The notes under the pieces were generated by a model. That model was not told the DNA's origin and made no database searches. It saw only the letters and a program-made list of their open reading frames with translations. From Halarchaeum nitratireducens (lineage in GTDB: Archaea > Halobacteriota > Halobacteria > Halobacteriales > Halobacteriaceae), in assembly GCF_014647155.1 (NCBI RefSeq), contig NZ_BMOQ01000006.1, positions 124,001-188,000 on the forward strand: 64,000 bases of DNA, read 5' to 3'. This document shows, piece by piece, positions 1 through 64,000 of the stretch. Made by a program: the position numbers and the translations under genes. Numbering within the stretch: the stretch's first letter is position 1; every line of letters begins with the position of its first letter.

Positions 1-54
1 AGGGAAAATTTTATGCACTTCCTTTGAATTGTAGTCGATGAAGGTTGACACACA

Positions 55-258
55 ATGACTACGGAATCCGCACGGACCAAACCGCTGCTCGCGATCGTCG
101 GGGCGGCGGTGGCGTTGCTTGCGCTCGGATACGCAGTGATCATGCTCCCGGTGAGCGGGATGAAGGTAGTCGACTCGACGACGGCGCTCGCGGTCGTCGG
201 TGTCCTGTTCATCCTCAGCGGTATCTGGGTGTTCAGAAACGCCCGGAGCACGGAATGA
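55..258 (+). CDS. Small two-helix membrane protein upstream of the ECF transporter
   Basis: This 67-residue protein is not recognised. Two hydrophobic stretches, roughly residues 10-32 and 43-60, suggest two membrane helices joined by a short loop, with a basic C-terminal tail (FRNARSTE). It ends 19 bases before the first ECF ATPase gene on the same strand, so it is probably the first gene of the transporter operon. It is too small to be a normal S or T component. It could be an accessory subunit of the importer or unrelated. Upstream sequence is cut off by the window edge, so the promoter cannot be judged. Confidence 0.6.
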   Translation: MTTESARTKPLLAIVGAAVALLALGYAVIMLPVSGMKVVDSTTALAVVGVLFILSGIWVFRNARSTE

Positions 259-277
259 ACGAGCGTGTCGATAGCCC

Positions 278-1117
278 ATGCCAGCAATAGAACTCGACGG
301 CCTCACGTTCCAGTACCGGGGCGAGAGCGAACCCGCAATCGACGACGTCTCGCTCACCGTCGAGCGCGGGGAGTTCCTCGGTATCGCCGGTGAGACCGGA
401 GTGGGAAAGACGACGCTGCTCAAGTCGATCTGTGGCATCATTCCCTTCCAGGAGGCTGGAACGCGTGAGGGGTCCGTCGTCGTCGACAGCAAGCGCGTCA
501 TCGACGCCGAGTCGGTCGATCAGCTCGCCCCGACGGTCTCGATGATCCTGCAGAACCCGGAGAGCCAGCTGTTCAACCTCCGCGTGTTCGACGAGATCAT
601 CTGGGGGCCCGAGAACCTCGAGATGGACCGCGAGGAGATCGTCCGCCGCGGTGAGGAGGCCATGGAGTTGTTCGGGTTGGAGGGGTTCGGTGACCGAATC
701 ACGTACAACCTCTCCGGGGGGGAGAAACAGAAGGTCGCGATTGCGTCAGTCTACGCGATGAACCCGGACATCATCCTGCTCGACGAGCCGACGAGTCAGC
801 TCGACCCTATCGGGACCGAAATGGTCTTCGACGCGATCGACCGACTCGTCGATGAGGGTGTGACCATCGTCATGGTCGAGCACAAGATCGAGGAGCTCGC
901 GGAGTACGCCGATCGCATCGCCCTGCTCGAGGACGGGTCGGTGACACGTCTCGACGAGACGCGCTCGTTCTTCACCGATACGACCGTCGAGCACGCCAGA
1001 CCCCAGGTCACGCAGCTCGGAATGCAGTTGAACGAGACCGGCGTCGCGGACGTCGATGTCCCGCTGACGCAGGACGAAGCGGTCGTCGAGTACGACGCGC
1101 TACTCGGAGAGCCATGA
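278..1117 (+). CDS. ECF transporter ATP-binding subunit (EcfA-type, first copy)
   Basis: ATPase subunit of an energy-coupling-factor importer, acting at the cytoplasmic face of the membrane. Visible motifs in order: Walker A GETGVGKTT near residue 40, Q-loop region MILQNPESQLF near 86, ABC signature LSGGEKQKV near 145, Walker B IILLDEP near 168 and an H-loop in VMVEHK near 197. The 279-residue length is normal for EcfA. It overlaps the second ATPase gene by 4 bases (ATGA) and is followed by a membrane protein and EcfT, giving a complete ECF module. The substrate is not shown by sequence; neighbouring nucleobase catabolism makes a purine, pyrimidine or cofactor plausible. Confidence 0.9.
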   Translation: MPAIELDGLTFQYRGESEPAIDDVSLTVERGEFLGIAGETGVGKTTLLKSICGIIPFQEAGTREGSVVVDSKRVIDAESVDQLAPTVSMILQNPESQLFNLRVFDEIIWGPENLEMDREEIVRRGEEAMELFGLEGFGDRITYNLSGGEKQKVAIASVYAMNPDIILLDEPTSQLDPIGTEMVFDAIDRLVDEGVTIVMVEHKIEELAEYADRIALLEDGSVTRLDETRSFFTDTTVEHARPQVTQLGMQLNETGVADVDVPLTQDEAVVEYDALLGEP

Positions 1118-2025
1118 GCGACTCACGACCGATAATCGAAATCGACAGTGTCGAGTTCGGATACGACCCCGGAACGACGGTCCTGCGAGGCGTCGACCTC
1201 ACATTCGACCGCGGCGAGTTCGTCACGGTCATCGGGCAGAACGGCTCGGGGAAGTCGACGCTCGTGAAACACCTCACCGGACTGCTCGAACCGGATGAGG
1301 GGTCGGTGACGCTGTACGACGGGACGGGCGAGTCGTACGATACGCGGCGGGACTCGATAACCGATCTCTCCGCACACATCGGCTACGTCTTTCAGAATCC
1401 CGACGACCAGATCTTCCACACGCGAATCGACGAGGAGATCGAGTACGGACTGAAGAACATCGGCGTGCCACCCGACGAGCGCGAGGAGCGGATCGAATCG
1501 GTACTCGAAGCCACGCAGCTCGAGGAACACCGATACGGGAATCCGTTCAGTCTCAGTATCGGGGAACGCCAGCGCCTCGCGATCGCGTCGGTCTTGGCGA
1601 TGGAACCCGACGTGATCTGCGTCGACGAGCCGACGACCGGACAGGACCACGCGGAAGCGCGGAAGATCATGGACATCCTCCAAGACTACAACGACCGCGG
1701 GCACACCGTCGTCGCGGTGACGCACGACATGGGTCTCGCCGCCGAATACACCGACCGCGTCGTCGTCGTGAAGGACGGTGATGTCATCGATGATGGTCCG
1801 CCCGAAGAAGTGTTCCTCCGCGGAGAGGTCTTAGAGGAGTCGAACATTCGCCCACCACAGATTACGCAGGTCGGCATTCAACTCGAGGAGGAATCACCGG
1901 CGGACGTCCTCGAGGAGATGTGGCTCACCGTGGAGGACGCCTACGACGATATCGAGTCGTTTCACCGCCGAGAGCCGGCACCGACGGGAGTAGCGGAGCG
2001 GGGACTCGGTTCGGTCGACGACTAG
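1114..2025 (+). CDS. ECF transporter ATP-binding subunit (EcfA-type, second copy, atypical signature)
   Basis: Second ATPase of the ECF importer, 303 residues. Walker A is GQNGSGKST near residue 41, the Q-loop region is YVFQNPDDQIF and Walker B is ICVDEPTTG. The ABC signature reads LSIGERQ instead of LSGGEKQ, so one of the two composite ATP sites in an EcfA1-EcfA2 heterodimer may be degenerate. The His switch is in AVTHD. The C-terminal tail after about residue 240 is acidic and resembles that of the first copy (both contain ITQVGIQL or VTQLGMQL), consistent with duplication. It starts inside the end of the preceding gene, indicating translational coupling. Confidence 0.88.
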   Translation: MSDSRPIIEIDSVEFGYDPGTTVLRGVDLTFDRGEFVTVIGQNGSGKSTLVKHLTGLLEPDEGSVTLYDGTGESYDTRRDSITDLSAHIGYVFQNPDDQIFHTRIDEEIEYGLKNIGVPPDEREERIESVLEATQLEEHRYGNPFSLSIGERQRLAIASVLAMEPDVICVDEPTTGQDHAEARKIMDILQDYNDRGHTVVAVTHDMGLAAEYTDRVVVVKDGDVIDDGPPEEVFLRGEVLEESNIRPPQITQVGIQLEEESPADVLEEMWLTVEDAYDDIESFHRREPAPTGVAERGLGSVDD

Positions 2026-2194
2026 GCGACGACGCCCTCTCCACGATCGTATACAATCAACCATATCGACTCTAATTTAGACATTCATCGCTATATTCAC
2101 CAGATCTGCTACCATATGAGGTTATCTAGATCGTATTAGTATCCAAAACCCTTAATTGACTCGCGTCGAAAAGGCGTGTTGTGAGACGGTTTCA

Positions 2195-2842
2195 ATGAGC
2201 GAAATGAGCACCACGACTGACGCCGTACATCGAGAACAGAACACCGCGCCGGGACCGCTTCCAGATCGGCTGTTCGGCCAGATGCCGGACTGGAACTACA
2301 TGCTTTGGCCGAAGTCGACTCAGGTCATCATGTCCTCGTTGTTCTTGGCACTGGGACTGATCGTCTCCCTCCAGGTCGCCGAGCGGCTCGACACGATCAT
2401 GTTCGGCGGCGTCGCCCCGATATGGGGGACGATCCTCTTCACGCCATGGCTGATAGCAGCTGGTATCTTCTATGGACTGACCGGGGGGCTGATCGTCGCG
2501 AACATCAATCCGATCGTCTCGAACCTCACCGCGTCTAGCCCGCTCGCGCCGCTGTTCTTCCCGGCGAACACCCTCTACGCGGTGACGATCGCCCTCTTCG
2601 CGTGGTACTTCAAGACGCCCGGCGAGGGGCTGCGGTTCCGCGAGGTGTTCGTCGCGAACGCGATCGCCGGCCTCCTCAATGTCGTTCCGTACATCCTCTA
2701 CCAGACGATCGTCCTCAAGCTCCCGCTCCGCGTGAGTCTCGGGATCGAGACCATCCAGTTCGTCGCGTTTATCTTGAGCCTCGGCATCGCGTACCCCTTC
2801 TGTAAGAAACTCCTCGAGGCCGGCGTAGTCCAAGTCAGGTAG
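2195..2842 (+). CDS. Probable ECF S component (substrate-binding membrane subunit)
   Basis: A 215-residue hydrophobic protein with about five or six predicted membrane segments after an N-terminal tail of about 45 residues. It sits between the two ECF ATPases and EcfT, where the substrate-specific S component is expected. A TTG 39 bases upstream is also in frame, but the ATG with a GTGAG-like sequence nine bases before it is the better start. The sequence does not let me name the substrate; a YkoE-like (thiamine-precursor) S protein is one possibility, a nucleobase-specific one another. It ends 7 bases before ecfT. Confidence 0.7.
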   Translation: MSEMSTTTDAVHREQNTAPGPLPDRLFGQMPDWNYMLWPKSTQVIMSSLFLALGLIVSLQVAERLDTIMFGGVAPIWGTILFTPWLIAAGIFYGLTGGLIVANINPIVSNLTASSPLAPLFFPANTLYAVTIALFAWYFKTPGEGLRFREVFVANAIAGLLNVVPYILYQTIVLKLPLRVSLGIETIQFVAFILSLGIAYPFCKKLLEAGVVQVR

Positions 2843-2849
2843 TCGATCG

Positions 2850-3653
2850 ATGAAATCGTTATTCCTCTTCTCGGATCAGGACTCGTTCCTGCATCGTCTC
2901 GATCCACGGCCGAAGTTCCTCGTCGTCATCGCTACCCTCACGTACGTCATGCTGTTCGAGCAGCCAGCCTACATGTTCGCGGCGCTCGGCATCATCGTCG
3001 CGCTCATCTGGGGGCTGGGTGGTCTCTCCCCGGCGAAGTACTGGCGTGTCCTCCTATTCCTCGTGCCGATGATCGTCGTCGTCTCGCTCATCCAATCGCT
3101 GACGTACCATCCGCCCGGGACGACCTATCTCGCCATGGTCGGCCCATTCCGGGTCGCGACGGACGGCCTCGTCCGCGGCGCAGGTGTCGGCGGCCGACTC
3201 GGGACCATGGCTCTGTCGTTCATGCTGTTCTCCATGACGACGACGCCGAAGGAAGTCGGGCTGGCACTCAACAGGACCGGCGTCCCGTACAAGTACGCGT
3301 ATCTGGCGACGATGGGACTCCGTTTCCTCCCACTCATGCAGGAGGACCTGAGCCGACTGCAGAACGCGCGCGCGGCGCGCGGCGACCCGAACGTCGGGTC
3401 CCGGAACGTCTTCCGGCGGATAATAAGCCTCCAGAAGTCGCTCTTCCCGTTGGCCGCGACGTCGCTCCGGCAGAGCAACGAGATCGCGACCGCGCTCGAG
3501 CTTCGCGGATACGGCGCCAGTGAGAACCGGACGACTGTCGACCGTCTGACCATCGCGTCGTACGACTACGCCGTCACTGCCCTCGCGATCGTGAGTATCG
3601 CTGCGATCGTCTACGCACGGTTCGCTCTGCATCTCGGGACGCTGGCGAGCTGA
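2850..3653 (+). CDS. ecfT: ECF transporter transmembrane subunit EcfT
   Basis: Scaffold subunit that couples the ATPases to the S component in the membrane. The protein is 267 residues with several hydrophobic segments. Two cytoplasmic coupling-helix motifs of the Ala-Arg-Gly type are visible: ARAARGDP near residue 178 and ALELRGYGAS near 215, the hallmark of EcfT. It is the last gene of the importer operon; the next 200 bases are non-coding apart from a promoter-like AT-rich stretch near 3823-3840. Confidence 0.88.
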   Translation: MKSLFLFSDQDSFLHRLDPRPKFLVVIATLTYVMLFEQPAYMFAALGIIVALIWGLGGLSPAKYWRVLLFLVPMIVVVSLIQSLTYHPPGTTYLAMVGPFRVATDGLVRGAGVGGRLGTMALSFMLFSMTTTPKEVGLALNRTGVPYKYAYLATMGLRFLPLMQEDLSRLQNARAARGDPNVGSRNVFRRIISLQKSLFPLAATSLRQSNEIATALELRGYGASENRTTVDRLTIASYDYAVTALAIVSIAAIVYARFALHLGTLAS

Positions 3654-3880
3654 CACTCCCTCCCAGCAGCTTCGCCGCGGTAGGGCGCGGACGGGCGAAA
3701 CCGGACTGTGGCGACGCGAGACGGCGCGCGACTCGCGGGCGCGTCGATTCTCTTAATCGAACATCGTCCACTTTTCCATGATTTCTATTTTCAACTTTCC
3801 CCTAACTACGCCAGACACGGACCATATGAATACATAATAGGTGCGTAAGGGGAAGATTGAAAAGGAATAATACACTCAGA

Positions 3881-5326
3881 GTGAGCGTGAGTGGATCAGA
3901 AGCCACCGGATCGGAGAGCGACTCCGTCGTGTTGTACGACATCGAAGACAAGCCACCACTGGGGGAGGCGATTCCGCTCGGCATCCAGCACGTGCTCGCG
4001 ATGTTCCTCGGGAACGTCGCGCCACCGCTTATCCTCGCGGGCGCCGTCGGCGGCGTTACCGGCCAGACGACGTTCCTCGTGCAGATGGCTCTCATCGTCG
4101 CTGGCGTCGCGACGCTCGTGCAGGTGTTCCCCATCGGCCCCGTCGGCGCGAAACTCCCCATCGTCATGGGGACGAGCTTCGCGTTCCTCGGACCGCTCAT
4201 CGGCATCGGGAACCAGTTCGGCATCGCCGCCGTCTTCGGCGCGTCACTGCTCGCCGCGCCCGTCGAGATGGCGATGGGGCTCACGCTCGATCGCTTCCGT
4301 AACTACTTCCCGCCGCTCGTCACCGGTATCGTCGTGATGCTCATCGGCCTCACGCTGATTCCGACCGGGATGAACTACGCCGCGGGGGCGTCCGCCGGTC
4401 CCGGCGCGGCGGGCTACGGCTCGCTCGCCAACCTCGGGCTCGCCGGCCTCGTCCTCGTCGTCACCGTCGTCCTCAATCAGTTCTTCGAGGGGTTCCTCCG
4501 CGTCATCAGTGTCTTCGTCGGCATCGTCGTCGGCTACGTCGTCGCGATCGCGATGGGGATGGTGGACTTCGCCGCCGTCGCGTCCGCCGGCTGGCTCACC
4601 GTCCCGACGCCCCTCCGGTACGGCCTCGCGTTCCCACCGAGCGCCGTCCTCACCGTCGCCTTCCTCTACGTCATCACGGGCATGGAGACCATCGGTGACA
4701 TCTCCGGCACCGTCTCCGCGACCGGGCGCGACCCCTCGCGCGAGGAGCTCCGCGGCGGCCTCATCGCGGACGGCGTCATGAGCGCGTTCGGCGCGGTCTT
4801 CAACGCGCTCCCGAACACGTCCTTCTCGCAGAACGTCGGCCTCGTGAACTTCACGGGCGTCGCGAGCCGCTACGTCGTCGGCATCGGCGGCGTCGTCCTC
4901 ATCCTCCTCGGGCTCGTGCCGAAGGTCGGCGCGGTCGTCTCCGCGATGCCGGACGCCGTCCTCGGCGGCGGCGCGCTCATTCTCTTCGCGATGATCTTCT
5001 CGTCGGGCGCGCGCATCATCACGCAGAACGTCACGCTCGACCACCGGAACTCGACGATCCTCGCGCTCTCGATGGCGCTCGGTCTCGGTGTCGCGTTCCG
5101 CCCGGAGATCCTCCAGAACCTCCCGACGGAGGTACAGACGCTCTTCGGGTCCGCGCTCGTGACCGGCGGCATCGCCGCGCTCGTCCTCAACGTCGTCATC
5201 CCCGGCGGCGGCGTCGGCACCGGCCCGACCGAGTACACGGACGGCCTCGCGCCCGAGACCCCGACGAACATGCAGGAGGACATCCCGGACTCTGGGACGT
5301 CACCGACGCCCATCGACGACGACTGA
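3881..5326 (+). CDS. Nucleobase:cation symporter, NCS2 family (xanthine/uracil/purine permease)
   Basis: Membrane permease of the NCS2 (xanthine/uracil) family. The N-terminal part reads LGEAIPLGIQHVLAMFLGNV, the family's opening signature around its first helix. A run of hydrophobic segments follows, with GMETIGDISG near residue 270 and NALPNTSFSQNVGLV near 309, matching the conserved substrate-site helices. The GTG start is chosen because it gives the usual short polar leader; a TTG 24 bases earlier is also possible. TATA-like sequences lie at 3823-3839. Adenine deaminase follows 27 bases downstream, so the likely job is import of adenine or other purines for catabolism. Confidence 0.88.
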   Translation: MSVSGSEATGSESDSVVLYDIEDKPPLGEAIPLGIQHVLAMFLGNVAPPLILAGAVGGVTGQTTFLVQMALIVAGVATLVQVFPIGPVGAKLPIVMGTSFAFLGPLIGIGNQFGIAAVFGASLLAAPVEMAMGLTLDRFRNYFPPLVTGIVVMLIGLTLIPTGMNYAAGASAGPGAAGYGSLANLGLAGLVLVVTVVLNQFFEGFLRVISVFVGIVVGYVVAIAMGMVDFAAVASAGWLTVPTPLRYGLAFPPSAVLTVAFLYVITGMETIGDISGTVSATGRDPSREELRGGLIADGVMSAFGAVFNALPNTSFSQNVGLVNFTGVASRYVVGIGGVVLILLGLVPKVGAVVSAMPDAVLGGGALILFAMIFSSGARIITQNVTLDHRNSTILALSMALGLGVAFRPEILQNLPTEVQTLFGSALVTGGIAALVLNVVIPGGGVGTGPTEYTDGLAPETPTNMQEDIPDSGTSPTPIDDD

Positions 5327-5353
5327 GATGCGCGCTCGCACGCATCCCAACGT

Positions 5354-7051
5354 ATGAGCGGGGATGCCGACCCCGTCGACCTCCTCGTCCGCGGGACGGT
5401 CGTGAACGTCACGACGGGAACGCTACGCGACGGCGCGGTCGCGGTCGACGACGGCGAGATCGTCGCGCTCGCGGAGCGCCCCGCCGAGCGCGTCGTCGAG
5501 GGCGCGTACGTCGCGCCCGGCCTCATCGACGCGCACATGCACGTCGAGTCCTCGATGGTGACGCTCCCGCGCTACGGCGAGGCGGTCGTGCCGCGCGGCG
5601 TGACGAGCGTCGTCCACGACCCCCACGAGGTCGCGAACGTCCTCGGGGAAGCGGGGGTTCGCGGCGTCATCGCCGACGCCGCGCGCACGCCGCTGAAGGC
5701 GCGCTTCACCGTGCCGTCCTCGGTGCCCGCGTCCGACCTACAGGACGGCGGCGCGACCCTCGACGCGGACGCGGTCGCGGAACTGCTCGACGCCGAGCGC
5801 GTCGTCGCGCTCGGTGAGGTGATGAACGTCCCGGGCGTTCTCAACGGCGACGCGGAGGTGCACGCGAAGATCGAGGCGGCGCGCGAACGCGGCCTCCCCG
5901 TCGACGGCCACGCGCCGCGCCTCGGCGGCGACGACCTCCACGAGGTCGCGCGCCACCTCGACACCGACCACGAGAGCATCGCGCTCCCCGAGGCCCGCGA
6001 GAAGGCGCGAGCGGGACTGCGCGTCTACCTCCGCGAGGGCTCCTCGAGCCGGAACCTCGTGGACCTCGCGCCACTCGTCGACGCGGTGGACGCGCGCCGG
6101 CTCTCGCTCTGCACGGACGACCGCGAGGTGACGGACCTCCTCGCGGAGGGCGGCGTCGACAACGCGCTCCGCGAGCTCGTCGACTGCGGCGTCGACCCCG
6201 TGACCGCGGTGCAGATGGCGACGTGCAACACCGCGGACGCGTACGACCTCCCGTTCGGCCGCATCGAACCCGGCACGCCCGCGGACCTCGTCGTCCTCTC
6301 CGACCTCGCGTCGTGGGACGTCGAGCACGTCGTCGTTGACGGCGTCCTCGACCCGACCGCGGACGCGGCGGACCCGCCCCCGACACAGCTCGCGATCGAC
6401 ACGGTCGAGTTCCCCGCGCTCGACGCCGCCGACCTGGCGCTCGCGCATCCGGGCGAAGAGACGGCGACGGTCCGCGTCGTCGACGCCGTCGGCGGCTTAC
6501 AGACGGGACGGATGACCGCGACGGTGCCGGTCGGCTCGCTCGCGGACGCCGACGATGCGGAGAGCGTCCTCCACGCTGACGTGTCGAGCGACGTCCTGCC
6601 GCTGGCGGTGATCGAGCGCCACGGCGGCGACGGGAGTGTCGGCCGCGGGTTCGTGCACGGTCTCGGCTTGGAGCGTGGCGCGGTCGGGTCGACGGTCGCG
6701 CACGACGCGCACAACTGCGTCGTCGCGGGCGCCTCCCACGACGCGATGGCGCGCGTCGCGAACCACCTCCGCGAGGTCGGGGGCGGCGTCGCCGCCTACG
6801 ACCCCGAGAGCGAGTCGGTCGAGTCGCTCGCGCTCCCGGTCGCGGGACTGATGTCGGACGCGCCGCTGGCCGACGTCCGCGCGGGCTTCGAGGCCGTAGA
6901 GGCGGCGGCGCGCGACCTCGGCCTCCGGGGCGAGGCGGGACTGATGGAGCTCTCCTTCCTCGCGCTCGAAGTCATCCCCGAGTACCGCCTGACGAACAAC
7001 GGCCTCGTAGACGTCGAGGCGTTCGACTACGTCAACGTGGTCGTCGACTGA
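5354..7051 (+). CDS. ade: Adenine deaminase (ADE family)
   Basis: Converts adenine to hypoxanthine plus ammonia in the cytoplasm. The 565-residue protein has the amidohydrolase metal motif DAHMHVESS near residue 60 and the ADE-specific strings ALGEVMNVPG near 155, VDGHAPRLGG near 183 and LCTDDRE near 255. The C-terminal ADE domain contains AHDAHNCVVAG near 450. Length and domain order are normal for the family. It follows the NCS2 permease closely on the same strand and likely shares its transcript. No xanthine dehydrogenase is visible in the window to link hypoxanthine to urate. Confidence 0.92.
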   Translation: MSGDADPVDLLVRGTVVNVTTGTLRDGAVAVDDGEIVALAERPAERVVEGAYVAPGLIDAHMHVESSMVTLPRYGEAVVPRGVTSVVHDPHEVANVLGEAGVRGVIADAARTPLKARFTVPSSVPASDLQDGGATLDADAVAELLDAERVVALGEVMNVPGVLNGDAEVHAKIEAARERGLPVDGHAPRLGGDDLHEVARHLDTDHESIALPEAREKARAGLRVYLREGSSSRNLVDLAPLVDAVDARRLSLCTDDREVTDLLAEGGVDNALRELVDCGVDPVTAVQMATCNTADAYDLPFGRIEPGTPADLVVLSDLASWDVEHVVVDGVLDPTADAADPPPTQLAIDTVEFPALDAADLALAHPGEETATVRVVDAVGGLQTGRMTATVPVGSLADADDAESVLHADVSSDVLPLAVIERHGGDGSVGRGFVHGLGLERGAVGSTVAHDAHNCVVAGASHDAMARVANHLREVGGGVAAYDPESESVESLALPVAGLMSDAPLADVRAGFEAVEAAARDLGLRGEAGLMELSFLALEVIPEYRLTNNGLVDVEAFDYVNVVVD

Positions 7052-7159
7052 CGCACTCGTGCCGTCGAATTCGATATCCCGAACGCGTGTCCGCGTTTCG
7101 CTCGATTCGGTTGCGGGTACCAGAAGTTCTAACCCGATAGGGGCGACACGTGCACTCGA

Positions 7160-8539
7160 ATGAGTGTTGATACGGTAATCGCGGGCGGGACGCTCGTCAC
7201 CGCCTCCGGAACGCGCGAGGGCGCGCTCGCCATCGACGGCGGCGAGATCGTCGGCGTGGGCGACGAAGCGGCGCTCCCCGACGCCGACGAGCGCGTCGAC
7301 GCGACCGACCGCCTCGTCATGCCGGGCGTCGTCGACCCGCACGTCCACATCGGTGACCACGTCTCCATCGACAGCTACGAGACCGCGACGCGCGCGGCCG
7401 CGCTCGGCGGCGTCACGACCGTCGTCGACTTCGCGTGGCAGGCGTACGCGGGCGCGGAGAGCCCGTGGGACGAGCCCGCGCCCCTGCTCGACGGCGTCGA
7501 GGAGAAGCGCGCGAACGCCGCGGAGGCGCTCGTCGACTTCGGCCTCCACGGCGGGATCCTCCGCGAGGACGACGACCTCTTCGCGGAGCTGGAGGACGTC
7601 GTCGAGGCGGGCGTGACGTCGTTCAAGATGTACACCGCGTACGACTACGGCCTCTCGCACGGCTTCATGGAGCGCGTGTTCGAGCGCCTCGCGGAGCACG
7701 GCGCGGTCGGCCTCGTCCACAGCGAGGACGACTCGGTCTGCGAGGCGCGCACGGAGCGCCTGCGTGCGGCCGGCCGGGACGAGCCCGAGGCGTACCCGGA
7801 GTCGCGCCCCGATTACGCGGAGGCGATGGCCGCCGAGGACGCGGTGCGTCTCGCCCGCGAGGCGGGCGCGAAGTACTACGGCATCCACACGACCGCGCGG
7901 GCGTCCGCGGAGGTGATGGAGCGCTTCCGCGAGGACGGCTCGCGGGTCCGCGCGGAGACGTGCGTCCACTACGCGACGCTCGACGACTCCGTCTACGCGG
8001 AGCTGGGGACCCTCCCGAAGATCGCGCCGCCGATCCGCGCGCCGGACGACGTCGAGGCGATGTTCGAGTACCTCCGGCGGGGCGTGCTGAGCGTCGTCTC
8101 GACGGACCACGTCGCCGCGGCGCGCGCCGACAAGGAGGACCGGCCGTGGTGGGAGGGGCCGTTCGGCGCGAACGGCGTCCAGCGCAGTCTCCCCGTCTTC
8201 CACGACGAGGCCGTGAACGAGCGAAGCTTCTCCTATCCCTTCCTCGTGCGCGTCATGTGCGCGAACCCTGCGGAGACGTTCGGGATGCCCGAGAAGGGGA
8301 CGCTCGACCCCGGGACGGACGCCGACGTCGTCGTCTTCGACCCCGACGCGACGCACACCGTGACGGCCGAGGAGAACGCCTCGAAGGCGGACTACTCGAT
8401 CTACGAGGGCCGCGAGGTGGCGGGTCGCGTGCGAAAGACGTTCGTGCGCGGCGAGCTCGTCGCGGACGACGGCGACGTCGTCGCGGAGCCCGGCCACGGC
8501 GAGTTCCTCGAGCGCGAGATACCGGAGTGGGGGACGTAG
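7160..8539 (+). CDS. Cyclic amidohydrolase, allantoinase/hydantoinase/dihydropyrimidinase type (copy 1)
   Basis: Ring-opening metal hydrolase, 459 residues. Metal ligands appear in order: DPHVHIGD near residue 58, the carboxylated lysine in SFKMYTAYDYG near 155, VHSEDD near 189, YYGIHTT near 245 and STDH near 314. It is immediately upstream of UraD, uricase and hydroxyisourate hydrolase, so allantoin is the most natural substrate, although the sequence alone cannot separate allantoinase from dihydropyrimidinase or hydantoinase. A close paralogue lies at 33578-34963 in a carbamoylase context. The next gene begins 78 bases after the stop. Confidence 0.85.
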   Translation: MSVDTVIAGGTLVTASGTREGALAIDGGEIVGVGDEAALPDADERVDATDRLVMPGVVDPHVHIGDHVSIDSYETATRAAALGGVTTVVDFAWQAYAGAESPWDEPAPLLDGVEEKRANAAEALVDFGLHGGILREDDDLFAELEDVVEAGVTSFKMYTAYDYGLSHGFMERVFERLAEHGAVGLVHSEDDSVCEARTERLRAAGRDEPEAYPESRPDYAEAMAAEDAVRLAREAGAKYYGIHTTARASAEVMERFREDGSRVRAETCVHYATLDDSVYAELGTLPKIAPPIRAPDDVEAMFEYLRRGVLSVVSTDHVAAARADKEDRPWWEGPFGANGVQRSLPVFHDEAVNERSFSYPFLVRVMCANPAETFGMPEKGTLDPGTDADVVVFDPDATHTVTAEENASKADYSIYEGREVAGRVRKTFVRGELVADDGDVVAEPGHGEFLEREIPEWGT

Positions 8540-8616
8540 ATGGCGGCGCGAGCGACGCGGACGACGCGAGCGAGTCCGAGCAGCGAGTCGACGACCACCG
8601 ACGGATTCAGTACGCG

Positions 8617-9132
8617 ATGAACGAACACACGACGACGCTGGCGGCGGTGAACGACGCGGACGAGGAGCGCTTCGTCGACCTGCTCGGTGGCGTCTACGAG
8701 GAGTCACCGTGGGTGGCCGCGCGGACGCACGCGAAGCGGCCGTTCGGCTCGGTCGAGGAGCTGGCGGCCGCGATGGCCGAGACGGTCGCGGACGCCTCGC
8801 GCGAGCGGAAGCTCGAGTTGCTCCGCGCGCACCCCGACCTCGGTGAGCAGACGGAGATGACGGACGCCTCCGAGCGCGAGCAGGCGTCGGCCGGCCTCGA
8901 CGAGTTGAGCCGCGAGCAGTACGAGGCGTTCGAGGAACTGAATGCGCGCTACCGCGAGAAGTTCGGGTTCCCGTTCGTCATGGCGGTGACGGGCGCGTCG
9001 CCGGACGATATTCGGGCGGCGATGGAGGAGCGCGTCGAGCACGCCGAGGCCGAGGAGTTCCGGACCGCGCTCGAAGAAGTGCACGAGATCGCGCGCCTCC
9101 GCCTCGAGGAGCGCGTGCGCGCGAGCGAGTGA
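8617..9132 (+). CDS. uraD: OHCU decarboxylase (UraD)
   Basis: Decarboxylates 2-oxo-4-hydroxy-4-carboxy-5-ureidoimidazoline to S-allantoin, the third step of urate breakdown. The 171-residue product has the family strings RAHPDLGEQ near residue 68, containing the catalytic His, then EQASAGLDELS, FPFVMAVTG near 125 and a C-terminal RLRLEERV helix. The longer open frame running in from upstream is a shadow of the hydantoinase gene; the ATG chosen gives MNEHTTTLAAVNDADEERF, which fits the family N-terminus. Uricase and 5-hydroxyisourate hydrolase follow on the same strand. Confidence 0.9.
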   Translation: MNEHTTTLAAVNDADEERFVDLLGGVYEESPWVAARTHAKRPFGSVEELAAAMAETVADASRERKLELLRAHPDLGEQTEMTDASEREQASAGLDELSREQYEAFEELNARYREKFGFPFVMAVTGASPDDIRAAMEERVEHAEAEEFRTALEEVHEIARLRLEERVRASE

Positions 9133-9195
9133 GTGTGTAGAGGCGTTCGTCCACTAAGTATCCACTTCGGCTCTCGTTGTGCAGTCCCGACGCGA

Positions 9196-9233
9196 AGTTT
9201 TTTGTACGTAGGTGAGAAGATATCGGATGAGCG
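9196..9233 (+). promoter_or_regulatory. Promoter of the uricase gene
   Basis: The T-rich box GTTTTTTGTA at 9197-9206 lies about 30 bases before the uricase ATG. This suggests a separate, nearly leaderless promoter for uricase and hydroxyisourate hydrolase inside the purine cluster. A GGTGAG string at 9211-9216 could serve as a weak ribosome-binding site instead. Confidence 0.45.
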
Positions 9234-10217
9234 ATGACGACTCGCAAACCCCTAGCGGACAGTGACGACACGGGCGACTCGGAACGCGCGATGAACTACG
9301 GGAAGGAGCAGGTCGCGGTCTACCGGACGTACGCGACGCCGCTCGAGGGCGTCCGGACGATCCCGGAGTCGGACTTCGACGGCCGCGAGAACACGCTCTT
9401 CGGGCTGGACGTCCGCGTGCAGGTCGAGGGCGAGGAGTTCCTCCCGTCGTTCAGCGAGGGCGACAACAGCATGGTGGTGGCGACGGACTCGATGAAGAAC
9501 TTCATCCTCCACCACGCGGGCGAGTACGACGGCGCGACGCTCGAGGGCTTCCTCGAGTACGTCGGGTCGCGCTTCCTCGACACCTACGACCAGATGGAGG
9601 CCGTCACGGTGTCCGCGGACGAGATCCCGTTCGACGAGCGCCCCGTGCCCGCGGAGGACAGCGAGGGCTTCGAGGCGAGCGACCTCGTCTTCGGGGTCTC
9701 CGACGACGAGTCCGGCTACGGCGAGATCGCGCTCGAGCGCGACGGCGACGACACCGCCATCACCGGCCAGACGAGCGGCGTCACCGACCTCGAGTTCGTG
9801 AAGGTGTCCGGGAGCTCGTTCACCGACTACGTGCAGGACGAGTACACGACGCTCCCGGAACGCGAGGATCGCACGCTCTACATCTCTCTCGACGTCTTCT
9901 GGACGTATGACGACGCGACGGACGCGCTCGGTGACGACCCCGAGCGCTACGTCCCGGCCGAGCAGGTGCGCGACATCGCGGGCGTCGTCTTCGACGAGTA
10001 CGACTCGAACTCGATTCAGGACCTCATCTACCGGATCGGCCTGCGCGTCCTCGAGCGCTACCCGCAGCTCGAGTCGGTGAGCTTCGAGGCGAACAACCGC
10101 ACGTGGATCGAGGTGCGCGACGACCCGGAGGGCGACGCGACGGTGCTGCGCGAGCCCGCGCGGCCGACCGGCTTCCAGCAGTTCTCGATGGACCGCGGCG
10201 ACCTGGAGGGCGAGTGA
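9234..10217 (+). CDS. uox: Uricase (urate oxidase)
   Basis: Oxidises urate to 5-hydroxyisourate without a cofactor. In the 327-residue protein the uricase landmarks NYGKEQVAVYRTY near residue 20, VVATDSMKN near 82, ILHHAGEY near 93 and FVKVSGSSFTDYVQDEYTTLPE near 190 appear in the correct order for the tandem T-fold. The ATG at the start gives a short polar leader typical of haloarchaea; a second in-frame ATG 57 bases on is possible. The stop overlaps the start of the next gene (TGATG), so the two are translationally coupled. Confidence 0.93.
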   Translation: MTTRKPLADSDDTGDSERAMNYGKEQVAVYRTYATPLEGVRTIPESDFDGRENTLFGLDVRVQVEGEEFLPSFSEGDNSMVVATDSMKNFILHHAGEYDGATLEGFLEYVGSRFLDTYDQMEAVTVSADEIPFDERPVPAEDSEGFEASDLVFGVSDDESGYGEIALERDGDDTAITGQTSGVTDLEFVKVSGSSFTDYVQDEYTTLPEREDRTLYISLDVFWTYDDATDALGDDPERYVPAEQVRDIAGVVFDEYDSNSIQDLIYRIGLRVLERYPQLESVSFEANNRTWIEVRDDPEGDATVLREPARPTGFQQFSMDRGDLEGE

Positions 10218-10567
10218 TGAGCGCCGGCCTCACCACGCACGTCCTCGACACGAGCCGCGAGGGGCCGGCGGAGGGCGTGGACGTGACTCTGGAACTCATC
10301 GACGACGCGGGCGACGCGACGATGCTCGCGGACGCGACGACGAACGCGGACGGCCGCGTCGACGACCCGCTCCTCTCCGCCGACGAGATGGAGACCGGCA
10401 CCTATCGCCTCCGCTTCGAGGTGGGTGCGTACTACCGCGGCCTCGACGCCGAGCCCTCCTTCCTCGAGACGGTACCGGTGCGCTTCGTCATCGACGACGT
10501 CGAGGAGCACTACCACGTCCCCCTCCTCCTCTCACCCGGCGGCTACACGACGTACCGCGGGAGCTGA
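10217..10567 (+). CDS. uraH: 5-hydroxyisourate hydrolase (transthyretin-like)
   Basis: Hydrolyses 5-hydroxyisourate to OHCU, between uricase and UraD. The 116-residue protein opens with LTTHVLDTSREGPAEGV and ends with YTTYRGS, the canonical C-terminal YRGS tetrapeptide of hydroxyisourate hydrolases. The central HYHVPLLLSPGGY segment is also typical. Start and uricase stop overlap by one base. With UraD and the upstream hydantoinase this completes urate to allantoin to allantoate on one strand. Confidence 0.93.
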   Translation: MSAGLTTHVLDTSREGPAEGVDVTLELIDDAGDATMLADATTNADGRVDDPLLSADEMETGTYRLRFEVGAYYRGLDAEPSFLETVPVRFVIDDVEEHYHVPLLLSPGGYTTYRGS

Positions 10568-10694
10568 TCCGCTCCCGGGCTCGCTGGCCGTGTGGCACTA
10601 CTGACGCAGTCGGGTCCGTCGGGACACTCCGAGTCCGTTCGGTCGAGCGTCACCGCATCGGCCGACGAGGGAGAGCGGGGGTGTCGCGAGCGGG

Positions 10695-12113
10695 TTACTC
10701 GATGCCGACGCGCTCGACGACATCCGCGCCGACGGCGGCGGCGTCGCGCAGAATCGCGGCCGTGTCGTCGAACGTGGTGACCTCGCGCTCCTCCATCACG
10801 ATATCGCCCGCACAGAGGACGGTCTCGACCTCGAAGCCCTGCGCGGCGTAGACGAGCGCGTGGACGGGGTCGGGGCACGGCGTGAGGTGGGGGTGGTCGA
10901 GGTCGACTATCGCGACGTCCGCGAGCTTCCCGGCTTCGAGCGACCCGAGGTCGTCCGCGCGGCCGATGGCGCGCGCACCGTCGATCGTCACCATGTCGAA
11001 GGCGGTCTGCGCGGGGATGACACCGGGGTCGCGGTGGTAACCCTTGTGCGCGCTCGCGACGGCGCGCAGGTCCGAGAGCGGATTGACGGTGTCGTTCAGG
11101 TTCGCGTTGTCGGTGCCGAGGCCGACGGTAACGCCGGCGTCGAGCAGCTCGACGACGGGCGCGAACCCGGTGGCGAGTCGCATGTTCGCCATGAAGTTGT
11201 GCGCGACGCTCGTCCCGCTCTTCGCGAGCAAGCGGACGTCCCCGGCGTCGATCTGGACGCAGTGCCCGAGGAGGGTGCGCTCGCCGAGGTAGCCGGCGTT
11301 CCGGAGGTACTCGATGCTGGAGAGGCCGGCGTCCGCCTCCTCGACCTCGGCCTCGGCGATGTGCATGGTCGTCCGGACATCGTGCTCCTCGGCGAGCCGA
11401 GAGGCCTCCCGAAGGCCGCGCGTAGAGGAGGATGCGAGGACGATCGGGGTCGGCCAGATCGACTGGCGGCCGTCGGCGCTCCCGTGGTGGCGCTCGATGA
11501 GGCGCTCGGTCTCGCGGACCGCCCGATCGGTGTCGATCGCGAAGTGGTCGGCGGGCGGGTGCTCGACCCCCGAATCGCGGAGCTGGTAGTCCGCCAGGAG
11601 CGCCTCGAACGCCTCGTCGGGCGGGCTGTCCGCGAAGCCCGCGCCGTAGACGTTCCGGACGCCCGCGGTGTCGTAGACGTCGAGTTTCGCCTCGATGGTC
11701 TCCGGGGCGTCCCAGACGACCTCGGTGTCGTTCTCGACGAACGTCGTGACACCCGCTCGAATCGCCTCGAGACAGTAGAGCGCGGCGGCGACGGCGTGCT
11801 CGTCGGGCGTCATCGCGACGGACGCGGGGCGCTTGACGTTGTAGAGCCAGTCGTAGAGCCCGCGGTCGGCAGCGAACGCGCCGCCGCGGAGGACGACGTC
11901 GGAGACGTGCGTGTGGGCGTTGATGAGCCCGGGAATCACCGCACCGCCGTCGGCGTCGACGACGCGATCGGCGTCGTAGTCGGCCACGATGTCCGCGGTG
12001 GGACCGACCGCCTCGATGCGCTCGTCGGTGATCGCGAGCGCGCCGTCCGCGACGACGTCCCGCTCGGCGTTCTGCGTGACGACGCGGCCGTTGGTGACGA
12101 GGAGGTCACTCAC
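10695..12113 (-). CDS. Amidohydrolase, purine-deaminase-like (guanine/8-oxoguanine or SAH/MTA deaminase family)
   Basis: Metal-dependent deaminase of the TrzN/MtaD/GuaD superfamily, 472 residues. Visible ligands: NAHTHVSD near residue 66, TMHIAEAEVEE near 249, LGHCVQID near 284 and GLGTDNANLND near 336. The family covers guanine, 8-oxoguanine, S-adenosylhomocysteine and triazine hydrolases and specificity cannot be read by eye. Placement next to uricase genes favours a purine base. It reads from a GTG start, convergent with the urate operon, and an Lrp-type regulator lies upstream on the same strand. Confidence 0.8.
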   Translation of the reverse strand: MSDLLVTNGRVVTQNAERDVVADGALAITDERIEAVGPTADIVADYDADRVVDADGGAVIPGLINAHTHVSDVVLRGGAFAADRGLYDWLYNVKRPASVAMTPDEHAVAAALYCLEAIRAGVTTFVENDTEVVWDAPETIEAKLDVYDTAGVRNVYGAGFADSPPDEAFEALLADYQLRDSGVEHPPADHFAIDTDRAVRETERLIERHHGSADGRQSIWPTPIVLASSSTRGLREASRLAEEHDVRTTMHIAEAEVEEADAGLSSIEYLRNAGYLGERTLLGHCVQIDAGDVRLLAKSGTSVAHNFMANMRLATGFAPVVELLDAGVTVGLGTDNANLNDTVNPLSDLRAVASAHKGYHRDPGVIPAQTAFDMVTIDGARAIGRADDLGSLEAGKLADVAIVDLDHPHLTPCPDPVHALVYAAQGFEVETVLCAGDIVMEEREVTTFDDTAAILRDAAAVGADVVERVGIE

Positions 12114-12429
12114 CAGTGCTCACCCGCGAGTAGTCGGCGAGACAGGAGTTGACGATATCGTACTCTGATTCGTCTAGTCACCATATTCCCTGTGAATATA
12201 TGTAGATAAATAAGCGTTCGTCTACCGATAGTCGAGGATGTGGACAGCGAAGCGAGGCGGGTTCGAGACGTCAATTACAGACATACACATGTAAATTCAC
12301 GTAGTTTACACAAGCGGGAGGTTGGGGAAGAAGTGTCGGAGGCGGCTGTGTGGCGAACAAGAACGATAAATTATCGTCAGTTTGGCTCTGACAGCCTTCG
12401 GTCTGGAATCCCCGGCGGCGCGCGACGCC
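12114..12429. promoter_or_regulatory. Intergenic region with promoter elements and palindromes
   Basis: About 316 bases without a convincing gene. It holds AT-rich promoter-like sequence at 12180-12215, a GTAAA/TTTAC inverted repeat at 12291-12309 and a perfect 15-base palindrome ACGATAAATTATCGT at 12363-12377. The palindrome is a candidate operator, possibly for the adjacent Lrp protein, in front of the amidohydrolase gene. Confidence 0.4.
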
Positions 12430-12894
12430 TCACTCGACGGTGTACTTGTGGACGTCCGTCTCGCGGTCGGTCTCGAGGAAATAATCGACGCTCTCGACGT
12501 CATCGAGGCCGCGAACGGTGTTCAACAGGTCGGTAGCGTCCTCGACGCCGGCGGCGGTCGCGACTGCGTGGACGTCGATAGACCCGAAGCCACGACAGAC
12601 CAGCCAGAAGTCGAGTTCGCTCAGTCGCTCGTAGACGGCGTCGGCCGCGGCGGTACCGCCACGGACCGTCACGTCGACACGGAGGACCTGCCAGTCGTGG
12701 CCCTGGGGGGCCGTGAGGAGGAGGATCGAGGACTCGTCGAGGAGGTCGGTGACGCGGTGTCGGACACCCTCGGCGCTCATCTCGTAGCCCGCTTCCTCGA
12801 GTCGGCTGGCGATCCGCGAGTACGGCATCCGTGGGTCCTCGCTGAGCGTCTGGAGGATCTCCCGATCGATCTCGTCTACGCTGTCACGTACCAT
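12430..12894 (-). CDS. Lrp/AsnC family transcriptional regulator
   Basis: DNA-binding regulator of 154 residues. The N-terminal winged helix-turn-helix begins VDEIDREILQTLSEDPRMPYSRIASRL, typical of AsnC proteins. The rest resembles a shortened ligand-sensing RAM-like region (LRVDVTVRGG, GFGSIDVHAVATAAG). The ATG chosen gives MVRDSVDEIDREIL; the longer open frame upstream is not coding-like. It lies between the purine-deaminase-like gene and the parA pair, and most likely controls the former. Candidate operators are in 12291-12377. Confidence 0.82.
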   Translation of the reverse strand: MVRDSVDEIDREILQTLSEDPRMPYSRIASRLEEAGYEMSAEGVRHRVTDLLDESSILLLTAPQGHDWQVLRVDVTVRGGTAAADAVYERLSELDFWLVCRGFGSIDVHAVATAAGVEDATDLLNTVRGLDDVESVDYFLETDRETDVHKYTVE

Positions 12895-13139
12895 ACGGTG
12901 CCCGTCTCGACGAGCCGACTTAAATCCTCCACGGCGCCATGCGACCGGACGGGACACCGTGTCGTCGACGCTATCGGGGACACGTGAGGGGAGACGGAGC
13001 CTACGGGAGGTGAACGGTTCGACGAGGCGAAGCGCGGCGAACGGGGGTTCCGAGCGGGACGGTCGGAACGCGCGGCGTCGAGTCAAGGGAGGCGTGATGC
13101 GAGCGGGTCGTGTGCCCCCGAGAGCGGGCGACCGACCGT

Positions 13140-13619
13140 TCAGTCGTCCTCGAACTTCCGGCGTCGCGCCTCGAGGACGTTCTCGACGATCAGGTCGGTG
13201 ACGTCGGGAATGGTCCGGGCGATCGCGTCGTCGAGCTCGCGGCCGGTGACGTCTTTCACGCCGTGGTCGCGGAGTTTCCGCTTGACCTCGAAGTCGAGGG
13301 CGGCCTCGCGTGCGTCCCACGAGTCGGGACGCGGATAGACGGCCTTCTGCCGGACGGCGTCGAACTCGAAGGCCGGCCCCGAGTCGGCGGGGTCGACGGT
13401 CGGGGCGACCGCGTCATCGGTCGCGGTGGTGTCGGCGTCGCCCGTCGACTCGGATGCCTCTTCCCCGGGAGCCTCGTCGTCCGCCGTCGGCTCGGCTACG
13501 TCTTCCGCGGAGGACGCGTCGGAGGGGTCGTCGCGGCCGTCGTCCGGTGCCGCGTCCCCGTCCGTGTCCGCGTCCGCGTCGTCCACGCCGATGTTGGCGA
13601 AGCGGTTGTCGTCAGGCAT
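13140..13619 (-). CDS. Acidic partner protein encoded downstream of ParA
   Basis: A 159-residue protein whose first 85 residues are low-complexity and rich in Asp, Glu, Ala and Thr. A compact C-terminal half follows (FEFDAVRQKAVYPRPDSWD through VENVLEARRRKFEDD) and is predicted helical and charged. It has no ParB nuclease or HTH motif that I can recognise. Its start overlaps the end of the parA gene by 8 bases, so the two are co-translated. It is probably the adaptor or centromere-binding partner of this ParA, as in plasmid ParA/ParG-type pairs, but this is inference from context only. Confidence 0.7.
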   Translation of the reverse strand: MPDDNRFANIGVDDADADTDGDAAPDDGRDDPSDASSAEDVAEPTADDEAPGEEASESTGDADTTATDDAVAPTVDPADSGPAFEFDAVRQKAVYPRPDSWDAREAALDFEVKRKLRDHGVKDVTGRELDDAIARTIPDVTDLIVENVLEARRRKFEDD

Positions 13620-14445
13620 CGACGGCACCCCGCTCGACGATGTCGGCGAGCTCGTCCAACCGCGGGAGCTGGTCGTTCTCGGAGTCGTAGGCCGCGAGCG
13701 GCTTCCCCTCGCGGTACGCGCGACCGAACGCGACGCGCTTTCGGAGGCCGGGGCCGGGCGATGCGTCGAACTGCGCGGAGCGCGCGAACGCCGGGAGGCG
13801 ATCCGCCCACGGGGAGTCCTCGATGTCCCGGATGATGCGTTTCTCCTCGCCGTCGCCTTCGAGGATGTTCGGGACGATCGCGAGGACGCGGACGTCGATC
13901 CCACCCTCGTCGCGCAGCGGGCGGAGCTGTTGTTCGACCATCCGCTGGAACCCGGAGATCGAGGCCTCGCGCATCTTCAGGGGGACGATGACGTTCTGCG
14001 TCCCGACGAGCGCCGAGTCGGAGAGCGGGCCGATGCTCGGCGGGCTATCGACGACGATGTAGTCGTACTCGTCGCCGAGCAGCGGATCGACGACGTAGTT
14101 GCGGATCCGCGTGACGCCGTACGCGCTCGTGCGGAGTTGGTTCTCGACCTCGTCGAGGTCGCGGTGGCTCGGCACGACGTCCATCCACTCGGTCTCGCGG
14201 ATGAGATCGTGGATGTCGACGTCCGAGTCGGCGTCCCAGACGTCGCCGAGGGTGTGCTCGGCCTCGTAGCAGTGCGCGAGGCCGACGCCCTCGGTGGCGT
14301 TCCCCTGTTGGTCGAGGTCGACGAGGAGCACGTCGTGGCCGCGTGCGTCGAGTCGTTCCGCGACGTTGATTGCGACGGTGGTCTTCCCCACCCCGCCCTT
14401 CTGCAGGGCGACGGTCACCGCGCGCGGTTCCGGGTCGTCGGTCAT
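13612..14445 (-). CDS. parA: ParA/Soj family partition ATPase
   Basis: A 277-residue P-loop ATPase. The deviant Walker A KGGVGKTT is at residues 16-23, the switch region LLVDLDQQGNAT near 40 and Walker B YIVVDSPPS near 128, all standard for ParA. It is a short ParA without an N-terminal HTH. The start is supported by a TATA-like TTTTACTAT (reverse strand of 14468-14476) 27 bases upstream, implying a leaderless transcript. Its promoter is flanked by GGTAG repeats, an 18-base palindrome and an origin-type box. Confidence 0.88.
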   Translation of the reverse strand: MTDDPEPRAVTVALQKGGVGKTTVAINVAERLDARGHDVLLVDLDQQGNATEGVGLAHCYEAEHTLGDVWDADSDVDIHDLIRETEWMDVVPSHRDLDEVENQLRTSAYGVTRIRNYVVDPLLGDEYDYIVVDSPPSIGPLSDSALVGTQNVIVPLKMREASISGFQRMVEQQLRPLRDEGGIDVRVLAIVPNILEGDGEEKRIIRDIEDSPWADRLPAFARSAQFDASPGPGLRKRVAFGRAYREGKPLAAYDSENDQLPRLDELADIVERGAVDA

Positions 14446-14533
14446 GGGCTACCTACCGTGCCCACCATAGTAAAACTACCCACGGTGACAAAGTGGTGCA
14501 AGCTACCTACCGTAGCTACCTTAGCTAAGGTAG
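14446..14533 (-). promoter_or_regulatory. parA promoter with GGTAG repeats and an 18-base palindrome
   Basis: Reading toward parA, the region holds the perfect palindrome CTACCTTAGCTAAGGTAG at 14516-14533, further GGTAG units between 14501 and 14520, the TATA-like element at 14468-14476 and another GGTAGGTAG just before the ATG. Such clustered repeats at a par promoter usually serve as autoregulatory operator and/or centromere (parS). Related motifs recur at 45513-45541 and 58388-58420. Confidence 0.65.
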
Positions 14534-14574
14534 ATATAGAGTGGCGGGTGAGCCCCGCACGGACCAGTCGCGTT

Positions 14575-14603
14575 CCCCCACCAGATTATAAGTGTTTTCC
14601 CGG
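14575..14603 (+). repeat. Origin-type repeat box upstream of parA
   Basis: A run of C followed by CCAGATTATAAGTGTTTTCC. It matches, with one base change in the core (ATTATAAGTGTT against ATTGTAAGTGTT), the boxes that flank the Orc1/Cdc6 gene at 45851-45966 and 47321-47679. It lies between the racemase pseudogene end and the parA promoter. Possible roles are an Orc1/Cdc6 binding site regulating parA or a secondary origin element. Confidence 0.6.
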
Positions 14604-14692
14604 TCATCGACACCTCAGGAGGGTGGTTTCGTCGGACGATCCGAAAACGAGTGCCGCGGTCCGCTCCGCGTCGGGTTCGTGTGCGAACGGGG

Positions 14693-15425
14693 TTACTCCT
14701 CGAACTGGTAGACGTCCGGGTACCCGCGGATGCGCTTCGGTTCCGGCGAGCGGTACGTCAACACCTTGCTCGTCGTCTTCCCGAGTTGCACGAGGCTCTC
14801 CGCGTGGACGGCGGCGGCGCCGACGCTGTCGATAACCGGCACGGGAAGCTCGGCCTCCAGTTCGACGTCGAGTTTCCCCATGCCCGCACAGCCCAGACAG
14901 ATAACCTCCGCGCCGTCCTCCTCGATCGCGCGCTCGCTCGCCTCCAACAGCGCGCCCACCGCGGCGTCGCGGGCCGTCTCCGTCTCGACGACCGTGAGTT
15001 CCGTGCAGCGGACGGACGCGTACTTCTCGGCGAGTCCCGTCTTCCTGACCGTCTCCTCGAAAGTCCTTCGCGCGCGGGAGGATCGTCGCGACCGAGAAGG
15101 ACGCGCCGAGGCTGTTCACGACGTACATCGACGCCTCCGCGATGCCGACGACCGGTTTCTCCGTGACTTCGCGGCACGCGTCGAGGCCGGGATCGCCCCA
15201 ACACGCGTTGATGAACGCGTCGTACTCGTCCGCGTCCCGCCGGATCTCCTCTAGGAGGCCGGGAACCGCAAGGTAGTCGTCGTAGTAGGACTCGATGCTG
15301 ATCGGGCCCTTCTCAGGGGAGACGGCGACGACATCGGTGTCGTCGCGCGTGTAGCGATCGGCGACGTCGCCGATGTTCTCCGTCATCTCAAGCGTCGTGT
15401 TCGGATTGATGGCTTTGATTCGCAT
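14693..15425 (-). pseudogene. Hydantoin/Asp-Glu racemase family gene with a frameshift
   Basis: Two reading frames together give one racemase. The first opens MRIKAINPNTTLEMTENIG and runs through AFINACWGDPGLDACREV and SFSVATILPRAKDF. After a one-base surplus at about 15059-15062 the other frame continues EETVRKTGLAEKYASVRCTE, then CLGCAGMGKLDVE and a C-terminal YQFEE. Both conserved catalytic cysteines (ACWGDPG and CLGCAGM) are present but lie on opposite sides of the shift. It is the third gene of the hyuA-hyuB operon, where a racemase supplying hydantoin enantiomers is expected. The lesion could be real or a sequencing error. Confidence 0.8.
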
Positions 15426-15442
15426 GATCGTGTCGTATCGTC

Positions 15443-17275
15443 TCAGTCGTCGTCGAGCGCCTGGCGGCGCTCGCGCGTCGCGGCCTCGTCTACGGACCCG
15501 TCGTCGGTCAGGATGACACCGTAGATCTCGCGCGCACGCTCGCGACTCACGAGGTCGTCAAGGACGTCGGCGCGGACCTTCTCGGGGTCGCGTTCCGTCG
15601 GATCGCCCCACCCGCCGGCGCCCGGGCCGACGAGTCGGAGCCGCTGTCCGGCCGCCATCGGGCGGTTTTCGAGCTTCGAGGGGAGCGACTCCTCGTTCTC
15701 GTCGCCCGCGTTCCGGACGATCGCGCCCGTCGTCCCCTCGTTCCCCCCGGCGAACCCCCACGGCGGATACTCGTTGCCGTCGCCCTCGATGGAGACGCGG
15801 CCGGGCGAGGTGAACTCGATCTCTCGGATCGTCCCGGCCCCGCCGCGGTTTCGTCCCGCGCCCTCCGCGTCTTCGCGGAGTTCGTACGTGCTCACGCGGA
15901 GCGGGTAGTGACTCTCGATGTCCTCGATGGGGTTGTTCCGGGTGTTCGCGTACAGCGTGTCGACGGCGTCGATGCCGTCCTTCCCCGGCCGCCCGCCGTA
16001 GCTCCCGGACGTGATGTCCATGTAGACCCAGTACTCGTCGTCCGTCACGCCACTGAACGTGGAGATCTTGAGGTTCCCGGTGCCGGCGCAGGTCTGCTCG
16101 GGGACGACCTCCGCGAGCGCCTTCAGCGTCAGGTCGGCGATACGATTGCCGGGGCAAAAGCGGGCGATGGTCGGCGCCGGGAAGCGGGGGTTCACGATCG
16201 AGCCCTTCGGCGCGTGGACCGAGACCGGCCGCGTGATGCCGTGGTTCTGCGGGATCAGGTCGTGCTCCTCCGTGTCCAACAGCGTCGAGCGGAGCACTAA
16301 CAGCACCGCGGGGACGACCGTCCCCTCGAACGGCATGTTGATCGGGCGGTTGTCGAGTTGATCGTCGCAGCGCGAAAGGTCGACGTCGACGGACGATCCC
16401 TCAACGGTGAGATCGACGGCGAGGAAGACGTCCTTCTCGTCCGGGTCGGTCGACTCCGGGAAGCCGTCGAGATAGCCCTCGGCCGAGTACGTCCCGTCGG
16501 GGAGGGACTCAATCCGCCGCCGGAGGTGTTCCTCGGAATAGTTCATCGCGTCCTGTCCGGCGTACTTCACCGTCTCGTGGCCGTGCTCCTCGAAGAGGTC
16601 GACCATCCGCTCGGCGCCGGCGCGGGCGGCCGAGATCTGGGCTTCGACGTCGCCCATCACCATGGCCGGCGTCCGGATGTTGTCGGCGATCAGTTGCCAC
16701 GCGGTCTTGTTGCGCTCGCCCCCCTCGACGATCTTCAGCGCGTCCAGCCGGATCGACTCGCTGTACGCGTCGATCGTCTCGATGATACACGTCCCGGGCT
16801 TGTCCGCACCGACGTCCAAGTGGTGCGCCGTCGTGACTGAGAACCCGGTCAGCTCGTCCTCGTAGAACACCGGGACGACGACGGCGAAGTCGGGGGCGTG
16901 CGTCGCGCCGTGGTACGGGTCGTTGTGGAGGACGACGTCGCCGGGCTCGAAACGCTGGCCGCGCTCCGCGAAGAGGTCGATGACGCCCCGGACGTACGCG
17001 GGGATCGGCCCCATCTGGAGGGGCGTGCTGTCGGTCTCGCAGAGCTGTCGGGCGCGCTCGTCGAGCAGCGCGCAGCCGAAGTCCTCCGATTCGCGGATGA
17101 TGCTCGAGTAGCTCGTCCGCATGAGCTTGTGCCCCATCTCGTCGCAGATGTTCGTGAGACTCCCGGCGACGACGCGGCTCGTCACCGGGTCGATCCGGTC
17201 GCCCGGGTCGTCCACGTCGAGCAGCGGCGCGGTCTGTTCTCTGACGGTCGCGGCGGTGTCGGCTGTGTCTGTCAT
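15443..17275 (-). CDS. hyuB: Hydantoinase/oxoprolinase subunit B (HyuB)
   Basis: Second subunit of the ATP-dependent N-methylhydantoinase/5-oxoprolinase family, 610 residues. Recognisable HyuB strings include DPVTSRVVAGSLTNICDEMG near residue 29, SIIRESEDFGCALLD near 57, DVVLHNDPYHGATHAPD near 112, HHLDVGADKPG near 147 and the C-terminal RLRLVGPGAGGWGDPTERD near 550. The ATG lies 4 bases after the hyuA stop in the direction of transcription. Together the pair opens hydantoin-like or 5-oxoproline rings using ATP; the exact substrate is unknown. Confidence 0.92.
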   Translation of the reverse strand: MTDTADTAATVREQTAPLLDVDDPGDRIDPVTSRVVAGSLTNICDEMGHKLMRTSYSSIIRESEDFGCALLDERARQLCETDSTPLQMGPIPAYVRGVIDLFAERGQRFEPGDVVLHNDPYHGATHAPDFAVVVPVFYEDELTGFSVTTAHHLDVGADKPGTCIIETIDAYSESIRLDALKIVEGGERNKTAWQLIADNIRTPAMVMGDVEAQISAARAGAERMVDLFEEHGHETVKYAGQDAMNYSEEHLRRRIESLPDGTYSAEGYLDGFPESTDPDEKDVFLAVDLTVEGSSVDVDLSRCDDQLDNRPINMPFEGTVVPAVLLVLRSTLLDTEEHDLIPQNHGITRPVSVHAPKGSIVNPRFPAPTIARFCPGNRIADLTLKALAEVVPEQTCAGTGNLKISTFSGVTDDEYWVYMDITSGSYGGRPGKDGIDAVDTLYANTRNNPIEDIESHYPLRVSTYELREDAEGAGRNRGGAGTIREIEFTSPGRVSIEGDGNEYPPWGFAGGNEGTTGAIVRNAGDENEESLPSKLENRPMAAGQRLRLVGPGAGGWGDPTERDPEKVRADVLDDLVSRERAREIYGVILTDDGSVDEAATRERRQALDDD

Positions 17276-17279
17276 GATG

Positions 17280-19358
17280 TTATCGGGTCAGTTCGATGTC
17301 GCCGTGCTGGAGGACGGAGACGTCGAAGTCGGGCGGGACGATGATGGTCGAATCCTTCTCGGCGATGATGGCGGGTCCGGAGAGCGAGTGGCCCGCGCGG
17401 AGGTCGGTGCGGTCGACGAACGGTGTCACGTACGCCTCGATCTCGCCGTCGACGTCGAAGTAGACGTCGTCCTTGAACAGGACGTGCTCCTCTACCATAC
17501 TCGTCGCCTCGGGGATCGTGACGAGATCCGCGGTGGGGAGCCGGCCGTACGCGGTCACGCGCTCGTTGACGAGTTCGACTGCGTTCCCGTCGAAGCCGTG
17601 GCCGAACTCGGATTCGTGGGCGGCGTCGAACGCCGCGTCGATGCGCTCGATCGGGCGAACGCGGCGGCCGTCGCTGACGGGGACGGTGAGTTCGTACCCC
17701 TGTCCCTCGTAGCGACAGTCCGCGCTCAGTTCGAGATCGAGGCGTTCGTCGGCGACGCCGTCGCGGTGAAGGCGATCCTCGACGTCCGCGACGAGGGCGT
17801 CGTAGTCGGACTGGAGGCGCTCGCGGTCGAGGTCGCTCAGCGTCTCGAAGGTCGTGTGTATCTGATCGAACTGCAGATCGGTCGTCGAGAGCCCGACCGC
17901 AGAGAGGACGCCAGGGCTCGCCGGGATGAGCGTGCGCGATACGTCCAGTTCGCGTGCGACGTCCGCGGCGTGCATCGGACCGGCACCGCCGAACGCGACG
18001 AGCGTGAAGTTCTCCGGATCGCGGCCCTTCTGCACCGTCTTCGACCGGATGGCGTTCGCCATACCGTTGTTCACGATCCGGAGCACGCCGGCGGCCGCCT
18101 CCATCTCGTCCATGCCGAGCGGATCGGCGAGCCGCTCGCGGATAGTCTCGCGTGGCGCGTCGACGAGCAGGTCCATCTCGCCGCCGAGGAAAAACTCGGG
18201 GCGGATACGGCCGAGCGCGACGTGCGCGTCCGTGACCGTCGGGTCGGTGCCGCCCCGGTCGTACGCGATCGGCCCCGGCATTGCGCCCGCGGATTTCGGA
18301 CCGACGCGGAACGCCCCCGTATCGTCGAGGTAGGCGATGCTCCCGCCGCCGGCCCCGATGGTCTCGATGTCGATCATCGGGATCATCACCGGATAGCCGC
18401 CGACCTGCGTCTCACGGACGTTCGCCTTGACGATCTCGTCATCGGCGACGATGCCGATGTCAGCGCTCGTCCCACCCATGTCGAGCGTGATCGCGTTCGT
18501 CGCCTCCGAGTCGGGCGTGTCGACGTCCGTCCGTCGTTTGCCGCCGAGGATGCCCGCGGCCGGCCCGGAGAGCAGCAGTGTCACCGCACGCTCGGTCACC
18601 ATCTCCTCGGTCGCGATGCCGCCGTTCGACTGCATGACGTGGAGGTCGGCCGTCACACCGAGCGACCGGAGTTCCCGCTCGAACGTCTCGATGTATTCGA
18701 CGACGGTCGGCCCGATGGCCGCGTTCATCGCGGTCGTCGTGAACCGCTCGAACTCGCGGAACTGCGGATACACCTCGCTCGACGTGGTGACGTACACGTC
18801 GGGGGAGACGTCCTCGATGATCTCTTTCGCCCGCGCCTCGTGTTCGTCGTTCAAGTAGGAGAAGAGAAAGGCGACGGCGATCGAATCGACGCCGGCGTCA
18901 TCGAGGGCACGTGCCGCCTCAGCGACGGCGTCTTCGTCGAGCGGCGTGCGGACGGTCCCGTCCGCGTCGATCCGCTCCGGAACCGTCATGCGGTGGCGAC
19001 GCTTCGTGAGCGGGTGCTGTTGCCACGGGACGTCCTGCTGGATAGAGTAGTTCTGTGGTCGCTTGTGACGGCCGATGTGGATGATATCGCGGTACCCCGC
19101 CGTCGTGATCATCCCGACCTCGACGCCCTCGTGTTTGAGGACGGCGTTCGTCGCGATGGTCGTCCCGTGGAAGACGTAGTCGAGTTCGCCCGGAGGGGTG
19201 TCGGTCATCTCGCAGACCTCGTGGACACCGCGGAGCGCGCCCTCCGAGGGATCGTCCGGCGTCGTGCTCACCTTGTGAACCGTCTGTTCGTTCACGTCGT
19301 CGTCGGTGAGATAGACATCGGTAAACGTCCCACCGATATCTATTCCCAATATTTTCAT
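17280..19358 (-). CDS. hyuA: Hydantoinase/oxoprolinase subunit A (HyuA)
   Basis: ATP-binding subunit of the hydantoinase/oxoprolinase family, 692 residues. The actin-fold phosphate loop GIDIGGTFTDVYL is at the N-terminus, HGTTIATNAVL is near residue 63, and TLDMGGTSADIGIV is near 290 with IETIGAGGGSIAYLD about 40 residues later, all typical. It heads the operon hyuA-hyuB-racemase. A TATA-like AATATTTTTG (reverse strand near 19385-19394) is about 30 bases upstream of the start. Confidence 0.92.
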   Translation of the reverse strand: MKILGIDIGGTFTDVYLTDDDVNEQTVHKVSTTPDDPSEGALRGVHEVCEMTDTPPGELDYVFHGTTIATNAVLKHEGVEVGMITTAGYRDIIHIGRHKRPQNYSIQQDVPWQQHPLTKRRHRMTVPERIDADGTVRTPLDEDAVAEAARALDDAGVDSIAVAFLFSYLNDEHEARAKEIIEDVSPDVYVTTSSEVYPQFREFERFTTTAMNAAIGPTVVEYIETFERELRSLGVTADLHVMQSNGGIATEEMVTERAVTLLLSGPAAGILGGKRRTDVDTPDSEATNAITLDMGGTSADIGIVADDEIVKANVRETQVGGYPVMIPMIDIETIGAGGGSIAYLDDTGAFRVGPKSAGAMPGPIAYDRGGTDPTVTDAHVALGRIRPEFFLGGEMDLLVDAPRETIRERLADPLGMDEMEAAAGVLRIVNNGMANAIRSKTVQKGRDPENFTLVAFGGAGPMHAADVARELDVSRTLIPASPGVLSAVGLSTTDLQFDQIHTTFETLSDLDRERLQSDYDALVADVEDRLHRDGVADERLDLELSADCRYEGQGYELTVPVSDGRRVRPIERIDAAFDAAHESEFGHGFDGNAVELVNERVTAYGRLPTADLVTIPEATSMVEEHVLFKDDVYFDVDGEIEAYVTPFVDRTDLRAGHSLSGPAIIAEKDSTIIVPPDFDVSVLQHGDIELTR

Positions 19359-19592
19359 CTATAGGCCTACACTGAGCCAATCGGTCAAAAATATTGTGAC
19401 GTGTTCGGCATGTGAACGAGATGTTCGAGATGCGATTTACTATCGACAGTGAGCGTCGGGGGTTCCACACGAGTGGCAGGTCGGGCGGAGTGCGGTAGGG
19501 GTCGTTCGAGCACGAGAGAGGGCAGATAGCGCGCGGACACGGATCTAGCATCTAGCCTTCCGAAAGAACCTAACGGGCGGGTTCGGTACCAC

Positions 19593-20573
19593 ATGACAAT
19601 GTCTTCCAAAGTGGTGGTCCTCGGGACGGGCGGTACCATCGCGAGCACGGACGGTGACGACGGCGCGACACCGAGCCGGAGCGGCACCGAGCTCGTCGAT
19701 GCCGTTCCGGGTATCGAGACCCACGCGGACCTCGACGTTCGGGAAGTCGTCCAGACGCCGAGTTTCGACATCGATCCGGACGACATCGCCGCGGTCGCAC
19801 GCGGTGCCCGCGACGCCGCCGCCGAGGGAGCGACCGGTGTCGTCGTCACGCACGGGACGGACACGATGGAGGAGAGCGCCTACTACCTCGATCTGGTGCT
19901 CGATCTCCCCATCCCGGTCGTCCTCACCGGCGCACAGCGGCGTCCCGACGAGGTGAGCCCGGACGGCCCGAGCAACCTCCTCACTGCGGTTCGCGCCGCG
20001 ACGAGCGAGCACCTCGCCGGGGCGGGCGGGGTCTACGTCGCGTTCGACGAGGAACTCCACGCCGCCCGCGACGTCACGAAAGCGCACACGAGCGCGCTCT
20101 CGACGTTCGTCTCGCCCGACGCGTGTCCGATCGTCCGCTTCACCCGCGAGGGGGAACGCGTCCTCCGCGCCCCCGGAAGTCGCTCCGTCACGCTCGACGT
20201 GACCGAAACGTCGGCGGACGTCGAGATGGTGAAAACGGGCGTCGGCGTCGGTGCGCGACAGCTCCGCGCCGCCCTCGACGCGGGTGTCGACGGGATCGTC
20301 GTCGAGGGGACCGGCCTCGGCAACACGACCGGCGCGCTCGGTGACGCGATCGCCGACGCCGTCGACGCCGGGACCCCCGTCGTTCTCACCTCGCGCTGTC
20401 ACGCCGGCGCCGTCGCTCCGGTCTATGGGACGTCGGGCGGCGGGGAGACCCTCCACCGCCACGGCGTCATCAGCGGCGACGACCTCCCCGCGCACAAGGC
20501 GCGCGTGAAGCTCATGCTCGCGCTCGCGGCTTCGGACGGCGACGGTGGGACCGTCCGCGACGCGTTCGCGTAG
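19593..20573 (+). CDS. L-asparaginase family amidohydrolase
   Basis: Hydrolyses asparagine or a related amide to the acid plus ammonia. The 326-residue protein carries both threonine nucleophile motifs: VLGTGGTIAS near residue 9 and VVTHGTDTMEESAYY near 84, followed by LTGAQRRPDEVSPDGPSNL near 111. The C-terminal half holds GIVVEGTGLGNT and LTSRCHAGAV. Two ATG codons 6 bases apart begin the frame. There is no obvious signal peptide, so it is likely cytoplasmic. Among ureide genes it may release ammonia from asparagine or from a carbamoyl-derived amide. Confidence 0.9.
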   Translation: MTMSSKVVVLGTGGTIASTDGDDGATPSRSGTELVDAVPGIETHADLDVREVVQTPSFDIDPDDIAAVARGARDAAAEGATGVVVTHGTDTMEESAYYLDLVLDLPIPVVLTGAQRRPDEVSPDGPSNLLTAVRAATSEHLAGAGGVYVAFDEELHAARDVTKAHTSALSTFVSPDACPIVRFTREGERVLRAPGSRSVTLDVTETSADVEMVKTGVGVGARQLRAALDAGVDGIVVEGTGLGNTTGALGDAIADAVDAGTPVVLTSRCHAGAVAPVYGTSGGGETLHRHGVISGDDLPAHKARVKLMLALAASDGDGGTVRDAFA

Positions 20574-20603
20574 GCGGCGCTCGTTCTCCGCCGGCGCTCT
20601 CTC

Positions 20604-21647
20604 TCACACGCCCTCGGCTTTCGCGGCCGCGACCGCGTCGATGACGTCCTCCATGTTGTCCGTCAGCGGATAGACGACCGGTTCGGTACAGCCGGCCTCG
20701 CAGTAGTCGCCGAGCCGCTCGATGACGTCCTCGCGCGTCCCCGTCGCAACGATGTTCCGCACGACCTCGTCGGGGACGTGCTCGGACGCGCGCTCGATGT
20801 CGGCAGCGGTCGCCGGCCAGTCGAGTTCCGCCTCGACGCGTTCGGCGTTCGCGTCCGAGATGCCCGACGCCTTCGTGATGTGTGGCTGCTGGCCGATGTA
20901 CTGAGTGGCGAGTCCGCGTGCTTCGTCGAGTGCGACGTCCACGTCCTCGTCCATCGAGACGGCGATGAGTTGCGGACGATCGACGTCCGCCATCGATCCG
21001 CCCTGTTTCTCGACGCCGGCCTCGAGCCGCTCGAGACCGCGCTCGACGTGCTCCGGCGGGATGAAGTAGTTCATGAAGATCCCGTCGACGATCCCCTTGC
21101 CGACGAGCTCGCCGGTCATCTGGTGCATCGTCTCGCCCGTCGCACCGATATAGATGGGGACGTCGCGGGGCTCCGCGTCGGCGCGTACGAGGTCGAGCTC
21201 GATGTCCTCGACCTGTATCTCGTCGCCGTCGTAGGTGACGTTTTCGAGGTCGAGGAGTTTCCGCGTGACCGTGCAGTACTCCCACATGTGGCGTAGGGGG
21301 TTCCCGCGGTCGATCCCGACCTTGCTGGCGAGCGGATCCCACCACGCGCCGATACCGAGTTTCGTCCGGCCGCCCGAGAGCTCGTGAAGCGTCGAGAACG
21401 TCTGCGCCATCAGCGCCACGTTCCGCGTGTAGCAGTTCGTTACCCCGGGTGCGATGTCGATCTCGTCGGTGACTTGCGTGTACGCACCCATGACGGTCAT
21501 GGCGTCGCGGACGAGCCGGGATTCGCCCTGCCAGACGGAGTCGAGTCCCGCCTCCTCGGCGTACTGCGCGTAGTGCAGTTCGTCGGTGATGTCGGGCTTC
21601 TCCCAGTTCCAGATACCGGCGCGGGTGAACTCGCGGTCGGAATCCAT
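20604..21647 (-). CDS. Luciferase-like (LLM) F420-dependent oxidoreductase
   Basis: A 347-residue TIM-barrel protein of the bacterial-luciferase-like family that in archaea normally uses F420. Recognisable segments: SVWQGESRLVRDAMTVMGAYTQVT near residue 37, GPVTNC-like APGVTNCYTRN near 70, LSGGRTKLGIGAWWDPLA near 91 and PIYIGATGETMHQMTG near 165. A TATA-like element near 21735-21745 implies a leader of about 60 bases. The substrate is unknown; reduction or ring oxidation of a heterocycle would fit the neighbourhood. Its 3' end is close to the convergent asparaginase gene. Confidence 0.8.
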   Translation of the reverse strand: MDSDREFTRAGIWNWEKPDITDELHYAQYAEEAGLDSVWQGESRLVRDAMTVMGAYTQVTDEIDIAPGVTNCYTRNVALMAQTFSTLHELSGGRTKLGIGAWWDPLASKVGIDRGNPLRHMWEYCTVTRKLLDLENVTYDGDEIQVEDIELDLVRADAEPRDVPIYIGATGETMHQMTGELVGKGIVDGIFMNYFIPPEHVERGLERLEAGVEKQGGSMADVDRPQLIAVSMDEDVDVALDEARGLATQYIGQQPHITKASGISDANAERVEAELDWPATAADIERASEHVPDEVVRNIVATGTREDVIERLGDYCEAGCTEPVVYPLTDNMEDVIDAVAAAKAEGV

Positions 21648-21874
21648 TAGGATGCCCCCGTCGGTGTCGTGGTCGTGACGCTATCGCGCTTCGGGAATGT
21701 CGTCCCACTCATACCTCACGATCTACTTCGAAGATAGGTAATAAATGTATGGGTGGTCAGTAGAGCGCGTTTCAGTAATTAGTACTGAGTATCGAACGCT
21801 GAAACGCGATCGTACGTCAAAATTCGAATTTTGTGGAACGGATCGCTCAGTGACCTCTCTCGCGACGGTTCACG

Positions 21875-22774
21875 CTAGACGTATTCACCCTCGGCCTCGT
21901 AGACCGTCGGGTCGTCGTCGTATTTCTCCGCGACCGTCTCCAACGAGGTGAACGAGGCGTTCTCGTGCTCTTTCACGTAGCCGATGAAGTCCTCGAGGTG
22001 CGTGATCATGTGCGGGAGTCCGTGGATGTCCGGGTGGATGGTGAGCGTGTAGACCCCGGCACCGCGACGGTTGTAGAGGAAATCGAACTGGCGCTTGTAG
22101 TACTGTTCGTACATCATCTTCGGGTCCTTGTAGCCCGCGTGGTAGTTCGGCTGCTTGATGAACTGCATCGCGGGAATGTCGTCGCGGAACCAACTGATCG
22201 GGATCTCGACGACGTCCGTCTCCTCGCCCTTCTCGTACGGCGTCATCCACGTCTCGGCGGGCTGGTCGTACTGGATCTTCTCCCAGCTGTCGCCCTTGCG
22301 CATGTAGCCGGGGTCGAACTCGCTCTCCATCAGGCTGCTGTCGTAGAGGAAGCCGTACTTCTCCACGAGATCCGGCGTGTTCTCGCTGTACTCCCACCAG
22401 CTCGCCCGGTGACCGACCGGCTTCTCGCCGGTGAGGTCCTGGATGAGGTCGATCGATTCGCCGATGATGAAGTCCTCCTGCTCGCGCGAGAGGTCGGTCG
22501 GGTTCTCGTGCGAGTAGCCGTGAACACCGATCTCGTGGCCGGCGTCGGCGACGGCCCCGACCTCCTCCTCGAACGTCTCGATGGTGTGGCCGGGAACGTA
22601 CCACGACGTGTCGATGTCCTCGTCTTCGAAGAGTTGGAGCATCCGCGGGATCCCCTCCTCGCCCGCACACAGCCCGCGAGAGAGGTCGGCGAGCGAATCC
22701 TCGCCGCCGTACGATCCGAGCCAACCCGCGACACAGTCCGCGTCGACGCCGATTGCGATGTCTACATCTCCCAT
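21875..22774 (-). CDS. NodB-type polysaccharide deacetylase family protein (PuuE-allantoinase-like)
   Basis: A 299-residue NodB-fold hydrolase. Motif 1 is IGVDADCVAGW near residue 7, the metal His pair is in EIGVHGYSHENP near 81, the third motif is GHRASWWEYSE near 119 and a late His is in YTLTIHPDIHG near 247. This branch includes cofactor-free bacterial allantoinase PuuE and amidohydrolases of cyclic imides. In this ureide island an allantoinase or cyclic-imide role is more likely than a cell-wall role, since haloarchaea lack peptidoglycan. A conventional amidohydrolase-type allantoinase candidate is also present, so the two may have different substrates. Confidence 0.75.
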   Translation of the reverse strand: MGDVDIAIGVDADCVAGWLGSYGGEDSLADLSRGLCAGEEGIPRMLQLFEDEDIDTSWYVPGHTIETFEEEVGAVADAGHEIGVHGYSHENPTDLSREQEDFIIGESIDLIQDLTGEKPVGHRASWWEYSENTPDLVEKYGFLYDSSLMESEFDPGYMRKGDSWEKIQYDQPAETWMTPYEKGEETDVVEIPISWFRDDIPAMQFIKQPNYHAGYKDPKMMYEQYYKRQFDFLYNRRGAGVYTLTIHPDIHGLPHMITHLEDFIGYVKEHENASFTSLETVAEKYDDDPTVYEAEGEYV

Positions 22775-22887
22775 TGTTCGCGTTTACCGATCCACTACCG
22801 ACTGTCTTATCGGTATTTTATCCGGCAATTATTCACTCTTCTGTCTTTATATTAGTCATGCGTTCTCCAGTCTGTGGTCAGAGGCCG

Positions 22888-23643
22888 TCAGTGCATCGCG
22901 TCACCACCGTCCGGACTCAGCGTCTGGCCGGTGTAGTACGCACCGGCGTCGGAAGCGAGAAAGACCGCCGTCGGCGCGACGTCCTCAACGCGGCCGAACC
23001 GCCGCATCGGGATCTCCGCCGCTTTATCGCTCTGCCACTCCTCGCTGATGTCGCCGAGGAGCGGTGTTTCGACGGGGCCGGGTGCGATGGCGTTCACCGT
23101 CACCGTCGGCGAGACCTCCCTCGCGAGCGCACGCGTCATCCCGATGACGCCGGCTTTGGCGGCCGAGTAGTGGACGAGCTCGGCGCCGCCCTTGATGCCG
23201 AGCTGCGAGGCGACGTTGACGATCGTCCCCGATCCCCGTTCGAGCATCCCCGGGAGAACGAAACGCGTCGTCAGGAAGACGCCGCGGAGATCGACGGCCA
23301 TCGTCTCGTCCCACATCTCGACCGGCATCTCCGCCAGCGGCGACTGCGTGAGGATCCCGGCGTTGTTGATCAGCGCGTCCGGCGTCCCGTATGCCGATTC
23401 GATATCGTCTACCATGGCACGCACGCTCGCCTCGTCGCCCACGTCGGCGGCGAGCGCGACCGCGTCGCCGCCGTTGGCCTCGATATCGGCGACGACGGCG
23501 TCGGCCCGCTCGCGCTCGTCAGGCGTCGGCGGGTGGTTCACCGCGACGGTCGCGCCGGCTTCGGCGAGTGCGCGCGCGATACCGGCTCCGATACCGCTGC
23601 TCGCGCCCGTGACGAGCGCGAGGGTGTCGTCTAATCGAAACAT
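22888..23643 (-). CDS. Short-chain dehydrogenase/reductase (SDR), FabG-like
   Basis: A classical SDR of 251 residues with cofactor motif TGASSGIGAG near residue 13, NNAG near 89, catalytic Ser in NVASQLG and YSAAKAG (YxxxK) near 155. An Asn-His-Pro at the end of strand 2 (VNHPPTPDER) suggests NADP preference, but this is weak. The ATG is preferred to a TTG 9 bases upstream because the TATA-like CTTTTACTACC (reverse strand of 23668-23678) then lies at leaderless spacing. The substrate is unknown. It is divergent from the ABC transporter operon. Confidence 0.82.
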   Translation of the reverse strand: MFRLDDTLALVTGASSGIGAGIARALAEAGATVAVNHPPTPDERERADAVVADIEANGGDAVALAADVGDEASVRAMVDDIESAYGTPDALINNAGILTQSPLAEMPVEMWDETMAVDLRGVFLTTRFVLPGMLERGSGTIVNVASQLGIKGGAELVHYSAAKAGVIGMTRALAREVSPTVTVNAIAPGPVETPLLGDISEEWQSDKAAEIPMRRFGRVEDVAPTAVFLASDAGAYYTGQTLSPDGGDAMH

Positions 23644-23800
23644 CGGTTCCAACGAGGAAGGCGTGGTAGTAAAAGCTACCCCGAAACTGGCGTTCTATCC
23701 CACATTGTTTCTCTTATTTCGCCTATTAGCATATGTACATACACGTTTTAGATTCAGAAGACCCCAAACGTTATCCTCGTGTGTGTCCGACTCGGAACCG

Positions 23801-24925
23801 ATGAGTACGGAAACGATTCGGGTAGAGTCCCTGTCAAAGCGCTTCTCGCGCGAACGGGTCTTGGACGGTATCGACCTCACCGTCGACGAGGGGGAGTTTT
23901 GCGTCGTCGTCGGACCGAGCGGCTGCGGGAAGAGCACGCTGTTGAAGTGCATCGCCGGGCTCGAGGAGTTCGAGGACGGCGACGTCTACCTACGCACTCG
24001 ACCCGCGGCTGAACTCCCCGTCGAAGAGCGGGATATCGGATTCGTCTTCCAGGAGTTCGAGGAGACTTTGTTCCCGCACAAGACCGTCGCGGAGAACGTC
24101 GCCTTCGGCCTCGAACAGCAGGCGACCGACTACGACGACGCCGAGGTAGAAGGGCGCATCGACGATATGCTCGAACTGCTGTCCATCGAGGAAACGAGAG
24201 ACAGCCGCCCGAGCGAACTCAGCGGCGGGCAACAACAGCGCGTCGAGGTCGCCCGACAGTTCGTCCGGGAGTGCGACATCATGCTCCTCGACGACCCGCT
24301 GGCGGACCTCGATTACAAGCTTCAAAAGCGCATGGAGCTGGAGATCCGCCGGCTCCACGAGCGTCTCGGGAGCACGTTCATATACGTGACCCACAACCAA
24401 GAGCAGGCGCTGACGCTCGCGGACACGCTCGTCGTGATGAACCGCGGCGTCATCGAGCAGGTCGGATCGCCGGCTGACGTGTACTCGAACCCCGAGACGG
24501 CGTTCGTCGGGCGCTTCGTCGGCGACTCGAACCCCTTCGTTGCGACGGTCGAATCGACCGGTGACGACGAACTCGACGTCGACACCGACGTCGGGACGAT
24601 GCGCGCGACCGCCGTCGGTGACGCCGGCGTCGGCGACGAGTCGCTCGTTCTCGTCCGCCCGGAGGCCATCACCATCGACGACGAGCGCCGGGACAACACG
24701 TACACCGGGACGATCGTCGGGACGACCTACACGGGCGAGGAGACCGAGACCAGCGTCGCGATCGACGGCCTCGACCGGACCGTACAGGTCGTCCAGGCCG
24801 ACCGCGCCGACGTCGGGGAAGAGGGAGACGACGTGCTCGTCGGGTGGGACGCCGACGACGCCCGCTTCTTCGATCGACTCAGCGAAGACGAGGAGGAGAC
24901 CATCGAGGAACTCTTGGAGGTGTGA
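23801..24925 (+). CDS. ABC transporter ATP-binding protein, polyamine/opine/2-aminoethylphosphonate type (first copy)
   Basis: Import ATPase of 374 residues. Walker A GPSGCGKST is near residue 38, signature LSGGQQQRV near 138, Walker B IMLLDDPLADLD near 157 (Asp in place of the usual Glu after LLD) and the H-loop in YVTHNQEQA. A C-terminal TOBE-like region follows. The Walker B change LLDDP for LLDEP is notable because that Glu normally activates water. A GTG 18 bases upstream is an alternative start. The second ATPase begins 3 bases after the stop. Confidence 0.85.
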   Translation: MSTETIRVESLSKRFSRERVLDGIDLTVDEGEFCVVVGPSGCGKSTLLKCIAGLEEFEDGDVYLRTRPAAELPVEERDIGFVFQEFEETLFPHKTVAENVAFGLEQQATDYDDAEVEGRIDDMLELLSIEETRDSRPSELSGGQQQRVEVARQFVRECDIMLLDDPLADLDYKLQKRMELEIRRLHERLGSTFIYVTHNQEQALTLADTLVVMNRGVIEQVGSPADVYSNPETAFVGRFVGDSNPFVATVESTGDDELDVDTDVGTMRATAVGDAGVGDESLVLVRPEAITIDDERRDNTYTGTIVGTTYTGEETETSVAIDGLDRTVQVVQADRADVGEEGDDVLVGWDADDARFFDRLSEDEEETIEELLEV

Positions 24926-24928
24926 CTC

Positions 24929-26104
24929 ATGTCTAAAACCAACGCGACGACCGGCGACGCGAGACGGGACGCCGTACTCGACGTCTCGGAGCTGACGAAG
25001 ATCTACCCCGACGGCACGCTCGCCGTCGACGGCATCAGCTTCGACGTACAGGCGGGCGACTTCTGCGTCATCATCGGGCCGAGCGGTTGTGGGAAGTCGA
25101 CGACGCTCCACTCGCTGGTCGGAACGATCGAAGCCACCGATGGGACGATCACGCTCGACGGGGCGGATATCACGGACGCGCCGACGTACGAGCGCGACAT
25201 CGGTTTGGTGTTTCAGGACTTCCAACTCTTCCCCCACCTCTCCGTCGCGGAGAACGCCGCGTACGGGCTCGAACGCATCGGCGCCGAGGACGACGAGATC
25301 GAGGAGCGCGTCGACGACGTCCTCGAGATGATGAACCTCGCGGATCTCGCCGACCGCCAGCCGACGGAGCTCTCGGCCGGGCAGAAGCAGCGCGTCGCGC
25401 TCTCGCGCTCGCTCGTCCTCGAACCCACGCTCCTGCTGCTCGACGAGCCGCTGGGGGACATGGATTACAAGCTCCAGAAACAGATGGAGCGCGAGCTCCT
25501 TCGGATCCACCACGAGCTCGACATTACGTTCGTGTACGTGACACACGATCAGGTGCAGGCGATGCGGCTGGCCGACCAGATCGTCGTGATGAACGACGGC
25601 CAGATCGAGCAGTCCGGGAGCGTCGACGAGGTGTATAACTCGCCCGCGACGGCGTTCGTCTCAACGTTCGTCGGGGACTCGAACACGTTCTACGGGACGA
25701 TCACCGATATCTACGACGACGGCGCTCTCGTGACGCTCGATACGGTGTTCGGGGAGTTCCGTGCGAGCACGTCAAACCTCTACTCGTCGCCGGCCGATCT
25801 CCGCGGGGAGGAGATCCCGTTCGCGGTCCGTCCGCAGTCGGTGACGCTGGGCGACGGGAAACCGAACACCCTCGACTGCACCGTCATGGACGTCCTACAC
25901 AACCCCGGGTCGGGCTCGCAGGTCATTCTCGAAGCGACGGGGCGCGACGGGCTGGCGAAGGAGGTCCAGGCGAAGACGCGGGACAGCGGCGTCGACGTCG
26001 CCGGCGAGACGACGGTCTCGTGGGACCCCGCGGACACGATCCTGCTGGAGAAGACGAGCGTCGTCGACGGCATCGACCTGAGCGAAGACATCCTCGGGGA
26101 GTAG
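24929..26104 (+). CDS. ABC transporter ATP-binding protein, polyamine type (second copy)
   Basis: Second import ATPase, 391 residues, with canonical Walker A GPSGCGKST near residue 46, Q-loop FQDFQLFPH, signature LSAGQKQRVALSR near 146 and Walker B LLLLDEPLGDMD near 168. The C-terminal TOBE-like domain includes IPFAVRPQSVTLGDG. Unlike the first copy it keeps the catalytic Glu after Walker B, so the two may form a heterodimer with one full active site. It is co-transcribed with the first copy; SBP and permeases follow after an SDR gene on the other strand. Confidence 0.87.
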   Translation: MSKTNATTGDARRDAVLDVSELTKIYPDGTLAVDGISFDVQAGDFCVIIGPSGCGKSTTLHSLVGTIEATDGTITLDGADITDAPTYERDIGLVFQDFQLFPHLSVAENAAYGLERIGAEDDEIEERVDDVLEMMNLADLADRQPTELSAGQKQRVALSRSLVLEPTLLLLDEPLGDMDYKLQKQMERELLRIHHELDITFVYVTHDQVQAMRLADQIVVMNDGQIEQSGSVDEVYNSPATAFVSTFVGDSNTFYGTITDIYDDGALVTLDTVFGEFRASTSNLYSSPADLRGEEIPFAVRPQSVTLGDGKPNTLDCTVMDVLHNPGSGSQVILEATGRDGLAKEVQAKTRDSGVDVAGETTVSWDPADTILLEKTSVVDGIDLSEDILGE

Positions 26105-26118
26105 TCGTCCCCGGACCC

Positions 26119-26886
26119 TCACTGCGCCGTCCAGCCGCCGTCGACGCTCAGCACGTGGCCGGTGATGAAGTCGCTCTCGCTGCTCGCGAGGAAGACGGCG
26201 GCGTCCGCGACGTCCTCCGGTTCGCCGAATCCCGGCCACGGAGTCAGCGTCTCCCACTCGCTGATGATCTCGGGGTTGTTCGCGCGCCACTCGGCGTTCT
26301 GCGCGGTCTTGATGATGCCGGGTGCGAGCGCGTTCACGTTGACGCGGTCGTCGGCGTAATCGATGGCCATCTGTCGCGTGAGGTTGGCGACACCGCCTTT
26401 GGAGGCGCAGTAGGCGGCGCTGTTCGATCCGCCGACGAGGCCGTAGATCGAGGCGAGGTTGATCACCTTGCCGTGCTCGCTGGCCGCGAGATGTGGCAAT
26501 GCGGCCTTCGATCCGAGGTACACGCCGCGGAGGTTCACGTCGACGATGGCGTCCCACGCGTCCGTCGGCGTCTCGTGGACGGGGTACTGCTGGTAGATCC
26601 CGGCGTTGTTCACGAGGACGTCGAGTCCGCCGAACTCATCGATAGCCGTTTCGACGGCGGTCTCGACGGCCGCTTCGTCGCTGACGTCCGTCTCGACGTA
26701 GGCGTAGTCGGCGTCCACGTCGTCGAGTCGGTCGAAGACCGACCGTTCGTCGTCGAGCTTCGGCTCTCGGCGGACGTCGGCGATCACGACCGACGCCTCT
26801 TCACGTCCGAAGGCGGCCGCGATCGCGTTCCCGATGCCGGAGCTCGCGCCCGTGATGAGGGCGACACGATCTGCGAGTCGTTCCAT
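26119..26886 (-). CDS. Short-chain dehydrogenase/reductase (SDR), second copy
   Basis: SDR of 255 residues with TGASSGIGNA near residue 14, VNNAGIYQQ near 91, SIYGLVGG near 140 and YCASKGG (YxxxK) near 160. An Asp at the end of strand 2 (VVIADVRREP) suggests NAD as cofactor. It is convergent with the ATPase operon (14-base gap) and divergent from the substrate-binding protein gene. It resembles the SDR at 22888-23643 but is clearly different in sequence. The substrate is unknown. Confidence 0.82.
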   Translation of the reverse strand: MERLADRVALITGASSGIGNAIAAAFGREEASVVIADVRREPKLDDERSVFDRLDDVDADYAYVETDVSDEAAVETAVETAIDEFGGLDVLVNNAGIYQQYPVHETPTDAWDAIVDVNLRGVYLGSKAALPHLAASEHGKVINLASIYGLVGGSNSAAYCASKGGVANLTRQMAIDYADDRVNVNALAPGIIKTAQNAEWRANNPEIISEWETLTPWPGFGEPEDVADAAVFLASSESDFITGHVLSVDGGWTAQ

Positions 26887-26932
26887 GGAGGCGAGTCACG
26901 CTCCGACGCCATATACGCATCGACGAACGATC

Positions 26933-27040
26933 CACGATAACGGGGTTTCGTTAATCGTGTTTGGCACTAGGATCGTATTTTGGTAGACAAATATCTACCA
27001 ATTGGCTACAGAATGCAATTTTTAGAAAGCTTTATGTTTC
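26933..27040 (+). promoter_or_regulatory. Promoter and operator candidates of the ABC substrate-binding protein
   Basis: A TATA-like TTTATG at 27031-27036 lies about 33 bases before the SBP start. Upstream is a perfect inverted repeat TGGTAGAcaaataTCTACCA at 26981-27000. Further up, CACGAT (26933-26938) pairs with ATCGTG (26954-26959). These are plausible binding sites for a regulator of the transporter, possibly one of the Lrp proteins. Confidence 0.5.
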
Positions 27041-27067
27041 TATGTGGTTCGGTTGGTAGTGTAACGC

Positions 27068-28459
27068 ATGACCACGGGTATGAAGAGACGGAACTTCGTG
27101 AAATACGCCGGCGTCGGCGCCGCCGCGGGATTGGCTGGCTGCTCCGGTGGCGGCGGTGGCGACGGCGGTGAATCGGACTCAGACGGGACGACGTCGGGAT
27201 CGAGCGACACGCTCGACTCGGGCTCGCGGCCTCTGCAGTGGATCGGTCCGGCGTGGGCCGCCCGCAGCGGTCAGTCTGATAAGTTCACTGAGATGACTGG
27301 TATCGACCTCGAGATCACGACCGCGACCAACTCGACGACGCAACAACGCGTGTTGAGCGGCGGGCAGAGTAGCCTGGACGCGGTGAGTTGCGATACGAGC
27401 GCCATCGGCGCGATCGCGACCGACAACGACGCGACCTACGCGCTTCCGACCTCGGACTTCTCGAACTGGACGCCGGACGCGGTGGCGGACCTGTTCACCG
27501 ACCCGGGCAGCGCGCTGGAGGGCCTCGGACAGCAGGTCGAGACGTACAACGAGATCCTGTGGGACGACCCCGGAGAGCAGACGGAGTTCAAGTTCCCGCC
27601 GACCATCTGTAACTTCGACGCCATCGGGTCGAACCCGAAGTACGTCGACGAGGTGTCGAAGTGGGGGGCTCTGTTCGACGACCAGTACGAGGGGCAGGTG
27701 GCGATGGGCGGGACCGCCGCCATCACCATCCCGGAGGCCATCATGTACCTCCTCGACAACGACATGATCGACGGTGATATCGGGACGCTGAACAACCCCA
27801 CGGAGGGGCAGATAGACACCGCCGTCGACTTCCTCATCGACCAGAAACAGAGCGGGCAGTTCCGCTCGACGTGGACGGCGTACGGAAACTCGGTCAACCT
27901 CATGTCGAGCGAAGAGGCCGTCATCGGAGACATCTGGCAGCCGGCCTGCCTCGACGTCCGTCGCTCCGGGACGCCCTGTAACTACGCTACGATGAGCGAG
28001 GGCATCCAAGGCTACCGCTACTGGTACGGCGGGGTCGCCCCGCTCAAGCCGGGCGCGCAGGACCGCAACAACATGGCCGAAGTCCAGTCGCTCATCAACG
28101 ACGTCCACTGGGGTGCGTGGTTCCCCGGCTACATCCAGAACTGGGGGTACTCGGTCCCGCACTACCCGAACACGGACCTCGTCCGCGACGGTTCGGACGA
28201 CTCGGGACAGGGTATGGGCCCCGAGTACTACGACTGGGCGTACAACGGCACCGGGACCTACCAGTCCGTCGAGAACGACGCGCTGTTCGACCCGCAGTCG
28301 TACGAGTGGTCCATGGAGGAGGGCGAACCCGCCGACGACGGCTGCGTCCGCGACAGCGGCCCGATCTCCGAGCGCATCGATCGCATCGGCTTCTTCCAGA
28401 TCTGGCCGGACAACTCCTCGCACATGCTCGAGCGCTGGCGTGAGTTCACGAGCGCCTGA
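27068..28459 (+). CDS. ABC transporter substrate-binding lipoprotein, PotD type, Tat-exported
   Basis: Extracellular solute-binding protein of 463 residues. The N-terminus has a twin-arginine motif KRRNFVKYAG followed by a hydrophobic stretch and the lipobox LAGC, then a Gly/Ser/Asp-rich linker, the standard form of a haloarchaeal Tat-exported lipid-anchored binding protein. The body resembles the spermidine/putrescine-type family. The first permease begins 11 bases after the stop. With hydantoinases and a carbamoylase nearby, the ligand may be a hydantoin, ureide or amine rather than a polyamine. Confidence 0.85.
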   Translation: MTTGMKRRNFVKYAGVGAAAGLAGCSGGGGGDGGESDSDGTTSGSSDTLDSGSRPLQWIGPAWAARSGQSDKFTEMTGIDLEITTATNSTTQQRVLSGGQSSLDAVSCDTSAIGAIATDNDATYALPTSDFSNWTPDAVADLFTDPGSALEGLGQQVETYNEILWDDPGEQTEFKFPPTICNFDAIGSNPKYVDEVSKWGALFDDQYEGQVAMGGTAAITIPEAIMYLLDNDMIDGDIGTLNNPTEGQIDTAVDFLIDQKQSGQFRSTWTAYGNSVNLMSSEEAVIGDIWQPACLDVRRSGTPCNYATMSEGIQGYRYWYGGVAPLKPGAQDRNNMAEVQSLINDVHWGAWFPGYIQNWGYSVPHYPNTDLVRDGSDDSGQGMGPEYYDWAYNGTGTYQSVENDALFDPQSYEWSMEEGEPADDGCVRDSGPISERIDRIGFFQIWPDNSSHMLERWREFTSA

Positions 28460-28470
28460 GCACAGTACAC

Positions 28471-29373
28471 ATGGCAACAGAACCAACACAGTCGTCTCGC
28501 GTTCGCCGCTGGCTGCCCACACGCTGGGAGTTCGGCGAAGTCCACGTCCTCGCCGGTCCGTCGATCGCGTGGTTCCTGGCCTTCCTCGCCGTCCCGCTGG
28601 CCATAATCCTCTACTACAGTTTCCTCACCTACGGGAGTTTCAGCGTCGTCCACGAGATCACGCTCGACGCGTGGCAGAACACGGTGTTCACGCAGAACGC
28701 CCTCGAAGTGTTCGCGCGGACGCTCGTCATCGGCGTCGTCGTGACGGCGATAACGCTCGTCTTCGGCTACCCGCTCGCCTACTTCCTCCGGTTCTACACG
28801 TCGACCGTCGGGGGGACGCTCCTCCTGCTGTTCTTCGTCATCCCGTTCTGGACGTCGGGCGTCATCCGGACGATCGGTTGGCTCCCCATCCTCGGGAAGA
28901 CCGGCGTCATCAACCAACTGCTCGTCATGGCCGGCTTCATCGACCAGCCGATAGCGTGGCTGTTGTACTCGCCGTTCTCACAGATCGTCGGCTACCTCCA
29001 GAACTACGTCGTGTTCATGGCGGCACCGATCTACATCTCGCTCTCGCAGATCGACGAGGGGCTCCTCGACGCCTCCGAGACGCTTCGGGGCGACCACATC
29101 GCGACGTTCCGTAACGTCACGTGGCCGCTGAGCCTCCCCGGCGTCGCCATCGGGTCGATCTTCGTCTTCGTCCTTTCCATCGGGAACTTCACCGTCCCGC
29201 AGTTCCTCAGCGGGGGCGAAGCCACCATCACGACGCTCATCTACCTCACCGTCAACAACGGTTTGAACTACCCGGCGGCGTCGGCGCTCTCCATCGCGCT
29301 CCTCCTCGTCATCTTCGCCGTCGTCCTCCTCCTGCTCCGGCGGGTGGACATCAGCGAGATCGCGCAGAGCTAA
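28471..29373 (+). CDS. ABC transporter permease, PotB type
   Basis: Inner-membrane permease of 300 residues with about six hydrophobic segments. The EAA loop is recognisable as DASETLRGDHIATFRNVTWPLSLPGV near residue 190, where it docks on the ATPase. It is in an operon with the substrate-binding protein. The partner permease is not next but 2 kb downstream at 31339, beyond a chaperonin gene on the other strand. Confidence 0.87.
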   Translation: MATEPTQSSRVRRWLPTRWEFGEVHVLAGPSIAWFLAFLAVPLAIILYYSFLTYGSFSVVHEITLDAWQNTVFTQNALEVFARTLVIGVVVTAITLVFGYPLAYFLRFYTSTVGGTLLLLFFVIPFWTSGVIRTIGWLPILGKTGVINQLLVMAGFIDQPIAWLLYSPFSQIVGYLQNYVVFMAAPIYISLSQIDEGLLDASETLRGDHIATFRNVTWPLSLPGVAIGSIFVFVLSIGNFTVPQFLSGGEATITTLIYLTVNNGLNYPAASALSIALLLVIFAVVLLLLRRVDISEIAQS

Positions 29374-29475
29374 CACGCACCGCGATCTCCGCGGTTTCTT
29401 CGACGCACGATTCCGTGAACTCGTTCCGGCGTCACGGGAGCGGAGCAATCGGAGACGGCGGTGAGCCGCGTGTGC

Positions 29476-31227
29476 TCACGCGTCCGTGAGGGAGTCCATG
29501 TGCTGTTCTGCGGCCTCGTCGTAGATGGCGTCCCCGGGGTCGGGCGCGTCCTCGTCCACCTCGGCGTCGATGGCATCGTCGACGCGGAGGATGAGCGACG
29601 AGACCGCGGTCGCCGTCCGGTAGCTCTCCGTGCGCCGCGTGACGGGATCGAGGACGCCGGCCTTGGCGGTGTCGCCGATCTCCGCGGCCGGGAGAACGAA
29701 CCCCTGCCACGGGTCCGTCCGGTTCGCGGCGCGCAGGTCCGCCACCGTCTCGACCGGGTCGACACCGGCGTTGCGCGCGAGCGTGAACGGGAGCCGTTCG
29801 AGCGCGTCGGCGAACGCGGTCGTGGCGAGTGCGGCCCGCGATCCGTCGGCGCGTGCGGCGTCCCGGACGGCGGCGGCGGCGTGCGCTTCGGCCGCACCGC
29901 CACCGGGAACGACGCCGGGGTGCGAACCGCGTTCGCCGCGCGCGAGCGCGACCGCGGCGGCGGCCTGTCGAATCGACGTCGCCGCACGCTCGCCGAGATC
30001 GGCCGGGACGCCCTGCACGAGGACGCAGACGGAGTCCGGGGTCGCACAGTCCTCGAAGACGGTCATGCGGCGGGGGCGCGCGCGTGACTCGGCGCGCTCG
30101 ATGCGGCGTTCCGCGACGACGCCGGCGTGGCCGAGGTCGTCGGCGGAGACGTCGTGGAGGTCCTTGACGACGGTCGCACCGGTCGCGCGCGCGACGTGCG
30201 AGAGCTTGAGGCGGTTGACGGCGCGGATGCCGACGACGTCGTGTTCGGCGAGGCGTTCGAGGAAGCCGTCGTCGATACCGAGTTCGGCGACGACGACGTC
30301 GACGCCGGCGCCGTGGATGGTCTCCCAGACGTCCGTGCGCCACGCGTCGAAGACCGCGTCGAGGTCGGCAACGTCGGTCTCCTCGTCGACGCTGGCGGTG
30401 TAGTCGTCCGGGAGGTCGGGCGTCCGGAGGCCACCGCGGTCGTGGCCGCCGAGGACGAGCACGGAGGCGTCCTCGACGCGGTCGGGCATCGAGTCGAGGA
30501 CGCGCGCGCTCCGATCGAGGACGGTCCCGCGGACGAGGCGCGAGTCACCGAGGGAACCGTCGCGGATCGTGCGGACGGGGAGCGTCTTCGCGGTCGGATA
30601 GCCGACGCGTCCAGCGGCGTCACAGGCCAGCTTTGCCCACGTCTCGGCGAGTCCGCCGACGTCGTTTCCGGTCATGGCCGTGCGTGCGACGGACCGTGCG
30701 GCGGCGTCGGGATCGTCGAAGTCGTCGAGCGGGCGGGCGAGGTCGGCGAGCGCCTCGGTCGCCACGTCGTTCGCGCGCCGGTATCCGCGGATCAGGTCGA
30801 TCGGATGAACGCCGTCATCGACGAGCGATTCGGCCTCGCGCAGGAGAGCGGCGGCCAACGAGACGCTGGTAGTGACACCGTCGAAGACGTCCTCGCCCTC
30901 GACGTCGGTGTCACCGGGCCGTTCGGGGCCGACCATCCGGCGGACGACCGGCGCGACGGGGTGTTCGAGCGGGAGCGATTCGAGGATCGTCGCGCCGTCG
31001 CTGGTCGTGACGTAGTCGTCGACGGCGACCTGCCCCGGAGCGGGGTCTTGGCGCGATTCGAGAGCGTTGATCACGAGCTTGTCGCGGGACGCGGGCCCGT
31101 AGGTGGTGTCGAGCACGTCGGCGATGGCGCGGACCGCGACGACGTTCGCGTGTGGGAAGATCGGTGGGTCGACCCGCACGTCCTCGGCGTCGCTCTGACG
31201 TCCGGCGATTTCGGTCGGCGGAGACAT
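29476..31227 (-). CDS. Divergent group II chaperonin (thermosome/CCT-like) paralogue
   Basis: A 583-residue Cpn60/TCP-1 family protein. N-terminal VRAIADVLDTTYGPASRDKLVI matches the helix around the ATP site, and TSDGATILESLPLEHPVAP near residue 73 keeps the SDGATIL motif. The normally invariant GDGTTT loop is FDGVTTS near 113 and is preceded by an unusual insertion. VVPGGGAAEAHA near 415 and ILRVDDAID near the C-terminus are conserved. It lacks the GGM-rich tail of thermosomes. A TATA-like CTTTTACC 27 bases upstream gives it its own promoter. It may form a specialised ring, act with standard subunits, or have lost chaperone activity. Confidence 0.8.
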   Translation of the reverse strand: MSPPTEIAGRQSDAEDVRVDPPIFPHANVVAVRAIADVLDTTYGPASRDKLVINALESRQDPAPGQVAVDDYVTTSDGATILESLPLEHPVAPVVRRMVGPERPGDTDVEGEDVFDGVTTSVSLAAALLREAESLVDDGVHPIDLIRGYRRANDVATEALADLARPLDDFDDPDAAARSVARTAMTGNDVGGLAETWAKLACDAAGRVGYPTAKTLPVRTIRDGSLGDSRLVRGTVLDRSARVLDSMPDRVEDASVLVLGGHDRGGLRTPDLPDDYTASVDEETDVADLDAVFDAWRTDVWETIHGAGVDVVVAELGIDDGFLERLAEHDVVGIRAVNRLKLSHVARATGATVVKDLHDVSADDLGHAGVVAERRIERAESRARPRRMTVFEDCATPDSVCVLVQGVPADLGERAATSIRQAAAAVALARGERGSHPGVVPGGGAAEAHAAAAVRDAARADGSRAALATTAFADALERLPFTLARNAGVDPVETVADLRAANRTDPWQGFVLPAAEIGDTAKAGVLDPVTRRTESYRTATAVSSLILRVDDAIDAEVDEDAPDPGDAIYDEAAEQHMDSLTDA

Positions 31228-31305
31228 CTACGGGATACACTCTGTCGCACGGGTAAAAGCCTATTCCCGAGAGCGGGACAAAATATCCGATACGACCACC
31301 GGTAC

Positions 31306-31338
31306 GTTTATAGTATATTCTCATGTAACACAGTCTGA
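31306..31338 (+). promoter_or_regulatory. Promoter of the second permease
   Basis: TTTATAG at 31308-31314 lies 27 bases before the ATG at 31339, ideal for a leaderless archaeal transcript. The second permease is therefore transcribed on its own, divergently from the chaperonin gene. Confidence 0.6.
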
Positions 31339-32187
31339 ATGGCTACGAGTCAACAGTCGTCCAGTAAATATGGTAATAATACGACGGTAGTGTCGCAGTG
31401 GATTCAACGGATCCACATCGGAACGGTACTGAAGGTATACGCGTTCCTCATCGGAGTGTACGTCTTCCTCCCGCTCCTCTCGGTCATCGGGTTCTCGTTC
31501 AACTCCGGAGGGTTGACGTTCCCGTTCTTGGAGTTCACGACGCGGTGGTACACGGAGCTGTTGAACAGCCCGGAGATGATCGCCGCCATCGTCCGATCGC
31601 TCCAGCTCGCGCTCGTCGTGACCGTTATCACGACCGTCATCAGCACCGCGACGGCGCTCGCCTACCGGCGCGACTTCTGGGGGCAGAAAGCCCTCCTCTA
31701 CGTGCTCCTCGTCGGTATCATCACTCCGGGAATCACGTACGGCGTCGGGGCGACGCTCCTGTTCAATCAGACGCTCGGGCTCTCGAAACAACTCTGGCTC
31801 GCCGTCCCCGTTCACGTCGTCTGGACGGTCCCGTTCGCGGTCATCGTGCTCCTCGCCGGCTTCCCGCCGCACCTCGCGCAGAACGAGCGCGCCGCGAAGA
31901 TGATGGGCGCGAGTCGCCTCACCCGTTTCCGCGAGGTGACGCTCCCGCAAATCATGCCGACCGTGCTCGGGGCGGCCGTCTTCGCCTTCACTCTCTCGTA
32001 CAACGAGGCGACCCGCGGGCTCTTGCTCATCGGGCAGGATATGACCATGCCGATCCGCATCTTCTCCATCGCGTCCTCACGGCGCGCGACGCCGGAGCTC
32101 TTCGCACTCGGGAGTCTCACGACCATCGTGTCCGTCCTGCTTCTCGTCGGCGCGGGCGCGCTCGTCGTCTACGGCTCGAAGCGCTAA
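31339..32187 (+). CDS. ABC transporter permease, PotC type
   Basis: Second membrane subunit of the importer, 282 residues, with about six hydrophobic segments and the EAA loop NERAAKMMGASRLTRFREVTLPQIMPTV near residue 175. It pairs with the permease at 28471-29373. Both are needed for a functional heterodimeric channel, so the intervening chaperonin has split the usual contiguous order. A carbamoylase gene follows 100 bases downstream on the same strand. Confidence 0.87.
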   Translation: MATSQQSSSKYGNNTTVVSQWIQRIHIGTVLKVYAFLIGVYVFLPLLSVIGFSFNSGGLTFPFLEFTTRWYTELLNSPEMIAAIVRSLQLALVVTVITTVISTATALAYRRDFWGQKALLYVLLVGIITPGITYGVGATLLFNQTLGLSKQLWLAVPVHVVWTVPFAVIVLLAGFPPHLAQNERAAKMMGASRLTRFREVTLPQIMPTVLGAAVFAFTLSYNEATRGLLLIGQDMTMPIRIFSIASSRRATPELFALGSLTTIVSVLLLVGAGALVVYGSKR

Positions 32188-32287
32188 GTACAGATGATCG
32201 TCTGCGGTTCTTCGCGCTATTCCAATCACGTGAGCGTGTTTTTCCGACGCAAACATTCATGTGGTCACTTATCGACAGAGCGTACGT

Positions 32288-33526
32288 ATGAGTTTCACCC
32301 TCGATAGGGATCGACTAGTCGAGACGATGCGGGAGCAGGCGGACATCGGTGGCACGGAGAACGGCGGCCTCCATCGCCTCGCGCTCTCCGATGCCGACAA
32401 GGCGGTCCGGGACTGGTTCGACGAACGCCTCACGGAACTCGGCCTCGACGTTCGGGTCGACGAGTTCGGCAACATGTTCGCGCGCCGCGAGGGCGCCGAC
32501 CCGGACGCGGATCCGCTCCTGCTCGGCTCGCACCTCGACTCACAACCGTACGGTGGCATTTACGACGGCGCGCTCGGCGTCGTCGCGGCCATGGAGTTCG
32601 TCCACGAGCTCGAAGCGCGCGACATCGAAACCGAACGCCCGGTCGAGGTCGTGAACTGGACGAACGAGGAGGGGTCGCGCTTCCAGCCCGCGATGCAGGG
32701 AAGCGGCGTCTGGGCCGGCGAACTCGACCTCGAAGAGGAGTACGCGAAGACCGGCGCGGACGGTAATACGGTCGAGGAGGAACTCGAACGCATCGGCTAC
32801 AAAGGCGACGAACCGGCGGCGCCGCGAGGCGACTACGACGCCTACCTCGAACTGCACATAGAGCAGGGGCCGTTCCTCGAGGAGAACGACAGCGACGTCG
32901 GCGTCGTCACCGGTATCGTCGGCTTCACCTGGGGTGCGACGACGTACTACGGCGAGGCCGACCACACCGGATCGACACCGATGCAGTATCGCTCGGACGC
33001 GCTCGTCGCCGCGGCAGACGTCGTGACACAGGTCCGTCGGATCCCGAGCACGCTCGGCGACCGGACGGTCGGGACGGTCGGTTCGATCGAGGCGGAGCCG
33101 GACTCGATCAACATCATCCCCGGCGAGGTGACGTTCACGTGGGGGTTCCGCGATCCGAAACGCGAGGTCATCGACGAGGCGAAAGAGCGCGTCCTCGACG
33201 AGATCGATGCCGCGGCCGAACGCGAGGGCGTCGACTACGAGTGGGAAGAGCGCATGGACGTCGATCCCGTGCATTTCGCCGAGCGCTGTACGAGCGCGGT
33301 CGCCGACGCGGCCGACGCGCTCGGCTACGACGCGATGGAGGTGTTCAGCGGCGCCGGCCACGACGCGACGTACGCGAATCAGGTCTGCGATACCGCGATG
33401 GTGTTCGCCGTGAGCGAGGGCGGAAAGAGCCACACCGAGGAGGAGTACACGAGCTGGGACGACTGTTACGCGGCCGCGAACACGTACGCGCGCGCCGCCC
33501 TGACGCTCGCGGGACGAGCGAACTGA
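32288..33526 (+). CDS. hyuC: M20-family N-carbamoyl-amino-acid hydrolase / ureidopropionase / allantoate amidohydrolase (HyuC type)
   Basis: Binuclear-metal amidohydrolase of 412 residues that removes a carbamoyl group from products of hydantoin, dihydropyrimidine or allantoin ring opening. Motifs: GSHLDSQPYGGIYDGALGV near residue 80, NWTNEEGSRF near 125, ELHIEQGPFLE near 190, GEADHTGSTPM near 223 and FSGAGHDA near 356. The ATG start gives MSFTLDRDRLVETM. A hydantoinase is convergent downstream and a transporter is upstream. Substrate choice among beta-ureidopropionate, allantoate and N-carbamoyl amino acids cannot be made by eye. Confidence 0.9.
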   Translation: MSFTLDRDRLVETMREQADIGGTENGGLHRLALSDADKAVRDWFDERLTELGLDVRVDEFGNMFARREGADPDADPLLLGSHLDSQPYGGIYDGALGVVAAMEFVHELEARDIETERPVEVVNWTNEEGSRFQPAMQGSGVWAGELDLEEEYAKTGADGNTVEEELERIGYKGDEPAAPRGDYDAYLELHIEQGPFLEENDSDVGVVTGIVGFTWGATTYYGEADHTGSTPMQYRSDALVAAADVVTQVRRIPSTLGDRTVGTVGSIEAEPDSINIIPGEVTFTWGFRDPKREVIDEAKERVLDEIDAAAEREGVDYEWEERMDVDPVHFAERCTSAVADAADALGYDAMEVFSGAGHDATYANQVCDTAMVFAVSEGGKSHTEEEYTSWDDCYAAANTYARAALTLAGRAN

Positions 33527-33577
33527 AAACGAACGAAGCGGTGCGCTTTCGCGGCGAACCGGGACGCGGCGATCGTG

Positions 33578-34963
33578 TCAGGGCGACCAGTCAGGGATGT
33601 CGCGTTCGAGGAAGGCACCGTGGCCGGGATCGCCGACGACGTCGCCGTCGTCGGCGACGAGTTCACCGCGGACGTAGGTCCGTTTCACGCGGCCGGTGAC
33701 TTCGCGGCCCTCGTAGATGGAGAAGTCGGCGACCGACTCGTTGTCGTCGGCGGTGATCGTGTACGACTCCTCGGGATCGAAGACGACGATATCGGCGTCC
33801 GTACCGGGATCGAGGGTCCCCTTCCCGGACAGCCCGAACGTCTCCGCCGGTCGGGTGCACATCGCGCGGACGAGGAATGGGTAGGAGAAGCCGCGTTCGT
33901 TGATGGCCTCGTCATGGAAGACCGGGAGACTGGTCTGGAGGGCGTTCGCGCCGAAGGTGCTGTCCCACCAGTTCTCGACGGTCTTGCTTTCGAGCGTGTA
34001 GCCGCAGTGATCGGTGGAGACGACGTCGATCGTGGCCTCGGAGAGGTGCTCGAACATCGCCTCGATATCGTCGGGCGTGCGGATGGGCGGGGCGATCATG
34101 GCCTGGTTCCCGACTTCCTCGTAGACGGTGTCGTCGAGGGTCGTGTAGTGCGTGCACGTCTCCGTACGGACCATGCTCCCGTCGTCGCGGAACGCCGCGA
34201 GCACCTCGGCGGACTTCCGACAGGAGGTGTGGACGCCGTAGTACTTCGCGCCGGCCTCGGTGGCCATTCGAACGGCGTCCTCGGCGGCCATCGCTTCCGC
34301 ATAGTCCGGCCGGGATTGCGGGTAGTCCTCGGGGTCGCCGCGCCCAGCTTCCCGGAAGCGCTCGGTGAGCATCTGACAGACGGAATCGTCCTCGGTGTGG
34401 ACGGCGGCGACCGCGTCGAGCTCCGCGAGCCGTTCCAGAACGCGCTGCATGAAGCCGTTCTGGAGTCCGTGGTCGTACGTGCTGAACATCTTGATCGAGG
34501 TGACGCCGTCCGCGACGACGTCATCGAGGTCGTCGAGCACCGCTGGGTCGTCCGCCGTGATCGCGCCGTGGAGCGAGAAGTCGATGAGCGCGTCCTCGCC
34601 CCGTTCCTTCGCGGCGTCGATCGCCTCCGGAAGCGTGTCATCGCCGTCGATGACGCCCATCTCCCCCGCCCAGCGCTGGAAGGCGAACCCGATCAGAGTG
34701 GTCGTGCCGCCGACGGCGGCGGCGCGCGATGCGGTCTCGTAGCTATCGGCGGAGAAGGGGTCGTCGACGTGGACGTGCGGGTCGACGATCCCGGGAAGGA
34801 CGAGTCGGCCGGTCGCGTCAACGACGTCGTCGGCGTCCGGGAACGAGTCCCGTTCTCCGACAGCGTGGATCTTCTCGCCATCGATGGCGACGTCGGCATC
34901 GTAGGTGCCGTTCGCCGTCACGACAGTGCCACCTCGAATAACGGTATCGATTGTCACAACCAT
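33578..34963 (-). CDS. Cyclic amidohydrolase, dihydropyrimidinase/hydantoinase type (copy 2)
   Basis: A 461-residue paralogue of the enzyme at 7160-8539, with the same metal motifs (DPHVHVDDP, SIKMFSTYDHG with the carboxylated lysine, VHTEDD, YYGVHTS, STDH) and nearly identical C-termini. Differences near the substrate loops (CGYTLESKTVENWW here, VAAARADKEDRPWW there) suggest different specificities. Paired with the carbamoylase it would convert a dihydropyrimidine or hydantoin to an amino acid. The TATA-like ATTTTTATCTA (near 34988-34998) is placed for a leaderless start. Confidence 0.87.
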   Translation of the reverse strand: MVVTIDTVIRGGTVVTANGTYDADVAIDGEKIHAVGERDSFPDADDVVDATGRLVLPGIVDPHVHVDDPFSADSYETASRAAAVGGTTTLIGFAFQRWAGEMGVIDGDDTLPEAIDAAKERGEDALIDFSLHGAITADDPAVLDDLDDVVADGVTSIKMFSTYDHGLQNGFMQRVLERLAELDAVAAVHTEDDSVCQMLTERFREAGRGDPEDYPQSRPDYAEAMAAEDAVRMATEAGAKYYGVHTSCRKSAEVLAAFRDDGSMVRTETCTHYTTLDDTVYEEVGNQAMIAPPIRTPDDIEAMFEHLSEATIDVVSTDHCGYTLESKTVENWWDSTFGANALQTSLPVFHDEAINERGFSYPFLVRAMCTRPAETFGLSGKGTLDPGTDADIVVFDPEESYTITADDNESVADFSIYEGREVTGRVKRTYVRGELVADDGDVVGDPGHGAFLERDIPDWSP

Positions 34964-35368
34964 TCGGTTGCACCGCGAGTAGATAAAAATTCGGTGAGGT
35001 ATGATGAATTTGAGTCTGTATACAACGCATATATCGAGGTATAGTGGCTGTATAGGCAGTAGAGTGGGACGGTCGTATCTGCCCCGATCGCCGCGCCAGT
35101 AAGTATTCAGTGTTTGTCCCGGAATGACTACGTATCGAAGAACAATGATCTACGCTCTGCTCACTCACTGAACGTGTTTCTGACTTTTTCGGGTTTACAG
35201 ATACATAGTTGCATCTGATCCTATTACGTCCTTATGGATTTTATTACACCGATATTGCCGTAAACCATTCGGGTCGTCGGCAGGCCGTCGGGGCTCAGCC
35301 GAGCGACGTAGACGCGGCCAATCGGTCGGCGGGGGATTTATCTACTGACCCGACGAGTCTCCGGTACT
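34964..35368. promoter_or_regulatory. 405-base intergenic region between divergent genes
   Basis: AT-rich compared with its neighbours and without a convincing gene. The leftmost 35 bases hold the promoter of the hydantoinase. TTTATCTA at 35337-35344 is at leaderless distance from the GTG of the biotin carboxylase gene. I see no tRNA, transposon end or clear repeat in the middle 300 bases. Confidence 0.5.
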
Positions 35369-36712
35369 GTGTTCGATACGGTGTTGATCGCGAACCGCGG
35401 CGAAGTCGCAGTGCGCGTCATGCAGGCGTGTGGGGAACTGGGGATCGAGACGGCGGCCGTGTACAGCGACGCGGACGAGAACGCCAAACACGTTCGGTTC
35501 GCCGACGAGGCGTATCACGTCGGCGCGTCGAAAGCGAAGGCGAGCTATCTCGATCAAGACGCCCTCCTCGACGCCGCTCGGGACGCCGACGCCGACGCCA
35601 TCCACCCGGGTTACGGCTTCCTCGCGGAGAACGTCTCCTTCGCGGCCAACGTGGAGGACAGCGAGTTCGTCTGGATCGGTCCACCGAGCGACGTGATGGC
35701 CGATTTCGGCGAGAAGACGACGGCGCGTGCGATCATGGCGGACGCCGATGTCCCGGTTGTTCCGGGAACGGCAGAGCCCGTCGACGACGCCGACGCGGTG
35801 CGCGCGTTCGGTGAGGAGCACGGCTACCCCGTCGCGATCAAGGCCGACGGTGGCGGCGGTGGACGCGGCTTCCGTGTCGTCCACGGACCCGACGAGGCGG
35901 CCTCGCAGTTCGACGACGCGGTCCGCGAGGCGGACGCGTATTTCGACAACCCGAACGTCTACCTCGAACGGTTTCTGGAGGACCCGAAACACATCGAGGT
36001 GCAGATCATCGCGGACGAACACGGGAACGTCCGCCACCTCGGGGAGCGCGACTGCAGTATTCAACGCCGACAGCAGAAACTCGTCGAGGAGTCCCCCTCA
36101 CCCGTTCTCGACGAAGCGACCCGTGAGCGACTGTGCGCGGCCGCCTGTCGTGGGGCCGCCGCCGCCGGCTACGTCAACGCCGGGACCGTCGAGTTCCTCT
36201 ACGAGGGCGGCGAGATCTACTTCATCGAGACGAACGCCCGGATTCAGGTCGAACACCCCGTCTCGGAGAGCAGGACGGGTATCGACCTCGTCAAGTGGCA
36301 ACTCCGCGTCGCGGCCGGCGAAGAACTCGACTTCGCGCAGGCCGACGTCGATCCGCGTGGGACGGCGATGGAGTTTCGCATCAACGCCGAGGACCCGTCG
36401 AACGACTTCACGCCGCTCCCCGGGACGCTCTCGACGTACCGGCCGCCGCGCGGTATCGGCGTCCGCGTCGACGACGGCGTCGACGAGGGCGACGCAATCG
36501 CGCCGTTCTATGACTCCATGTTCGCCAAGGTCGTCGTCTCCGGGACCGACCGCGAGGAGGTGCTGGCGCGCGCCCGCCGCGTGCTCACGGAGATCGAGAT
36601 CGAGGGCGTGCCGACGACCGTCCCGTTCCACCGTGAGCTCCTCGAAGACGAGACGTTCATCGAGAACGAACACACGACCAAATACGTCGACCGGGCGTAC
36701 GGCGGCGACTGA
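35369..36712 (+). CDS. Biotin carboxylase subunit (AccC-like)
   Basis: ATP-grasp enzyme of 447 residues that carboxylates biotin on a carrier protein. The N-terminal domain has [21 protein letters not shown], then [10 protein letters not shown] near residue 75, the glycine-rich loop [11 protein letters not shown] near 158, [17 protein letters not shown] near 228 and [14 protein letters not shown] near 285 with the catalytic Arg. It ends about 5 bases from the convergent pxpA-like gene. With the biotin carrier and PxpB/PxpC proteins next door it likely works in a dedicated carboxylase, not in fatty-acid synthesis. Confidence 0.88.
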
Positions 36713-36716
36713 GCGC

Positions 36717-37478
36717 TCAGGCGATCTCGTCGAGGGACGCGAGCTCGATGTCGTGTTCCTCGATGCGGGCGTGGATCGCGCGGAGCAACTCGACGGCCTC
36801 CGGGTTGTCGCCGTGGATGCAGATGCTCTCCGCGGGCACGTCGATCTCCTCGCCGTTCGCGGTCTCCACGACGCCGTCGGTAGCGATGGAGACGAAGCGG
36901 TCGGCGACGAGTTCGGGGTCCTTGTCCGCGACGGACTGCTCGACGATGAGCGAGCGATCCGCTCGGTAGTCGATATCGACGTACCCCTCGAAGACCGCGC
37001 GGAGCCCCTCGACATCCCGTGCGACCTCGTAGATGTGCATGTCGGTCGCGAGGTAGATGAGGTCCTCGTCGACGTCGAGGATCCCCTCCATCGCGGCGCG
37101 CGCGTGCTCCGAACTCTCCGAGAGCATCGAATACATCGCTCCGTGTGGCTTGACGTGCTGGAGTCGCACGCCGCGCTGGCGGGCGAACGCGTCGAGCGCA
37201 CCGAGCTGGTAGGTGACGTAGTCACGGACTTCCGCGGGCGTCGCGTCCATCCGCCGGCGTCCGAACCCCATCTTGTCCGGCAGTCCGGGATGGACGCCGA
37301 TGCCGACGTCGTGATCGGTGGCCATCTCGACGGTGTCGCGCATCACGTGCGGGTCGCCCGCGTGGTAGCCGGCGGCGATGTTCGCCGACGTAATGTACGG
37401 CATCACGTCCTCGTCGCGCCCCATCCGCCAGTTCCCGAAGCTCTCGCCCATGTCACAGTTTATGTCAATTTGTACCAT
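36717..37478 (-). CDS. pxpA: LamB/YcsF family protein, 5-oxoprolinase subunit A (PxpA)
   Basis: A 253-residue TIM-like metal hydrolase family member. The N-terminus IDINCDMGESFGNWRMGRDE is diagnostic, followed by NIAAGYHAGDPHVM near residue 33 and GVHPGLPDKMGFGRR near 57, with VKPHGAMYSML near 109 and CIHGDNPEAVELL near 220. In bacteria PxpA works with PxpB and PxpC to open 5-oxoproline using ATP. A TATA-like GCTATATGCG (near 37500-37509) gives leaderless spacing. It is the last gene of the minus-strand set pxpB-pxpC-carrier-pxpA. Confidence 0.92.
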   Translation of the reverse strand: MVQIDINCDMGESFGNWRMGRDEDVMPYITSANIAAGYHAGDPHVMRDTVEMATDHDVGIGVHPGLPDKMGFGRRRMDATPAEVRDYVTYQLGALDAFARQRGVRLQHVKPHGAMYSMLSESSEHARAAMEGILDVDEDLIYLATDMHIYEVARDVEGLRAVFEGYVDIDYRADRSLIVEQSVADKDPELVADRFVSIATDGVVETANGEEIDVPAESICIHGDNPEAVELLRAIHARIEEHDIELASLDEIA

Positions 37479-37568
37479 GTCGTGTGGTTACGGACGGCCT
37501 CGCATATAGCTTGGGTCGCGAAGGTGGCAGGCGTCGCGCCGCGTGACGGACGGCGGACGCCCCGGCCG

Positions 37569-37811
37569 TCACTCCAGTTCGACCAGCGGCTGGTCGGCCG
37601 TGATTTCGTCCTCGTTCTCCACGAGGAACGCCGCGACGGTTCCGGCGTGATCGGCTTCGATTTCGTGGAAGTTCTTCATCACTTCGACGAGGCCAACGGG
37701 GTCGCCTACGTCGACGCTGTCACCGACCTCGACGAACGGTGGGTCCTCGGGGTCGGGGCGACGGTAGAAGACGCCCGGCATCGGTGCGTTGATGGTCGTT
37801 TTCTCGGACAT
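37569..37811 (-). CDS. Biotin/lipoyl carrier protein (AccB/BCCP-like, short)
   Basis: An 80-residue single-domain biotinyl carrier. The attachment site reads VEVMKNF with Lys 46 as the modified residue, a variant of the usual AMKM. The domain spans the whole protein (NAPMPGVF at the start, GDSVDVGDPVGLVEV before the site, IEADHAGTVAAF after it). The long Pro/Ala linker of acetyl-CoA carboxylase carriers is missing. Its place between pxpC and pxpA and opposite the biotin carboxylase argues that it serves the PxpABC-like complex. Confidence 0.87.
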   Translation of the reverse strand: MSEKTTINAPMPGVFYRRPDPEDPPFVEVGDSVDVGDPVGLVEVMKNFHEIEADHAGTVAAFLVENEDEITADQPLVELE

Positions 37812-37885
37812 GCGTGGGCTATCTCTCGAATTTCGTGCCGGTCATATATCCTTTCGGGTGTCCTCGACGGCGCTCCGGAGACCGC

Positions 37886-38851
37886 TCACTCGACGGCGGC
37901 GCGCGCCGCATCGAGTCGCTCGGCTCTCGTCTCGCGTGCGTCGAGCGCGGTATCGACGTCGACCTCCTCGAAGTAGACCGAATCGTGCGTCTGGCGCTGG
38001 GCGAGGCGCTCACGGTCAGCGCTGATGACCGTCCCGACGGTCGCGTAGCCGCCGCCCGTGACCGCGTCCTGCATGAGGACGATCGGTTTCTGCGGGACCT
38101 GAATCGACCCGACCGGATAGCCGAGGTCGACGACGTTCGACGGATCCGTCCCCGCACCGAAGGGCTGATCGCGCTCCTCGAACTCGACGTCCGGCCCGTC
38201 GAGTCGGTAGCCGACGCGGTCGGCCTCGGGGGTGACGGTCCACTCGGCGGAGCAGAGTTCCGCACGGCTCTCGGCGGTCAGTCGGTGATCGTTCATTCCG
38301 AGGACGACGCGAACGGTCTCCTCGTCGGCGTATTCGGGGACGTACTCGTCGGGCACCGTCGCGCCGACGGCCGGACGCTCTGTCGGTGTCGCCCCGACCG
38401 GCAGTTCGTCGCCCGCTTCGAGTCCACGACCCTCGTGGCCGCCGATTCCGACGAGCGTGTACGTCGAGCGACTGTCCATCACTTCGGGGACGTCGAGACC
38501 GCCGGCCACGGCGAGATACGCGCGCGCGCCGCTCGTCGCGAACCCCATATCGAGTTCGTCGCCGGCCTCGACGGCCACGCTCTCCCAAGTGCCGATCGGT
38601 TCGCCCTCGATCGTCGGGGACATATTGGCCCCCGTGACCGCGATGACCGCGTCCTCGGTGAACGTCGCCGTGATCCCCTGGTACGTCATCTCTATCGTCG
38701 CCGCGCTCTCCTCGTTGCCGACGAGGTGGTTCGCGAGCGCGTGCGCGTAGGAATCCATCGCCCCCGAAGGGGGCACGCCGATGTGGTAGTGGCCGGTCCG
38801 CCCGTCGTCCTGTACCGTGCTCGCCACGCCGCCGGCTTCGATCTCGATCAT
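37886..38851 (-). CDS. pxpC: PxpC/KipA family carboxyltransferase-like protein (AHS2 domain)
   Basis: A 321-residue protein with the AHS2/KipA landmarks STVQDDGRTGHYHIGVPPSGAMDSYAHALAN near residue 11, AVTGANMSP near 70, RAYLAVAGGLDVPEVMDSRSTY near 107 and a C-terminal KPIVLMQDAVTGGGYATVGTVI. The family forms the C-terminal half of the carboxyltransferase domain of urea carboxylase as well as 5-oxoprolinase subunit C. Its start overlaps the end of pxpB by 4 bases, indicating a coupled heteromer. Confidence 0.9.
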   Translation of the reverse strand: MIEIEAGGVASTVQDDGRTGHYHIGVPPSGAMDSYAHALANHLVGNEESAATIEMTYQGITATFTEDAVIAVTGANMSPTIEGEPIGTWESVAVEAGDELDMGFATSGARAYLAVAGGLDVPEVMDSRSTYTLVGIGGHEGRGLEAGDELPVGATPTERPAVGATVPDEYVPEYADEETVRVVLGMNDHRLTAESRAELCSAEWTVTPEADRVGYRLDGPDVEFEERDQPFGAGTDPSNVVDLGYPVGSIQVPQKPIVLMQDAVTGGGYATVGTVISADRERLAQRQTHDSVYFEEVDVDTALDARETRAERLDAARAAVE

Positions 38852-39750
38852 GCGACCGCCTCCAAGAGCTGCGCGTTATACTCGTTCGGTGCCTCGAAGA
38901 ACTCCTCGGGTGAGAACGTCACGTCGGCCATATCGTACTCGTACGTTCCGGCTTCGACCTCGTCTCGAATCGCGTCGTATTCGTCCCGGTCGATCCGCCG
39001 GTAGTTGATGATGTCGCCCGGGTTCGGAAGCACCATCGAGTCCTCGAAGGCGGGCAGTTCCTGATCGACGTCGAGCACCTCGACCGGCGTGCGCCCGTAG
39101 AGCTGGTAGCCCCCGGCGCCCGCGACGGGGTAGACGACGGAGAACGCGCCGCCGAAGCCGACGGCGCGGCTCGGCGTCGCGGTTCGCGGCTCGACGTATT
39201 TCGGGACCTCCAGCTGGCGTTCGCGGGGCACCATCTGGAAGCACCACGGGAGACCCGGGACGAACCCGACCATCGTCACCATGTGCGGGGCGCCGACGAA
39301 GGCGTCGATGAACGACTCGACGTCGTCGTAGCCGTTGAGCTCCGCCGAATATTCGAGGTCGGTCGCGTCCGGGTCCTGGTGGCGGTCCCGGAAGTCCATC
39401 AACGTCTCGTGCGTCCATGGGTCCTCGAAGAGGACGGGAACGTCGATAACGCGGGACTCCCACGCGTATTCCGCGACGTCGATCGACGCTTCGATGTCCT
39501 TCAGCTCGGCGATGACATCGTCGGGATGGACGACGTCGGGGTCGATCCGGAGCATGTACGATGCGTTCCCCGGGCAGTTCTCGACGACACCGTCGATGTC
39601 GCGCTCGGCGACCCGCTGGGTGATCGCCATCGCTTTGAAATTGGCGGTGAAGCTCATCTCCTCCGCGAGATCGACGAACACGTGATCGTCCCCGCCGTAC
39701 TCGTATCGTGGATCGGGGAGATCGACCGGTGTGATCCGTTCGCTTGCCAT
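38848..39750 (-). CDS. pxpB: PxpB/KipI family protein (AHS1 domain)
   Basis: A 300-residue AHS1/KipI domain protein. Typical strings are ENCPGNASYMLRIDPD near residue 59, VGFVPGLPWCFQMVP near 168, YVEPRTATPSRAVGFGGAFSVVYP near 190 and GGYQLYGRTPVEV near 218. The ATG gives MASERITPVDL and lies 27-30 bases downstream of a TATA-like CTATACATA (near 39776-39784), so a TTG 15 bases further upstream is rejected. The N-terminal 50-100 residues are longer than in some bacterial PxpB proteins. It is first of the set pxpB-pxpC-carrier-pxpA. Confidence 0.9.
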   Translation of the reverse strand: MASERITPVDLPDPRYEYGGDDHVFVDLAEEMSFTANFKAMAITQRVAERDIDGVVENCPGNASYMLRIDPDVVHPDDVIAELKDIEASIDVAEYAWESRVIDVPVLFEDPWTHETLMDFRDRHQDPDATDLEYSAELNGYDDVESFIDAFVGAPHMVTMVGFVPGLPWCFQMVPRERQLEVPKYVEPRTATPSRAVGFGGAFSVVYPVAGAGGYQLYGRTPVEVLDVDQELPAFEDSMVLPNPGDIINYRRIDRDEYDAIRDEVEAGTYEYDMADVTFSPEEFFEAPNEYNAQLLEAVA

Positions 39751-39917
39751 GCTATGAGGTAGCAACGTCGGTTCGGTATGTATAGATATGGGTCGGGCCC
39801 CGAACCGTTCGGAGGCGAGGCGGTCGATACCGGGTCACGACCGCGGGCCGGTCGATGCGCATGCCCGTTTGAGGGGACGGGGAGTACCGGGATCGCCGTC
39901 ATCCACGTCCGACGTGG

Positions 39918-41381
39918 TTACGCGTCCGGCCAGCGCTCGATGTACACCGTCTCGTCCGTGTAGAAGCGAACGACGTCCTCGGACTGCGCGTGCAGGTCGC
40001 CGAAGAACGAGTCCTTCTGGCCGCCGAAGTGGAAGAACGCCATCGGTGCGGCCGTACCCGCGTTGACCGCGAGATTGCCCGCCTCCGCGCGGTGACGGAA
40101 CGTGCGCGCGTCAGCCCCGCTGTCGGTGAAGAGGCTGGCCGCGTTCCCGAAGTCGGACTCGTTGAGGACGTCGATGGCCGCGTCGACATCGGGGGCGGGC
40201 ATGAGGCCGAGGACGGGGCCGAAGATCTCCTCACGCGCGATGGACATGTCCGGCGTCACGTCGCGGAAGACGCAGGGGCCGAGGAAGTTGCCGTCCTCGT
40301 AGCCCGCGACCTCGACGTCGCGGCCATCGGCGACGAGTTCCGCGCCCTCGTCGATCCCCGCTTCGACGTAGTCACGGACGCGCCGCTCGTGTTCGGCCGT
40401 GATGAGCGCGCCGATGGTCGTCTCCTCGTCGAGGCCGTCGCCGACGACTTGCGCCTCGGCCTCCGCGACGACGCGATCGACGAACTCCTCGTAGACCGAT
40501 TCCTCGACGAGGACGACGTCGTTGGCGAGACAGCGCTCGCCCCCGCACGCGAACGCCGAGGAGACCGTCTTCTCGGCCGCGAACGCCAAGTCCGCCGACT
40601 CGGCGACGATAACGTGGTTCTTCGCACCGCCCTGCGCCTGGACGCGCTTCCCGTTCGCTGCGGCCTTCTCGTAGATGGTCTCCGCGACGGGCGTGCTCCC
40701 GACGAAGGAGACGCCCTCGATGCCGTCGTGTTCGAGGACGGCGTTCACGGTGTCGGCGCCGCCGTGGACGAGGTTGACGACGCCGTCCGGAAAGCCGGCC
40801 TCGTCGACGAGTTCGAAGAGCTTCACGGCGGTGAGCGGATCGCGCTCGCTCGGCTTCAGGATGAAGGCGTTACCGGAGGCGACGGCGTACGGGAGGAACC
40901 AGAGCGGGATCATCCCGGGGAAGTTGAACGGCGTGATCGCGGCGAACACCCCGAGGGGCTGACGGACCGCGGTCTCGTCGATGTCCGGGGCGGCGTTCGA
41001 AACGTGGCCGGCCTGCATGAGCCGCGGCATCCCGCAGGCGACCTCAACGTTCTCGATGCCGCGGCGGAGTTCGCCCTTCGCCTCAGCGAACGTCTTCCCG
41101 TGTTCTTCGACCAGCGTCTCCGCGATGTCGTCGAGGTTCGCCTCGAGGAGTTCCTTGAACCTGAAGAGTGGCTGGATTCGCTCCTCGACGGGTGCCGCCC
41201 GCCACGTCTCGAACGCCGCCTGCCCCGCGGCGACGGTCTCGTCGACGTCGTCCGCGGAGCTGAACGCGACGTGTGAGAGGGGGTCCCCCGTCGCCGGGTT
41301 CAGGACGTCTTGACTCTCGTCACCGGTTGGCTCGGTCCACTCGCCGTTCACGTAGTTCCGGACCGCGTCGTAATCGCTCAC
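39918..41381 (-). CDS. mmsA: CoA-acylating methylmalonate/malonate-semialdehyde dehydrogenase
   Basis: Aldehyde dehydrogenase superfamily enzyme of 487 residues that would turn malonate semialdehyde or methylmalonate semialdehyde into acetyl- or propionyl-CoA. Typical MmsA strings: AAITPFNFPGMIPLWFLPYA near residue 145, VGSTPVAE near 232, QAQGGAKNHVIV near 253 and the catalytic Cys region FACGGERCLAND near 283. The GTG start is fixed by the CTTATATC box (reverse strand of 41403-41410) 26 bases upstream. Divergent from a class III aminotransferase, giving the last two steps of beta-alanine or beta-aminoisobutyrate breakdown. Confidence 0.9.
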   Translation of the reverse strand: MSDYDAVRNYVNGEWTEPTGDESQDVLNPATGDPLSHVAFSSADDVDETVAAGQAAFETWRAAPVEERIQPLFRFKELLEANLDDIAETLVEEHGKTFAEAKGELRRGIENVEVACGMPRLMQAGHVSNAAPDIDETAVRQPLGVFAAITPFNFPGMIPLWFLPYAVASGNAFILKPSERDPLTAVKLFELVDEAGFPDGVVNLVHGGADTVNAVLEHDGIEGVSFVGSTPVAETIYEKAAANGKRVQAQGGAKNHVIVAESADLAFAAEKTVSSAFACGGERCLANDVVLVEESVYEEFVDRVVAEAEAQVVGDGLDEETTIGALITAEHERRVRDYVEAGIDEGAELVADGRDVEVAGYEDGNFLGPCVFRDVTPDMSIAREEIFGPVLGLMPAPDVDAAIDVLNESDFGNAASLFTDSGADARTFRHRAEAGNLAVNAGTAAPMAFFHFGGQKDSFFGDLHAQSEDVVRFYTDETVYIERWPDA

Positions 41382-41546
41382 GGCACTGTGTGACGACCCC
41401 ACCGATATAAGCGTTCCGAGAATCTGAACAATGTATGGATAGTATGGCGTTTTCAAAATTTTCTTTGCCCGATGATCGGATAGAGCAGAGTATTGTATTC
41501 CTACACTCCGTATCGGTAGAAAGTTTAATGTTGTCATGATGGAGAG
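41382..41546. promoter_or_regulatory. Divergent promoter region of mmsA and the aminotransferase
   Basis: Toward mmsA, a CTTATATC box on the reverse strand of 41403-41410 is at leaderless distance from the GTG. Toward the aminotransferase, TTTAATG at 41524-41529 lies 18-35 bases from the two candidate ATGs. The AT-rich stretch between could bind a shared regulator such as the Lrp protein at 44257. Confidence 0.55.
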
Positions 41547-42881
41547 ATGGAGACACCGATGTCGGATAGACGAGCGCTCAACGATATCGAACAGCTCGAC
41601 AAGAGACACGTGTTCGGAACGTGGGCATATCAGAGTCAGGTCCAGCCGCGTCAGATCACCGAGAGCGACGGGGTCCGCTTCACCGACGCGAGCGGACACG
41701 AGTTCCTCGATTTTTCCGGCCAGCTCATGTGTTCGAATCTCGGTCACTCGGCATCGGGCGTCGCGGACGCGATCGCCGAGCAGGCCGCCGAGGGCGCGTA
41801 CTTCGCCCCCGGATTCACGACGGAGGTGCGCGCGAAGCTCGGCGCGAAGCTCGCAGAGGTCACTCCGGGTGATCTCTCGAAGACCTTCTTTTCGACCAGC
41901 GGGACGGAGGCCGTCGAGGCCGCCATCAAGATCGCGAAGTTCTACACCGGGAAGGACAAGATCGTCTCGCGCTACCGCTCCTACCACGGCGCGACCGCCG
42001 GATCGATCAGCGTCACGGGCGATCCGAGGCGTCTCGCCGCCGAGCCCGGCGTTCCGGGGGCGATAAAGGCACCCGACCCGTACGCGTACGGATCGACGCT
42101 CGATCCGATGCAGAGCCTCGACTACATCGACGAGATGCTGATGCTCGAGGGCGACACCGTCGCGGCGGTGCTCGTCGAGCCCATCGTCGGCTCGAACGGC
42201 ATCCTCGTGCCGCCCGACGAGTACCTCCCGCGGCTCAAGGAGATCGCACACGAGCACGGCGCACTGCTCATCTGCGACGAGGTCATGGCCGGCTTCGGCC
42301 GTACCGGCGAGTGGTTCGGCTGCGACGTCTTCGACGTCACGCCCGACATCATGACGATGGCGAAGGGGCTCACGGGCGCCTACCAGCCCCTCGGCGCGAC
42401 CATCGTCACCCCGGAGATCGCCGACTACTTCGAGGACACCATGCTCACGCACGGGCACACGTACGCCGGCCACCCCGTGGCGTGCGCGGCCGGCCTCGCG
42501 GCTATCGAGACTTACCAGGAAGAGGGGCTCATCGAGCGCGCCGGTGCGATCGGTGACTACCTCGAAGCACGAATCGATGACCTCGCCGAGGCCCACCCGA
42601 GCGTGGGTGACACGCGTGGTGTCGGGCTCTTCCGCGGGATCGAGCTGACGCGAGATGCGGAGCGGCGCGTTCCGTTCGGTGACCGTGAGGACAAGCTCTC
42701 GAAGGACTCGAACGTCGTCGACGAGGTGGCCGACGCCGCCTTCGCGGAGGGAACGTACGTGGCGAACATGATCAACACCCTCATCGTCGCGCCCCCGCTC
42801 ACGATAACCGAGGACGAGATCGACGAGGCGATTACCGCCCTCGACGTCGCACTCGATATCTCCGACGACGCGATGGACTGA
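41547..42881 (+). CDS. Class III (omega-amino acid) PLP aminotransferase
   Basis: A 444-residue fold-type I aminotransferase. Motifs: GTWAYQSQVQPRQIT at the N-terminus, FFSTSGTEAVEAAIKIAK near residue 113, SYHGATAGSISVTGDPRR near 143, LICDEVMAGFGRTG near 241 and the PLP Lys in TMAKGLTGAYQPLGA near 273. A second ATG 12 bases on has GGAG six bases before it and is an equally good start. Divergent from mmsA, it likely transfers the amino group of beta-alanine or beta-aminoisobutyrate to pyruvate or 2-oxoglutarate. It ends 69 bases before the IS element. Confidence 0.87.
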   Translation: METPMSDRRALNDIEQLDKRHVFGTWAYQSQVQPRQITESDGVRFTDASGHEFLDFSGQLMCSNLGHSASGVADAIAEQAAEGAYFAPGFTTEVRAKLGAKLAEVTPGDLSKTFFSTSGTEAVEAAIKIAKFYTGKDKIVSRYRSYHGATAGSISVTGDPRRLAAEPGVPGAIKAPDPYAYGSTLDPMQSLDYIDEMLMLEGDTVAAVLVEPIVGSNGILVPPDEYLPRLKEIAHEHGALLICDEVMAGFGRTGEWFGCDVFDVTPDIMTMAKGLTGAYQPLGATIVTPEIADYFEDTMLTHGHTYAGHPVACAAGLAAIETYQEEGLIERAGAIGDYLEARIDDLAEAHPSVGDTRGVGLFRGIELTRDAERRVPFGDREDKLSKDSNVVDEVADAAFAEGTYVANMINTLIVAPPLTITEDEIDEAITALDVALDISDDAMD

Positions 42882-42942
42882 TCTCTCGACAGATCCATGT
42901 ACGCCCGTTCAGTTAATTCCTGTACTACCGGCCTACATTTAG

Positions 42943-42950
42943 AATGGCGA
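42943..42950 (+). repeat. Left target-site duplication of the IS element
   Basis: AATGGCGA directly abuts the left terminal inverted repeat and is repeated exactly at 44214-44221 directly after the right one. Confidence 0.85.
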
Positions 42951-43130
42951 GGCTGTGTTGAAATCCTATTGGTTCGACACCTTTCCAGCTGAAACAGCCG
43001 TTAGTTAGAATTGCGCATCTCATAGTATTCATCCCCACCCCTTGCAGAGGAATCGCGTATCACGGGGGGGGACGTTCTGCTGGGACGCACTGAAGCATTG
43101 TTTTGTATCTCGAGTAGAAATACGTCGCTC

Positions 43131-43433
43131 ATGGTCCCCAATATCAGCGAAGTGTTATTCAACGAGCCACAAGGCCGTCGAATCGGACTTTTCCAGTTCG
43201 GCCTGTCGCTTACCTTCTTGTGTATGTTCGCGTATGCCTGGAGTGTCGGCGACGCTGGCGAAACCCGATGGTTACTATTTATGATCGTCGGAACTGCGCT
43301 GTCGGGAATCGCCGAATCTCTCCCAGAGACCCAGCTACAGGCGGTAGGCGTACTCCGTTTTACGGCGGGTCTCGTATTGCTGTGCGTCGTCGCTGCCCCG
43401 TTCCTCGGTCTCGGATTTATTATCGGAGGATAA
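43131..43433 (+). CDS. Passenger membrane protein inside the IS element
   Basis: A 100-residue protein with three hydrophobic stretches (around residues 18-36, 48-62 and 74-97), starting MVPNISEVLFNEPQGRR. I do not recognise the family. TTTTGTA at 43101-43107 lies 27 bases before the ATG, a leaderless-type promoter, which favours the ATG over upstream in-frame starts. It is convergent with the transposase and lies wholly within the IS ends. It is probably cargo, perhaps an accessory factor or a captured host gene. Confidence 0.65.
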   Translation: MVPNISEVLFNEPQGRRIGLFQFGLSLTFLCMFAYAWSVGDAGETRWLLFMIVGTALSGIAESLPETQLQAVGVLRFTAGLVLLCVVAAPFLGLGFIIGG

Positions 43434-43465
43434 CCGCTGGTGTTGACGTTCTCTATATCTAATGT

Positions 43466-44161
43466 TCAGAGTGCCTTGTCGATGTTGTGAGTGAGACAGA
43501 CGACAACGAGTTCCCGGAACTGCTTCCACCAGTGACGTGAATGGACGAATGCGCCGTATTTCCGTTTGAGGCGAGAGTTCACCGTTTCGTTCTGACTGCG
43601 CTGACCGTAGAGATCGGCATCCAACCGAGCATTCCACGCTTCGTGAAGAGACGAGAACTCGCGGTGCTTGATAAGCGGACGTGTCGTCGTTACGTGTACG
43701 TCGAAAATCGCGTTTGACCTTGTGTCCACGAGGAGCGTGACTTTCAACTGCTGAATCGTCAACTTCGTTCGCTTCATGTAGTGCTTCGAGGCGTGACTTC
43801 GGTCGAACACAGCGGCATCGATCTCGACGACACCGTTAGTCGGAAGAAGCGTGACTGAGAGATTGAGAAGAACCCGCCAAACAGCCATGTCAAGGCGGTT
43901 GAACGCCTTACACAACGTCGAAGGAGACGGAATTTCCTGAAGATTGAGGGCGCTCCGAACCCGAGGCATCTCAATAAGTTCGTCAAGGAGCGTCCTGTAC
44001 GTCGTATTCTTCCGCACCTTGAGACAGAGGAGGACGATGTGTTGATGAAGTGTGTATCGCCGTTTCGAGAATTTCGATGAGTAGCGAGCGACAGTTCGCT
44101 GAGCCAAGTGATATGCTCGCTCAACAAACCGGAGTAACTGTGACTTCGGGAGGGCTTCCAT
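43466..44161 (-). pseudogene. IS5-family (ISH-type) transposase with internal in-frame deletion
   Basis: The 231-residue product matches ISH transposases at both ends: FSKRRYTLHQHIVLLCLK near residue 30, PSPSTLCKAFNRLDMAVWRVLL near 78, the first catalytic Asp in VEIDAAVFDRS and the catalytic Glu in NETVNSRLKRKYG. At about 43681 the text jumps from VHVTTTR straight to PLIKHREF. Known relatives have roughly 45 residues there, including the second catalytic Asp (DKGYD). The frame stays open, so a protein may be made but should be inactive. Confidence 0.82.
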
Positions 44162-44213
44162 CCGGTCAGACTACCGGACGAACCTGTAACCCTCTGAGGA
44201 TTTCAACAGAGCC

Positions 44214-44221
44214 AATGGCGA
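44214..44221 (+). repeat. Right target-site duplication of the IS element
   Basis: Exact copy of AATGGCGA at 42943-42950. It sits only 6 bases before the TTATAA box of the next gene. Confidence 0.85.
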
Positions 44222-44256
44222 CGGAATTATAAGTAGAATGAGTGAGACGGAGGGGT

Positions 44257-44775
44257 GTGTCCAAACAGACGACGGGTGACGTCGATCTCGACGAGACGGA
44301 TCTCGAACTCCTCGAGTACATCGAATCCGACTTCGACGTGAGCCTCGAGACGCTCTCCGATCACCTCGAGTTATCGAAGTCCGCGATCCACTATCGACTC
44401 AATAAGCTTCGGGAGGACGGCGTCGTCACCGGAACGACCGCCGACCTCGACCCGCTCGCCTTCGGTCTCGACATGGTCGCGCTCACGCAGGTGACGGTCG
44501 TCCACGAGAGCGGCTACTCGGATGCCTTGGGAGCGCGGCTCAGCGCGGTCAGCGGAGTCGAGCAAGTCTACTATACGATGGGAGACGTCGATTTCGTGCT
44601 CGTGGTTCGCGTACAGGACCGCGAGCAGATGAACGACGTCATCGAGGAAGTCATCGCCATCGACGGCGTCAATCAGACGTCCTCGCGCTTCGTTATGGAC
44701 GAGATCCGCGGCGACGAGGGAACCGTCGAGAATCTCCGCGAAGACGCACTCGAGGCTCTACGGGGTGGGGACTGA
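44257..44775 (+). CDS. Lrp/AsnC family transcriptional regulator (second)
   Basis: A 172-residue regulator with N-terminal HTH (DLDETDLELLEYIESDFDVSLETLSDHLELSKSAIHYRLNKL) and a C-terminal RAM-type sensing domain (GVEQVYYTMGDVDFVLVVRV). The GTG at the start is supported by TTATAA at 44227-44232, 27 bases upstream; another in-frame GTG lies 15 bases earlier. The IS element has replaced everything upstream of the core promoter. It most likely regulated the aminotransferase/mmsA pair before the insertion separated them. Confidence 0.85.
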   Translation: MSKQTTGDVDLDETDLELLEYIESDFDVSLETLSDHLELSKSAIHYRLNKLREDGVVTGTTADLDPLAFGLDMVALTQVTVVHESGYSDALGARLSAVSGVEQVYYTMGDVDFVLVVRVQDREQMNDVIEEVIAIDGVNQTSSRFVMDEIRGDEGTVENLREDALEALRGGD

Positions 44776-44922
44776 ACGGCGGCCGCGGCGTCGAGACGCG
44801 TGGCCCCTTCGAACTGAGTCAGGCTGGACGGCGCCGGACGGGGAGACGGACACGACACGAGACGGGTGCGGACGCGATCGCGAAACGCGCGACGATCACA
44901 GAGCTCCGAGACACCACACATC

Positions 44923-45339
44923 ATGCTAGAGATCGAAATCGACGACACGACGTTCACGGCCGAACTGCACGAGGACGACGCCCCGGCGTCCGTCGCCGCG
45001 GTCCGGGAGTTCCTCCCCCTCGAATCGGAGTTGATGCACGTCCGTTGGAGCGGAATCGCGACGTGAATCAACATCGACGAGATCGATCTGCCCGAAGTCC
45101 CCCGGGAGAATCACACCGTCTACCCGTCGCGGGGCGACCTCCTGCTGTATCCGGGATATCGGAACGAACAGGAGATCCTCGTCCCCTGCGGGCCGACCTG
45201 TTTCAAGAGCCCGGCCGGGGAACTCGCCGGAAACCACTTCGCGTCCGTGGACGCGAGTGCCGAGGAGCTCAAGGCGATCGAGGAACGGACGCTGCGCGAC
45301 GGCGTCCTCGGTGTGACGGTCCGGGAGAGAGACGAATAA
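44923..45339 (+). pseudogene. DUF3830-family gene interrupted by one in-frame stop
   Basis: The frame opens MLEIEIDDTTFTAELHEDDAP and reads LMHVRWSGIAT, then a TGA at 45064-45066, and goes on in the same frame INIDEIDLPEVPRENHTVYP, GDLLLYPGYRN and FASVDASAEELKAIEERTL to a TAA. In DUF3830 (cyclophilin-like) proteins an aromatic residue, usually Trp, follows this segment, so a TGG to TGA change explains the stop. DUF3830 genes are often linked to hydantoinase clusters. The rest of the gene is intact, so the loss is recent or the base is an error. Confidence 0.72.
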
Positions 45340-45512
45340 CGACGGCACCGATTTCTGCGACGCTGCGCGACGGCGTCGATCACGCAGACCGCGCGGCGAC
45401 GATCGAGACTCGTCGGAATCCGCTGGGTGGCGGTCGCCGCACGGGGTTTCGGTGAGGCAGTGACCGACGTACCGTATCCACTGGAGTGGACCTGCCCCCG
45501 ATCGCAAATTGA

Positions 45513-45541
45513 GCTACGCCACCTAAGGTAGGTGACGTAGC
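45513..45541. repeat. 29-base hyphenated palindrome of the CTACC/GGTAG type
   Basis: Arms GCTACG (45513-45518) and CGTAGC (45536-45541) pair exactly, as do CACCTA (45520-45525) and TAGGTG (45529-45534), with one mismatch between them and AGG in the centre. The core CTAAGGTAG also occurs in the palindrome before parA (14516-14533). A centromere-like site is a good candidate. Confidence 0.6.
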
Positions 45542-45850
45542 TACGGTATTCGAGGAGGGCGTTCCGGGAGAACCGAGACGTGTCACGCGGCGTCTATCGG
45601 GGACGGAATCGGACCCACCGCGCTTTCGTCGATTCGATCCACTCTCGTGTCTCCGTCGCCCGCATCCACTCGGTAGAAGGGGGTCCGACGCTCCGACGTC
45701 GCTCGTCGAGGGAGGAGACGTACCCTCGTAATTCCGGGTGAACGAGTTCGACGCCGAGGCCACGGAGGAGCACCACCCTCGACGAACCGAGCAGGGTGAG
45801 CACAGTATATCGAGAGAGGAGATAGTGACGACTCACTCACAACATACCCA

Positions 45851-45874
45851 CACCCCACGTTGTAAGTGTTTCTC
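45851..45874 (+). repeat. Origin-type box downstream of orc1/cdc6 (1)
   Basis: CACCCCACGTTGTAAGTGTT followed by TCTC. It shares the core TTGTAAGTGTT and the preceding C-run with the boxes at 47321-47347 and 47651-47679. Confidence 0.65.
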
Positions 45875-45942
45875 CGCGAGAGCGGGCGTGACGGGGGGGA
45901 CGGTGGAACACCGAAGCGACGATCCACCGGCACCCGACCATG

Positions 45943-45966
45943 ACCCCCCGTGTTGTAAGTGTTTTC
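45943..45966 (+). repeat. Origin-type box downstream of orc1/cdc6 (2)
   Basis: ACCCCCCGTGTTGTAAGTGT followed by TTTC, in the same orientation as the box 90 bases before it. It ends 7 bases before the stop codon of the initiator gene. Confidence 0.65.
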
Positions 45967-45973
45967 GGGACCG

Positions 45974-47257
45974 TCAGACGCTGAACTCGCTTTGCACGTG
46001 GGATCGAGTGGAGTCCTCGAACGACCCGAGGAGGCTGTCAACGGAGGAGGGAAATCCCTGTTCGAGACGCTCGTCCTCGCGGAACGTCTCGACGATGATC
46101 CGGGGTTCATCGACGAGCGAGTAGATGTACGATCGGCCGCCACGCCGACCGAGGTTGTGCTCGCCCTTCTCGAGGAGGCCGAACATCTCGAGCGTGTCGA
46201 GGTGATCACGCACGCGGCTCTCCGAGAGCGTGTCCGCGTCGACGCGATCGCAGAGGTCTTTGTACAGCGAGTAGATCGTCTTCACCTTCGCCTCGCCGTC
46301 GGGATCGATCACCAAGAGCGTCGTCGCCATCAGGACGAGTTGCATCTGACTGGTCAACCGTTCGGTGATGATGTCGCGCGTGTTCGCGCGGTCGACCTCA
46401 CTGCGAGCGATGCGGACGTGGTCCTCGAGGACGCGGGTATCGCCCTCGTGGCGCGCGATATCCCCCGCGGTTTCGAGGAGGTCGAGTGCCATCCGGGCGT
46501 CGCCCGAGTCCTGTGCGGTGAGCGCCGCCGTGAGCGGGATGACGTCCTCCGAGAGGACGCCGTCGCGGAACGTCAGATCGGCGTAGTAGGAGAGGATCGA
46601 GCGGAGTTCGTTCGCGTCGTACGGCGAGAACTGGATCTCTTTCTCACAGAGCGTGGATTTGACTCGCTGAGAGAGGTTCTCGCGGAACTTGAAGTTGTTA
46701 CTGATCCCGACGATACCGACCTCGGCGTTCTCGAGTTCGCCGATGGCCTTCGCACGCGGGAAGTCGTAAAGGAGCTCTTCGTCCTCGCCGAGCTTGTCGA
46801 TCTCGTCGAGGATCACGATGACGTAGCCGCCGATCTCGTCGAGCGCGTCGTAAATCCGATCCCAGAGGGTGTCGGGATGCGTTCCCTGTTTGAAGTGTTC
46901 CTCGGGGTAGAGTTCGTTGGCGAGATACTGGAGTACCTTGTACGTGGACGTGCGCTTGTTACAGTTGACGGTGAGCGTCGTGAGCGCGACGTCGGCGTCG
47001 TCGGCTTCCGCTTCGAGGAACTCGATGACCTTCTGTGTCGTCGCGGTCTTCCCCACACCGGTCTGTCCGTAGATGAAGACGTTGGGCGCGCCGAATCCGT
47101 CGGGAATGTCCTGGAGCGCGGCCGCGTACTCCTGGATCTCCTCCCCGCGTTCGAGGATTTCGTCCGGAGTGTACCCCTCCTTGAATGGTTCCTTATCACG
47201 AAAGACGTGATTCGATCCCTTGAACGGCGAATCCATACCCAACCCGTTACGCTCCAT
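45974..47257 (-). CDS. orc1: Orc1/Cdc6 replication initiator
   Basis: AAA+ origin-binding initiator, 427 residues. Walker A is FIYGQTGVGKTATT near residue 65, Walker B VIVILDEIDKLG near 145 and sensor 1 region VGIVGISNNFKFRE near 180. A C-terminal winged helix (SLYKDLCDRVDADTLSESRVRDHLDTLEMFGLL near 345) binds DNA. The ATG is preferred to a TTG 9 bases upstream; a further ATG 21 bases downstream is possible. Repeated boxes lie on both sides of the gene, and the upstream side has the layout of a haloarchaeal origin. Confidence 0.92.
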   Translation of the reverse strand: MERNGLGMDSPFKGSNHVFRDKEPFKEGYTPDEILERGEEIQEYAAALQDIPDGFGAPNVFIYGQTGVGKTATTQKVIEFLEAEADDADVALTTLTVNCNKRTSTYKVLQYLANELYPEEHFKQGTHPDTLWDRIYDALDEIGGYVIVILDEIDKLGEDEELLYDFPRAKAIGELENAEVGIVGISNNFKFRENLSQRVKSTLCEKEIQFSPYDANELRSILSYYADLTFRDGVLSEDVIPLTAALTAQDSGDARMALDLLETAGDIARHEGDTRVLEDHVRIARSEVDRANTRDIITERLTSQMQLVLMATTLLVIDPDGEAKVKTIYSLYKDLCDRVDADTLSESRVRDHLDTLEMFGLLEKGEHNLGRRGGRSYIYSLVDEPRIIVETFREDERLEQGFPSSVDSLLGSFEDSTRSHVQSEFSV

Positions 47258-47320
47258 CCATATCAACCCTACCCTGCAAGTGTTCTAACTGTTCTAAGTG
47301 TTCCCAAAAACCCGGGAACA

Positions 47321-47347
47321 CACCCCCTCCAGATTGTAAGTGTTCTC
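47321..47347 (+). repeat. Origin recognition-type box e
   Basis: CACCCCCTCC followed by AGATTGTAAGTGTTCTC. It is the best-conserved forward copy upstream of the initiator gene. Confidence 0.75.
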
Positions 47348-47554
47348 CCACTCAGGAAGGCGTGGGGGAGAGACGGGCGGAGATAGTACACGAGACGAGG
47401 GCGCACGTGATGAGTAACGAACAGTAGAAGCGACCGGTCCTACGACACTACTACTAGCTAGCCTAGTTGCTAGTATAGTAGTATTAATCCTTGTGGTGCA
47501 GTCAAATATCTCTAAAGGCGTTTATCCTACTATACAGCGTCTTAGACGCGTTTA

Positions 47555-47575
47555 AACACTTACAATCTGGGGTGT
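47555..47575 (-). repeat. Origin recognition-type box f (inverted)
   Basis: On the reverse strand this reads ACACCCCAGATTGTAAGTGT then T, an inverted copy of box e on the other side of the AT-rich segment. Confidence 0.75.
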
Positions 47576-47650
47576 CTGGTCGTATCTAATCGTCCTTCTT
47601 TATATTCTATCGAGGATTCTACCCACCCACCCCCTCCTCGCTGTCCACCC

Positions 47651-47679
47651 GAGAACACTTACAATCCGGGGGGAGGGTG
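47651..47679 (-). repeat. Origin recognition-type box g (inverted)
   Basis: On the reverse strand a long C-run is followed by CGGATTGTAAGTGTTCTC. This second inverted copy closes the origin region. Confidence 0.75.
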
Positions 47680-47884
47680 TGATCACCTGCCGCCGAAACT
47701 CAAGCTGCAGAGGTTCGGATTTTGACCGATCTACAAACGAGTGAGCGAGATTATCAGGGTGATTCGGGCGAGAGTTCTTAGGGCATGACCCGGCTATGGA
47801 GTGGGATCTGCTCTCGGAAACAACTTTGAGGAACCCGCGAGAAGAAATAGCCGATAGTCGCTGCTGTAGGGTTTTCGGCACTGT

Positions 47885-47959
47885 CTAGTTTAGCACCTCC
47901 TCAATCGGCGTGTTTCCGTCGAGAGCTTGATGCGGTCTCTGATGATTGTAGTAATGCAC
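47885..47959 (-). pseudogene. C-terminal remnant of a DDE transposase
   Basis: About 24 residues ending at a stop, containing YNHQRPHQALDG and TPIEEVLN. This is the conserved C-terminal tail of integrase-core (rve-type) transposases. An in-frame stop lies just upstream and no further homology is visible, so only the tail remains. No coding sequence that I can support lies between the origin boxes and this remnant. Confidence 0.65.
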
Positions 47960-47981
47960 AAACTATCAACCGAGACATAAA

Positions 47982-48422
47982 TTAGAGTTCTGCCGTATAG
48001 TCGGAGATTACGGTCTCGAAGAGATTGCTACAGCACTCCCAGAGGAGTTTCGGAGGAGACTCTGCTTCGAACACGGCCCCTTCGTAGCGTGGCGTCTCCA
48101 TTGAGGCCGTCTGGTACTGAAAGTGCGCTACGCCGAGATCGTCGTGATCTTCATCTTGGTGCCAGCCGCAATGGAACTCCAAGTTTGGATCGGCGTAGTC
48201 GATTCTGAATTCGTCGTGGGGCGGCGTCAGTTTCCAGTGGACCTCGAGCTGTGGTGACTCAGGCCCGGTCGGTGGAACGACTCGCTGTGGGTCGATCTCA
48301 GCGGCGAGGTACCGTTTCTGGATCGCGTCTGGCTCGAACCTGACGGAGATGACTTCGACTTGTCGTTCCAGTACGTCCTTGAGCGTCCGATAGAGAGCCG
48401 GGTTTTCCGCTCCAGGATTCAT
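47982..48422 (-). CDS. Uncharacterised haloarchaeal protein, partner of the HTH gene
   Basis: A 146-residue soluble protein not recognised by function. It contains a beta-rich central part (LEVHWKLTPPHDEFRIDYADPNLEFHCGWHQDEDHDDLGVAHFQYQ) with several His, Cys and acidic residues that could bind a metal, and a C-terminal LLWECCSNLFETVISDY helix. Its start overlaps the stop of the HTH gene by 4 bases (ATGA), so they form a two-gene cassette. Similar regulator/effector pairs are scattered in haloarchaeal accessory DNA; a toxin-antitoxin-like role is possible but unproven. Confidence 0.6.
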   Translation of the reverse strand: MNPGAENPALYRTLKDVLERQVEVISVRFEPDAIQKRYLAAEIDPQRVVPPTGPESPQLEVHWKLTPPHDEFRIDYADPNLEFHCGWHQDEDHDDLGVAHFQYQTASMETPRYEGAVFEAESPPKLLWECCSNLFETVISDYTAEL

Positions 48423-48937
48423 GCGGAGGCGGAGCGCCGCTCACCGGGGAAGCGGTCGTAGAGCCGGAGCGCGTCTTCGACGAGACGACGGCGCGTTTTG
48501 AGGTGGTCCCACTCGCGGGCCGCCTGACGACGTTCACGCTCGTCCGTAACGTCTTCTGTCCTCCCGAGGCTCGCGCGTAATTCGTTGGGGGTTTCGACGT
48601 CGTATTTGGCCTTCCATGCTCGAATCTGTTCGTTCATCTCTTCGAGACTCGCGGCGAGGTCGTCAGGCGAGTGTTCTTCGTAGAGCTCGCGCATCTCGAT
48701 GAGGTACTGACCGACGGGGTCAGGCTCATACGTGGTCTGCTGGCCGCGTGTATCCGCGTTCAGCTTGCCGTCGTCTGTGAGACGTTTGAGGTACTTGGTC
48801 GCCGTCTCGTGGGCTACCTCGGCCTCTGCGGCGATCCAGTTGGCCGTTCGGGGTTCACTGACGGCGAGTGCGATTGCTTCGACGCGCTCGGCCGCCGACA
48901 GACCGTCAGTCCAGCTTTGGTTCGGTTCGTCGTTCAT
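48419..48937 (-). CDS. Winged-HTH protein heading a two-gene cassette
   Basis: A 172-residue protein. The N-terminal half is a winged helix (SAAERVEAIALAVSEPRTANWIAAEAEVAHETATKYLKRL), then VGQYLIEMRELYEEHSPDDLAASLEEMNEQIRAWKAKYDVETPNELRASL, a helical segment likely for dimerisation, and a basic C-terminus. It resembles haloarchaeal HTH proteins (DUF7342-like, from memory). It is probably the transcriptional repressor/antidote of the downstream partner. The cassette sits between two transposase relics next to the origin. Confidence 0.7.
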   Translation of the reverse strand: MNDEPNQSWTDGLSAAERVEAIALAVSEPRTANWIAAEAEVAHETATKYLKRLTDDGKLNADTRGQQTTYEPDPVGQYLIEMRELYEEHSPDDLAASLEEMNEQIRAWKAKYDVETPNELRASLGRTEDVTDERERRQAAREWDHLKTRRRLVEDALRLYDRFPGERRSASA

Positions 48938-48998
48938 GACTCCGTCTACGTCCTCAATGAAGAAATAATTTGATGTGGTTCAGAATATATCGAAGGGT

Positions 48999-49669
48999 AA
49001 GTCCCGCTTAGAAATCGTTGAGGACCTCCTAGATTCGGCTGAGGAGATGGTCTACGTTGATAACGTGCTGATGGACCGGGAGTTCGATAGTCAGATGTTC
49101 TGGAGATGATCAGCCAGCGTGGGCTCTCCTACGTCGTGCCAAAGGGGATGCAGACGAGTGAGAAAGCACAAGCCAAACGCCTGCTCCAGCAGGATCAAGA
49201 CCGTTACGAAACCGACCGGAAAATCTATCTCGGGAAGAACGAATGGCACGAGACAACCCTGATATACCGACGGAAAGAAGACGCTGAGCATGATGATCAC
49301 CGGCAGTACTCGGTGTTCATGACGAATCGAGGGAGCGGACACCTCGTGGAGTACGGCTAGCGCTGGGAGATCGAGAGCGCCTACAGGTCTATCAAGCGGT
49401 TTAAGGCCGCCACCACGTCGGAGGATTTCGGGTTGCGATTCTTATATTTCGCGTTCGCCTGCCTGCTGTACTCGATTTGGCGAGCAGTGGACCTGCTCGT
49501 GCAGGTCGAATTGAGGGGTGGATATGAACATTCACCGATCGTGATGGCAGACAATACGCCCACGCTGCTGAAGAAGGAAACCGGAATTGGGGAGAGAGAC
49601 ACTCGGCCTGAGTTAGCGCGGTGGCTGAGTGGCTACACTACCAGACGTCTTCGAAAGTTGACGATATAG
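48999..49669 (+). pseudogene. Degenerate ISH3-type transposase
   Basis: Fragments in two frames match the C-terminal two-thirds of ISH3-family transposases. KSRLEIVEDLLDSAEEMVYVDNVLMDREFDSQ is followed by a one-base loss near 49093 and then EMISQRGLSYVVPKGMQTSE, YETDRKIYLGKNEWHETTLIYRRK and YSVFMTNRGSGHLVEYG. A TAG at 49358-49360 interrupts before RWEIESAYRSIKRFKAATTS, RFLYFAFACLLYSIWRAVDLL and TPTLLKKETGIG. The N-terminal third is missing. It is inactive from both lesions and the truncation. Confidence 0.85.
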
Positions 49670-50026
49670 TTGGTAATACAACACGAAAGCACGATTGAGA
49701 GCCAATCTGGAGCCGTACTCGATTACTTATTTGGCCGAAACCACACACCACAAACCGCTAAACCCGCTGTAGTCTCAACCTCCAAACTACACGAATATGT
49801 ATAGCTATCAGTGATTTACTAGCAACACGATTGAACCGTATTAGCGTTTGTCCAAAACGTGTGGATGATCGTACTGTGGCATCCACACCCCCGTCGGAAC
49901 TTTCGGACGGACGGTGGTATCGACTCGGTTAGTGAGTCGACGTACGAGACGCTGATGCCTTTCTTTGTCCGGGATGTTGTGTGGACACGTGATCGACGTC
50001 GTCGTCGGGCGGTCGCCGAATGGTCG
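49670..50026. other. Intergenic region with an inverted repeat
   Basis: About 357 bases without a supported gene. A perfect 9-base inverted repeat GTGTGGATG (49859-49867) and CATCCACAC (49880-49888) could form a stem-loop or be an operator; a second dyad, CCGTC...GACGG, follows at 49890-49911. The left part may be the decayed right end of the ISH3 relic. Confidence 0.4.
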
Positions 50027-50725
50027 CTACTCCCCTTTTCGGAGGCGTTCGTCTAAGAGCTCGCCGCGTGCGTGCCACGTCCGGGGACGGTAGGCGACGA
50101 CGAGCGCGGCGGCGAAGAACGCCGCGACGAGGCCGACGACGACGGGGCCGGGGACCATCCCGACGGCCGCCGTCCGGAGCCAGTACTCGGGTGAAAAGGC
50201 GGTGATCCGGACGAACCACGCGACGTGTAGGACCGCGAGGAGCGGGAGGTAGATGCGCCGGAGTCGATGTGCGAGGGCCTCTTCGGTGGTGATCTTGAGC
50301 ACGGGCTTTCGGTAGTCGGTACCGAGCTTCTCGCGCCACGCGGGGTCGCTGACGTCCCGCGTGGGGTCGAGGCCGACGGACCAGACGTTCTCTTGGAGGA
50401 CGCGGACGCGCGAGCGCCAGATGTCGTAGCCGCGATAGCGTCGCGCCTCGATACCGAGGAAGACGCCGAGCGTCGCGATACCGACGAGGACGATGTAGTG
50501 GGGGTTGCTCGGACTGGAGAACGCCCACGTGAGGATGGCGGCCATGACGACGACCGCCCAATCCGTGGTCTTATCGAGGCGTTCGCGCCAGTACGTCATC
50601 CGGTGGACTTCGCCGCGGTAGAGGTGCGCGAGCGCGCCGCTCGGCCCCATGTCTTCGTCGAGGAGGCCCTTCCCGACGTCGCGGAACGCCTCGTCCGTCG
50701 GATCGTCCGGGTGCTCGTCGGTCAT
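50027..50725 (-). CDS. DUF2270-type membrane protein
   Basis: A 232-residue haloarchaeal membrane protein. Two hydrophobic hairpins are visible: DWAVVVMAAILTWAFSSPSN with IVLVGIATLGVFLGIEARRYRGYD around residues 54-95, and LPLLAVLHVAWFVRITAFS with GPVVVGLVAAFFAAALVVAYR near 160-215. Between them is a soluble segment, VRVLQENVWSVGLDPTRDVS. The RYRGYDIWRSRVRVLQENV string is characteristic of DUF2270. The function is unknown. It starts 13 bases after the dsrE-like gene, so it may belong to the tusA operon. Confidence 0.75.
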   Translation of the reverse strand: MTDEHPDDPTDEAFRDVGKGLLDEDMGPSGALAHLYRGEVHRMTYWRERLDKTTDWAVVVMAAILTWAFSSPSNPHYIVLVGIATLGVFLGIEARRYRGYDIWRSRVRVLQENVWSVGLDPTRDVSDPAWREKLGTDYRKPVLKITTEEALAHRLRRIYLPLLAVLHVAWFVRITAFSPEYWLRTAAVGMVPGPVVVGLVAAFFAAALVVAYRPRTWHARGELLDERLRKGE

Positions 50726-50738
50726 CGGTGGCCCCGGT

Positions 50739-51323
50739 TCACACGAGGAGTTGGATGTCGGCCTCGGCCATGTCCTGGATGGCGGTGGCGGCGCCGACGC
50801 CGGTCGTGACGCCGTCGTAGAAGTCGGCCTCGTCGTACCCCATGAGGTCGATCGTCATCTGACAGGCCTGGAACTCGACGCCCATGTCGAGGCCGGTGCC
50901 GAGGAGTTCCTCGACAGTCGCGGTGTCGTTGTCCGCGATGCGTTTCTCCATCATGCGCGTCGTGAGGCGGTCCATTCCGGGGAGCGCGCCGAGCAGGTTC
51001 GGGAGGGGCATGTTCGGGTTACCGACGGCGCTCAGCTTCAGGTCCTTCGAGCGCTCCTCGTGGAGGATGTCGAGCCCCCAGAAGGTGTGAAAGACGGTCA
51101 CCTCGTAGCCGAACGCCGCGGCCGTCGAGGCGAGGATGAGCGGCGGGTAGGCCATGTCGAGCGTGCCCTTCGTGGCGATGATCGACATCTTCGGCGGCCC
51201 GTCGTCCTCGTCCGTCGCGGCGTCGAGCTCCGCGACGTGGGCTTCGAGCTCCGCGACCCGTGCCTCCAGTTCCGCGCGACTCGGCGCCGCGCCGTCGTCC
51301 GCGGATGGGGTATCGGTGCTCAT
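50739..51323 (-). CDS. DsrE/DsrF/DrsH-like sulfur-relay protein
   Basis: A 194-residue protein with an N-terminal heptad-rich segment (RAELEARVAELEAHVAELDAA, probably a coiled coil) and a DsrE-like fold domain: MSIIATKGTLDMAYPPLILASTAAAFGYEVTVFHTFWGL near residue 45 and VEFQACQMTIDLMGYDEADFYDG near 148, where the Cys is the likely persulfide carrier. It would accept sulfur from TusA or a rhodanese. Its start overlaps the tusA stop by 4 bases. Confidence 0.85.
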   Translation of the reverse strand: MSTDTPSADDGAAPSRAELEARVAELEAHVAELDAATDEDDGPPKMSIIATKGTLDMAYPPLILASTAAAFGYEVTVFHTFWGLDILHEERSKDLKLSAVGNPNMPLPNLLGALPGMDRLTTRMMEKRIADNDTATVEELLGTGLDMGVEFQACQMTIDLMGYDEADFYDGVTTGVGAATAIQDMAEADIQLLV

Positions 51324-51568
51324 TCGGTCTTACGGACGTAGTGCGTGTAGCGCCCGTCGGCCTCGTCTGCATCCTGATCGAGGAGCTCGACGCCGTCGGT
51401 GGTCTCGGCCCAACCGCCGAGGTCGCTCACGCTCCCCGGGTCCGTCGCGAGCACTTCGAGGACCGCGCCCGCATCCAGCTCGTCGACGGCCTGCTTCGTC
51501 TTCACGACCGGCATCGGGCAGTTCTGTCCCGTCACGTCGAGCGTCTCGGTGATCTCGTAGTCTTCCAT
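51320..51568 (-). CDS. tusA: TusA-family sulfur carrier
   Basis: An 82-residue sulfurtransferase with the signature TLDVTGQNCPMPVVKTKQAVDEL; Cys in CPxP carries the persulfide. The ATG chosen gives MEDYEITETLDV; the longer upstream frame is not conserved-looking. It is first in the tusA-dsrE-DUF2270 operon and divergent from the rhodanese/metallo-beta-lactamase gene. The spacer contains inverted repeats that may bind the regulator at 54145. Confidence 0.9.
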   Translation of the reverse strand: MEDYEITETLDVTGQNCPMPVVKTKQAVDELDAGAVLEVLATDPGSVSDLGGWAETTDGVELLDQDADEADGRYTHYVRKTE

Positions 51569-51771
51569 GGTATTGACCTCACAACCCAATACCGTATCAG
51601 ATATGAAAAGCGTATCGGTAGGCGTGGACGAACGGGGCAATACCGATGGCGGTATAGCCACACTTACTACCGCGTTCGAATCTCAATAGGGGAAAGTGAG
51701 ATTCAGTATTGTGTATATAGTGTATTTCTATGCAAAGCCTTATTTTCGACTGGACGGTAGTGCGGGGTGTG
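51569..51771. promoter_or_regulatory. Divergent promoter of the sulfur cluster with repeated CAATACC elements
   Basis: GGTATTG (51569-51575) and CAATACC (51587-51593) form a perfect inverted repeat just upstream of tusA. ATACCGatggCGGTAT at 51640-51655 is another. A TATA-like CTTATTTTCG at 51738-51747 is at leaderless distance from the ATG at 51772. The repeats are candidate operators for a persulfide-responsive repressor. Confidence 0.55.
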
Positions 51772-53043
51772 ATGAGCGACGACGCGACCGCGGCGACGGA
51801 CGACACGGTCGGGACGGTCACGGCCGAGCGGCTGAAAGAACGCGTAGACGCCGGGGAGGCGGTCTTCCTCCTCGACGTCCGGAGTGAGGACGACTACGCG
51901 GAGTGGCACATCGACGGCGCGACCGTCGAGAGCGTCAACTACCCGTACTTCGAGCTCCTCGATGGCGTTCCCGACGACCTCCGCGACGCCCTCCCGGACG
52001 GTCGGCGAGTCACGGTCGTCTGCGCGAAGGGCGGCTCCAGCGAGATGGTCGCCGAGACGCTCGCCAACGAGGGGTACGACGTCGACCACCTCGAACGCGG
52101 GATGAAGGGGTGGGCGCGCCTCTACGAGTACGACGAGCTCGACGTCCGCGCGACGATCCCCGAGAGTCGCGGAACGGCGAGCGGCCACCGCGGAGCCGCG
52201 AGCGACGTCACGATCGCGCAGTACCGGCGCCCCTCCTCGGGCTGTCTCGCGTACCTCGTCGTCTCGGACGGCGAAGCCGCCGTGATCGACCCGCTGCGCG
52301 CGTTCGCCGAGGCGTACGTCCAAGACGCCCGCGCGCTCGGTGCCGACCTCGTCTACGCGATAGACACGCACGTCCACGCCGACCACGTCTCCGGGATCCG
52401 CACGCTCGCCAACCGCGGAACCGCGGGCGGTGCCGACGGGACCCGGAACGGCGCGACGCCCGTCCTCCCCGCGGCCGCCGCCGCGCGCGGCGTCGACTAC
52501 GATGTCGACTACGAGACGGTCGCGGACGGCGACACCCTGACAGTCGGTGACGTCGAGATCGAGGCGATCCACACGCCCGGCCACACGACCGGCATGACGA
52601 CCTATCGCGTCGGGCGTGTGCTCTTCACCGGCGACGGCCTCTTCACGGAGAGCGTCGCGCGTCCGGACCTCGAAGACCCCGAGGCCGCCCGGAACGCCGC
52701 GCGCACCCTCCACGCGAGCCTCCGCGCCCTGATCGAGCGCTTCGGCGACGACGTGAACGTGATCGTCGCGCCCGCGCACTACTCGGACGCCGCGACGCCG
52801 AACGCCGACGGCACCTACACCGCCGCCCTCGGCGATCTCGTCGCGTCGATGGACGCGCTCTCCATGGACGAGGACGCGTTCGTCGACTACGTCGTGCGCG
52901 ACATGCCGCCTCGTCCGGCGAACCACGAGTCGATCATCGCGACGAACCTCGGCCGCGAGTCCCACGACGACGAGTCGGCGTTCGAACTCGAACTCGGGCC
53001 GAACAACTGCGCCGCGAGCGAGGACGCGATGACGGGTGAGTGA
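51772..53043 (+). CDS. Rhodanese plus metallo-beta-lactamase fusion (persulfide dioxygenase-like)
   Basis: A 423-residue two-domain protein. Residues 1-110 are a rhodanese domain (FLLDVRSEDDYAEWHIDGA, active-site Cys in VVCAKGGSSEMV, ERGMKGW). The remainder is a metallo-beta-lactamase fold with DTHVHADHVSG near residue 205, GHTTGMTTY near 275 and FTGDGLFTE near 290. Persulfide dioxygenases (ETHE1 type) use this fold and are sometimes fused to rhodaneses. An in-frame ATG 42 bases upstream is rejected because the TATA-like box lies within that extension. It overlaps the next transporter gene by 8 bases. Confidence 0.88.
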   Translation: MSDDATAATDDTVGTVTAERLKERVDAGEAVFLLDVRSEDDYAEWHIDGATVESVNYPYFELLDGVPDDLRDALPDGRRVTVVCAKGGSSEMVAETLANEGYDVDHLERGMKGWARLYEYDELDVRATIPESRGTASGHRGAASDVTIAQYRRPSSGCLAYLVVSDGEAAVIDPLRAFAEAYVQDARALGADLVYAIDTHVHADHVSGIRTLANRGTAGGADGTRNGATPVLPAAAAARGVDYDVDYETVADGDTLTVGDVEIEAIHTPGHTTGMTTYRVGRVLFTGDGLFTESVARPDLEDPEAARNAARTLHASLRALIERFGDDVNVIVAPAHYSDAATPNADGTYTAALGDLVASMDALSMDEDAFVDYVVRDMPPRPANHESIIATNLGRESHDDESAFELELGPNNCAASEDAMTGE

Positions 53044-53602
53044 CGTGTCGGCGCTCGCATCGCCCCTCGGCGTCTTCGAGCCGATCTCTCGACTCGTAGC
53101 GGCGTCGCCCGTGTTCCCGTCGGTCCTCGGTGCTTTCGAGTCGACGCCGTTCCCCGACGGCGTCACGCACTACGCCGTCGGCGGCACGCTCGTCGGCTTG
53201 GGCGTGGCGATCGTCTATCTCGCCACCGCCATCACCGCCGGGAACTCGACGTTCTTGGAGACGACGCTCTCCTACGTCTCCGACCTCCCGCGGTTCAACC
53301 AGGCGAAGTACGTCGCGTCGCGTGACTGGCGCGTCGTCCTCGCGCTCAGCACGGTCGCGGGGGCGGGGCTCTACACGTTCCTCCTTGGGAGCGCGTGGAC
53401 GACCGACGTCGGGCTGTGGCGCCTCGCCATCGGCGGCTTCCTCGTCGGCGTCGGTACGCGCGTCGGGAAGGGCTGTACGATGGGCCACGGCGTCTGCGGC
53501 CTCGGGTCGGGGTCGCGCGTCTCGGTGGTGAACGTCGCCGTCTTCGTCGGCGTCGCCACCGTCACCGCGCTCGCCGTCGCCGCCGCGGGGGTGAGTCCGT
53601 GA
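53036..53602 (+). CDS. YeeE/YedE-family sulfur-compound transporter, first half
   Basis: A 188-residue membrane protein with about four or five hydrophobic segments and the family motif RVGKGCTMGHGVCGLGSGS near residue 142, whose Cys residues guide thiosulfate or related sulfur species. It is about half the size of bacterial YeeE/TsuA and pairs with the next gene. GTG start overlapping the upstream gene indicates coupling. It likely imports thiosulfate or a persulfide source. Confidence 0.85.
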   Translation: MSDVSALASPLGVFEPISRLVAASPVFPSVLGAFESTPFPDGVTHYAVGGTLVGLGVAIVYLATAITAGNSTFLETTLSYVSDLPRFNQAKYVASRDWRVVLALSTVAGAGLYTFLLGSAWTTDVGLWRLAIGGFLVGVGTRVGKGCTMGHGVCGLGSGSRVSVVNVAVFVGVATVTALAVAAAGVSP

Positions 53603-54063
53603 TGGCGGATCGCCACCCCCTCTTCTACCCCGTGATCGTCCTCGGCGGCCTCGTCGAGGGGTTCGGCCTCGCGTACAGCCAGATGGCGAAGCCCGAGGTC
53701 GTCCTCGGCTTCCTCCAACTCGACGACTTCGGTCTCCTGCTCGTGATGGTCGCCGCCGCCGTCGTCATCGGCGCCGCGATCTTCGCGGGCGTCGCATTCC
53801 TCGGCGAGGCGCCCCTCACGGGGACGCCCTACCGTCGTCGCCTGACGTCCATGGATCGGAACGTCCTCGTCGGCGGCGCGATCTTCGGCGTCGGCTGGGG
53901 GCTCTCCGGCATCTGTCCCGGCGCGGGCTACGCGAGCGTCGGCATCGGGAACTATCCGATCCTCGTCGCCATCGCCGCGATGTTCCTCGGCGCGTACGCC
54001 CAGGGGTACTGGCGCGCGCGCACCGCGGACGACGCCGCCGGCGCGCCGGACGCGGTGGAGTGA
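53602..54063 (+). CDS. YeeE/YedE-family sulfur-compound transporter, second half
   Basis: A 153-residue membrane protein with four hydrophobic segments and the cognate motif GVGWGLSGICPGAGYASVGIG near residue 97, matching the other half of YeeE. The start ATG shares one base with the stop of the first half. The split into two half-genes is common in archaea and bacteria; the two should form a heterodimer. Confidence 0.87.
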   Translation: MADRHPLFYPVIVLGGLVEGFGLAYSQMAKPEVVLGFLQLDDFGLLLVMVAAAVVIGAAIFAGVAFLGEAPLTGTPYRRRLTSMDRNVLVGGAIFGVGWGLSGICPGAGYASVGIGNYPILVAIAAMFLGAYAQGYWRARTADDAAGAPDAVE

Positions 54064-54144
54064 CCCTCGACGCCGCGATCCCGGCGGTTCAATATTGCAT
54101 CCTCCACGCAAATACTTTTGAGCGTACGGCGCGTATCGGACACG

Positions 54145-54546
54145 ATGCCTGATTCGATGAGCGAGATGCTCCAACAGGACATGGAGTGCGAGGGCCTCTT
54201 GGAGTGTTTCCACGGGCTGAAAGCGCTCGACGAGGACATCTTCCGCGTGCTGTGTGAGCGCGAGGAACCGCTCACGGTCGACGAGATCGCCGACGCGGTC
54301 GACCGGGAGCGCTCGACCGCCTACCGGTCGGTGCAGCGCCTCCTCCAAGCGGGGTTCATTCAGAAGGAGCAGGTGAATTACGAGCAGGGCGGCTACTACC
54401 ACGTCTATCGGCCGCGTGACGGCGAGGCAATCGCCCAGGAGCTCCAGCGGACGCTCAACGACTGGTACGCGAAGATGGGCCAGCTCATCGGCGAGTTCGA
54501 GCGAAAGTACGGCGACGAACCGGAGCCCGCGGCCGCCGAGAGCTGA
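54145..54546 (+). CDS. HTH regulator with an N-terminal double-Cys motif
   Basis: A 133-residue winged-HTH protein of TrmB/MarR-like type. The N-terminus has MECEGLLECFHGLKALD with two Cys seven residues apart, then the HTH (LTVDEIADAVDRERSTAYRSVQRLLQAGFIQKEQ) and a C-terminal helix for dimerisation. An AAATACTTTT box at 54108-54117 suits a leaderless start at this ATG. The Cys pair in front of an HTH next to persulfide genes suggests redox or persulfide sensing, which is inference. Confidence 0.82.
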   Translation: MPDSMSEMLQQDMECEGLLECFHGLKALDEDIFRVLCEREEPLTVDEIADAVDRERSTAYRSVQRLLQAGFIQKEQVNYEQGGYYHVYRPRDGEAIAQELQRTLNDWYAKMGQLIGEFERKYGDEPEPAAAES

Positions 54547-54569
54547 CGGCCCGGTCGGCTAGCGCCCAC

Positions 54570-54964
54570 TCACGCCGTCGCCGCGGAGAGCGAGCTGAGG
54601 ACGCGCTCGAAGCGCTCGCGAACCTCGGTGGCGATCCCGCCGAGTGCCGGATCGTTGACGGGTTCGAGGAGTGCCTCGGGATCGGCGGCGCGCACGGCGA
54701 CGCTCCCGTTGTCGGCCTCGTAGACGATGTTTCACGGGAGGAGCGAACCGAAGCCGGGCTCTGCCGTCGGCCCTCGTATGCGAGCGGCGGGTCGCAGGCG
54801 CCGAGGATACGGTACTTCCGGAAATCGACGTCGAGATTCGCTGCGAACGTCGCTTCCACGTCGGTATCGCAGAGGACACCACCCCCCTCGGCGAGCGCGT
54901 CTTCGGTCCGCGCGACGACGTCCTCGAACGATCCGTCGACCTCCGCGTCCAGAGTATAGGACAC
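54570..54964 (-). pseudogene. DUF302-family gene with a frameshift and an in-frame stop
   Basis: The start MSYTLDAEVDGSFEDVVART and YRILGACDPPLAYEG are typical DUF302. After a shift near 54770 the other frame reads AEPGFGSLLP, then TGA, then NIVYEADNGSVAVRAADP and RFERVLSSLSAATA. In intact relatives the stop position is a conserved Cys (LLPCN), so TGC to TGA would explain it. Two lesions make it a decayed gene. It is convergent with the regulator of the sulfur cluster and DUF302 proteins are often found with such genes. Confidence 0.78.
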
Positions 54965-55203
54965 AACTCACAATACTACTCTGCTCGACTTAATCTTCGT
55001 GTCGCGCCGCTGTAGAGCGGCGTCGCGCCCACTTCGAGCCGTCGGTAGTGACCGTTCCCGATCCGACGGCCGCCATGAACAGCCCTGTGTCGTTTTATCG
55101 GTGGACCGCGAACGAGGTGACGTGCACTCAGGCGTCTCGGTAGCGTCGGACGAAGGCGAGCGCGACGCGTTCCTCGACGACATCGGTACTGAATCGACGT
55201 ACA
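54965..55203. other. Intergenic region upstream of the acyl-CoA synthetase
   Basis: About 240 bases without a supported gene. The left edge holds the start region of the DUF302 relic (AT-rich CACAATACTACTCTG). No strong promoter box is seen immediately before the synthetase start. Confidence 0.35.
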
Positions 55204-57411
55204 GTGGGGAAAGCAACGGTGCGTGACCTCTCGGGGCTGTTCGAACCGGATCGCGTCGCCGTCGTCGGTGCGACCGAGCGGCCGGGGTCGGTCGGTCGAG
55301 CGCTCTTCGAGAACCTCGCGGATTTCGACGGCGACGTCGTGCCCGTCAACCCGAGCCGTGACTCGGTGTTCGGCCACGCGTGTTACGCGTCGATCGGTGA
55401 CGTCCCACGTCCGGCGACGGTCGATCTCGCGGTCGTCGCGGTCCCGGCCGCGACCGTGGTCGACGCCGTCGGACAGCTCGGCGAGGCGGGCGTCGAAAAC
55501 GTCGTCGTCGTCACCGCCGGGTTCCGCGAGGCGGGCGAACGCGGCGGCCGCTTGGAGCGCGACCTCCGCGAGACGGCGCTGACCCACGACATCAACCTCG
55601 TCGGCCCGAACTGCGTCGGAATCATCAGCACGCCCGCGGGACTGAACGCGACGTTCCTCAGGGGTACGCCGCCGGCGGGATCGATCTCGCTGCTCAGTCA
55701 GTCCGGCGCGTTCATCGCCGCCGCCATCGGTTGGGCCGCGCGTAACGACGTCGGGCTGAAGGACGTCGTCTCGCTCGGGAACGAGGCGGTGCTCGACGAG
55801 ACCGATTTTATCGCGGAGTGGGCCGCGGACCCGGAGACGGACGTCGTCCTCGCGTACCTCGAGGACGTCGACGACGGCCGACGCTTCATCGAGACGGCGC
55901 GCTCGGTCTCGGCAGAGACGCCCATCGTCGCGCTCAAGGCCGGTCGAACGGACGCGGGCGGTGCCGCCGCGGCCTCGCACACGGGGGCGATGGCCGGGAG
56001 CGACGAGGCGTATCAGGCGGCCTTCGCGCAGTCGGGCGTCGTCCGCGCGATGGACGTCGAGTCCGCCTTCGATTTCGCCCGCGCGCTCACGGGGCTCCCG
56101 GTCCCCGACCACGACGATGTCGCCATCGTCACGAACGGCGGCGGGCCGGGCGTCTTAGCGACCGATGCCGTGGGCGACTCTCGGCTCTCACTCGCCGACT
56201 TCGACGCGTCGACCCGCGAGGCGCTGGCGGACGTCCTCCCTACGCCGATCGCGGCGGCGAACCCGCTCGACGTCCGTGGCGACGCCGACGTCGATCGGTT
56301 CCGCGAGGCGCTCGACGTCGTCGCGGCCGCCGACGAGGTCGGTGGGGTGATCGTCCTCTGCGTTCCGACGGGCCCGCTCGCGTTCGACGATCTCGGTGCG
56401 GTCATCGGCGGTGTGCGCTCGCGCGTCGACAAACCCGTCGTCACCGCGCTCATGGGCGGCGCGGAGGTCGCGGCCGCCGAGTCCGTCCTCGGATCCCACG
56501 GCGTCCCGAACTACTTCGACCCGGCGCGTGCGGTCGAGAGCCTCGCGGTGCTCGCCGACTACCGGGACGGTGCAGTCCGCGAGCACGCGGCGACGACCGC
56601 GTTCGACGTCGATACCGAGCGCGCCGAGCGGATCGTCATACGCGCGCTCGATCGCGGCGTCGATCACCTCGGCGTCGAGGCGATGGAGCTCCTCGACGCG
56701 TACGGGATTCCGACGCCAGCGGGCGGTCTCGCGGAGAGCGAGGAGGGCGCCGCTCGGATCGCGGCGTCGATCGAGGGGCCGGTCGTGCTGAAACTCGCCA
56801 GTCCCGACGTCGTTCACAAATCCGATGTCGGCGGGGTCGAAGTCGGAGTTCCGACCGAGGACGTCCGCGAGACGTACCGCGCGATCGTCGAGCGTGCGCG
56901 CGATCACGACCCGGACGCGACCGTCCTCGGCGTTCGCGTCGAGGCGACGGTCACGCCCGCAGCGGGCGTCGAGACGATCGTCGGAGCGAAACGTGATCCG
57001 CAGTTCGGTCACCTCGTGATGTTCGGCCTCGGCGGGATCTTCGTGCAGGTCTTCGAGGACGCCGCCTTCCGCGTCGCGCCCGTGAGCGAGCGCGACGCGC
57101 GCGAGATGACGCGCGAGATCCAGGCGGCCCCGATGCTCCGCGGCGCGCGCGGCCGAGAGCCGGCCGACGTCGACGCCGTGGTCGAGACGATCCGGCGCGT
57201 CTCACAGCTGGTCTCGGACCTCCCCGCGATCACCGAGCTCGACATCAACCCGCTCGTGGTCTCACCCGAGGGGGTCTGCGCGCTCGACTTCCGCGCGCGC
57301 CTCGACGCCGCGGCCCGTCCGGGGGACGACTGCCCGAACTCCGACCCGCCCGAGTACTACTCGGACAGCTCCTCCGGGTCGAACATGTCCTCGATCGCGC
57401 AATCGAAATAG
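55204..57411 (+). CDS. acd: Acetate/acyl-CoA ligase (ADP-forming), fused alpha-beta
   Basis: A 735-residue fused enzyme that makes ATP from acyl-CoA, ADP and phosphate. The N-terminal CoA-binding Rossmann domain is VAVVGATERPGSVGRALFENL near residue 18. The ligase domain holds the phosphohistidine site ASHTGAMAGSDEAY near 258. The C-terminal ATP-grasp half has ELLDAYGIPTPAGGLAES near 496, VLKLASPDVVHKSDVGGVEVG near 528 and ITELDINPLVV near 680. GTG start; another GTG 15 bases on is possible. The last 18 residues overlap the opposite HTH gene and look non-conserved. Confidence 0.9.
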   Translation: MGKATVRDLSGLFEPDRVAVVGATERPGSVGRALFENLADFDGDVVPVNPSRDSVFGHACYASIGDVPRPATVDLAVVAVPAATVVDAVGQLGEAGVENVVVVTAGFREAGERGGRLERDLRETALTHDINLVGPNCVGIISTPAGLNATFLRGTPPAGSISLLSQSGAFIAAAIGWAARNDVGLKDVVSLGNEAVLDETDFIAEWAADPETDVVLAYLEDVDDGRRFIETARSVSAETPIVALKAGRTDAGGAAAASHTGAMAGSDEAYQAAFAQSGVVRAMDVESAFDFARALTGLPVPDHDDVAIVTNGGGPGVLATDAVGDSRLSLADFDASTREALADVLPTPIAAANPLDVRGDADVDRFREALDVVAAADEVGGVIVLCVPTGPLAFDDLGAVIGGVRSRVDKPVVTALMGGAEVAAAESVLGSHGVPNYFDPARAVESLAVLADYRDGAVREHAATTAFDVDTERAERIVIRALDRGVDHLGVEAMELLDAYGIPTPAGGLAESEEGAARIAASIEGPVVLKLASPDVVHKSDVGGVEVGVPTEDVRETYRAIVERARDHDPDATVLGVRVEATVTPAAGVETIVGAKRDPQFGHLVMFGLGGIFVQVFEDAAFRVAPVSERDAREMTREIQAAPMLRGARGREPADVDAVVETIRRVSQLVSDLPAITELDINPLVVSPEGVCALDFRARLDAAARPGDDCPNSDPPEYYSDSSSGSNMSSIAQSK

Positions 57412-57560
57412 GCCGTGAGTTTGAACGCGAGTTCCAGTGAGGGGTCGTAGCGCTCTCGTTCGATAGCGTTGATGGTCTGGCGGGTAACGCCGACGGCTTC
57501 GGCGAGATCTCCCTGACTCAACTCCGCCGCTCGTCGTCGTTTCGGGAGGTCGTTCTGCAT
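57357..57560 (-). CDS. Small XRE-family HTH regulator
   Basis: A 67-residue Cro/C1-type repressor: LPKRRRAAELSQGDLAEAVGVTRQTINAIERERYDPSLELAFKLTAYFDCAIEDMF. It is nearly all HTH and probably dimerises. It is followed, in transcription order preceded, by a membrane protein gene 5 bases upstream, a pairing common for this YgzD-like repressor type. Its 3' end overlaps the acyl-CoA ligase gene by 55 bases on the opposite strand. Confidence 0.88.
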   Translation of the reverse strand: MQNDLPKRRRAAELSQGDLAEAVGVTRQTINAIERERYDPSLELAFKLTAYFDCAIEDMFDPEELSE

Positions 57561-57565
57561 TCTCG

Positions 57566-57985
57566 TTACGCGCTCCGCTGGACGATCGCGAAGCAGACGC
57601 CGTACAGGAGGAAGAGCGCCGAGAGGACCGCGATCGCCCCACCGATCGCCCCCGATATCTCGACGTAGCCGCCGGCGTCGAGAACGTACAGAGCCGGAAT
57701 GATGCTGATGCCCAGAATCGTCGCGATGCCCATCGTTAGACCGCTCGCGCGGTTATGGAGGTCGTAGTCGCGTTCGTCTTGTAGTGTCGTGTCGCTCCAC
57801 CACGGTGCGAGGAAGGCGATACCGGCCCCGAGCCAGGCACCACACAGGTAGACGACCGTTCCGAGGAGTCGTTCGTCGAGTACGATTCCGGCGAGCAATC
57901 CGATGACACCGACGGCGATGATTCCGTAGACGAGCCGTCTGTACGTTCGCCGCGTGAGGGCCGGTCCGCTTCGTTTCGATCCCAT
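57566..57985 (-). CDS. DUF2178-like four-helix membrane protein
   Basis: A 139-residue membrane protein with four hydrophobic stretches (GIIAVGVIGLLAGIVL, VVYLCGAWLGAGIAFLAPW, MGIATILGISIIPALYVL, GGAIAVLSALFLLYGVCFAIV) and a conserved-looking QDERDYDLHNRASG loop between helices 2 and 3. This DER-x-x-x-x-x-N-x-A pattern is typical of DUF2178. With the XRE repressor it forms a two-gene unit of unknown role. Confidence 0.8.
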   Translation of the reverse strand: MGSKRSGPALTRRTYRRLVYGIIAVGVIGLLAGIVLDERLLGTVVYLCGAWLGAGIAFLAPWWSDTTLQDERDYDLHNRASGLTMGIATILGISIIPALYVLDAGGYVEISGAIGGAIAVLSALFLLYGVCFAIVQRSA

Positions 57986-58484
57986 GGTGGAAAGCTCACT
58001 TTACAGTAAAGTTATCTTTACACCACATATTAAATCTTGTCAAATACATCTGATACTTGTCGCACCCCCTTCCGATGGTGACGTCCTTTCACTCTCGATC
58101 CCCTCTCTCGGGAGATCCTGATCAAATCGCTCTCACGGTCGGCCGGCTCGCGTCGGTCACCCTCGCCCTCCGTCTCTCCTTCCTTCTCCCGATCGCCTAC
58201 GCGCTCCCGTCGGTCACCGGCGCCGCCGGACGGGTCCACGCGAGCGACTATCCGTCCGGGTGGTACGACGCCGCGGCGCTCGTCGAGAGCGGCGGCGAGA
58301 GCCGATCACCCCCGTCTGATCGACTGAGACGTCTTCGGTGCCGATCTCGGTCCTCGTCTCCGGTGTCGGCGCAACAAACCACCGTATCTACCTCAGCTAC
58401 CTCAGCTACCTCAGCTACCGTATCCGATGTGGGTAGCGAAGCCGTCGTACGTCTCGCGGATCGGTTGGTTACGCTCAGCGGACG
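57986..58484. other. Long non-coding stretch with CTACCTCAG tandem repeats
   Basis: About 500 bases without a convincing gene. AT-rich sequence at 58010-58050 is probably the promoter of the DUF2178-like gene. Three exact tandem 9-base units CTACCTCAG lie at 58388-58414 followed by CTACCG; they share CTACC with the par palindromes. Open frames here have low-complexity products and are not accepted. Confidence 0.45.
58388..58420 (+). repeat. Tandem CTACCTCAG repeat
   Basis: Three contiguous exact copies of CTACCTCAG and a partial fourth (CTACCG). An ACCGTAT precedes and a TACCGTAT follows, framing the array with near-direct repeats. Confidence 0.75.
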
Positions 58485-58748
58485 GTGCGGTCCCGTCGCC
58501 GCTACGCCTTTGCGTCGGCGGACCGAACCGTAACGTCTGTTCACGACGCCGTGTTCGGCGTCTTCGGGGCGCTCGAAGTGCTCGTGCCGCGACGCGTGGT
58601 CGACTTCTGGTTCGCGCTCGCCACGGCGGAGAGCGAGGACGGCGACGTCGAGCTCGCCGACCGGGTGTACACGGCCGCTCGCATCGAGGAGGTCGTCATC
58701 CTCGCGTGGCTGCTCGCTCGCCGCCGCAATCGAGCGGCCGCCGAATGA
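58485..58748 (+). CDS. Small hypothetical haloarchaeal protein
   Basis: An 87-residue product with a basic N-terminus and a hydrophobic middle (VHDAVFGVFGALEVLVPRRVVDFWFALATAES) ending in IEEVVILAWLLARRRN. It is coding-like and resembles small haloarchaeal membrane-associated proteins, but no function can be assigned. The GTG start is tentative; internal ATG/GTG starts are possible. The CTACCTCAG repeat lies about 70 bases upstream. Confidence 0.5.
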   Translation: MRSRRRYAFASADRTVTSVHDAVFGVFGALEVLVPRRVVDFWFALATAESEDGDVELADRVYTAARIEEVVILAWLLARRRNRAAAE

Positions 58749-58856
58749 ATCGTCGCGCGTCGTCGTGTTCCGACGGGTCACGGGCCGGGGAGTCTGCGAT
58801 GGTTCGATCCGGGTGACGTCCGCTTCCGGCCGAGCGTGCGGACGGCCTCCGCTCGA

Positions 58857-59909
58857 CTACGTCGTCCGCCCGCCGGCGTCGATTGCGCCGCTGTCGAGGT
58901 CGTTCTCGACGTTCCGTGCCGCACGAACCATGTTCTCTATCTTGCTTCGGGCGACCTCGCGTGGGAGGAGCTTGACGCCGCAGTCGGGACTGACGGTGAG
59001 ATTCTCGGGGGGGACGACTCGCAGGCCCTCGCGGATGTTCGCCTCGATCTCGGTGACGGACTCGACGTCGGTCGTGTGGACGTCGACGACGCCGAGACCG
59101 AGGTCGGGTTCGAAGTCGTCGCCGGTGAAGACGTCGAGTTGGTCGTAGTCGCCGTTGGCGAGTTCGACGTCGAACTCGTCGATGGGGTAGTCGTTGAGCT
59201 CGGGGTAGATCCGCGAGTAGTCGCCGTAGCAGACGTGGAGGCCGATCCGGACGCCGTCGGGGAGTCCGGTGACGATCCGTTCGAGACACTCGCCGACGAC
59301 GGCGTGGTCGTCGGGGGTCGTGGCGAGCGCGGGCTCGTCGATCTGGATGTAGCGCGCACCGGCCGCGACGAGGCCGGCGATCTCCTCGTTGACGAGGTCG
59401 GCGAGCTCGTAGGCGAGCGTCTCATCGCTCCCGTACGCCTCGTCGAAGCTCCACGACGCGAGGGTGTAGGGGCCGGTGATCGGGACTTTGACCGGGCGCT
59501 CGGCGACGTCGGCGGTGAACTCGTACTCCTCGCGGAGCCACGGTTCGTCGTACGTGACCTCGGAGACGACGCTGGGCTTGTCGAAGTAGTTGTGCCCCCA
59601 TACCTTCACGGGACCGTTGAACTCGTAGCCGCCGATGCGTCGAGCGAAGAACTCGACCATCTCCTCGCGGCGCATCTCGCCGTCGCAGACGACGTCGAGG
59701 CCGGCGCGCTCGTGTTCGCCCGTGATGAGCCGGCTCGCGTCGTCGACGGCTTCGTCCCACGCCTCGTCGTCGAACGCGGACGAGTCGTCGTGCAGGTCGC
59801 GCGCGCGATTCAGCCACGTGGGCTTCGGGTAGGAGCCGACGACCGTGGTGAGGAGGAAGTGGTCGTTCGGGTGGTCGGCGGGCCGGAACCGCTCACGGTC
59901 GCCCGTCAT
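58857..59909 (-). CDS. metE: MetE-type methionine synthase, catalytic (C-terminal) subunit
   Basis: A 350-residue TIM-barrel protein equal to the C-terminal half of cobalamin-independent methionine synthase. TTVVGSYPKP opens it; DGEMRREEMVEFF is near residue 75, IQIDEPALATT near 190, and the zinc ligands are in LHVCYGDY (His and Cys) near 225 and SPDCGVK (Cys) near 310. Glu between them is likely in IDEFDVE. It transfers a methyl group from a pterin carrier to homocysteine. Its start overlaps the N-terminal-like gene by 4 bases. Confidence 0.9.
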   Translation of the reverse strand: MTGDRERFRPADHPNDHFLLTTVVGSYPKPTWLNRARDLHDDSSAFDDEAWDEAVDDASRLITGEHERAGLDVVCDGEMRREEMVEFFARRIGGYEFNGPVKVWGHNYFDKPSVVSEVTYDEPWLREEYEFTADVAERPVKVPITGPYTLASWSFDEAYGSDETLAYELADLVNEEIAGLVAAGARYIQIDEPALATTPDDHAVVGECLERIVTGLPDGVRIGLHVCYGDYSRIYPELNDYPIDEFDVELANGDYDQLDVFTGDDFEPDLGLGVVDVHTTDVESVTEIEANIREGLRVVPPENLTVSPDCGVKLLPREVARSKIENMVRAARNVENDLDSGAIDAGGRTT

Positions 59910-60895
59910 CGCGCACCCTCCGTGGCCGCGGCGAGCGCGTCGAGCTTCGCCTCGAACTTGCCGACGGGTAAATGGAACAGCCCCGTGTTCGGAGTTAGGT
60001 ACGCGGCGTCGACGTCCGTCGTCGCGCACTTCGCGAAGCGGTCGGCTCGATCGTTGATCGTCTGCCGCGACTCGACGCGCGTGTTCTGCCCGTCGACGAC
60101 GCCGAGGAGTACTCGCGGTGGCGTGCCGTGCTCTGCGGCGAGGGTCGTCGCGGCCTCCGGGTCGGTGACGAGGTCGTAGCCGAGTCCGTCCGTGTCGGTG
60201 TCGAGGAGGCGACGGTAGAGGCCGTCGTCGGGCGCGCCCCAGTACGTGTGGACGAGCACGTCCGCGTCGGTCGCGGCCGCGACGGTGTCGATCGCGTCAC
60301 CGATCCGTTCGGACGCCTCTGCGTCCGGTGGCTCCGTTGCAAATCCCGGTTCGAGGAGCGTGAGCGTCTCGACGGCGTCCGGGAAGGCGGCGACTTCGCC
60401 CGCGAGGAACTCCGCGACCCCGTCGAGGAACGCCGCGGACGAGCCGTAGTGTTCGTCGCGTGCGAGGCCGGCGAGCGAGTACGGTCCCGGGAGCACCGCC
60501 CCGAGGTCGTCACAGCGCTCCGCCGCGGCCGACAACTCCGACGGGACGTCCCCGCTCGGCGTCAGCTCGTCGGTCACGATTGGCTCGCGATAGAAGTTAT
60601 TGTTGTCGTAGTAGCGGACGATTCCGCCGGTCCGGACGTTCTCGTGGACGCAGAGCGGATGAGCGAGGAGGTCGTCCCACCGTCCCTGTCCTTCGACGAG
60701 CCGATCGAGGCCTGCCTCGCGCTGTCGGTCGATGTAGTGACGACGAGTCGCTGCGTACGCGTCGCGCGTCGCCCGTGCCTCGTTGCCATCGATGAGATCT
60801 GATTTCTGGTGGCCCTTCAGCTCGGCGAGCCGCTCGCGCTGCCCGTCGGGAAGCGGAAAGAGGCCGACCGTCGTCGCAAGTCTATCCATGTACAT
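59906..60895 (-). CDS. MetE-type methionine synthase, N-terminal-like subunit
   Basis: A 329-residue barrel related to the other half of MetE. TVGLFPLPDGQRERLAELKGHQK begins it; VLPGPYSLAGLARDEHYG near residue 147, LLEPGFATEPPD near 186 and VDAAYLTPNTGLFHLPVGKFEAKL near 305 match the family. The zinc-binding Cys pair is lacking, so it is probably a structural or folate-positioning partner. A TATA-like AATTATTATC (near 60917-60926) gives leaderless spacing to the first ATG; a second ATG is 6 bases on. Confidence 0.85.
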   Translation of the reverse strand: MYMDRLATTVGLFPLPDGQRERLAELKGHQKSDLIDGNEARATRDAYAATRRHYIDRQREAGLDRLVEGQGRWDDLLAHPLCVHENVRTGGIVRYYDNNNFYREPIVTDELTPSGDVPSELSAAAERCDDLGAVLPGPYSLAGLARDEHYGSSAAFLDGVAEFLAGEVAAFPDAVETLTLLEPGFATEPPDAEASERIGDAIDTVAAATDADVLVHTYWGAPDDGLYRRLLDTDTDGLGYDLVTDPEAATTLAAEHGTPPRVLLGVVDGQNTRVESRQTINDRADRFAKCATTDVDAAYLTPNTGLFHLPVGKFEAKLDALAAATEGAR

Positions 60896-61060
60896 CTACC
60901 GATGGGACGCCATTTGATAATAATTTCTCCGTTGCCTATGCCTAGCAGTTATTTATATCTCGAGCCAGCTAGCCGAGGACGTGAACCGACGCAGACAACG
61001 GAGCGGCGCGATACCGATCGCCGACGCGATCGGTCCACAGGCCGTCCGGAGGTGGCGCGG
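60896..61060. promoter_or_regulatory. Divergent promoter and strong ribosome-binding site
   Basis: Toward the reductase, TTATTTATATC at 60950-60960 is a good TATA-like element with a leader of about 75 bases. GGAGGTG at 61048-61054, matching the 16S 3' end, lies 6 bases before the GTG at 61061, an unusually clear Shine-Dalgarno for this window that fixes the start. Toward metE, AATTATTATC serves as core promoter. Confidence 0.65.
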
Positions 61061-62059
61061 GTGAGCGACGCCACCGGATCGATCGGCGTGGAACTGACGC
61101 CAGACGTCCCGGCCGACGCCGTCGGCTCGCTCGCGGCCGACACCGAACGCGCCGGCTTCGACCGCGTCTTCGTCTCCGCGCACTACAACAACCGCGACCC
61201 CTTCCTCGCGCTCTCGCGCGCCGCGGCCGCGACGGAGACGATTCGCCTCGGGCCGGGGATCGTCAACCCGTACGAAACGCACCCCGTGACGCTGGCGTCG
61301 CGGATGGCGACGCTCGCGGAGCGAAGCGACGGACGTGCGCTCTTCGGACTCGGTGCCGGTGACGCGTCCACGCTCTCGGCCCTCGGTATCGAACGCGAGC
61401 GCCCCCTCCGACGCGTTCTCGAAACCACGCGTGTCGCACGCGCGCTCTGGAACGGCGAGCGCGTCGATCACGACGGAACGTTTCGCGCCGTCGACGCGGC
61501 GCTCGACTACGACGTCAGCCCGCCGCCGGTCTACGTCGGGGCGCAGGGTCCGGACATGCTCCGGATGAGCGCCGCGCACGCCGACGGGGTGTTGGTAAAC
61601 GCCGCCCACCCCGACGACCTCGCCGCCGCGGCAGCGCGGATCGACGAGGGACGCACCGATCGCGCGTCGGCGCGCGGTCCCCTCGATACCGTCGCGTTCG
61701 CCGGCGTCAGCGTCGCCCGCGATGCCGACGCCGCGCGCCGCGCCGCCCGGCCACCCGTCGCGTTCGTCACCGCGGGTGCGCCCCGAGACATCCTCGATCG
61801 ACACGGCCTCGACCCCGAGCGGGCGGCGGCCATCGGCGACGCGCTCAGCGCCGGGGCGTACGACGACGCCTTCGCGGCCGTGTCGCCCGCGATGATCGAC
61901 GCGTTCTGCATCGCCGGCGATCCCGCGGACGTCGAGGCCCGCCTCCGCTCGGCGTTCGAGCACGTCGATAGCGTCGTCGCCGCCGCCCCCCTCGGCCCGG
62001 ACCGCTCGACGGCGATCGATCTCCTGGGAACCGTCTTCGAGCGGGTGCGTGCGCCGTGA
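61061..62059 (+). CDS. mer: Mer-type F420-dependent methylene-tetrahydropterin reductase
   Basis: A 332-residue luciferase-like barrel. Landmarks: SIGVELTPDVPADAVGSLAADTERAGFDRVFVSAHYNNRDPFLAL at the N-terminus, IRLGPGIVNPYETHPVTLASRMATL near residue 62, GRALFGLGAGDASTL near 88 and PPPVYVGAQGPDMLRMSAAHADGVLVN near 150. The match to archaeal Mer is good. It would reduce methylene- to methyl-carrier, supplying methyl groups to the divergent MetE pair. Start decided by the GGAGGTG site. It overlaps the next gene by 4 bases. Confidence 0.85.
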   Translation: MSDATGSIGVELTPDVPADAVGSLAADTERAGFDRVFVSAHYNNRDPFLALSRAAAATETIRLGPGIVNPYETHPVTLASRMATLAERSDGRALFGLGAGDASTLSALGIERERPLRRVLETTRVARALWNGERVDHDGTFRAVDAALDYDVSPPPVYVGAQGPDMLRMSAAHADGVLVNAAHPDDLAAAAARIDEGRTDRASARGPLDTVAFAGVSVARDADAARRAARPPVAFVTAGAPRDILDRHGLDPERAAAIGDALSAGAYDDAFAAVSPAMIDAFCIAGDPADVEARLRSAFEHVDSVVAAAPLGPDRSTAIDLLGTVFERVRAP

Positions 62060-62898
62060 CGCACGGGATCGCAGACGACGCCCAACTCGCCCTCCTCCTC
62101 GAACTGGCCGCCACACCGAAACCGGGCAACGTCGACCGCGAACGCGACCATCCCGATCTCCGCTTCGAGCAGTTCCTCGCCGGCGCCGTCGGCGCTCGCC
62201 CCGGTCTCGACGCCGCGGCCGCTGGCGCCCCGGTCGGTACCGCGTTCGAGACCGCCGTCGCCGGCATGGCGGCGCGGGCGCGGGACAACACGCAGTTCGG
62301 CGCGCTCCTCCTGCTCACGCCGCTCGTCAGCGCGGTCGCGGTCGCCGGCGAGGCGACGCGTGCGGCCGCCGCGGACGTACTCGAGGCGACGACCGTCGAC
62401 GACGCCGCTCGGTTCTACCGCGCGTTCGAACACACCGACGTTCGCGTCGCCGATCCCCCCGACGACTTCGCCGGACTCGACGTCAGACGGGGGGCCGACG
62501 CGATCCCGACCCTCCGATCACGGGGGCTCACCCTCTCGGAGGTCGTCGTGGCGAGCGCCCCCGCCGACGGCGTCGCCCGCGAGTGGGCCACCGATTTCGA
62601 GCGGACGTTCGACGCCGCCGACTCGCTGCGGACGGGGACGGCGCCGCTCCCGGCGCGCATCTCGGAGACCTTCCTCCGACTGCTCGCGGACACTCCTGAC
62701 GCACTCGTCGCCGCACGACACGGACATGACGTCGCGGAACGCGTCAGCGACCGCGCCGCGGAGCTCGTGGACGCCGATCGCGCGGACGTCGAGGCGTGGG
62801 CCGACCGCCTCGTCGAGGCGGGGATCAATCCGGGCACGACCGCCGACGTCGTCGCCGCGGCGCTGTTCGTCGCGCTCTCTCGGGGGCTCCGTCGATGA
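62056..62898 (+). CDS. CitG/MdcB-like triphosphoribosyl-dephospho-CoA synthase family protein
   Basis: A 280-residue protein with the CitG landmarks LLLELAATPKPGNVDRERDHPDLRFEQFLAGAV near residue 12, NTQFGALLLLTPLV near 78 and INPGTTADVVAAALFVAL near the C-terminus. In archaea this family sits with tetrahydromethanopterin or methylamine genes and is unlikely to serve citrate lyase. Its place between Mer and DUF447/MptG suggests a role in making a ribose-phosphate-linked C1 carrier; this is inference. Starts inside the stop of mer (ATGA). Confidence 0.82.
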   Translation: MTHGIADDAQLALLLELAATPKPGNVDRERDHPDLRFEQFLAGAVGARPGLDAAAAGAPVGTAFETAVAGMAARARDNTQFGALLLLTPLVSAVAVAGEATRAAAADVLEATTVDDAARFYRAFEHTDVRVADPPDDFAGLDVRRGADAIPTLRSRGLTLSEVVVASAPADGVAREWATDFERTFDAADSLRTGTAPLPARISETFLRLLADTPDALVAARHGHDVAERVSDRAAELVDADRADVEAWADRLVEAGINPGTTADVVAAALFVALSRGLRR

Positions 62899-63461
62899 CC
62901 GAGTGGCCCGTTTCCCTCCGCGGCGTGACGGAGAGCGTCGTCGCCACGGAGGGCCCGAACGATCGGTGGAACGTCGCCGCGCTCGGACTCCACGCGGGCG
63001 ACGTCGTCACCGCGGAGACGTGGGGACGCACGCGCACGCGTCGCAACTTCGAGCGGACCGGCGTCGGCAACGTGTGTTTCACCCGGGACCCCCGCTTCTT
63101 CGTCGAGGCCGCACTCGCCGTCTGCGAGACCGACGAACCGACGTTCCCGGAAGCCGATGCCCGGGTCCGCGTCGACGTGACGCGCCGCGAGGCCGCCGAG
63201 CGCGACGGGACGCCGTGGGCGTCGTGGGCGCTCGAACCGACCGCCGTCACGGTCAGCGAGGAGCGCGTCCCGCTCACGAACCGCGGGTTCGCGGCCGTGA
63301 TCGAGGCGACGGTCGCCGCCTCGCGCCTCGGCGTCGACGCCTACGACGACGCCGTCCTCCGCCGCCGGCTGGAACACGCGACCGCGGTCGCTCGCCGGTG
63401 TGGGGGGCCGGCGGAACGCGACGCGATCGACCGCGTGCACGACCTCGTGGAGCGCCCGTGA
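62895..63461 (+). CDS. DUF447 family protein
   Basis: A 188-residue protein with ESVVATEGPNDRWNVAALGL at the N-terminus, ARTRRNFERTGVGNVCFTRDPRFFVEAALAV-like sequence near residue 43 and RGFAAVIEATVAASRL near 140. DUF447 proteins have a flavin-reductase-like split barrel and are found with archaeal tetrahydromethanopterin genes. It overlaps CitG by 4 bases and MptG by 1 base, so all three are tightly coupled. Enzymatic role unknown. Confidence 0.82.
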   Translation: MTEWPVSLRGVTESVVATEGPNDRWNVAALGLHAGDVVTAETWGRTRTRRNFERTGVGNVCFTRDPRFFVEAALAVCETDEPTFPEADARVRVDVTRREAAERDGTPWASWALEPTAVTVSEERVPLTNRGFAAVIEATVAASRLGVDAYDDAVLRRRLEHATAVARRCGGPAERDAIDRVHDLVERP

Positions 63462-64000
63462 TGGCCGACACCGAGCGCGCGTCCGTCTCCGCCGGGGCGC
63501 GCCTCCACTTCGGGTTCACGACCCTCTCGACCGAACACGACCGCCTATACGGCAGTCTCGGCGTCGCACTCGCCGATCCCCGCGTGACGGTGACGGCGAC
63601 GCCCGCCGACGCGGTCGTCTGCCCCGACGTCGTCGCCGACTCCGTTCGCCGCACCGTCGACGCCCTCGGCGTGTCTGGCGCACGCGTCGAACTGACCGAG
63701 ACCCTCCCCCGACACGTCGGGCTCGGGAGCGGCACCGCGACCGCCCTCGCGACGACGGCGGCCATCGCTCGCGTGTACGACCGGCGTCCGCGCGTCCGCG
63801 AGCGCGCCCCGGTCCTCGACCGCGGCCGCCGAAGCGGTATCGGCGTCGCGGCCTTCGAGGGCGGCGGCTTCGTCCTCGACGCCGGCCGGTCGACCGATAC
63901 CTGTGGGACCCCCTCTCGGACGCCACCGTCGGACGGGTCGTGGACGGTCCCGCCGGTCGTCGCCCGCTACCCCGTCCCGCCGGCGTGGCGGTTCGTGCTC
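63461..64000 (+). CDS. mptG: Beta-RFAP synthase (MptG), 5' part
   Basis: Partial gene of at least 180 codons cut by the window end. It is a GHMP-kinase-fold protein: ARLHFGFTTLSTEHDRLYGSLGVAL at the N-terminus and LPRHVGLGSGTATALATTAAIARVY near residue 85, then GRRSGIGVAAFEGGGFVLDAG near 124. These match beta-ribofuranosylaminobenzene 5'-phosphate synthase, the first committed step of tetrahydromethanopterin biosynthesis. Its presence in a haloarchaeon implies a methanopterin-like C1 carrier or a modified folate. Confidence 0.85.
   Translation, partial: MADTERASVSAGARLHFGFTTLSTEHDRLYGSLGVALADPRVTVTATPADAVVCPDVVADSVRRTVDALGVSGARVELTETLPRHVGLGSGTATALATTAAIARVYDRRPRVRERAPVLDRGRRSGIGVAAFEGGGFVLDAGRSTDTCGTPSRTPPSDGSWTVPPVVARYPVPPAWRFVL

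Follow-up and report, generated by a model that had tools for sequence, protein, structure and literature searches.

The window analysed here, a stretch of 64,000 nucleotides from Halarchaeum nitratireducens, carries a module of five small genes in which the families of urea carboxylase and of the ATP-dependent PxpABC meet and which would bear on the relation between the two. This raises the question whether the genes encode one enzyme system and on which substrate it would act. The original prediction had placed a biotin carboxylase (BC), a biotin carrier (BCCP), PxpB, PxpC and PxpA side by side at 35369-39750, and all five genes are found complete there:

35369..36712, + strand: BC, stand-alone biotin carboxylase of 447 aa, start codon GTG (Pfam domains Biotin_carb_N, CPSase_L_D2 and Biotin_carb_C)
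36717..37478, - strand: PxpA, LamB/YcsF hydrolase of 253 aa, biotin-type clade (PF03746, LamB_YcsF, 294 bits)
37569..37811, - strand: BCCP, minimal biotin carrier of 80 aa (PF00364; NF005457/PRK07051, 109 bits vs a cut-off of 87)
37886..38851, - strand: PxpC/AHS2, carboxyltransferase subdomains A and B, 321 aa (PF02626, CT_A_B, 313 bits)
38848..39750, - strand: PxpB/AHS1, carboxyltransferase subdomains C and D, 300 aa, long urea-carboxylase-like form (PF02682, CT_C_D, 128 bits)

The reading frames of PxpB and PxpC share 4 bases, and PxpC, BCCP and PxpA follow in series. BC is convergent with PxpA, with 4 bases separating their stop codons. The module shares the BC, the AHS2 plus AHS1 carboxyltransferase (CT) and the BCCP functions with urea carboxylase (EC 6.3.4.6; 3VA7 and 5I8I from K. 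lactis). In contrast to the single BC-CT-BCCP chain of that enzyme, BC, BCCP, PxpC and PxpB are four separate open reading frames, distributed over both strands and accompanied by PxpA. A broken single-chain urea carboxylase as source of the five genes is excluded by the gene order, the strands and the intact starts and stops in dozens of genomes. At NCBI, the module genes bear the names "5-oxoprolinase plus acetyl-CoA carboxylase".

The BC retains 14 of the 15 AccC positions checked, including K116, K159, K238, E288, R292, E296 and R338, and the only exception is H236, which is replaced by Q. In the numbering of the window protein, the retained residues are K116, K158, H208, K237, E275, E287, R291, E295 and R337. 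The carrier displays the motif EVMKNF, which places the predicted target lysine of biotinylation at residue 46, exactly where it had been expected. Genes with a biotin-ligase domain are present in the genome and, together with the MK-motif lysine, would assign the module to the biotin-dependent carboxylases in the broad sense. Elsewhere in the genome, a fused BC-BCCP of 625 aa is encoded next to a biotin-ligase-domain gene.

The CT of the module is of the urea-carboxylase type and not of the 5-oxoprolinase type, as judged from sequence comparison and a structural model. PxpB scores 110 bits with the urea carboxylase family TIGR02712 vs 72 bits with the PxpB family TIGR00370, whose cut-off of 145 is not reached, and PxpC obtains 216 bits with the 5-oxoprolinase equivalog NF045499, which requires 500. 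In the comparison with single-chain urea carboxylases that had been proposed as a check, the PxpBC of this and related loci (biotin-type from here on) form their own clade with a support of 97-100%, beside the single-chain enzymes and apart from the E. coli PxpBC; the joint support of biotin-type PxpBC and urea carboxylase is 99. In the single-protein trees, no one branch strictly sets the union of both apart, since the divergent and unlabelled L243 and L245 fall with urea carboxylase. Therefore, the tree claim is confined to the biotin type being a clade and to its proximity to urea carboxylase.

The diagnostic CT residues, which are defined by sequence conservation and not taken from structure papers on urea carboxylase, point in the same direction. 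PxpB shares K184, Y185, T192 and Y215 with urea carboxylase, whereas the ordinary, short PxpB has R, mostly R, V or I, and W, respectively. In PxpC, N239, D242 and Y245 are common with urea carboxylase, whereas ordinary PxpC has mostly E, S and an aliphatic residue; P27 is also of the urea-carboxylase type. Many other conserved positions are unlike urea carboxylase, for example H124 and Q172 of PxpB and P230, F231, A263 and V264 of PxpC. The top fold matches of the AF2 model of PxpB (pLDDT 91) are the K. lactis urea amidolyase/urea carboxylase, with TMq values of 0.78-0.80 over approximately 296 residues, vs only 0.55-0.56 for E. coli YbgJ. Clade, shared residues and fold support the originally proposed likeness of the CT to that of urea carboxylase.

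PxpA retains the family-wide residues D9, H39, D42, D68, H112, H222 and D224 and belongs to the LamB/YcsF family; it also exceeds a PxpA subfamily cut-off. At positions 169 and 180, it has I and E, whereas all 26 ordinary PxpA have R at both. Position 180 is E in 50 of 50 haloarchaeal biotin-type PxpA and E, or mainly T/E/Q, across the biotin-type loci, whose PxpA form a single clade (support 91). The PxpA of biotin-type loci has thus diverged from the 5-oxoprolinase PxpA.

The five genes commonly occur as a set in members of the Haloarchaea, Actinomycetota, Bacillota and Pseudomonadota. The set is widespread and not peculiar to H. nitratireducens, as the original prediction had allowed for. 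The 49 of 394 haloarchaeal genomes (25 genera) that encode PxpC are exactly those that encode the matching stand-alone BCCP, and this holds even with the genes approximately 60 kb apart. Since both share exactly the same genomes, the grouping is not due to chance, and BC, carrier, urea-carboxylase-like CT and PxpA are inherited as one unit. The conserved co-occurrence, suggested earlier as a check, and the union of PxpA with the biotin genes in one unit are thereby supported. Further, the BCs of biotin-type modules come from several sources, which are joined to one lineage of CT and PxpA, as expected if the BC is required. For the clade members L099, L108 and L039 (Nocardia, Nocardioides and Paenarthrobacter), a search near the module revealed no BC or BCCP close to it.

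Most of the sampled ordinary PxpABC loci lack BC and BCCP. Nevertheless, BC, one or two BCCPs and PxpABC are also clustered at L169-L171 (Bradyrhizobium, Microvirga and Limosilactobacillus), where, in contrast to the module, the PxpBC are short and 5-oxoprolinase-like (W in PxpB, S in PxpC) and PxpA has R169 and R180. Due to this, BC and BCCP as neighbours do not prove a biotin mechanism by themselves.

The lack of an allophanate hydrolase, first noticed at the locus, extends genome-wide: this enzyme exceeds its cut-off in 5 of the 394 haloarchaeal genomes, and all 49 module carriers, H. nitratireducens included, lack it, which makes plain urea catabolism unlikely. The surroundings of the module consist of an ABC transporter and ureide-catabolism genes:

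32261..33526, + strand: M20 N-carbamoyl-amino-acid/allantoate amidohydrolase (NF006769, 468 bits, above the cut-off of 452; TIGR01879 also above its cut-off)
33578..34963, - strand: dihydropyrimidinase/hydantoinase-like amidohydrolase (TIGR02033, 326 bits; cut-off 393)
39918..41354, - strand: CoA-acylating (methyl)malonate-semialdehyde dehydrogenase, MMSDH (TIGR01722, 529 bits, above the cut-off of 448.5)
41547..42881, + strand: class III (omega-type) aminotransferase (PF00202, 311 bits)

The module sits between the hydantoinase/dihydropyrimidinase and the MMSDH, a setting that was absent from the original prediction. In the sibling species Halarchaeum sp. CBA1220, the entire surrounding locus is present without the biotin module, and its hydantoinase is 84% identical. 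This comparison indicates that in H. nitratireducens the module is an acquired insertion in a dihydropyrimidinase/N-carbamoylase/MMSDH catabolic locus. The surrounding ureide/uracil locus corresponds to HVO_A0293-A0306 of Haloferax volcanii, which comprises a transporter, an LLM oxidoreductase, dpyS, amaB2, mmsA and gabT6 and is upregulated on L-alanine; unlike for the window, no biotin or Pxp genes are mentioned in the excerpted description (PMC6801745).

Locus context varies among biotin-type modules. Profile searches within 8 kb of 85 biotin-type loci (39 after dereplication) and 25 ordinary loci revealed a class III aminotransferase at 28/85 vs 1/25 (dereplicated 13/39, p=0.0055), and at three loci the aminotransferase exceeds the GABA-transaminase cut-off. 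Mo-hydroxylases, which can convert N-heterocycles to cyclic amides, are present at 26/85 vs 0/25, which under strict dereplication is not significant (5/39, p=0.15). A hydantoinase was found at 2 and an M20 enzyme at 4 of the 85 biotin-type loci; apart from H. nitratireducens, haloarchaea with either of them close to the module include L045/L261, L033, L046, L148 and L150.

The genomic context favours a cyclic amide rather than urea as substrate. Of the earlier proposal, in which a biotin system acts on urea or else on a ureide or lactam, the single unit with its urea-carboxylase-type CT has stood, and urea has become the less favoured substrate. The best-supported reading, with about an even chance of being right, is that the five genes form one ATP- and biotin-dependent system opening a stable cyclic amide, either a lactam or a cyclic ureide. 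Here, BC would use ATP and bicarbonate to carboxylate biotin on Lys46 of the carrier, which would deliver the carboxyl group to the PxpC-PxpB CT for transfer to the N-H in the substrate ring. The metal-dependent hydrolase PxpA would then hydrolyse the N-carboxylated, activated ring. The resulting carbamate would lose CO2 to give an amino acid, to be degraded by a class III aminotransferase together with an aldehyde dehydrogenase.

Such a biotin-dependent cyclic amide hydrolase (lactamase) might represent a new activity, in which carboxybiotin activates the ring N-H for PxpA, no CO2 is fixed and bicarbonate is returned; we regard this more tentatively, as a reading somewhat short of an even chance. 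If true, biotin would have a new role in amide activation for hydrolysis, and an activity widespread in archaea and bacteria would be hidden in a large gene group that is misnamed in many phyla as acetyl-CoA carboxylase subunits and 5-oxoprolinase. A literature search on the gene set brought up only the mum operon of Acinetobacter baumannii and papers on plain PxpABC, without any description or biochemistry of a biotin-dependent PxpABC; the mum operon is the closest tested relative found. With five small genes, the question is directly testable, and the versions from Brevibacillus, Achromobacter and Arthrobacter need no high salt. Enzymes for opening stable lactams are sought for polyamide monomers.

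Other readings have to be weighed against such a cyclic amide hydrolase. The module could serve the surrounding ureide pathway and, next to the hydantoinase, open hydantoin, dihydrouracil or another cyclic ureide related to them. Its position between dihydropyrimidinase and MMSDH would fit, as would the hydantoinase or M20 genes near the module in some further haloarchaea. However, Halarchaeum sp. CBA1220 keeps the whole locus without the module, and both genes are rare within 8 kb of biotin-type loci, which renders this reading rather unlikely. Prokaryotic ATP-dependent 5-oxoprolinase consists of PxpABC (Niehaus 2017, as cited in PMC13274462), and adjacent homologous PxpA, PxpB and PxpC are also found in the module. 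An ordinary enzyme of this kind, next to which BC and BCCP lie by coincidence or as surplus subunits of an acyl-CoA carboxylase, would match the NCBI names and the PxpA subfamily score. Against this argue the PxpB and PxpC scores below their equivalog cut-offs, the perfect PxpC-BCCP co-occurrence, the urea-carboxylase-type CT, the loss of R180 in PxpA and the fused BC-BCCP already present elsewhere, and we judge it improbable. An even smaller probability, close to negligible, is assigned to BC and carrier supplying an acyl-CoA carboxylase that PxpBC only binds or regulates. PDB 9yx5 does contain an AHS1-AHS2 pair in complex with a mycobacterial biotin-dependent long-chain acyl-CoA carboxylase, a structure that also counts in favour of the biotin-dependent cyclic amide system. 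However, the locus shows no acyl-CoA carboxyltransferase gene, the genome encodes a housekeeping BC-BCCP elsewhere and PxpBC retains the urea-carboxylase-type CT residues.

A split urea carboxylase with allophanate as product, in which PxpA is accessory or acts on allophanate, likewise has a low probability. Clade and fold of the CT adjoin urea carboxylase, and the related operon mumTLUHC of A. baumannii also combines a BC gene (mumC) with a CT-type gene, the 'allophanate hydrolase' mumH; here, mumC is required for growth on urea nitrogen, whereas mumH is dispensable for urea use (PMC5050338). The missing allophanate hydrolase and the many conserved CT positions unlike urea carboxylase speak against it. 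Moreover, all four sampled urea carboxylase loci adjoin allophanate hydrolase and/or urea-transporter-type genes, in contrast to the biotin-type loci inspected. An apparent mumTLUHC architecture together with PxpA is found on a Klebsiella plasmid (L178), which differs from the module by a fused PxpBC on the ordinary side of the tree and by NRAMP and hydro-lyase genes.

The five genes predicted to lie side by side at 35369-39750 are all intact, with coordinates as originally given:

35369-36712, + strand: biotin carboxylase (BC), intact
36717-37478, - strand: PxpA, intact
37569-37811, - strand: biotin carrier (BCCP), intact
37886-38851, - strand: PxpC (AHS2), intact
38848-39750, - strand: PxpB (AHS1), intact

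Here, PxpB, PxpC, BCCP and PxpA follow each other head to tail, PxpB overlapping PxpC by 4 bases, and the BC gene converges on PxpA with a stop-to-stop gap of 4 bases. The carrier displays an EVMKNF motif, the lysine of which is indeed the predicted Lys 46. Of the 15 catalytic positions checked against E. coli AccC, the BC keeps 14. Since the genome encodes one other BC, as a 625-aa BC-BCCP fusion on a separate contig adjoining a biotin-ligase-domain gene, the BC of the module is an extra, dedicated copy.

Co-occurrence, which the original prediction suggested searching for, was examined in 394 haloarchaeal genomes: PxpC (PF02626) and a free-standing BCCP of this type (NF005457 above its curated cut-off) are present in the same 49, spanning 25 of 86 genera, with zero exceptions in either direction, an absolute pattern for which a naive probability is meaningless due to the kinship among genomes. 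In one of these genomes (G063) the BCCP gene lies ~60 kb away from PxpC. BC and PxpA adjoin PxpBC in most loci read from Haloarchaea, Actinomycetota, Bacillota and Pseudomonadota. The five genes are one unit, and this module is a real, widespread and uncharacterised variant.

The carboxyltransferase (CT) formed by PxpC and PxpB differs from that of ordinary, 5-oxoprolinase-type PxpABC. PxpB scores 110 bits against the curated urea carboxylase model vs. 72 bits against the PxpB model (cut-off 145). PxpC, at 216 bits, falls short of the 500 bits required by the 5-oxoprolinase PxpC model. When 85 PxpB+PxpC pairs are placed in one tree, the module falls inside a 39-member, biotin-type clade (support 100), which is distant from E. 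coli PxpBC and adjoins the single-chain urea carboxylases (joint support 99), the enzymes suggested for comparison; the clade is kept in each single-protein tree after removal of gappy columns (support 97 and 99). Several residues that ordinary PxpBC lacks are shared between this clade and urea carboxylase, among them K184, Y185, T192 and Y215 of PxpB and N239, D242 and Y245 of PxpC. Furthermore, the best structural matches of the PxpB AF2 model (mean pLDDT 91) are urea amidolyase and urea carboxylase of K. lactis (E 9e-24, TM 0.78-0.80, ~296 residues) vs. TM 0.55-0.56 for E. coli YbgJ. Nevertheless, many clade-conserved CT positions are unlike urea carboxylase, which argues for a different substrate.

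The PxpA proteins of biotin-type loci form a single clade (support 91), so PxpA has travelled with this CT. The module's PxpA type retains the metal/hydrolase residues that every PxpA has. R180, a putative substrate-contacting residue, is present in 26/26 ordinary PxpA and in 7/7 from short, 5-oxoprolinase-like PxpBC loci with BC and BCCP. In biotin-type PxpA it is replaced by E in all 50 haloarchaeal members and mainly by T, E or Q in bacterial ones, and R169 by L/I in haloarchaeal and by L, or kept as R, in bacterial members. These replacements read as a change of substrate away from 5-oxoproline.

The BC partners of biotin-type modules come from several sources: the haloarchaeal ones are sister to the housekeeping BC of the genome, in Bacilli they are placed close to urea carboxylase's BC domain, and the remaining ones fall elsewhere. 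That one CT/PxpA lineage has repeatedly taken up different BCs suggests that the system needs a BC.

Other arrangements were observed as well. Four actinobacterial members of the clade (L039, L094, L099, L108) combine PxpABC with an aminotransferase and an aldehyde dehydrogenase, BC and BCCP being absent nearby; these may either use a carrier encoded elsewhere or have lost biotin dependence. In seven loci (L053, L060, L061, L065, L066, L070, L074) the biotin-type set is followed by a second, divergent pxpB-pxpC pair; such pairs, seen in Aneurinibacillus, Brevibacillus, Domibacillus and Ammoniphilus, group as a separate clade of eight members in the PxpB+PxpC tree, and two CTs may use one common BC, carrier and PxpA. 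Three Rhizobiales clusters (L169, L170, L179), with a short 5-oxoprolinase-like PxpBC, BC, two different BCCP-like proteins and a PxpA in which R169/R180 are present, are a second kind of biotin-linked PxpABC.

Could the module be a urea system? Allophanate hydrolase above its curated cut-off is present in 5 of 394 haloarchaeal genomes and, in line with the original remark that none was visible, in none of the 49 module-bearing ones; the module is therefore unlikely to be simply a urea system. Among experimentally studied systems, the closest precedent found is the mum operon of A. baumannii, in which urea nitrogen use requires the BC gene mumC but not the CT-type mumH (PMC5050338). A Klebsiella plasmid locus of apparently mum architecture encodes a fused PxpBC placed on the ordinary side of the tree, so it is a relative by design, not close by descent. 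A mycobacterial biotin-dependent acyl-CoA carboxylase with a bound AHS1-AHS2 pair (PDB 9yx5) is a precedent for physical contact between PxpBC-like proteins and the biotin machinery.

The neighbors within 8 kb (85 biotin-type vs. 25 ordinary loci; 39 biotin-type after strict dereplication) favor a lactam-like substrate. Class III aminotransferases occur at 28/85 vs. 1/25 loci (dereplicated 13/39, p=0.0055) and Mo-hydroxylase large subunits at 26/85 vs. 0/25 (strictly dereplicated 5/39, p=0.15); the families of both were confirmed, and at three loci (Ruegeria, Agrobacterium, Aneurinibacillus) the aminotransferase exceeds the GABA-transaminase cut-off (TIGR00700). Mo-hydroxylases can convert N-heterocycles to cyclic amides, and ring opening of these would yield amino acids for the aminotransferases, hence the preference for a lactam. 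We infer every biochemical step of the proposed mechanism, and hold it an even call that a cyclic amide would be activated in a biotin-dependent manner and then opened by PxpA. On an Agrobacterium rubi plasmid (L040, 9075-16954) an LLM oxidoreductase gene comes after the module, together with cofC, cofD, cofE, cofH, npdG and gabT; the plasmid carries an F420 synthesis set alongside it.

The module was gained horizontally, since PxpC was not found in other genomes of the genus Halarchaeum and the module's closest relatives (L136; PxpB 88%, PxpA 87%, BC 83%) come from another family. The surrounding locus encodes an asparaginase, LLM oxidoreductase, deacetylase, ABC transporter, Cpn60-like protein, M20 carbamoylase, hydantoinase, (methyl)malonate-semialdehyde dehydrogenase (MMSDH), aminotransferase and Lrp regulator; a homologous uracil/ureide locus is described for Haloferax volcanii (PMC6801745). 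Halarchaeum sp. CBA1220 has the same locus without the module (hydantoinase 84% identical), and no counterpart of 34997-39919 was found in it. The module thus adds to the uracil/ureide pathway, which does not require it. The MMSDH-aminotransferase-Lrp block (39920-44747) is inverted relative to CBA1220 (L259, 12301-15867), and a transposase-like ORF (43466-44161, - strand) separates aminotransferase from Lrp. A divergent Cpn60/TCP-1 family protein (29476-31227, - strand; PF00118, 300 bits) is encoded between both ABC transporter permease genes, an odd place for a chaperonin-like protein within a catabolic locus; CBA1220 has such a gene at the same place (L259, 19726-21477), and relatives lie near a hydantoinase in Haladaptatus (L033).
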